IMG/VR virus record: IMGVR_UViG_3300021378_000194
Coordinates: 1 to 21,369 of that record
Direction: 5' to 3' (one strand)
Source: a virus
Length of the DNA: 21,369 bases
Under the pieces are notes generated by a model, which was not told where the DNA came from, did not search any database, and was given only the letters and a program-made list of their open reading frames with translations. Position numbers and translations under genes: made by a program. Numbering within the stretch: the first letter of the stretch is position 1; every line of letters begins with the position of its first letter. Positions 1 to 21,369 of this stretch are shown here, in pieces.

Positions 1-1
1 T

Positions 2-313
2 GATATTACGGCATACGCATCTTCTGATGAGAGATTAAAGGATAACATTCAAAATATCGAAAACCCAATCGAAAAAGTACAATCACTTAAAGGTGTTACT
101 TGGGATTGGAATGATAACGCATCTGATGTACAACACTCACTACCAAATGTAGGGGTTATCGCACAAGATGTAGAGAAAGTTCTTCCTCAGTTGGTTAGAG
201 ATAACGACGGTGGATATAAGGCAGTTGACTATGGTAAACTTGTAGGACTTCTTATTGAAGCAGTTAAAGACCAACAATCTCAGATTGATGAGTTAAAGAG
301 TAAATTAGGTTAA
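2..313 (+). CDS. C-terminal fragment of a tail fibre/spike with S74 intramolecular chaperone
   Basis: Only the last 103 residues are in the window; the gene begins upstream. The segment opens with the SDERLK signature of the peptidase S74 (endosialidase-type intramolecular chaperone) family, with the serine at bases 23-25. It continues with GVIAQDVEKVLPQLV, also typical of the family, and ends in a short coiled coil (LIEAVKDQQSQIDELKSKL). In this family the domain trimerises, helps the upstream beta-rich fibre to fold, and then cuts itself off just before the serine. The protein is therefore inferred to be a trimeric host-recognition fibre or spike that loses about its last 96 residues. Two hairpins follow the stop codon directly, so this gene ends a transcription unit. 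The adsorption part cannot be judged from here. Confidence 0.88.
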   Translation, partial: DITAYASSDERLKDNIQNIENPIEKVQSLKGVTWDWNDNASDVQHSLPNVGVIAQDVEKVLPQLVRDNDGGYKAVDYGKLVGLLIEAVKDQQSQIDELKSKLG

Positions 314-328
314 AATAAAGGTAAATTT

Positions 329-370
329 AACCCCTCTTCGGAGGGGTTTAATCCTTATATAAGGATTTTT
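329..370 (+). terminator. Tandem terminator hairpins after the S74 fibre gene
   Basis: The first hairpin has an 8-bp stem, AACCCCTC (329-336) with GAGGGGTT (341-348), closed by a stable TTCG tetraloop. Directly behind it is an 18-bp perfect palindrome, AATCCTTAT/ATAAGGATT (350-367), that runs into T residues. Two back-to-back hairpins before the next gene fit intrinsic termination. The palindrome might have another role. Confidence 0.8.
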
Positions 371-371
371 C

Positions 372-379
372 TATTTATC
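372..379 (+). promoter_or_regulatory. Putative late promoter box (TATTTATC)
   Basis: TATTTATC lies just after the tandem terminator and 35 nt before the fibre start codon at 415. It is the weakest match to the TATTTATA box found before other structural genes in this window. Its position right after a terminator supports a promoter role. No -33 element is seen. Confidence 0.4.
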
Positions 380-414
380 GAGTAATTATATAATGAAAAC
401 GATAAGTCATAAAT

Positions 415-2556
415 ATGGCACAGACAATCAAGTTAAAAAGAACCGCGGTATCGGGTAAAATCCCTACAACCTCTAATTTAGATTTAGGGGAATTGGCAAT
501 TAATACCTATGATGGTAGGATATTTTTTGAAAAAGATGTAGATGGAAATCTATCTATACAAGAGATACTTACAACAAATTCTCAGAATTCGGGTTCATTT
601 AACTTAACAGGTGCTATATCGGCTTCTTCATTAGAAATTTCTGGTAATACTACAATAGGAGGTGATTTAACCTTAGAAGGTCAACTAACTATTGGAGATG
701 CAACAACAGATTCGGTAAATGTAATAGCAAGTTTATCTTCCTCATTAATTCCAAATGATACTTTAAGTTTTGATTTAGGTTCTTCATCTAAAAAATGGAG
801 TACTGCATATATTGGTACATCTAATGTAGATATACAAAATATAATTGATACTCGTTCTGGTCAAAATTATAGTTTAACAGTAGGAGCAAATTCAACTGGT
901 GATAAATTTCATGTTGTAACTAATAATACAGCAGATAGTGGAATAATATTATCTTCGAGAGTAGTAAATAATACAGCAAACAGTAAACTATCTTTTAGTG
1001 GGTCTGCTTTCGAATTCGGTGGAGGAGATGTAAACATATTAGGTAACCTTACTTTAGGTGGTAATATTACAATAGGAGATTCAACTACTGATTCCATTTC
1101 AGTATCAGCAGATTTCTCTTCATCTTTAATACCAGATAGTGGTTCAACATATGATTTAGGTTCTTCTTCCAAAGCTTGGAATGAAATTCATGGTAAGACA
1201 TTATATGGTGATGGTTCTAATATTACCAATATTACAGTAGATGCAGCAGCAACTGTATCATCTACCTTTACAGATTCATCCTCTATAACTGTTTCTCATA
1301 ACTTTAACACACGAAATATTCTTGTTGCAGTATATGATAACCAAAATAATCAAATACTTCCTCAAAACGTAAATACTTCTAACTTAGACCAAGTAGTAAT
1401 TACTCTTTCATCTGCACAATCAGGTACAATAGTAGTTGCAAAGGGTGGTCATATTATTAGTGGTTCTGCAGATGATTCTAATAAGTTAAATGGAGAACTT
1501 GCTTCACATTATTTAGATTACACCAACTTTACAAGTATTCCAAGTGGAATAGTAAGTGGTTCTTCACAAACAATATTAAACTTACCAACTGGTGTAGTTT
1601 CTGGTTCACAAACAGCTGCAAGAGGACAATTAGGATTAGATACTGGCGATTCTCCAACATTTACTGATTTAACATTATCGGGTGATTTAGTAGTACAAGG
1701 TACAACTACAACTCTTAATACCACAACCTTTAATGTAGAAGATAATATAATAGAACTTAACTATGGTGGAACTGCAACTGAAGGTGGTATATTCGTAAAA
1801 GATTCAACTGGTGGTTCAACTACAAGTGGTTCTCTTTTATGGGATGCTACAAATGATTATTGGAAAGCTGGTAAATCAGGTTCAGAAGCTAAAGTTCTTT
1901 TAGCAAATGGAGATAGTATAGTATCATCATCAGCACAAACAATACTACACTTAGGTGGAACTGATATAATTTCAGGCTCATCTCAATTAAATAGTAGTAC
2001 TTTGAGTGGTATGGAGGTAAGTGGTTCATTTACTGGTTCATTTATTGGGGATGGTAGTGGATTGACTGGATTATCGGTAGAACAAGTTGCAACTGTAACT
2101 GCATCTTTTGATAATCAATCAACTATAAATGTATCACACAACTTTTCTACAAGGAATGTATTAGTATCTGCTTATGATGCTAGTTATAATCAACTTATAC
2201 CACAAACAATATCTTTAACAGATTCAAATACAGTACAAGTTGTTTTATCAGCAGCTGATTCTGGTCATGTTGTAGTTGCAAAAGGTGGACACGTTGTAAG
2301 TGGTTCAACTGCTGCAGATAATATTAGTGGTTTAGGAGATAAAATTCAAACTCTTACTTCATATAGAGAAGATGTAACTGGTGCTTCTTTTTACACAATA
2401 ACACATAACTTAAATGAAAGATATCCATTTGTACAAGCTTGGAATACTACAAATAATACACAAGAGCAACCATTAGATATAGAATCAACTTCTGTAAATC
2501 AAATAACAGTTTCTTTCTCAGCAAACTTTGCAGGAAAAATAATAGTAAAAAAATAA
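415..2556 (+). CDS. Tail fibre / adhesin with Mtd_N-like N-terminus and repeated domains
   Basis: The 713-residue product is very rich in Ser, Thr, Gly and Asn. Residues 4-42 (IKLKRT...GELAINTYDGRIFF) match the N-terminal module common on T4-like phage fibres (Mtd_N-like), which usually attaches the fibre to the virion. Two 46-residue units follow (83-128 and 210-255, each ending in DLGSSSK.W). A segment at about 412-450 (DSPTFTDLTLSGDLVVQGTT) is typical of cyanophage-type fibres. A domain of about 70 residues occurs three times (280-350, 560-630, 654-713) and ends the protein. No S74 chaperone domain is present. The product is probably a distal fibre or fibre-associated adhesin. A glycosyltransferase gene starts 3 nt after the stop, which suggests co-expression. 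The family call is firm; the exact place on the virion is unknown. Confidence 0.82.
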   Translation: MAQTIKLKRTAVSGKIPTTSNLDLGELAINTYDGRIFFEKDVDGNLSIQEILTTNSQNSGSFNLTGAISASSLEISGNTTIGGDLTLEGQLTIGDATTDSVNVIASLSSSLIPNDTLSFDLGSSSKKWSTAYIGTSNVDIQNIIDTRSGQNYSLTVGANSTGDKFHVVTNNTADSGIILSSRVVNNTANSKLSFSGSAFEFGGGDVNILGNLTLGGNITIGDSTTDSISVSADFSSSLIPDSGSTYDLGSSSKAWNEIHGKTLYGDGSNITNITVDAAATVSSTFTDSSSITVSHNFNTRNILVAVYDNQNNQILPQNVNTSNLDQVVITLSSAQSGTIVVAKGGHIISGSADDSNKLNGELASHYLDYTNFTSIPSGIVSGSSQTILNLPTGVVSGSQTAARGQLGLDTGDSPTFTDLTLSGDLVVQGTTTTLNTTTFNVEDNIIELNYGGTATEGGIFVKDSTGGSTTSGSLLWDATNDYWKAGKSGSEAKVLLANGDSIVSSSAQTILHLGGTDIISGSSQLNSSTLSGMEVSGSFTGSFIGDGSGLTGLSVEQVATVTASFDNQSTINVSHNFSTRNVLVSAYDASYNQLIPQTISLTDSNTVQVVLSAADSGHVVVAKGGHVVSGSTAADNISGLGDKIQTLTSYREDVTGASFYTITHNLNERYPFVQAWNTTNNTQEQPLDIESTSVNQITVSFSANFAGKIIVKK
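661..1179 (+). repeat. Two 46-residue repeat units in the fibre gene
   Basis: The units are 661-798 and 1042-1179 (residues 83-128 and 210-255). They share the pattern G(D/N)LTL.G..TIGD.TTDS...A..SSSLIP followed by DLGSSSK.W. Bases have diverged at many codon third positions, so the duplication is old or kept by selection. The units sit in frame and probably form repeated shaft elements. Confidence 0.75.
1252..2553 (+). repeat. Three copies of a ~70-residue domain in the fibre
   Basis: The copies are 1252-1464, 2092-2304 and 2374-2553. Copies 1 and 2 are each 71 residues, share HNF.TRN(I/V)LV and the ending VVAKGGH(I/V)(I/V)SG, and start exactly 280 residues apart. Copy 3 keeps THNLN, the later aromatic and amide-rich core and the GKIIVKK ending. 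The predicted all-beta character suggests a repeated binding or stalk domain. Confidence 0.75.
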
Positions 2557-2559
2557 AAT

Positions 2560-3561
2560 ATGTATGATGTTTATTATACAACTGGTGGAGGACCTTGGGT
2601 AAATGCAGGTACTGATACATGGGTTAATATTTGGTTAGAAGAAATTGCACCAAAGTTAAAAGTAAAACCAGTTCTTCTTATTCATAGAAACAAACCAAGA
2701 AACTTTAACGAATACGATTACAAATTTCCAATAGAAACTCATTGGCATGGTGATGATTTAAGAAAATTTGAAAAAATAGTAAAAGATTGTAGAAGAATAC
2801 ATATTTTACATGGTCATTATACACCAATGAAAGTGTTATTAGATAATAAGAAGAAAATTTATTCTAATGTACTTCATAACTCAGTAGACCATATTGTAAA
2901 AAATGCAGTTGGTAATGACCAAGATTTTGGACATCATCCTTATGTAGATTCAAGTTGGGAAATTGAAGTAAATCAATGGGCAAAAAAATCAATATGGATT
3001 GGATTATATGATATTAAGTATAAAAATGAAAATATTCCAAATTTTTACGAGTTTAAAAATAATATGCCATTATCATATTCTAATAAGTTAGGATTTGCTG
3101 CAAGAAGTGAAGGAAGAAAGAATCCACATTTCTTAGATGGAAAGGAATCATATATTTTTACAGATTCGGTACAATTTAATGGAGTATTCAAACAAGGATA
3201 CAACATGGATACTTCAAAATCAAAAATATATCATTACAAACCAGAGTTTGGTGAAAAGTTTTATAATATGAATTGGGGAATATCTCATTCATGCTTTACA
3301 TACGAACCATTTGGGTATTCAATATTTCAAGCAGTAGATTGGGGAAAATTACCTATTTTACATACATCTTGGTTACCAACTTTAGAATATCCTTACAGAG
3401 CAACGTTTAAAAAAGATTTTGATGATATTTATAATAAGTTACTAAACACCCCTTATGAAGAAAAAAATAAGTGGTTTTTATACTTAAAAAAATATATGAT
3501 TGAAAATTTTACCAATAAAGATAAGTGGGTAAAAGAATTACTTGATATTTATAATATATAA
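2560..3561 (+). CDS. Putative GT-B glycosyltransferase (GT4-like C-terminal half)
   Basis: The 333-residue product starts with YTTGGGPWVNAGTDTWVNIW, resembling the glycine-rich N-terminal donor/acceptor loop of GT-B enzymes. Later it has AARSEGRKNPHFL (about 180-192), like the R...K phosphate-binding region. Residues 249-265 (EPFGYSIFQAVDWGKLP) correspond to the GT4 E-x7-E motif, but the second acidic residue is Gln257. No membrane segment or signal peptide is apparent, so it should act in the cytoplasm. It lies 3 nt after the Ser/Thr/Asn-rich fibre gene and before the Hint-bearing protein. A plausible inference is that it glycosylates a fibre; modification of another virion protein or of host sugars is also possible. 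Donor and acceptor cannot be read from the sequence. The 3' end carries a promoter-like box for the next gene. Confidence 0.7.
   Translation: MYDVYYTTGGGPWVNAGTDTWVNIWLEEIAPKLKVKPVLLIHRNKPRNFNEYDYKFPIETHWHGDDLRKFEKIVKDCRRIHILHGHYTPMKVLLDNKKKIYSNVLHNSVDHIVKNAVGNDQDFGHHPYVDSSWEIEVNQWAKKSIWIGLYDIKYKNENIPNFYEFKNNMPLSYSNKLGFAARSEGRKNPHFLDGKESYIFTDSVQFNGVFKQGYNMDTSKSKIYHYKPEFGEKFYNMNWGISHSCFTYEPFGYSIFQAVDWGKLPILHTSWLPTLEYPYRATFKKDFDDIYNKLLNTPYEEKNKWFLYLKKYMIENFTNKDKWVKELLDIYNI
3546..3553 (+). promoter_or_regulatory. Putative late promoter box inside the end of the glycosyltransferase gene
   Basis: TATTTATA lies in the last codons of the upstream gene and 21 nt before the ATG at 3575. AGGAGA at 3564-3569 serves as ribosome binding site. 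Box, spacing and RBS match those before the tube gene and the gene at 9803. The same octamer also occurs once inside this gene (3426-3433), so chance is not excluded. Confidence 0.45.
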
Positions 3562-3574
3562 TTAGGAGAATAAT

Positions 3575-4885
3575 ATGGCTACACTTTCAAGTGGAGATAC
3601 TTTATCATTAGCAGATTTAAGAGATTCAACAGCAGCTACAACGGCTGCAATATCTGATGTAATGGGTACAACTCCATCCGCAGGAGATAACATTAGTTTT
3701 TCATCGTTCGCAATCGATTCGGTTGGTTCAATTAGTGGATATACTTATGGTGTTGAAAACACCGATGAGAATTACACTCTTCAATTTGGTGGAGCTGGTA
3801 CAAATCATAGTAAATTATCAGCACATAGTGGTAACTTCACATGGTCAAAAGCCGCAGGAACAACAATTACTATTGCTGCAGGCGGAACAGCAACTGCAAC
3901 TGTATCTATTGGAGAAAATGGAGATAATTCAACACAAAGTCAAATTTTTTCAATACTATCTAATACATTAAGAGTAGTATATGATGAAGCATACAATGAC
4001 CACATTGGTGGAGCGGGTTTAGGTTTAATGGGTGAAAATATTGATAAAACTGTTTATTCAGTAGATTCATATGATGGTAACTCATCTGCATTATGTTTAA
4101 CCGCTGATTCACCTATTGAATTAGCAGATGGTGAAATTGTTGAAGCAGGAGATTTAGATGAAGGAGATATCTTAAAAGGTGTAAATCTAAATGGTTTATC
4201 AGAAGCACCAGATGGAAACTTCCTAAGATGGGATTCAGATACTCTTGGTAATGAATCAGTTGATGTAAATGTTATAAACCTTACATATTCTTTCGCATCA
4301 AGATATTATAATGTTAATGATGGTGAAATAACTGCAACTGCAGAACACCCTATGTGTATTAAAGATTCTAATGATGGTTTATTTAAATTCAAAGAAATAC
4401 ACCAATTAGTTGTTGGTGATAAACTTATAAAAGGAGATGGAACTGAAGTTGATGTGGTATCAATTGAAGCAATTGAGAAAACAGTAGAGATTGTATCTAT
4501 TGATGTTGATGGACCTGATACTTACTTAGCTAATGGATATATTACCCACAATAAAGGTGGTAATACATTTAGTAACTTTAGTGGACCAGCAGCACCAGCT
4601 AACTTAGCATATAATAATCCAGCTGGAGCACAAAATTCAACATTGACTTGGGATGAACCAACTTCAACAGGTACTGAGGGTATAACTGAGTATCAATTAC
4701 AAGTTGATGATTCTAATGGATTTGGTTCGTTAGATGGAACTCATAGTGGTACTTATAGTACAAGAACAATTAATGTATCTGGTCTTTCAACTGGTACATG
4801 GTATGCAAGAGTAAGAGCAAGAGAAATGGGAGTTTGGGGAAGTTATTCTTCGGCACTTGAATTCTCTCATACATTTGAAAACTAA
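3575..4885 (+). CDS. Hint (intein-like) domain tail protein with FNIII-like C-terminus
   Basis: The 436-residue product has three parts. Residues 1-173 form a Ser/Thr/Gly-rich N-terminal region that begins LSSGDTLSLADL, a start style seen in phage structural proteins. Residues 174-326 form a Hint domain: Cys174 in CLTADSPI (block A), TAEH at 255-258 (block B) and TYLANGYITHN ending in His325-Asn326 (blocks F/G). Only about 58 residues lie between blocks B and F, so there is no homing endonuclease. Residues 340-436 look like a fibronectin type III domain (PANLAY...STLTWDEP...GTWYARVRA). The residue after Asn326 is Lys, not Cys/Ser/Thr, so normal splicing is unlikely. Bacterial intein-like domains of this kind cut at one or both ends. 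The protein is inferred to be a self-processing tail adhesin. ATG 3575 follows an AGGAGA site. Confidence 0.82.
   Translation: MATLSSGDTLSLADLRDSTAATTAAISDVMGTTPSAGDNISFSSFAIDSVGSISGYTYGVENTDENYTLQFGGAGTNHSKLSAHSGNFTWSKAAGTTITIAAGGTATATVSIGENGDNSTQSQIFSILSNTLRVVYDEAYNDHIGGAGLGLMGENIDKTVYSVDSYDGNSSALCLTADSPIELADGEIVEAGDLDEGDILKGVNLNGLSEAPDGNFLRWDSDTLGNESVDVNVINLTYSFASRYYNVNDGEITATAEHPMCIKDSNDGLFKFKEIHQLVVGDKLIKGDGTEVDVVSIEAIEKTVEIVSIDVDGPDTYLANGYITHNKGGNTFSNFSGPAAPANLAYNNPAGAQNSTLTWDEPTSTGTEGITEYQLQVDDSNGFGSLDGTHSGTYSTRTINVSGLSTGTWYARVRAREMGVWGSYSSALEFSHTFEN
4094..4552 (+). other. Hint/bacterial intein-like domain (coding segment)
   Basis: This marks Cys174 (TGT, 4094-4096) to Asn326 (AAT, 4550-4552) of the protein starting at 3575. 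N-terminal Cys, block B His and C-terminal His-Asn are all present. The +1 residue is Lys327 followed by Gly-Gly. In known Hint chemistry the Cys makes an N-S acyl shift and the Asn cyclises to cut the C-terminal bond. Confidence 0.8.
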
Positions 4886-4915
4886 TAAATAAAAATTACG
4901 TTTTCTAAAAAACTA

Positions 4916-4924
4916 TATATTTAT
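4916..4924 (+). promoter_or_regulatory. Putative late promoter (TATATTTATA)
   Basis: CTATATATTTATATATAT spans 4913-4930, with the core TATATTTAT at 4916-4924, 36 nt before the ATG at 4961. It lies in the 75-nt gap after the Hint protein gene. No -33 element is visible. Confidence 0.55.
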
Positions 4925-4960
4925 ATATATTGAAAACAATTATTAATAAATTTTACAAAA

Positions 4961-5263
4961 ATGGCAGAATCAATTAAGTTTACAGACGAAGAAATTCAAT
5001 CAATTAATCAACTAAGGCAAGAAGTAGGTTCAGTTTTTACAAGATTAGGACAACTTTCTATTCAAAGAGCTAGACAAATACAGGACTTGGATAACGCAGA
5101 AGGTGATTTGATAACACAACATCAAACACTTGTTGAAAAAGAAAGCAATTTATTTAAAGGATTGAATGAAAAGTATGGTGATGGAAACTTTGACCCAAAA
5201 TCGGGTGAATTTACTCCAACTCCAACGGAAATAGAAGAAAAAGAAGTTACAACTGAAGGATAA
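4961..5263 (+). CDS. Small coiled-coil protein upstream of tail sheath
   Basis: The 100-residue product is charged and mostly helical. Residues 8-70 show heptad-like spacing of Leu/Ile/Val (IQSINQLRQEVGSVFTRLG, then RQIQDLDNAEGDLI), fitting a coiled coil. The segment LFKGLNEKYGDGNFDPKSGEF (about 64-84) closely recalls small proteins of unknown function in tail regions of other marine phages. The C-terminus is acidic and probably disordered. There is no signal peptide or membrane segment. It has its own promoter-like box, and the sheath gene follows 77 nt later. A structural or assembly role is suggested by position only. Confidence 0.7.
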   Translation: MAESIKFTDEEIQSINQLRQEVGSVFTRLGQLSIQRARQIQDLDNAEGDLITQHQTLVEKESNLFKGLNEKYGDGNFDPKSGEFTPTPTEIEEKEVTTEG

Positions 5264-5284
5264 AAAATAATCTTTCGGAAAACT

Positions 5285-5292
5285 TATTTATA
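5285..5292 (+). promoter_or_regulatory. Putative late promoter box before the sheath gene
   Basis: TATTTATA lies 48 nt before the ATG at 5341, and AAGGAG (5326-5331) lies 9 nt before that ATG. The leader also holds CTTATATAAG, a 10-bp palindrome (5294-5303), just after the box. The spacing is the longest of the series. Confidence 0.5.
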
Positions 5293-5340
5293 CTTATATA
5301 AGAGTATATTATACAAAAACATAACAAGGAGTAATATAAA

Positions 5341-7731
5341 ATGGCAGAAAAGATTGTATCACCTGGTGTATTTACGAGAGAAAATGACCTTTCTTTCTTA
5401 TCACAAGGAATTGGAGAAATCGGAGCAGCAATAATTGGACCTTTCCATAAAGGACCTGCTTTCGTACCAACCGTTGTAAGTACACAATCAGAATTCGAAG
5501 AAATATTCGGCACCCCTAATGGAGATTACTATTCAGGGTACACCGTACAAAATTATTTAAGAGAAGCTGGAGTAGCTACTATTGTTCGTGTAGGACATAT
5601 TGGTGGTTATACTCATGCAGCACCTCTTGGAATCAAATTAAGTGGTGTAGGTACCAAAGATGATAAAATCATTGGTGTACTACATGGAACTGATAACCTT
5701 GCAGATGCAGATGGAGATATCACAACTGAATTACTTGCTTCAACCGCAATAGATTCACAACCTTCAGCATCAGTATTCTCAATTTCAGGTTCTTTATTTG
5801 GAACTGAGATTTCAGCATCAGTTTTACCAACCGCAGGAAATGATTTATCCGATGTATTCGGTGAATCTCCATTTGGTTCTAAAAAAGTATTTTCATACAA
5901 GTATTTTGAAAATGCAGCAACTGATTTCGCAACTCACTTAACTAATAGTGGTTCACAAGTTTCTTTAGTTGCATTAGCAGACCAAGATTTAACACAAGAT
6001 ATTCAACACGCTAGTACTCCTTACATACAATCACAGTTGATTTCTGGTGAAAGACACAATCTTTTCAGATTACATACTCTTGGTGATGGTACTTATGCAA
6101 ACACAGAATATAAAGTATCTATCTTTAATGTAAAAGCAGCAGGAAGTTCTAACGCAACTGATTATGGAACATTCTCAATTGCAATTAGAGGTTACTCTGA
6201 TACAGATAAAAGAAAAGTAGTACTTGAAACATTTACTAACTTAACTATGGACCCTGCATCACCAAATTACATCAAGAAAGTAATAGGTGACCAAAACATG
6301 ACTATTGATGCAGTTGGTAAAATGAATTTAGATGGTGATTATGTAAATTACTCTAAATTTGTTAGAGTTGAATGTGTAGCAGAAGGAGCATCTCCTATAA
6401 CAGCAGTACCATTTGGACATGGAGCATATACTAACCCAATTTATGTTGGTGGTTCTGAATCAGATGTACCAGCAGTAATATTCTCAACAGGTTCAATAGA
6501 TAACAATTCATCTAAATCAGTTGTATATTCGGGTATTGATTTAGAAAGTGCTTTAGTTAAAATAGATAATACAGCATACCTTTCACCAATACCTGCTTCG
6601 GCAACAGTTGGTGGAAATACAGTATTTGCATTCGATGCTGATATCAATGTAAAAGGTGGAACAAAAAATCACCAAGATGATGGATATGGAACATTTAACT
6701 TCGGTTATACTATATCTACATCAGATACAGCAGCAATCATTAATAAAAGACAATTTACAGTAGGATTCCAAGGTGGATTCGATGGTATATCTCCAACAAT
6801 CAAATCGGCTAAAGCTGATGATTCTCAATGGGGAGCAGGAAACTCACAAGGATTTAACTTATCAACTTCAACAGCAAGTGGTTCGGTTGCATATGTAAAA
6901 GCAATCAACGCAGTATCTAACCCAGATGATTTCGATATCAACTTGGTATCTGCACCTGGTGTTGTAAGAAGATTACACTCATATGTGTTTGATAAAGTAA
7001 CTGATATGGTAGAGGCTAGAGAAGATGCATTCTTCATCGGTGATACAACTGATAAAAATGATACTATTGCTCAAGCAATTCTACAAGGTGAATCAGTTGA
7101 TTCTAACTATGTAGGTACTTATTACCCATGGGTTAAAACAATCGATTCAAGAACTAATAAATTAACTTCAGTTCCACCATCAGTATTGATGCCAGGAATA
7201 TACGCTGAAAACGATGCAGTTGCAGCCGAATGGTTCGCACCAGCAGGGTTAAATAGAGGTGGTATCACCGGAGCAGTTTCTGTACTAAACAGATTAACAC
7301 ACGCTGAAAGAGATACACTCTATGAAGGAAAGATTAATCCAATCGCACAATTCCCAGGTGAGGGTATCGTTGCATTCGGACAGAAAACTTTACAAGACCG
7401 TTCATCAGCACTTGATAGAATCAACGTAAGAAGATTATTAATCAAAGTTAAGAAATACATTGCATCTACATCAAGATACCTTGTATTCGAACAAAACACA
7501 TCTCAAACGAGAGGTAAGTTCTTAAATACTGTTAATCCTTATTTAGAAGGAATACAACAAAGACAAGGACTTTACGCTTTTAGAGTTGTAATGGATGAAT
7601 CTAACAACACACCAGATGTAATCGATAGAAACATCTTGGCAGGGGCAATTTACTTACAACCTACTAAGACAGCTGAATTCATTGTAATTGATTTCAACAT
7701 TCTACCGACTGGGGCTAGTTTTACGGCATAA
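5341..7731 (+). CDS. gp18: Contractile tail sheath protein (T4 gp18-like)
   Basis: The 796-residue product forms the contractile sheath around the tail tube. The N-terminus (SPGVFTRENDLSFLSQGIGE, then AAIIGPFHKGPAF and YTVQNYLREAG) is characteristic of myovirus sheaths. The conserved C-terminal half includes PSVLMPGIYAENDAVAAEWFA, then AERDTLYEGKINPI, FGQKTLQDRSSALDRINVRR and the final strand FIVIDFNILPTG. T4 gp18 has 659 residues; the extra length here is in the middle, about residues 100-500, where sheaths carry variable surface domains. Codons ending in C (TTC, ATC, AAC) are more frequent than in neighbouring fibre and baseplate genes, as expected for a very abundant protein. A good RBS precedes the ATG. 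The tail tube gene follows, the normal order. Confidence 0.95.
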   Translation: MAEKIVSPGVFTRENDLSFLSQGIGEIGAAIIGPFHKGPAFVPTVVSTQSEFEEIFGTPNGDYYSGYTVQNYLREAGVATIVRVGHIGGYTHAAPLGIKLSGVGTKDDKIIGVLHGTDNLADADGDITTELLASTAIDSQPSASVFSISGSLFGTEISASVLPTAGNDLSDVFGESPFGSKKVFSYKYFENAATDFATHLTNSGSQVSLVALADQDLTQDIQHASTPYIQSQLISGERHNLFRLHTLGDGTYANTEYKVSIFNVKAAGSSNATDYGTFSIAIRGYSDTDKRKVVLETFTNLTMDPASPNYIKKVIGDQNMTIDAVGKMNLDGDYVNYSKFVRVECVAEGASPITAVPFGHGAYTNPIYVGGSESDVPAVIFSTGSIDNNSSKSVVYSGIDLESALVKIDNTAYLSPIPASATVGGNTVFAFDADINVKGGTKNHQDDGYGTFNFGYTISTSDTAAIINKRQFTVGFQGGFDGISPTIKSAKADDSQWGAGNSQGFNLSTSTASGSVAYVKAINAVSNPDDFDINLVSAPGVVRRLHSYVFDKVTDMVEAREDAFFIGDTTDKNDTIAQAILQGESVDSNYVGTYYPWVKTIDSRTNKLTSVPPSVLMPGIYAENDAVAAEWFAPAGLNRGGITGAVSVLNRLTHAERDTLYEGKINPIAQFPGEGIVAFGQKTLQDRSSALDRINVRRLLIKVKKYIASTSRYLVFEQNTSQTRGKFLNTVNPYLEGIQQRQGLYAFRVVMDESNNTPDVIDRNILAGAIYLQPTKTAEFIVIDFNILPTGASFTA

Positions 7732-7749
7732 CTAAAAATTAAAAAGAAC

Positions 7750-7759
7750 TATATTTATA
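7750..7759 (+). promoter_or_regulatory. Putative late promoter (TATATTTATA) before the tail tube gene
   Basis: TATATTTATA is followed by GTAGTAT and then AGGAG (7772-7776) and ATG 7786. The box and downstream GTAGTATA are shared with the element at 9772. It would give the abundant tube protein its own start site apart from the sheath. Confidence 0.6.
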
Positions 7760-7785
7760 GTAGTATATAATAGGAGAAATAAAAA

Positions 7786-8274
7786 ATGGCAGAAGTATTA
7801 GAATTTAACGATATGTTCTACACGAACTTCGAACCGAAGATGAAGAACAGATACATCATGGAAATTGATGGTATCGCTTCATATTTGATTAAAACGGCAA
7901 ATAGACCTTCTATTTCCTTCGAAGTTGTAACATTAGACCACATCAACGTAAAAAGAAAACTCAAAGGTAAAGGTGAATGGCAAGATATTGAAATCACTTT
8001 ATTTGACCCAATCGTTCCAAGTGGAGCACAACAAGTAATGGAATGGGTGAGAACATCTCACGAATCTATTACAGGTAGAGATGGATATGCAGATTTTTAT
8101 AAGAAAGATTTAGATATCTATATGTTAGGACCAGTTGGTGATAAAATTGAAAATTGGAAACTTAAGGGTGCATTTATTAACAATGCAGTATTTAATGATT
8201 TAGACTGGGCTTCAAATGACCCATCTGATATTACTCTTACACTTTCTTACGATTACGCAATCTTAGAATACTAA
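7786..8274 (+). CDS. gp19: Tail tube protein (T4 gp19-like)
   Basis: The 162-residue product polymerises into the inner tail tube through which DNA passes. Its length is close to T4 gp19 (163 residues). It has the usual pattern: FEPKMKNRYIMEIDGI near the N-terminus, RPSISFEVVTLDHINVKRKL, WQDIEITLFDPIVPSGAQQV, VMEWVRT and a beta-rich end (DPSDITLTLSYDYAILEY). It lies directly after the sheath gene, as in most myoviruses. Asn, Tyr and Phe codons near the start are mostly AAC, TAC and TTC, unlike the AT-ending codons of neighbouring low-abundance genes, in line with high expression. A strong terminator follows. Confidence 0.94.
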   Translation: MAEVLEFNDMFYTNFEPKMKNRYIMEIDGIASYLIKTANRPSISFEVVTLDHINVKRKLKGKGEWQDIEITLFDPIVPSGAQQVMEWVRTSHESITGRDGYADFYKKDLDIYMLGPVGDKIENWKLKGAFINNAVFNDLDWASNDPSDITLTLSYDYAILEY

Positions 8275-8301
8275 TACTACAATATACTTTTGATACTTCA
8301 T

Positions 8302-8331
8302 AAAAGGTTCTCTTAGTGAGAACCTTTTTTT
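8302..8331 (+). terminator. Strong intrinsic terminator after the tail tube gene
   Basis: An 11-bp perfect stem, AAAAGGTTCTC (8302-8312) with GAGAACCTTTT (8318-8328), has a 5-nt loop TTAGT and a run of T residues (8325-8331). It would isolate sheath/tube transcription from the membrane cassette downstream. Confidence 0.9.
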
Positions 8332-8345
8332 ATGCTCCCCTTTCT

Positions 8346-8373
8346 AACTTTTTAGAAGTTATATATTTATATA
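8346..8373 (+). promoter_or_regulatory. Promoter-like element, copy 1 of a 28-nt near-identical pair
   Basis: The element contains an AACTT...AAGTT inverted repeat followed by TATATTTATATA (box 8362-8371). Copy 2 at 8725-8752 differs at one base. It precedes the membrane protein gene. If transcription starts about 8 nt after the box, the ATG at 8380 would be nearly leaderless, which favours ATG 8392. Confidence 0.6.
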
Positions 8374-8391
8374 TTCAAAATGGAGTTAGTG

Positions 8392-8643
8392 ATGAGTGAT
8401 TATGTAATAGAAATAGCGGTAGTTTTGGTATTGTTTTTAATACTAAAAAAATATTGGAACACAAAAGTAAAAGAATACTTCGGTAATTTTGTAGTTGGTG
8501 TTAATATTTTTGCTTGTTTTCTTTACTTCTATGCACTTATAAATCAGATACTACCATTTGAAATAGTACTTCCAAAAATATTCTTACATAGTATAGTGGC
8601 TACGATAATTTATACATTATTTCAATTGGATAAAAAGAAATGA
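8392..8643 (+). CDS. Small membrane protein, three predicted membrane segments
   Basis: The product has 83 residues from ATG 8392, chosen because GGAG (8382-8385) lies 6 nt before it. An in-frame ATG at 8380 would add four residues. Three hydrophobic stretches are visible: VIEIAVVLVLFLILKKY, VVGVNIFACFLYFYALI and KIFLHSIVATIIYTLFQL. The protein ends in a lysine cluster (DKKK), so an inner-membrane location with a cytoplasmic basic end is likely. It has its own promoter element and overlaps the next microgene by ATGA. I do not recognise the family. A holin or host-membrane accessory role is possible, but nothing in the sequence proves it. Insertion between tail tube and chaperone genes looks like a moron. 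Confidence 0.7.
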   Translation: MSDYVIEIAVVLVLFLILKKYWNTKVKEYFGNFVVGVNIFACFLYFYALINQILPFEIVLPKIFLHSIVATIIYTLFQLDKKK

Positions 8644-8720
8644 ATGAACATATAGTAATATTATCAATAGCCGGAGGATGGTTGTTATTTATCTTAATAG
8701 GATATCTACAAGATAAATAA
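8640..8720 (+). CDS. 26-residue single-pass membrane microprotein
   Basis: ATG 8640 overlaps the stop of the preceding gene as ATGA, a sign of translational coupling. The product MNEHIVILSIAGGWLLFILI plus GYLQDK has one hydrophobic span (about residues 5-21) with a Gly-Gly-Trp in it and a short polar tail. This is too small for similarity arguments. The coupling and the membrane character shared with its partner are the reasons to call it. The two proteins may act as a pair in the inner membrane; function unknown. Confidence 0.55.
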   Translation: MNEHIVILSIAGGWLLFILIGYLQDK

Positions 8721-8724
8721 TTCC

Positions 8725-8752
8725 AACTTTTTAAAAGTTATATATTTATATA
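8725..8752 (+). promoter_or_regulatory. Promoter-like element, copy 2 of the 28-nt pair
   Basis: This copy has a perfect 7-bp inverted repeat, AACTTTT/AAAAGTT around one T (8725-8739), and then TATATTTATA (8741-8750). It lies 22 nt before ATG 8775 of the gp26-like gene. Compared with copy 1 only the base at 8735 differs (A for G). Confidence 0.65.
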
Positions 8753-8774
8753 CGAACATTAAAAATAAAAGTTT

Positions 8775-9533
8775 ATGGCAAATTATGATTTTCCAACAGA
8801 AATCATCTCACTACCCTCACAAGGTAAGTGTTACCCGGAGAGTAATCCCCTCTCAAAAGGAACCGTTGAGATTAAGTATATGACTGCACGTGAAGAAGAA
8901 ATTCTTGCATCGCAGAATCTAGTGAGAAGGGGGGTAGTGATAGACCGGCTTTTCGAATCAATTATAGTTGAAAAAGAAATTAATATAGATGATATTGTAT
9001 TAGGGGATAAAAACGCAATATTATTAGCAACTCGTATTTTGGGTTATGGACCTGAATATAAAATACAAGCTACTAATTCATTAGGGGATGCACAAGAAGT
9101 AACAGTTGATTTAGGTAAGGTACAAACAAAAGAAATAGATTTTGAATTACTTTCATCAGAAAACAAATATAAATTCACTACACCACATGGAAAAGATGAA
9201 TTAGAATTTAAGATTCTAACCCATGGAGATGAATCAAAGATAGATGCTGATATAAAAGCACTACAAAGATTAAATAAAGGTAGTGTATCAGCAGAACTTA
9301 CTACAAGATATCGATATATGATTCTTTCAGTAAATGGTGAATCTGATACAAAAACTATCACCAACTTCATTAATAATAAATTCATTACTCGTGATACAAA
9401 GGCATTTAGAGAATACATTGTTAAGATAACACCTGATATCAATATGGAATTCGATTTCGAGGATGACCAAACAGGAGATGTGGAGGTGAGAACAATCCCC
9501 ATGGGAGTTGGGTTTTTTTGGCCTACCGAATAA
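8775..9533 (+). CDS. T4 gp26-like baseplate/tail assembly protein, short product of a frameshift pair
   Basis: The 252-residue product shows the signature of the T4 gp26-like family (Pfam 'T4 bacteriophage base plate protein'): SLPSQGKCYPESNPLSKG and then VEIKYMTAREEEILASQNLV (about 13-50), followed by RLFESII and DIVLGDKNAILLATRILGYG. The C-terminus is IPMGVGFFWPTE, a usual ending of this family. It sits between tail tube and tape measure, where many tailed phages keep the tail assembly chaperone pair that binds the tape measure. A T7 run in the codons for GFF (9513-9519) lies 12 nt before the stop, and an overlapping open frame without ATG follows. I infer two products: this short form and a longer frameshifted one. 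No SD is seen at ATG 8775. Confidence 0.85.
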   Translation: MANYDFPTEIISLPSQGKCYPESNPLSKGTVEIKYMTAREEEILASQNLVRRGVVIDRLFESIIVEKEINIDDIVLGDKNAILLATRILGYGPEYKIQATNSLGDAQEVTVDLGKVQTKEIDFELLSSENKYKFTTPHGKDELEFKILTHGDESKIDADIKALQRLNKGSVSAELTTRYRYMILSVNGESDTKTITNFINNKFITRDTKAFREYIVKITPDINMEFDFEDDQTGDVEVRTIPMGVGFFWPTE

Positions 9534-9750
9534 CTATTCTATATTACTTCATAAACAAATTTTTGAACTTTGTTACCATGGTAATGGATTCACACAAGAA
9601 GGAGTTTATAGATTACCAATTCATATTAGAAGATTTTATTATAAAGAACTTGCTGATACAAAGAAGAAAGAAAGTGATGAAGTAAAAAAATCACAAAAAA
9701 AACAACAAGGACCTTCAGCTAAAGGACCAAATGTAAGAGTGAGGAAATAA
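9508..9750 (+). CDS. Frameshifted C-terminal extension of the chaperone (GT-like)
   Basis: This frame is open from 9490 (just after a TGA at 9487) to the TAA at 9748-9750 and overlaps the end of the gp26-like gene. It has no ATG anywhere; TTG 9508 is the only start-like codon near its beginning and has no fitting SD. After the slippery run the extension is about 76 residues: GLPNNYSILLHKQIFELCYH, a GFTQEGVYRLPIHIRRFYYK core and a basic, Lys/Gln-rich tail. The LHKQIFEL and V..(M/L)P...RRFY pattern is familiar from short proteins upstream of tape measures in T4-like marine phages. The expected fusion has 324 (+1) or 325 (-2) residues. It probably helps fold or recruit the tape measure protein. 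The stop lies inside a terminator hairpin. Confidence 0.72.
   Translation: MGFFGLPNNYSILLHKQIFELCYHGNGFTQEGVYRLPIHIRRFYYKELADTKKKESDEVKKSQKKQQGPSAKGPNVRVRK
9510..9520 (+). other. Putative programmed frameshift site (GGGTTTTTTTG)
   Basis: In the gp26-like frame the codons are GGG TTT TTT TGG (9510-9521). The P-site tRNA-Phe on TTT 9516-9518 can re-pair perfectly after +1 (9517-9519) or -2 (9514-9516) slippage; both lead into the frame ending at 9750. A -1 shift would not. Lambda-type chaperones use -1 and Mu-type use -2. A homopolymer sequencing error is the main rival explanation. Confidence 0.65.
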
Positions 9751-9767
9751 TTCCTCACTTTTTTTTT
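9739..9767 (+). terminator. Intrinsic terminator overlapping the chaperone stop codon
   Basis: The stem GTGAGGAA (9739-9746) pairs with TTCCTCAC (9751-9758) around the loop ATAA, followed by nine T residues (9759-9767). The TAA stop of the frameshifted frame is in the loop. It separates chaperone from tape-measure transcription. Confidence 0.85.
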
Positions 9768-9771
9768 ACGA

Positions 9772-9781
9772 TATATTTATA
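9772..9781 (+). promoter_or_regulatory. Putative late promoter (TATATTTATA) of the tape-measure operon
   Basis: TATATTTATAGTAGTATA starts 5 nt after the terminator T-tract. GGAG (9793-9796) and ATG 9803 follow. It is the only box seen before the closely packed genes 9803-17514, so it may drive the whole unit. Confidence 0.6.
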
Positions 9782-9802
9782 GTAGTATAATTGGAGAATA
9801 AT

Positions 9803-10042
9803 ATGAAACTAACAAAAGAACAAGTAAATTATCTAAAATCCAAACCGGCATTTCAAAATGAAGGTATCGTTGGTAAGATTTTTGCAAGATTACTTAAGAA
9901 AAAACTAAAAAACAATACTGATTTCAAAAAAGCAGTAGATTCCTTTGATACTGCACAAGATAGAATGAGAAAATCTATCATAGATGCAGAAAAATCAGGA
10001 GTTAAAATTCCAAAAGAACTTAAGAAATACGCTGGACTATAA
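9803..10042 (+). CDS. Small basic helical protein upstream of tape measure
   Basis: The product has 79 residues from ATG 9803, chosen because GGAG (9793-9796) is 6 nt before it; a TTG at 9791 in the same frame contains that SD and is not needed. It is lysine-rich (KIFARLLKKKLKNN), predicted helical, with no membrane span, and ends IPKELKKYAGL. It is separated from the tape measure start by 3 nt, so the two are co-translated or coupled. The family is not recognised. Its position suggests an accessory to tape-measure folding or tail assembly; a DNA-binding role cannot be excluded from its charge. Confidence 0.72.
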   Translation: MKLTKEQVNYLKSKPAFQNEGIVGKIFARLLKKKLKNNTDFKKAVDSFDTAQDRMRKSIIDAEKSGVKIPKELKKYAGL

Positions 10043-10045
10043 TAG

Positions 10046-12463
10046 ATGGCAAAATCTAAGGCAGAAATACAACAAGAATATAATGAGGCTCTGAAGGTAT
10101 CTCAATCATTAACCGGTGCGTTAAATAAAATGATTGATAATACTGAAAAATCTCAAAAAAAAGTATCTGATGCTCAAAAGAAATTTAATGATGAATTAAA
10201 AAGTATAAACTCAGGTGCAACCGATTATGAATCTACTCAAGATTCAATCTTAGCACTAGAAAAACAAAAAGCTGGTTTGGCTAAAAGGTATTTTGGTGCA
10301 AATGCAAAAATACTTCCACAAAAACAAAAAGAAGTTCAAGCAAATATTGATATTTTAAAAAATGAAGGTGAAAGAATTAAATTAGTTAATTCATTAGATA
10401 ATGCTGCACAAGATTTAGCTGGTTCTATAAATGGTTCTCTTGATGGATTATTAGATGGATTAGATGGTATACCTGTAATTGGTAAGGGGTTATCAAAACT
10501 AGCTTCCGGACCTGTAAATCATTTAAAGGGAGCATTTTCAGATTCAGCCAAAATATTTACAACAAAATTTAGTACAGCCCTAGCTTCTGGTAAGAGTGGT
10601 ATGCAATCTTTTGGAATTGCAGCTAGTGCTAGTATGAAAGTGGTAGCAAAAGCAATATTTAGTCCATTAGGAGTTATAGCATTATTCACTGCTGCCCTTT
10701 ATGCAGGAGCTATTGCTTTCCATAAAATGGAACAAGGTGCAAAATCATTTAGGGATGAGACTGGATTACTAAATTCCCAAACCAAGGAAATGGAAGGGAA
10801 TATTGCTGCAGTCTTTACATCAACAGTTGGGTTGGGCGCATCAATGGAAGATGTTGCTAAAGCAGCTGCTGAATTCACAAATGAATTTGGTGGTATAGAA
10901 CAACCAAGTAGACAGGTTATGGAATCCATGATGGTTCTTAATAAGAACTTTGGAATTGCAACTGGTGATTTAGCAAAAATAAATAAAGCATTTACAAATT
11001 TAGGTGGGTTATCACAAGATGTTGCTCAATCTAATATAGAATCTCTTACAGCATTATCACAACAAGCAGGAGTTGCACCATCAAAAGTAATGGCTGATAT
11101 AGCTGAAGCAGCTGAAGATTCAAATGGATTTTTCCGAGGAAACGTTCAAGCATTAGGTGCTTCTGCAATCAATGCAGCAAAAATGGGTTCTTCATTAAAA
11201 GAAGCAGTAAGAGTTTCAAAAGGTTTATTAGATTATCAAAGTTCTGTTTCATCAGAAATGGAAGCAAGTGCAATTCTACAAACAAACTTAAACTTCTCAC
11301 AATCTCGTTATTTAGCTGCAGCAGGAAAACCTGCTGAAGCTCAAGCAGCGATGGTAAAACAACTTAGAGAAACTGTTAATCTAAGTCAACTTAATACCTA
11401 CGAACAAGAAGCATTAGAAAAAGCTACTGGTATGTCTCTACTTCAAATGACAAACATGGCTAGAGTTCAAGAATTAGGATTATCATTAGATAAAGATAGA
11501 GCAAAACTATTAGGAGAAGCAACCCAAGCAGGATTAGATATAGCAAATATGTCAGCTGATGATATTAGGAATAAACTTCAAGCTTTAAAAGTACAAAAGG
11601 AACAACAAGGTGCTATTGAAAATATGCAGAATGAGTTTTCAGCATTAGGACAAAAAGCATTGATGGCATTTTTACCTATTGGTAAAGTATTGGTTAAAGG
11701 GTTAAGTAAAGCAATACCTATTATTGAAGGTATAGGTGATGGTATTACATTTATGTCCAGTGGAATTTCTAAATTTGGAAATGCCGTAATGAAGGCTTTG
11801 ACACCAGTAAAAACTATACTTGGTTCTTTTATTACTTTATTTACTGAAGGACCTCAAGCATTTCTTGATAAATTAAAAGAAATGGGTCCTGTTTTATCTG
11901 CAATTACTGGTGTTGTTGGTACATTAGCATCAATTTGGGTAGTTTCAATATTACCATCTGTGGTTGCAACAGTAACTTCTCTTGCAGTTGGTATGTTAGG
12001 AGCATTAGCAACGGCAATTCCTGCTATTATTACTTTTGCAGTAAGTATGGCTTCTGCAGCAATTGCTGCTATATCAACTGCAAGTGCAATGACTCTTGGT
12101 ATTGGAGCTTTAGCGATAGCAGGAGGTATTGCCGCAGCCGCAGTAGCAATGGATTCAAGTATTGATAGTACTAAAGGAAAAATTGAAAGTGTAGATGATG
12201 GGGTTATATCTCCAGATGGAAATATTATCAGTACACATCCCGAAGATTTCTTAATTGCAACCAAATCACCAGAAACATTAACTAATACAATATCAGATAG
12301 TGGAATGGTATCTATGGATGGTGTTATTAAAGAGCTTAGAGAATTAAAAGCAGCATTTATTTCAAATAAAGATGTTTACATAGATAATGAAAAAATTACT
12401 TCTCGTATCACAAGAACACAAGAGAAAAGTAATATTAACCAATTTGGATTATTAGGAGCGTAA
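10046..12463 (+). CDS. Tail tape measure protein
   Basis: The 805-residue product should set tail length and help DNA enter the host. Residues 1-125 are strongly helical with coiled-coil character (KSQKKVSDAQKKFNDELKS). A hydrophobic span lies at about 195-225 (FSPLGVIALFTAALYAGAIA), and a long cluster of Ala/Ile/Val spans at about 618-704. The central part (SMEDVAKAAAEFTNEFGGIE and later repeats of helices) looks like other tape measures. The C-terminal region has VDDGVISPDGNIISTHPEDF, an ending seen in many tape measure proteins. Its place after the chaperone pair and before baseplate genes fits. At the common ratio of about 1.5 A per residue, 805 residues would mean a tail of about 120 nm; this is a rough inference. 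Confidence 0.9.
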   Translation: MAKSKAEIQQEYNEALKVSQSLTGALNKMIDNTEKSQKKVSDAQKKFNDELKSINSGATDYESTQDSILALEKQKAGLAKRYFGANAKILPQKQKEVQANIDILKNEGERIKLVNSLDNAAQDLAGSINGSLDGLLDGLDGIPVIGKGLSKLASGPVNHLKGAFSDSAKIFTTKFSTALASGKSGMQSFGIAASASMKVVAKAIFSPLGVIALFTAALYAGAIAFHKMEQGAKSFRDETGLLNSQTKEMEGNIAAVFTSTVGLGASMEDVAKAAAEFTNEFGGIEQPSRQVMESMMVLNKNFGIATGDLAKINKAFTNLGGLSQDVAQSNIESLTALSQQAGVAPSKVMADIAEAAEDSNGFFRGNVQALGASAINAAKMGSSLKEAVRVSKGLLDYQSSVSSEMEASAILQTNLNFSQSRYLAAAGKPAEAQAAMVKQLRETVNLSQLNTYEQEALEKATGMSLLQMTNMARVQELGLSLDKDRAKLLGEATQAGLDIANMSADDIRNKLQALKVQKEQQGAIENMQNEFSALGQKALMAFLPIGKVLVKGLSKAIPIIEGIGDGITFMSSGISKFGNAVMKALTPVKTILGSFITLFTEGPQAFLDKLKEMGPVLSAITGVVGTLASIWVVSILPSVVATVTSLAVGMLGALATAIPAIITFAVSMASAAIAAISTASAMTLGIGALAIAGGIAAAAVAMDSSIDSTKGKIESVDDGVISPDGNIISTHPEDFLIATKSPETLTNTISDSGMVSMDGVIKELRELKAAFISNKDVYIDNEKITSRITRTQEKSNINQFGLLGA

Positions 12464-12466
12464 CTT

Positions 12467-14248
12467 ATGCCAACGATATTAGAACTTTTTAAAAATAAAA
12501 ATTCCTTCAAATATGGAACTGTTTACTCTGATGTAAAAGAAGATGAAGAAACTTTTGTTGGAACAGAGTTATCAGGTCTAAGAATTCGTTCTGCAGCAGA
12601 ATTACCAAATCCAGTCTTATATGGTAATGAAGTAATTCGTATAACTTCGAGAACAACATCTTTATTAGATGATATGAAGGGAGATGTAGGTGGAGGTGGA
12701 TTGATTGGTAAGGGGTTATCAAAACTAACAGGAGGAGCAGTTAAATCAGTTAGTGGTATTGCAACTCAATTCAATAAAATGTTGGGTATTCCAATTACTT
12801 ACATTCCAACAAGATTAGTTGGTAAAATAGAAGGAGAACCACCAACAGACCCTGTGGCAGCAATGAAAGCAGTACTTAGTGGTAATTTAGGACCTCATTC
12901 ACAAGAACCTATTACAAAGGGGTTAGTTGGTGCAAATGGAACTGAACTTGGAAAATTATTAAAACAAAGTGGTGGGGGTAATCCAAAAACAATTGTAAAA
13001 AATGTTGCAGGTGCAGCATTGAAAAAAGCAAAAGATAAAGTTAGAGGTGCTTTATTTGGTGATGATAAAGATATAGGACCAAATAAAGTAGGAAGAAATA
13101 AGGGAGCAGTATCTCATTCTGATAGATTATATTCAGATGAAATGAAAGATTCTCCTTCTAAAAATACAGAAGGAAGTAAAGATGATTTTAAAGATATACT
13201 ACCAGGAAGAACTACTAAGGGAATTAATTTAGAATTAGTTTCACCTATACATGGTGTAACTAGAAAAGGAACTCCACAACTTCCAGGCCCAATGGCTGCA
13301 ATGATGATTGCAACTGGTTTTGTACCTGATAGAACGGGAAGGTTTGGTAAAACTGAATATGGATTAGATACTAATTCTAAAAAACCTGCTCAAAAGTTTT
13401 CACCAATCGAAGGGCAAACATATAGTGAAGTTTATAAAGATAATAAGGATAACCCAAAAACCTTACAAGAAAGAGGATTAAGAAATAGTGGTGATACTAT
13501 TGCAATGGGAGACCCATATACTACAACAGTTAATACTGAAAATGGTGAAGTAACAGTTGAAGGATTTTCACCAGTAAAAGATTTAGTTCCCTTTTTCATA
13601 GGAAGATATAAATCAGAAGTATATCCAATGATGGCATTTAGATGTTCAATTACAGGTCTAACTGAAACTTCATCACCATCTTGGGCATCAAATAACTTTA
13701 TTGGTAATCCATACAAATATTATATCTTTGAAACAGTAGAAAGAAGTATATCTTTCAATCTACAAGTATATGCACAGAATCCATTAGAACTTGCAAATAA
13801 CTGGTCTAAACTATCAAACTTAACCAAGTTATCATATCCATTGATTGAAGATAATATGGCACACCCTAATTTTACAGAATTTACCCTTGGTGATATGTAT
13901 AGAAACAAGGTATGTATTGTAGAATCCCTTTCTTACACCTTCCCAGATAATGGAACTTGGGAAACTGATGTTAAAGGATTATTATTACCAAAATTTATAG
14001 ATGTAGCAATAACCCTCAAGTTTGTAGAAAATATTGAAGATGGTTCTGTTAGAGGATTATATTCATATCCTAAGAATCTTTCTGATGATACTGAAGTTAG
14101 TTCTCAACACGAAATTTACTCTAATGCAGATAGAAATATAAAATATTATACGGTAGATGAAAACGGTGAAACGAATGAGATAAAGAAAAATATTTATACA
14201 GATGAATTAGCAGCAGGTAGTAAAGTTGGAATTAAAATTAAGGTATAA
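12467..14248 (+). CDS. Baseplate/tail-tube cap protein (gp48/gp54-like C-terminal domain)
   Basis: The 593-residue product has a Gly-rich N-terminal third with the motif GLIGKGLSKL (about 78-87), a charged, probably disordered middle (about 190-345; many Lys, Asp, Ser and Pro) and a conserved-looking C-terminal domain at about 368-524. The last includes FFIGRYKSEVYPMMAFR, then NPYKYYIFETVERSISFNLQ, FTLGDMYRNKVCIVESLSYT and LPKFIDVAITLKFVE. This pattern (fibrous beta domain, RSISF, LGDMY, LPKFIDV) is typical of myovirus proteins linking baseplate hub and tube, comparable to T4 gp48/gp54. The exact T4 counterpart is uncertain. It starts 4 nt after the tape measure stop. A 24-nt stretch is identical to one in the tape measure gene. 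Confidence 0.72.
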   Translation: MPTILELFKNKNSFKYGTVYSDVKEDEETFVGTELSGLRIRSAAELPNPVLYGNEVIRITSRTTSLLDDMKGDVGGGGLIGKGLSKLTGGAVKSVSGIATQFNKMLGIPITYIPTRLVGKIEGEPPTDPVAAMKAVLSGNLGPHSQEPITKGLVGANGTELGKLLKQSGGGNPKTIVKNVAGAALKKAKDKVRGALFGDDKDIGPNKVGRNKGAVSHSDRLYSDEMKDSPSKNTEGSKDDFKDILPGRTTKGINLELVSPIHGVTRKGTPQLPGPMAAMMIATGFVPDRTGRFGKTEYGLDTNSKKPAQKFSPIEGQTYSEVYKDNKDNPKTLQERGLRNSGDTIAMGDPYTTTVNTENGEVTVEGFSPVKDLVPFFIGRYKSEVYPMMAFRCSITGLTETSSPSWASNNFIGNPYKYYIFETVERSISFNLQVYAQNPLELANNWSKLSNLTKLSYPLIEDNMAHPNFTEFTLGDMYRNKVCIVESLSYTFPDNGTWETDVKGLLLPKFIDVAITLKFVENIEDGSVRGLYSYPKNLSDDTEVSSQHEIYSNADRNIKYYTVDENGETNEIKKNIYTDELAAGSKVGIKIKV

Positions 14249-14250
14249 TT

Positions 14251-14544
14251 ATGACTAGTAGATATAAAACAAATAAAATTAAAAAATTAAATGATGGTAG
14301 AGAAGTATATACATCTAAGGTAATACCAAACATACCAAAATCAGATAATGATATCTATGTTGCAGTTCAAACAGGTGATAGATTAGATTCTATTGCTAAA
14401 GAATATTTAGGTGATGCATCTTTATGGTGGATAATTGCAGATGCAAATAATATACATGATGCTCCATTTTCATTATCCGATGGAACTGTTCTTAGAATTC
14501 CAGCAAATCCACAAGGTGTTATTAATTCAGTAAATAAAATTTAA
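14251..14544 (+). CDS. LysM-like baseplate protein (gp53 / tail protein X type)
   Basis: The 97-residue product has a LysM-like domain at about 42-90: VAVQTGDRLDSIAKEYLGDA, then SLWWIIADANNIHDAPFSL and GTVLRIPANP. In myoviruses, small LysM-bearing proteins such as gpX of P2-like phages and gp53 of T4 belong to the hub or wedge, where the domain binds baseplate partners rather than cell wall in the free virion. The basic N-terminus (KTNKIKKLNDGREVY) precedes it. It lies 2 nt after the tube-cap-like gene and 2 nt before the hub gene, a normal baseplate setting. Confidence 0.85.
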   Translation: MTSRYKTNKIKKLNDGREVYTSKVIPNIPKSDNDIYVAVQTGDRLDSIAKEYLGDASLWWIIADANNIHDAPFSLSDGTVLRIPANPQGVINSVNKI

Positions 14545-14546
14545 TC

Positions 14547-17117
14547 ATGGGAACATGGCCGCAATTTTCATATCCTTATCCTGAGATATTAAAAAAACTA
14601 AACAATCGAGGTGGTAATAACTCACCAATGCCGTATTCAAACGCTGGGGCTGGTGTAAGTGGTTTAATGCCATGGATAAGAGTAATATCAGCTCTCGGTG
14701 CTGAAGGTGCACAATCAACTGGTGGTGGATTGGTATTACAATCTAATTATCCCGAAGATGGATTTAATATAAGATATGGTGATGGTGCTAATAAAGCAGG
14801 AATTATTGGATTTGAATTAGATATGGCAACTCCAGTTAGACCACCAGCTGGTAGACCAACAAGACCTTCTCCTATTATTAGTGGATTATCTGTAAGTGAA
14901 GTAGATGTAGGGAGAAAAACCACAAACTTTTCTATTACTTGTTATACACAAGAACAAATGGAAGAAGTTGCAAAATATTTTATGGAACCTGGTTTTTATT
15001 GTTTTGTAGAATGGGGATGGAATTCTAAAAAAGCCCGTTCACAATGGGTTGGGAATGCTACTACTGGTGAAATTACACCTTGTGATATAGCAAAACATAT
15101 AAATTACAAATATATTCAAGATAAAAGGAAAGCATCAGAATTTGAATATGATTGTACATTAGGTTTAATATCAAATGGTGGTGTTAAGTTCGGTGATAAT
15201 GAAACATATATAATTGATGTTGAACTTACATCACAAGGAAGTGTTGCCCAATATATGCAATCCCATAAAGCAGGGGCATCTTCATCTACAAAAACAGAAT
15301 CAAATTACAGATTCGACCCGGCAAGTATAGATGATTCTGCAGAAAAAGATGGTGTTGGAAAAACTTTATTTAAGCAAATGTTTAACACACTTCCATCTAA
15401 TAAGCAAAATGCTTTTATTAAAAGTTGGATAACTGCTCCATTAAATGTTTATAAAGATTTTGCTTTTAAAGATTTTAATGTAGCAAATGGAAAAGGATGT
15501 GATGATAATACTTGGATGGATGAATCTAATTATATTAATATGGATTCAGTAGTAGTAGAAACTATCCTACAAAATATAAAAAGGGCAACAAGTCTAAAAT
15601 CAAAAAGTGGAGCTACTTTAGAAATTCCAACCGATGCTCCTTTTTTAGATACAAGTAGATTTATAAGATTTGAATTAGCTTGTGAAATAATGAACTTTGC
15701 TTTTTTAGATTTATCTTCAGGAAGAAAATCAAGTAAATCTTTTGGATGTGATGATAACCAACCATCTTTACGAATTAATATAGATACAAGTATTATAGGA
15801 GCATTTCCTCAAATGTGGTCTTTAGACCAAAACATATTATTTATTCCAAATCCTAAAGCACCCGATTTTAACATTGATTCTGCTTTTAGTGGAGAAAAAA
15901 CAACTACTAAATTTATAGATTTTGATACGTTAGGAAGTAACACTCAAAATTTACATCCTAAAACGAATATAAAATCATTTACTGGTACACGAAAAATGAA
16001 TGGTTCTGAAACTCCTCATGCATTTCCATGTCAGTATGAACTTAAAGCAGAAGATAACACATGGGATACTGAACCAAATATCATTCCTTATACCATGGAT
16101 AAACAACATTGGGGATGGTTAAAAAATTTATACATCAACTTTGATTACTTTTGTAAAACAATACAAACTCCAAATTATACAATTCAAGATGTAATGTATG
16201 ATTTATTAAATGCAATGAGTTCTGCGTGTAATTCACATTGGAAATTTCAAATAGTAAAACGATTTCATCCTAATCAAAACCAAGGGTGTTTTGAATTACA
16301 AGTAGTAGATTTGAATTTTACTGGTAAATTAAATTTAGATGATACACAAATACCAAATTATCAATTAAGGGGAACTAAATCACCATTTGTTGAAGTTGAT
16401 TTTTCAACAACAGTTGCAGCCTCTCATCAAAATAATATTTTATTTAAGAGATACTCTGATGGAAATCAAAAAGGTAGTAAAATAGATACTCATCCAGATT
16501 TAGGAGGTTCTAATCCTGTATTAGGAAGTGTTTTTTCAAATGAAATAGAATTTGTAGGTAGTATTATAAATCATACTGAAGTTTTAGGAAAGACATCTGA
16601 TGATGAAGGAAATAGTACAGAATCTACTACTGAAGATAAAACTGATGCAACAAAAAATACAAATTATAATTTCTTTATGGAAAAAGCTGGTGTTTTTCCA
16701 AAAATACAAGATAGGCAAAATGTTAGTGATGTATTGGAAGCTTTAGATGAGAATAATCTTCAAGATATATTTATGGTAGGTACATTTAATGATTCACTTG
16801 CATTACGCCAGGCGTATCTTGTAAATAAAAAACAATCAATTAGTGTTTATGGAAAAGATGGTGCAAATGAAAATAAAGTAAATGTTCCTTTTGGATTAGC
16901 AGAAGTAAACTTTACTATTCATGGTATAAGTGGATTTAAAAGAGGTGATACTTTGAGATTCGAGGGATTACCTAAAAACTTTTCATCTCCTCATGTTTAT
17001 GAAGTTACTGGAATAGAACATGAAGTAACTACAAGTGGTTGGATGACGAAGATAACAACTGGTATGAGAGCATACGGTTCAAATACAGCAGCTAAATTAG
17101 GAATTGTAGTAGATTAG
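14547..17117 (+). CDS. Baseplate hub protein (gp27/gpD-like)
   Basis: The 856-residue product is likely the central hub on which the tail tube sits. An N-terminal beta region includes GIIGFELDMATPVRP and VGRKTTNFSITCYTQEQMEE, followed by PGFYCFVEWGWN (about 150-161). The C-terminal segment (about 780-845) reads AEVNFTIHGISGFKRGDTLR, GLPKNF, VYEVTGIEHEVTTSGWMTKI and TTGMRAYG; this 'raised in a channel, test by W.T' ending is typical of hub proteins of contractile systems. It is much longer than T4 gp27 (391 residues), so extra domains are inserted in the middle. It has 11 cysteines, whereas the tape measure has none. GCDDN occurs twice (about 316 and 399). No lysozyme domain is seen. Confidence 0.75.
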   Translation: MGTWPQFSYPYPEILKKLNNRGGNNSPMPYSNAGAGVSGLMPWIRVISALGAEGAQSTGGGLVLQSNYPEDGFNIRYGDGANKAGIIGFELDMATPVRPPAGRPTRPSPIISGLSVSEVDVGRKTTNFSITCYTQEQMEEVAKYFMEPGFYCFVEWGWNSKKARSQWVGNATTGEITPCDIAKHINYKYIQDKRKASEFEYDCTLGLISNGGVKFGDNETYIIDVELTSQGSVAQYMQSHKAGASSSTKTESNYRFDPASIDDSAEKDGVGKTLFKQMFNTLPSNKQNAFIKSWITAPLNVYKDFAFKDFNVANGKGCDDNTWMDESNYINMDSVVVETILQNIKRATSLKSKSGATLEIPTDAPFLDTSRFIRFELACEIMNFAFLDLSSGRKSSKSFGCDDNQPSLRINIDTSIIGAFPQMWSLDQNILFIPNPKAPDFNIDSAFSGEKTTTKFIDFDTLGSNTQNLHPKTNIKSFTGTRKMNGSETPHAFPCQYELKAEDNTWDTEPNIIPYTMDKQHWGWLKNLYINFDYFCKTIQTPNYTIQDVMYDLLNAMSSACNSHWKFQIVKRFHPNQNQGCFELQVVDLNFTGKLNLDDTQIPNYQLRGTKSPFVEVDFSTTVAASHQNNILFKRYSDGNQKGSKIDTHPDLGGSNPVLGSVFSNEIEFVGSIINHTEVLGKTSDDEGNSTESTTEDKTDATKNTNYNFFMEKAGVFPKIQDRQNVSDVLEALDENNLQDIFMVGTFNDSLALRQAYLVNKKQSISVYGKDGANENKVNVPFGLAEVNFTIHGISGFKRGDTLRFEGLPKNFSSPHVYEVTGIEHEVTTSGWMTKITTGMRAYGSNTAAKLGIVVD

Positions 17118-17121
17118 TAAG

Positions 17122-17514
17122 ATGAGTATAATAGATTCATATAAAAAATTATTAGGTAAACGGGGTGTTAAAACATCTACACCAATTACTGCGTATATTC
17201 CTTCTCCAAAAGAAATTGATTATAAGAGAGGCTATATCCGAAGATTTTTTGCTCAAAGGTCAAATGATAAAACTTCACCTATAATAGAAATTTCATCAGA
17301 TGAATTTAATAGAATTGGAAGAACAAATCTTTATAGAGCAATATCACTTAGATGGAGAATCAAAGGACCAAAAGAAATGATTTTCAATAAAAATGGAAAG
17401 ATTTCTGATAAAGGGGTAATTACATCAAACCGTACAGCAATAAAACTTGTTTCAGATAATATACCAAATTTAACATTATACTTACCAAATCTTTTACAAT
17501 TTTATAAAAGTTAA
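17122..17514 (+). CDS. Conserved-type small tail-module protein, function unknown
   Basis: The 130-residue product begins 4 nt after the hub gene and ends the operon. The section SPKEIDYKRGYIRRFFAQRS (about 28-47), then RTNLYRAISLRWRIKGP (about 68-84), resembles small proteins found in tail or neck regions of T4-like marine phages. No membrane segment or catalytic motif is visible. It is basic and probably alpha/beta. A structural role in baseplate or neck is suggested only by position. Confidence 0.7.
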   Translation: MSIIDSYKKLLGKRGVKTSTPITAYIPSPKEIDYKRGYIRRFFAQRSNDKTSPIIEISSDEFNRIGRTNLYRAISLRWRIKGPKEMIFNKNGKISDKGVITSNRTAIKLVSDNIPNLTLYLPNLLQFYKS

Positions 17515-17546
17515 TATATATACATATACAAAATAAATTAGGTTAT

Positions 17547-18314
17547 ATGAAGTATCTTACAAATGAAGAAATCCAACAAATGACTTTTGATTGGAGGTAT
17601 CGAGGATTTACAACAATACAATTACTTACTGAAGAAGAATGTGATGAAATAAACGAAGAAATGGAAAAAATTCGTTTAGAAAGAAATCTTACTACAAAAG
17701 AAGATGGTTCAGATTGGGGTGAATGGGACCCATTTATGTATCCACATAAATACTCAGATAAAATAGAAAAACTTTTTGTACATCCTAAAATCATAGAAGC
17801 TTGTGAATTTTTAATGAATGGTAAATTAGTTGGTATGCAAAGTTGGGCATATTTTAAACCACCAGGTCAATTAGGAAGAGATATGCACCAAAATGTATTT
17901 TATACAGGATGTGGCCATAATGAGATTATTAACATGGCTCTTGCACTTGATAATCATGATAAAGAAAATGGAGCAGTTTGGAATTACGAAGGTTCTCATA
18001 AATTGGGTATCCTTCCAATTGAGGTAGATGAGGAACGAGTAAAAACAAATCCAAAGAATTGGAGAAATGAAAGAGGTAAAGCTTGTGTAATGCCCAAAGG
18101 TCATGATTTTAGTAAGATAGAAGGTGATTGTAAAAAAGGACATATGGTATTACTTCACTCACATTGTGTTCATGGTTCTGAAGCAAATACTTCTAATAGA
18201 ATGAGAAGAAATTTCTTAGGTGGATATCTTGTAGAGGGAGCTAAATTTAAAGAAGGTGGGCATATGAAACGAACACCTATTGATGTTTATAAACTTCAGA
18301 AAAAACATTGGTAA
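17547..18314 (+). CDS. PhyH-like Fe(II)/2-oxoglutarate dioxygenase with HxN in place of HxD
   Basis: The 255-residue product matches the phytanoyl-CoA dioxygenase-like family: N-terminal helices with EEIQQMTFDWRYRGFTTIQL, then QSWAYFKPPGQ (98-108), MHQNVFY (113-119), ENGAVWNYEGSHKLGIL (140-155) and a C-terminal HSHCVHGSEANTSNRMRRNF (204-223). In this family iron is held by HxD and a distal His, and Arg binds 2-oxoglutarate. Here the first part is His114-Gln-Asn116, so the usual Asp is Asn; the distal His is likely His209 and the Arg 220 or 221. Typical substrates are small molecules; the phage substrate is unknown. It starts the accessory region, 32 nt after the tail operon. Activity is uncertain because of the ligand change. 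Confidence 0.8.
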   Translation: MKYLTNEEIQQMTFDWRYRGFTTIQLLTEEECDEINEEMEKIRLERNLTTKEDGSDWGEWDPFMYPHKYSDKIEKLFVHPKIIEACEFLMNGKLVGMQSWAYFKPPGQLGRDMHQNVFYTGCGHNEIINMALALDNHDKENGAVWNYEGSHKLGILPIEVDEERVKTNPKNWRNERGKACVMPKGHDFSKIEGDCKKGHMVLLHSHCVHGSEANTSNRMRRNFLGGYLVEGAKFKEGGHMKRTPIDVYKLQKKHW

Positions 18315-18342
18315 ACTATTAACAAAACTTTAACACTTTTTA

Positions 18343-18384
18343 TTAGGATTTCTCATTTTTTTTTCGTATATTTACTATGTAAAT
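18343..18384 (+). promoter_or_regulatory. Bacteroidota-like promoter with 25-nt repeat, copy 1
   Basis: TTAG (18343-18346), 20 nt, then TATATTTA (18367-18374) fits the TTTG/-33 and TAnnTTTG/-7 pattern except for the last base. Bases 18360-18384 are identical to 18721-18745. It lies in the 90-nt gap before the gene at 18405, with an expected start near 18380. Confidence 0.65.
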
Positions 18385-18404
18385 AATTAATAACACTTAA
18401 AAGA

Positions 18405-18686
18405 ATGAATTACTTAGTAAACCCTTCCGATATCGTATCAAGAGCCCTTGGTATCGATTCTTTCAAACAAATGATTAATGATGAACAAGTTCAATTCTCT
18501 GAATTGGTTGATACTTCAGTTGAAATAGCTGAACAATGGACTGATGACTGGGATGAGGACCAAGGATTTGGTTCTTCGGATGGAACTTATCTTCTAAAAG
18601 ATTTTATGGATACCATTATAGGTTCTTATACTAAAGGATATAAAACAATATTCAGCCCTTACTTAACAGTAAGTAAAATTTCTTAA
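18405..18686 (+). CDS. Acidic small protein, unknown
   Basis: The 93-residue product is acidic, with a DDWDEDQGFGSSDG cluster (about 47-60), helical ends and no membrane segment. It has a promoter of its own immediately upstream and another immediately downstream, so it is a single-gene unit. I do not recognise it. Early or middle expression is suggested by the Bacteroidota-like promoter. It might be a host-takeover protein, but no domain supports this. Confidence 0.65.
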   Translation: MNYLVNPSDIVSRALGIDSFKQMINDEQVQFSELVDTSVEIAEQWTDDWDEDQGFGSSDGTYLLKDFMDTIIGSYTKGYKTIFSPYLTVSKIS

Positions 18687-18703
18687 AAAAAAGTGTTAAA
18701 ATA

Positions 18704-18745
18704 TTTGGTAAATCCAATTATTTTTCGTATATTTACTATGTAAAT
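18704..18745 (+). promoter_or_regulatory. Bacteroidota-like promoter with 25-nt repeat, copy 2
   Basis: TTTG (18704-18707), 20 nt, then TATATTTA (18728-18735). Bases 18721-18745 repeat 18360-18384 exactly. Expected transcription start is about 18741, only a few bases from the ATG at 18744, which therefore looks like part of the promoter repeat rather than the true start. Confidence 0.65.
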
Positions 18746-18788
18746 GAGTGATAATAAAACAATAAAATTAAACCTTAAAATAAATAAA

Positions 18789-19373
18789 ATGAGTAAAAAA
18801 TTCAAATTTCAATTAAGAGGAACTGAGTTCCAATTACCCCTTTCTCAAGTAAGAGAAGATAACTACAATAACAACGAAAAGTATATCTATATGAATGCTA
18901 AGAGTTGTGCTTCTGTAATCAAACAATATGTTAAGAAAACTTACCCAACTCTAAAAGTGTGGGCTGGTTCTGATGTTTATAGTGGAGGTTCTTCTGTAAG
19001 AGTAAACGTTTCTAATTCTGATGGTTCTCCAATTACTGACCAAACAATATGGGAAGATATCTCTTCTTGGAAATACACTTTACAAGGTGGTACTTTCAAT
19101 GGTATGATTGATATGTACGAATCAAGAGAAGATTCTGTTTCTACTCAAAGTGGTACTCCCTTAAAATACTTCCCTTCTTATGTATTTGTAGAAAACAAAC
19201 CAAAATGGGATTCAATCGAGTATTGGGTATCTCAATGGAATGAGTACCAAAGTAGTTTAGATGCTGAATGGACTGAAAAAGTTCAGAGATTGGGTGGTTG
19301 GTTAGAATATAACAAACAATTTATGAACAAAAAGAATGTTGATAAAGTTGCTTCATTAACCGTAAATGCTTAA
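18789..19373 (+). CDS. LPD29-like domain protein
   Basis: The product has 194 residues from ATG 18789; a 209-residue form from ATG 18744 is possible but would be nearly leaderless and begins inside the promoter repeat. In the 18789 form, residues about 32-75 (SCASVIKQYVKKTYPTLKVW, then AGSDVYSGGSSVRVNVSN) resemble LPD29, a small domain found in large polyvalent proteins and as stand-alone proteins in phages and plasmids. The remainder (WDSIEYWVSQWNEYQSSL) is rich in Trp, Tyr and Ser. Codons with C endings (AAC, TTC) are common, suggesting strong expression. Biochemical function of LPD29 is not established; a role in the infected cell is inferred. Confidence 0.65.
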   Translation: MSKKFKFQLRGTEFQLPLSQVREDNYNNNEKYIYMNAKSCASVIKQYVKKTYPTLKVWAGSDVYSGGSSVRVNVSNSDGSPITDQTIWEDISSWKYTLQGGTFNGMIDMYESREDSVSTQSGTPLKYFPSYVFVENKPKWDSIEYWVSQWNEYQSSLDAEWTEKVQRLGGWLEYNKQFMNKKNVDKVASLTVNA

Positions 19374-19376
19374 GAT

Positions 19377-19613
19377 ATGAAAGAACAAAAAAGATACGCA
19401 GTACAATTAGATGTTTACGTTTGGGCTGAAGATGATTATCTGGCTCGTAAAGAAGCCCACAAACTGGCTGATGAGATAGATGAAAAAAATCCTAATGCTA
19501 GACCAAACGTTACAGAAATAGGTGAACAACCATTCGCTTCATTTGGTTATAGAAAATTAGATGATATTAGTAAACCTATTCCAAAAATAAAAGATGAACC
19601 CTTACCTTTTTAA
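19377..19613 (+). CDS. Small hypothetical protein
   Basis: The 78-residue product begins 3 nt after the LPD29-like gene. The N-terminal half has an alternating beta strand and helix (KRYAVQLDVYVWAEDDYLAR, then KEAHKLADEID), and the C-terminal tail is Pro- and Lys-rich (SKPIPKIKDEPLPF). There is no membrane segment. The beta-helix start is like many small ferredoxin-fold proteins, but no family is recognised. It is probably in one transcription unit with its neighbours. Confidence 0.65.
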   Translation: MKEQKRYAVQLDVYVWAEDDYLARKEAHKLADEIDEKNPNARPNVTEIGEQPFASFGYRKLDDISKPIPKIKDEPLPF

Positions 19614-19619
19614 AATATA

Positions 19620-19844
19620 ATGAATAAAATTAATATTAAAACCCTTAAAGAAATTGAAAACAAATTTGGAGAATTTGATATAGGACAAACATTTGGTTCT
19701 AATCAACTTTATCTAAGATTTGGATATTGGAAACAAGTCGATACCAATATACTCCAAGATATCATAGGATTAGGTACTGAAGTTGTTGAAGATGATATCT
19801 TCGATGATGATTGTGGATATCAGTTTAGTTATAAATTAATATAA
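19620..19844 (+). CDS. Small acidic hypothetical protein
   Basis: The 74-residue product starts 6 nt after the previous stop. It contains FDIGQTFGSNQLYLRFGYWK (about 19-38) and an acidic EVVEDDIFDDDCG stretch near the end. No domain recognised. Tight spacing on both sides places it in the 18744-20762 gene cluster. Confidence 0.6.
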   Translation: MNKINIKTLKEIENKFGEFDIGQTFGSNQLYLRFGYWKQVDTNILQDIIGLGTEVVEDDIFDDDCGYQFSYKLI

Positions 19845-19847
19845 GTT

Positions 19848-19955
19848 ATGAAAGAACACTTAGTAGAATTAATGTTAGCAAATACTTCCTTCACCGAAGA
19901 AGAAATCGGTGAGATGGATAATTGGGAAATCCGAATGCATTTAGGTTATGAATGA
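19848..19955 (+). CDS. 35-residue acidic microprotein
   Basis: ATG 19848 lies 3 nt after the previous stop, and the TGA at 19953-19955 overlaps the next gene's start by 8 nt. The product MKEHLVELMLANTSFTEEEI then GEMDNWEIRMHLGYE is predicted to form two helices. Coupled overlaps on both sides support a real gene, although it is too short for homology judgement. Confidence 0.5.
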   Translation: MKEHLVELMLANTSFTEEEIGEMDNWEIRMHLGYE

Positions 19956-20166
19956 ATTGGATTTACATGGAATGACTCATGATGAAGCTGTATTAGAAGC
20001 TGAGAATTGGGTTTTACTTCAATCAGATAATCCTATGTTTGAATGTAGAGTTATAGTAGGTAATTCTTCACAAATGACAACAAGAATTACTAATATGTTA
20101 GATGAATATGGATTTAGGTATTATATTCCAAGTTGGAATGTTGGTGAAATAATAATTTCAAATTAA
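19948..20166 (+). CDS. Smr-like mini protein
   Basis: The 72-residue product starts ELDLHGMTHDEAVLEAENWV, matching the LDLHG..xxEA beginning of Smr (small MutS-related) domains, followed by a strand (ECRVIVGN), a helix (TRITNMLDEYGF) and a strand (EIIISN). Smr domains are endonucleases or RNA/DNA-binding modules. The usual HGxG loop after the second strand is replaced by VGNSSQM, so catalysis is doubtful. The size equals a bare Smr core. It overlaps the upstream microgene by 8 nt and is 5 nt from the oxygenase gene. A nucleic-acid-binding role is inferred. Confidence 0.65.
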   Translation: MNELDLHGMTHDEAVLEAENWVLLQSDNPMFECRVIVGNSSQMTTRITNMLDEYGFRYYIPSWNVGEIIISN

Positions 20167-20171
20167 TAAAA

Positions 20172-20762
20172 ATGATAAATAATTTATTTTCAACACAAAT
20201 ATATGATTCAAAAATAGATAACGATATCTTTAATAAACTAAAAAAAGATGTGTTAAAATATATTGATAATAATGAAAAACTGTTTGTAAAAAACTGGCAG
20301 TGTGATACGTTATCAAATGTATTCTGTGAACAGAACGAAAAATTTTTACCAAACTATCTAAGCGAACTTATAATAAGCCACACCTCAAAATATATTGTTG
20401 AAGGTGGATTTACTCCAAGTGGATTTCTTATAGATAATTGCTGGATAACATTAGGAGGTAAGGGTGATTTTCAAGAGAGTCATGACCATCTTGGAGATAC
20501 TAAAGGTTCTCAAACTACGTTTTCAGGTGTTATGTATATACAAGCTGAACAGAATAAAGGTGGTGAATTTTTTATGGATTCTCCAATTGATACATTATCA
20601 AAATTATTACCAACAAATAATTCAAACCCTTCAAAAATTAGTATTTCACCCGAAGAAGGATTATTGATATCATTCCCATCATTTATAAAACATGGTAGTT
20701 TTATTTATAACTCTGATAAAAAGAAAAGAATATCTATTAGTTGGAACATAAAATTTATTTAA
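20172..20762 (+). CDS. 2OG-Fe(II) oxygenase family protein (2OG-FeII_Oxy_5-like)
   Basis: The 196-residue product has the layout of small phage 2-oxoglutarate oxygenases: N-terminal LFSTQIYDSKIDND, WITLGGKGDFQESHDH (91-106), FSGVMYIQAEQNKGGEFFMD (117-136), EEGLLISFPSFIKHGSFI (161-178) and KKRISISWNI (184-193). Likely iron ligands are in the His104-Asp105-His106 group and His174, with Arg186 for 2-oxoglutarate. Members occur often in marine T4-like phages. Substrates are mostly unknown; protein or small-molecule hydroxylation is possible. It is unrelated in sequence layout to the PhyH-like gene at 17547. It ends the small-gene cluster, and a new promoter follows. Confidence 0.78.
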   Translation: MINNLFSTQIYDSKIDNDIFNKLKKDVLKYIDNNEKLFVKNWQCDTLSNVFCEQNEKFLPNYLSELIISHTSKYIVEGGFTPSGFLIDNCWITLGGKGDFQESHDHLGDTKGSQTTFSGVMYIQAEQNKGGEFFMDSPIDTLSKLLPTNNSNPSKISISPEEGLLISFPSFIKHGSFIYNSDKKKRISISWNIKFI

Positions 20763-20767
20763 TTTAA

Positions 20768-20799
20768 TTAGGAAAATTAAAATAAATTTTGTATCTTTG
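20768..20799 (+). promoter_or_regulatory. Canonical Bacteroidota promoter
   Basis: TATCTTTG (20792-20799) is an exact match to the Bacteroidota -7 consensus TAnnTTTG. TTAG (20768-20771) lies 20 nt upstream in the -33 position. Expected start is about 20805, giving a leader of about 10 nt before ATG 20814. It is the main sequence evidence for the host group. Confidence 0.75.
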
Positions 20800-20813
20800 T
20801 AAAAAATTAAATT

Positions 20814-21002
20814 ATGGATTTAAAAGATTTGTATAGTGAATTAACAACTTCTCCAACAAAAAATGAACCAAGACCATATCACCACTACGATGCAGGTGAG
20901 AAGTGGTATGATATTATGAGACAAGTACTCAAACAATCGAGAGAAGAGAGATTGAAAAGAGAAAAAATATTTGGTAAACCAAAATCAAAATATCATGACT
21001 AA
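20814..21002 (+). CDS. Small basic hypothetical protein
   Basis: The 62-residue product is first in a transcription unit behind the best host-type promoter. It has a polar N-terminus, EPRPYHHYDAGEKWYDIMRQ (about 18-37) and a strongly basic helical C-terminus (KQSREERLKREKIFGKPKSK). It overlaps the next gene by 8 nt. No family recognised. The expected early expression and overlap with genes ahead of a possible polymerase hint at a replication-region gene. Confidence 0.62.
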   Translation: MDLKDLYSELTTSPTKNEPRPYHHYDAGEKWYDIMRQVLKQSREERLKREKIFGKPKSKYHD

Positions 21003-21132
21003 ATCAGATTTAACACAATTAGATGGATTGTATTATGTAGGACACCTCATCGATATGGATGGGAGTGGGTATGTAGATGAAGAAACTGCAGAACTGATAC
21101 TTATGGAATACAATGCAGGAGTTACTGAATGA
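20995..21132 (+). CDS. 45-residue EF-hand-like microprotein
   Basis: ATG 20995 overlaps the previous gene, and the TGA overlaps the next start as ATGA. The product has helix-loop-helix form: LTQLDGLYYVGHLI, the loop DMDGSGYVDEET (residues 20-31) and TAELILMEYN. The loop fits the EF-hand pattern DxDxSGxV at positions 1, 3, 5, 6 and 8, but position 12 is Thr rather than Glu. Calcium binding is a hypothesis only. Coupling on both sides supports translation. Confidence 0.55.
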   Translation: MTKSDLTQLDGLYYVGHLIDMDGSGYVDEETAELILMEYNAGVTE

Positions 21133-21369
21133 TTATAGTAGAAACCAATAAAGAGAAAGACCAATTTCTCGAATATTGGAATAACGAACAATCAACGATT
21201 ATTCCAATTTGGGAAGATTTGGAAAGACATCCTATGAATAATAGGTTGTCATTTTTGTATGTCCGATTTTCAAATATGGATTTCATTCTACCTTTCAATC
21301 ATAATGATTGCGAATCTCTAACTATTGATTTATCTCTTTCCGAACAAAAGAAATGGATTTGGAATAAAA
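21129..21369 (+). CDS. 5' part of a replication gene, possibly a family A DNA polymerase (truncated by window end)
   Basis: The first 80 residues are present, and the frame is open to the window edge. The start overlaps the preceding TGA as ATGA. The segment IIPIWEDLERHPMNNRLSFL, then YVRFSNMDFILPFNHNDCES, recalls the N-terminus of large polymerase-like proteins in marine phages, where a short exonuclease-like region with D..HP.NN precedes the polymerase. I cannot see catalytic motifs in the part available, so the functional call is tentative. That it is a real gene is much more certain than its function. Confidence 0.6.
   Translation, partial: MIIVETNKEKDQFLEYWNNEQSTIIPIWEDLERHPMNNRLSFLYVRFSNMDFILPFNHNDCESLTIDLSLSEQKKWIWNK

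Follow-up and report, generated by a model that had tools for sequence, protein, structure and literature searches.

Hint domains of the A-type BIL class, such as BIL4 of Clostridium thermocellum (PDB 2lwy), measure ~130-155 aa, end in His-Asn, lack an endonuclease and reside in variable, non-housekeeping host proteins, and BIL domains are located in variable protein regions (PMC7765530; PMC5874633). A nucleophile at the +1 position is optional in them; ligation can proceed without it when the freed amine attacks the thioester (PMC4031507), and according to reviews the products of BILs are mostly those of cleavage (PMC7664689; PMC5874633). Lysine is reportedly the acceptor for BIL2 of the Tetrahymena thermophila BUBL1 polyubiquitin-like locus (PDB 6y75, 6tmm), which is described as joining a protein to the side chain of a lysine through an isopeptide bond and as passing its ubl4 to several substrates (PMC8616854). 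An outcome like the one proposed below is also described for the clip-and-link module of RTX proteins, which first cleaves itself and then forms an isopeptide bond with a Lys close by; that module is unrelated, uses Asp-Pro chemistry and is calcium dependent (PMC7078468). Hint-bearing phage proteins have been annotated before, and the biology of a Hint domain in a phage tail-gene neighbourhood is little described.

Such a domain is encoded in the window, that is, the whole 21,369-nucleotide stretch analysed here (IMG/VR record IMGVR_UViG_3300021378_000194), as the middle part of a protein whose gene lies between those of a glycosyltransferase and a tail sheath protein. The features of this region are as follows (positions in the window):

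2560..3561, + strand: GT-B glycosyltransferase (GT4-like fold; fold Z 20.8), directly upstream, present in 83/83 loci with enough sequence
3575..4885, + strand: gene of the Hint/FN3 protein, 436 aa (ORF; full-length orthologs in viral contigs)
3575..4093, + strand: N-terminal domain, the N-flank of Hint, residues 1-173 (conserved family)
4055..4093, + strand: N-side junction flank YSVDSYDGNSSAL, residues 161-173 (low entropy; L173 in 89/89)
4094..4552, + strand: Hint domain, residues 174-326, 153 aa (conserved residues, fold, profile searches)
4094..4096, + strand: Cys174, predicted thioester nucleophile (89/89 proteins)
4337..4348, + strand: block B, T255-A-E-H258 (H258 in 89/89, T255 in 88/89)
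4547..4552, + strand: block G, His325-Asn326 (89/89 each)
4553..4555, + strand: Lys327, the +1 residue (89/89 proteins; 123 distinct DNA versions; unselected scans)
4553..4567, + strand: C-side junction flank KGGNT, residues 327-331 (mean entropy 0.60 bits)
4592..4861, + strand: FN3 domain, residues 340-429 (PF00041, 9.6e-7; fold Z ~12 to FN3 domains)
4961..5263, + strand: gene of a small protein of 100 aa, located between those of the Hint protein and the sheath (ORF)
5341..7731, + strand: tail sheath protein (PF04984, PF17482, phrog_23), downstream of the Hint gene in 113/113 loci

The ORF, Cys174, the TAEH block, His325-Asn326 and Lys327 are, in residue and numbering, exactly as given by an earlier sequence-only reading, which had placed a Hint of the BIL type, lacking an endonuclease insert, between an N-terminal structural part and an FN3-like domain. 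This layout was borne out by the FN3 match, which passes Pfam's own cut-off, by the fold and by family profiles; the Hint, at 153 aa, contains no endonuclease and has no room for one. No Pfam family was matched by the N-domain of the window protein. The search with Hint and intein HMMs that the same reading had suggested succeeded for the family but not for the lone sequence: with the single window protein all Hint matches were sub-threshold (PT-HINT, 18.5 bits versus a cut-off of 27.7; intein_Nterm, 18.7 versus 24.5), whereas Intein_splicing was matched by 19/19 family members and PT-HINT by 17/19 (best E ~2e-6). Furthermore, a profile of the Hint domain retrieved BIL structures from the PDB (6y75, 3.6e-5; 2lwy, 3.3e-4). 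In the AlphaFold2 model of the protein (pLDDT 73.6; junctions, pLDDT <50), residues 171-326 reach Z scores of 13-17 in alignments to BIL, intein and Hedgehog structures, and the horseshoe Hint fold, the absence of which the earlier reading would have taken against itself, is thus present. The best fold match is 6y75 (Z 16.7, 2.0 A, 135 residues), tied by Z with 2lwy (Z 16.5), and inteins and Hedgehog rank after these.

BIL2 is therefore the best match by both fold and PDB profile, and it shares with the window Hint the Cys1, the block B His, the terminal Asn and an internal position between two domains; it differs in being a zinc-activated ciliate domain, with a reactive Lys reportedly in ubl5. 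The ubiquitin-like flanks that define BUBL/BIL2 were not found around the window Hint, which has FN3 on its C-side and on its N-side the domain without a Pfam match. Sequence traits of Hint domains and of A-type BILs were found: Cys at position 1, TxxH, a C-terminal His-Asn, a length of 153 aa and no Cys, Ser or Thr at +1, in a variable host protein whose flanking domains change fastest and reassort. From the A-type BILs the window Hint is set apart by its phage tail-gene setting, its strictly Lys +1 and its strictly conserved flanks within one family. The Hints in virion proteins of Erwinia Alexandravirus phages, phage NCTB and the huge phage LR756508 are ~27-31% identical over the Hint and keep Cys1 and His-Asn, but, unlike the window's, they are C-terminal, with 2 to 9 residues behind them, follow unrelated N-terminal parts, and have Thr, Ala or Lys at +1. 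A class 3 intein was ruled out by the Cys at position 1 and the lack of a block F Cys (none in residues 262-326). Nor is the domain a class 1 intein, with Lys327 at +1 and no intein-free alleles in about 117 best-ranked loci.

To assess conservation, a whole-protein scan found 158 relatives, of which the best 80 were kept. As its patterns included NGYITHNK, which would bias the +1 position, scans without +1 selection were made with the Hint cut before block G, with the N-domain alone and with a DNA motif located 5' of the Hint; in these, all full-length Hint domains among the matches listed end in HNK. Across the 89 distinct proteins among the matches listed, which come from best-ranked loci and from which remoter relatives may differ, C174, H258, H325, N326 and K327 are kept with no exception and T255 in all but one. 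Pairwise identity of the Hint has a median near 60%, and codons vary synonymously at all five invariant sites: among the 123 distinct DNA versions listed, the +1 codon is AAA in 111 and AAG in 12, and that of Asn326 is AAC in 62 and AAT in 61. The Lys327 noted earlier at +1 is thereby confirmed, with the same outcome in scans unable to select for it. A chance resemblance to Hint was ruled out by the 89 orthologs, none of which has lost C, H, H, N or K at these positions. Uncultured T4-like phages carry near their tail genes a real, conserved A-type BIL-like Hint, which is probably active.

The junctions are conserved as well. Over the 89 proteins, mean column entropy is 0.60 bits both at residues 161-172 and at residues 327-331. 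The Hint stands at 1.14, the N-domain at 1.39 and FN3 at 1.56, so that the two flanks are better conserved than any of the three domains; Leu173 is invariant among the matches listed. The constancy of the flanks could reflect requirements of the reaction, or they could be fixed seams at which the neighbouring domains are exchanged.

An N-domain without Hint was not found among about 117 best-ranked loci, the single exception ending at a contig end, and the Hint is therefore a fixed part of its protein and not a mobile intein, a class also ruled out by the missing endonuclease and +1 nucleophile. N-domain, Hint and FN3 nevertheless reassort among close phages. For example, two loci (L005 and L006) are 96% identical to the window in FN3 and 88-90% in the glycosyltransferase and the sheath but only 65-73% in the Hint, while a third (L002) is about 90% identical in the Hint and 51-72% in the N-domain. 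Pairwise distances correlate at 0.35 between N-domain and Hint, lower than the 0.68 between N-domain and FN3, though the Hint sits between them. No ortholog from cultured phages was found among 50,697 phage records and no close relative in bacterial genomes, where there was one weak Polyangium match. Scans with the LR756508 Hint and with a triple-Hint protein yielded no new relatives, and one with the NCTB Hint led back to the Hint/FN3 family only; a distant alignment that took in the NCTB and Erwinia Hints proved too diverse to serve as a query.

As a control for the +1 position, Hint domains from Myxococcota genomes were collected by family search. Among 36 sites the +1 residue is K in 14, S in 6, C in 5 and Y in 3; with one spurious site removed, K stands at +1 in 14/35 versus 16/408 at positions +2 to +14 (Fisher p 1.5e-9, although p-values are overstated for related domains from one phylum), and with look-alike pairs collapsed it still does so in 9/30. 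A +1 Lys unique to the Hint/FN3 family is ruled out by this control (14/35 Lys). It is a recurrent BIL feature, not peculiar to the window phage. Of the earlier statement that Lys replaces the expected Cys, Ser or Thr, the residue itself stands, but not its oddity, since Lys is the commonest +1 residue in the sampled bacterial Hints.

Several other Hint proteins deserve mention. In myxobacteria, three end in VHNY-stop with a one-residue C-flank (L399, L440, L445), and in two others HN is followed by KGGGGGGGGG, resembling the HN-KGG junction of the phage family (L412, L447). A 789-aa phage protein (L396:1954-4323, minus strand, contig IMGVR_UViG_3300030419_004471) has Hint-like domains in a row, three by profile and two clearly by Pfam, with linkers of a few residues between them, and terminates in HNK-stop. 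The Hint/FN3 family is represented on that contig too. On a 289-kb contig (G001; L394, L403), a homologous N-terminal part is combined with a single Hint (HN-Thr, Cys-rich tail). In LR756508.1, near 146-147 kb, a structural-looking, putatively portal-like ORF (L374) has several intein-like insertions that end in HN-Ser and HN-Thr, and the other Hint protein of this 484-kb phage ends in HNKH-stop.

The window protein may be viewed as a protein of the virion module into which an A-type BIL-like Hint is built. After translation, Cys174 would attack the Leu173 carbonyl to form a thioester, cyclisation of Asn326 would break the Asn326-Lys327 bond, and the alpha or side-chain amine of Lys327 would accept the N-domain from the thioester. 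The products would be N-domain-Lys-FN3 (about 173 + 110 residues) and the released Hint of 153 residues, and as a by-product some molecules would simply be cleaved. Processing at both junctions is likely on sequence grounds, because both reaction centres and Lys327 are kept without exception: if a single junction were in use, decay of the centre serving the other would be expected, yet C174/TxxH and HN are both intact in the 89 proteins. The subsequent religation through the Lys327 amine is put forward more tentatively. It is consistent with the invariance of Lys327 in unselected scans despite synonymous codon change, with the conserved flanks, with BILs as the nearest matches by fold and by profile, with amine attack on the thioester in A-type BILs (PMC4031507), with the lysine isopeptide bond reported for BIL2 (PMC8616854) and with the excess of +1 Lys in unrelated bacterial Hints; against it stand the mostly cleaving habit of BILs (PMC7664689) and the low pLDDT of the model junctions, and mere religation would leave the Hint purposeless, so that its loss would be expected in some lineages, whereas none was found among the best-ranked loci. 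Ligation is favoured by a small margin over plain double cleavage, in which Asn cyclisation frees FN3 and thioester hydrolysis frees the N-domain, so that one gene supplies both in equal amounts and Lys327 has no role beyond giving the FN3 part its new N-terminus or shaping the reaction geometry. This alternative, which has a considerable though lesser chance of being right, agrees with BILs that mostly cleave (PMC7664689; PMC5874633) and with two other phage Hint proteins, ending HNKH-stop (L361; two-residue C-flank) and HNK-stop (L396; one-residue), which imply that long C-parts are not needed; alone, it leaves unexplained both the constant +1 Lys and the flanks as the most conserved stretches.

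In the analysis as a whole, amine capture, which the sequence-only reading had called speculation, appears more plausible than was held there, because BIL2, the closest structural relative, reportedly joins a protein to lysine (PMC8616854), yet it appears less specific to the window protein. Somewhat unlikely, but of wider reach, is that the +1 Lys is a true acceptor and that HN-Lys BILs are widespread lysine-ligating or isopeptide-forming Hints, here building a covalent tail component. Transfer in trans of the thioester-borne N-domain to an amine of another virion protein or the cell surface, helped or accepted by Lys327, has the precedent of BIL2, the best fold match, with its different substrates (PMC8616854) and the never-lost Hint, which suggests more than self-removal; it is improbable, as an acceptor in trans would need no Lys at +1 of the same chain. 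A Hint without activity, whether a structural spacer or a dying intein, would suit the reassortment of the three domains, but a dying intein would lose the catalytic residues that are invariant in 89 proteins at a median Hint identity near 60%, which makes this a very poor prospect. A mobile or recently mobile mini-intein is the least credible reading: the low N-Hint correlation would fit it, but the domain always occupies the same site in the same gene neighbourhood and lacks both an endonuclease and a +1 nucleophile, and about 117 best-ranked loci include no empty allele. If the domain is active, self-processing would be an obligatory and vertically inherited property of a viral structural protein of the tail-gene module, by which an adhesin-like part could be released, joined or cross-linked. 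Since +1 Lys is invariant here and over-represented in unrelated bacterial Hints, its possible role as an amine acceptor concerns BIL domains generally.

The upstream gene had no match in Pfam or PDB sequence searches and was identified by fold only: its model (pTM 0.77) aligns full length with GT-B enzymes (6kih, Z 20.8, 317 residues), and the glycosyltransferase reported earlier as a neighbour was thereby upheld. One reason for this linkage may be that the Hint/FN3 protein is glycosylated. On the other side, a similar small gene precedes the sheath gene in another locus (L398) and in related isolates. The nearest isolates by sheath are Microcystis phage Mel-JY01 (46%) and Flavobacterium phage immuto (40%), in both of which no N-domain or Hint protein was found at the corresponding place near the sheath, where an empty-site analogue was sought. 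Elsewhere in the window, positions 415-2556 encode a 713-aa fibre-like protein with repeated segments that matched PHROG head-decoration and virion-structural families, and two oxygenase-like genes lie near tail genes at 17547-18314 (PhyH, PF05721) and 20172-20762 (2OG-Fe(II) oxygenase, PF13759).

Follow-up and report, generated by a model that had tools for sequence, protein, structure and literature searches.

We analysed a window of 21,369 nt of viral DNA, covering positions 1 to 21,369 of the IMG/VR virus record IMGVR_UViG_3300021378_000194, in which the tube, chaperone and tape measure genes, the shift site and the hairpin at 9735..9762 lie on the plus strand. A gp19-like tail tube gene (7786..8274, Pfam PF06841, E 4.2e-10) is followed by an ORF encoding a 252-aa protein (8775..9533) and by a tape measure gene (10046..12463, PHROG 167 tail length tape measure, E 1.1e-6). 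According to the profile matches in the window, sheath and tube genes lie upstream of the ORF and the tape measure gene lies downstream, and this order, with starts at 7786, 8775 and 10046, is the one expected of a tail assembly chaperone (TAC). The arrangement is widespread, as an ORF of at least 300 aa is found within 500 nt after the corresponding locus in 205 of the 241 loci of the wider group described below.

The ORF ends with GTT GGG TTT TTT TGG CCT ACC GAA TAA and carries a run of seven Ts (T7) at 9513-9519, within the putative shift site GGG TTT TTT TGG CCT (9510..9524). A sequence-only reading of this DNA had claimed that the gp26-like frame stops 12 nt past the GGG-T7-GG run, and that an overlapping frame in the +1/-2 register, open over 9490-9750 and lacking an ATG, encodes a 76-residue extension ahead of the tape measure gene. 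We found both to be correct. The extension (TAC-C, 9520..9750 with its stop) comprises codons 9520-9747, and the sole near-start codon of its frame is a TTG at 9508. Among the predicted coding sequences of the window, in-frame TTTTTTT occurs once and in-frame [T/C]TT_TGG occurs once, both at the shift site.

A terminator-like hairpin followed by nine Ts spans the stop codon of the extension (9735..9762, 12-pair stem, -13.3 kcal/mol), and similar hairpins are found in 67 of 171 unique relatives. Because it sits on this stop codon, the hairpin, which is predicted to mark the end of the chaperone transcript, places the extension on that transcript. A second strong terminator-like hairpin with a T run lies at 8302-8328, so that the chaperone transcription unit is bracketed by two such structures.

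Scanning IMG/VR with the 252-aa protein yielded 80 closest loci with 66-98% identity, and approximately 180 more came from scans seeded with an uncultured phage protein, the Microcystis phage Mel-JY01 and the Flavobacterium phage immuto. The sequence GGG TTT TTT TGG CCT is invariant in 80/80 of the closest relatives, all of which carry GGGTTTTTTTGGCCT[A/T]CC, a degree of T7 conservation that is far beyond chance. A run of six Ts, which would have turned the two frames into a simple single ORF, is thereby excluded. Furthermore, an identical site is present in a contig of a Saprospiraceae MAG (L364, 71% identity), which, taken with the isolates from Flavobacterium, suggests that the hosts of the group may be Bacteroidota.

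In the wider group, 256 of the 260 +1-group loci follow the pattern [TTT/TTC/CTT]-[TTT/CTT/CTA]-T(GG/AC)-CCT, and the remaining four, in which the site takes the form TTT_C or TTT_T, belong to distant phages. The T7 run, presented earlier as the essential feature, is therefore essential only locally; more distant relatives use TTTCTTT or TTCTTTT, and the core shared by all these sites is YTT_T ahead of TGG. The second slippery codon of the 190 unique loci is TTT in 157, CTT in 29, CTA in 4 and TTC in none. Thus phenylalanine at this position is written TTT in 157/157 unique loci, though 25% of upstream Phe codons are TTC, and the same holds for 45/45 de-redundified tree representatives. The proline codon after TGG is CCT in 190/190 unique loci compared to 38% elsewhere, a bias that selection on the overlapping codons of the second frame could explain alone.

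The extension frame is open, or runs off the contig end, in 79 of the 80 closest relatives, and at least 50 open codons follow the site in 240 of the 241 complete loci of the wider group (median 75). The single exception in both sets is L003, in which a 5-nt deletion inside the extension (approximately 3776-3790) breaks the +1 frame and probably reflects misassembly or a defective variant. Median dN/dS values of the extension are 0.20 in the window clade and 0.43 and 0.37 in two other clades, compared to 0.18, 0.27 and 0.19 for the zero-frame part of the same clades, and the extension is under purifying selection. Homopolymers are error-prone in principle, and the frame break might be attributed to an assembly or sequencing artefact or to a decaying gene; identical T7 runs in 80 other contigs, frame-equivalent sites in isolate genomes and dN/dS well below 1 refute this and make it vanishingly improbable. 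The -1 frame, on the other hand, is variable, closing at +11 to +38 in many loci and often within 40 nt, and we rejected a -1 shift in the window. The conserved frame is the +1/-2 one, and not the frame reached by the canonical -1 tail frameshift at XXXYYYZ.

The second frame could instead be an independent gene translated by re-initiation or by coupled initiation at a near-cognate codon, for which the TTG at 9508 in the window would be available. However, in 103 of 256 loci the extension frame, followed to 24 nt beyond the site, contains no ATG, GTG or TTG, and in many loci it becomes open just some 22 nt ahead of the zero-frame stop, right at the slippery codons. A separate ATG-started gene, named earlier as an observation that would speak against frameshifting, exists in two derived relatives only (L260 and L265), and in both the slippery site has also been lost. 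We consequently regard independent initiation as very unlikely. A slippery site leading into a conserved, overlapping frame that has no start of its own is the configuration of a frameshifted tail assembly chaperone.

Next we examined how the two frames would be joined. It had been claimed that only a +1 or a -2 slip can do so; the frame is confirmed, and the site variants favour +1 over -2. At the T7 site of the window -2 re-pairing equals +1, and this site by itself cannot separate the two. For this, re-pairing after both slips was tabulated for each of the 190 unique sites. Re-pairing after +1 is good at the codon before TGG in 186/190 (TTT to TTT, or CTT to TTT), and the other four sites (TTT CTA) allow a +1 slip one codon earlier, from TTT to TTC. 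A -2 ribosomal slip would yield the same two products with one extra Phe at the junction; it reaches the identical frame, the P-site tRNA on TTT TTT TGG re-pairs perfectly after it, and the tail shift of phage Mu, which reaches the same relative frame, provides a precedent (PMC5009743). Against this, -2 at the 12 unique TTC TTT TGG sites would put the Phe-tRNA on TCT with a mid-codon mismatch, and at the four TTT CTA sites it leaves a third-position mismatch. Among distant phages, the sites of GXN1 (TTC TTT CGT) and LR756508 (TTT CTA TTC) pair poorly at -2 and well at +1 (TTT to TTC), and that of LIS04 (TTT TTT AGT) is compatible with either slip. Furthermore, the slipping codon of the 190 unique loci alternates between TTT and CTT and is never TTC, and this avoidance of TTC before TGG fits +1. 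The variants of the group thus do not favour a Mu-like -2 slip, which we consider unlikely.

Alternatively, RNA polymerase could slip on the T run and produce mixed mRNAs with one T fewer or two more. In favour of this, the run consists of seven Ts bordered by G and is the only in-frame T7 in the coding sequence of the window. In many relatives, however, the run is interrupted (TTTCTTT, TTCTTTT) and the frame is nonetheless kept, which argues against polymerase slippage, and this mechanism also leaves the avoidance of TTC at a single codon and the fixed TGG CCT unaccounted for. We judge it to be highly improbable and retain a +1 ribosomal shift as the preferred explanation.

We also looked for elements that could stimulate the shift. 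A Shine-Dalgarno-like element at the RF2 distance, 3 nt upstream of the P codon, is not conserved in the 190 unique loci, the codon before the slippery pair being GGG in 63 of them and otherwise AGC, ACC, AAC, ACG and others. A GGAGG-like stretch approximately 27 nt upstream was rejected as a stimulator, this not being a known stimulating distance and the stretch being incompletely conserved. Downstream, RNAalifold returned only weak helices without convincing covariation for a pseudoknot or hairpin. A GAGTA..TACTC inverted repeat at the stop codon was likewise rejected, since it has a 2-nt loop and is broken in relatives.

Tail assembly chaperones of T4-like phages were reportedly identified by Vladimirov, Gautam and Davidson in 2022. 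The 252-aa protein of the window matches PHROG 150 (baseplate hub, E 1.1e-7), and by itself it has no match to the Pfam family T4_baseplate (PF12322). This family nevertheless matches 24 of 45 homologues in the alignment led by the window protein (best E value 1.5e-28), as well as proteins of P-SSM2, KVP40, PA5oct, SP-15, GXN1 and LR756511 and residues 1-201 of T4 gp51. Profile comparison with hhalign gave a probability of 96% between the window-clade profile and the T4-like gp26 profile, 98.8% between the latter and T4 gp26, and 90% between the extension profiles of the window clade and of T4-like phages. Judged from these profiles, the short product is a member of the T4 gp26/gp51 family, a membership that points to a tail assembly chaperone pair consisting of a short form (TAC-N) and a frameshifted form (TAC-NC).

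Structure predictions are consistent with this assignment. TAC-N and the extension were folded apart with AF2 using alignments from IMG/VR loci only, giving models with pLDDT 91.6 and 84.8, respectively, the latter with helices at residues 6-20, 26-30 and 34-62. Searched against the predicted structures of BFVD, the TAC-N model matches the SP-15 baseplate hub protein (TM 0.85-0.87, E 8e-19) and T4-like "baseplate hub assembly protein" entries (TM 0.70-0.75, E 1e-14), so that on predicted models the fold is shared with T4-like hub assembly proteins. A fold search of the PDB returned no significant match for either part, the HK97 chaperone 2ob9 reaching a probability of only 0.28 for TAC-N.

Collectively, we favour the reading, with a probability of roughly 0.8, that the locus encodes the two tail assembly chaperones of a T4-like phage with a contractile tail, TAC-N and a +1-shifted TAC-NC. 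From a single mRNA, the gene very probably yields two forms of a protein that helps to build the tail. We infer that most ribosomes would stop at 9531-9533 and release TAC-N. In a minority of them, TTT 9516-9518 would occupy the P site with TGG waiting in the A site, and a forward slip by one base would re-pair TTT 9516-9518 on TTT 9517-9519 (CTT on TTT in relatives), as at RF2 prfB; the four CTA variants, which need a slip one codon earlier, are a counterpoint to this single slip position. Reading would resume at GGC 9520 and produce a fused 324-aa TAC-NC with the 76-residue helical extension predicted above, which would be translated only as part of TAC-NC. By analogy with lambda G/GT, TAC-N would coat the tape measure protein and the extension would recruit the tail tube subunit, the product of 10046..12463 being the expected client.

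The proposed shift resembles that of RF2 (prfB, CUU_UGA_C) in that a YTT codon in the P site is followed by T, with a CUU to UUU or UUU to UUU slip. This YTT_T arrangement is found in 186 of the 190 unique loci, before TGG or TAC, an A-site codon presumed to be slow. The spacing of the window GGG also resembles that of the RF2 element, whereas the clade of the window has the sense codon TGG instead of a stop and its Shine-Dalgarno-like element is not conserved. At the RF2 site, +1 slippage is strongest on CUU, CCC and UUU (PMC10885494), and the two common second codons of the +1 group, UUU and CUU, are both among them. F. johnsoniae has the prfB shift, as do 72% of the surveyed Bacteroidia (PMC8710568).

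Like lambda G/GT (PMC5009743), the locus lies between the tube and tape measure genes, and a shift late in the short ORF, probably an infrequent one, would add a C-terminal extension; the lambda shift is -1, and the likeness is one of layout, with no sequence similarity claimed. Other forward shifts have been described in HSTV-2 (very likely +1), in Listeria phage PSA tsh (CCC_UGA) and in SEA-PHAGES chaperones annotated as +1 (PMC5009743, PMC10885494), all of which share with the shift proposed for the window a forward direction and a location in a structural or chaperone gene of a phage, although PSA slips on a proline codon, in genes for the capsid and the tail shaft and not for a chaperone. 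Frameshifting in T4-like chaperones has been reported by Vladimirov, Gautam and Davidson (Virology, 2022), and T4 itself is described there as having separate genes 26 and 51, both as relayed in PMC10885494 and PMC12846349. Accordingly, while a shift into the +1 register of a gp26-like chaperone is strongly supported, the earlier suggestion that it extends the rule to T4-like phages is too strong, as such frameshifting, going by these relayed accounts, is already published. What seems to be new is the forward direction and a switch between -1 and +1 within the T4-like chaperone family. A limited literature search, which is weak evidence of absence, found no report of +1 shifting in this family.

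Frameshifts in tail chaperones are a textbook case of conserved recoding, and each family is usually taken to keep to one direction. The T4-like gp26/gp51 chaperones share with the window the PF12322 family, the TAC-N/TAC-NC logic and slippery Phe codons just before the gp26 stop, and T4-like relatives usually shift by -1, at T_TTT_TTC. T TTT TTC with the extension in the -1 frame is found in KVP40, in several sequences from jumbo phages and in the cyanophage-type loci, of which 80 were fetched, in contrast to the +1 of the window clade. This +1 frame is kept in distant homologues, namely immuto (TTT CTT TGG), Mel-JY01, SP-15, LIS04 and GXN1. T4 differs in having two separate genes; there gp51 comprises PF12322 over residues 1-201 and runs on into a segment that aligns with the T4-like extension at 27% identity, a layout consistent with the published view of two separately encoded forms.

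L260 (IMGVR_UViG_3300001528_000621) and L265, relatives of immuto nested in the +1 clade with full support, represent a natural loss of frameshifting. Their slippery codons are degraded (TTC TTG TAT and TTC CTT TGG CCA, respectively), and the extension is a separate ATG gene in another register with approximately 25 extra N-terminal residues. A tree of 73 rows places the +1 sites in two groups and the -1 sites in two groups, and its starred branches force at least two changes of the +1 label, of which one may be the L260/L265 loss, the reconstruction being limited by the position of the root, by long branches and by weak support for the fork that separates the +1 group from phages of Gram-positive hosts and its -1 neighbours. 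On balance, we favour the view that the gp26 chaperone family has changed the direction of its shift two or more times while using the same Phe-Phe codons: -1 at T_TTT_TTC in most lineages, +1 at YTT_T before Trp in a large clade that includes Flavobacterium and Microcystis phages, and +1 in phages of Gram-positive hosts (SP-15, LIS04, GXN1), in which the next codon is not Trp. The +1 event of the large clade would then resemble that of RF2, take place at a sense codon and apparently lack a conserved Shine-Dalgarno-like or RNA-structure stimulator. The family thus has members that shift by -1, members that shift by +1, the separate genes 26 and 51 of T4 and the recently split genes of L260 and L265. 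With these four arrangements in one protein family, hypotheses on how recoding direction evolves can be tested by comparing homologous genes.

Annotations of genomes of this group, among them immuto, Mel-JY01, SP-15 and LIS04, contain no fused product and show small separate ORFs or a gap instead. In cyanophages and KVP40, short genes directly after gp26 are annotated as gp51 or hypothetical; those of P-SSM2 ("gp51", L270 4708-4881) and KVP40 (L271 4822-4989) are in the -1 frame, T TTT TTC precedes the stop of gp26, and such genes are probably the chaperone extension and not separate genes. In jumbo phages of the LR756511 type (L088, L358, L360), the -1 site T TTT TTC is well upstream of the stop of the gp26 homologue, so that the frames overlap by roughly 50-100 nt.

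Elsewhere in the window, 3575-4885 encodes a structural protein in which a fibronectin type III domain is accompanied by a HINT-like segment (CLTADSPIELADG...TYLANGYITHNKGG; PT-HINT is below the cut-off), possibly a self-processing element. Near the tail genes are two 2-oxoglutarate/Fe(II)-type oxygenases (PhyH, 17547-18314; 2OG-FeII_Oxy_5, 20172-20762) and a small Smr-domain-like protein (19948-20166). Motifs of the form TATATTTA recur between genes at 8741, 9772, 18367 and 18728, with a count over the whole window that is not above chance.
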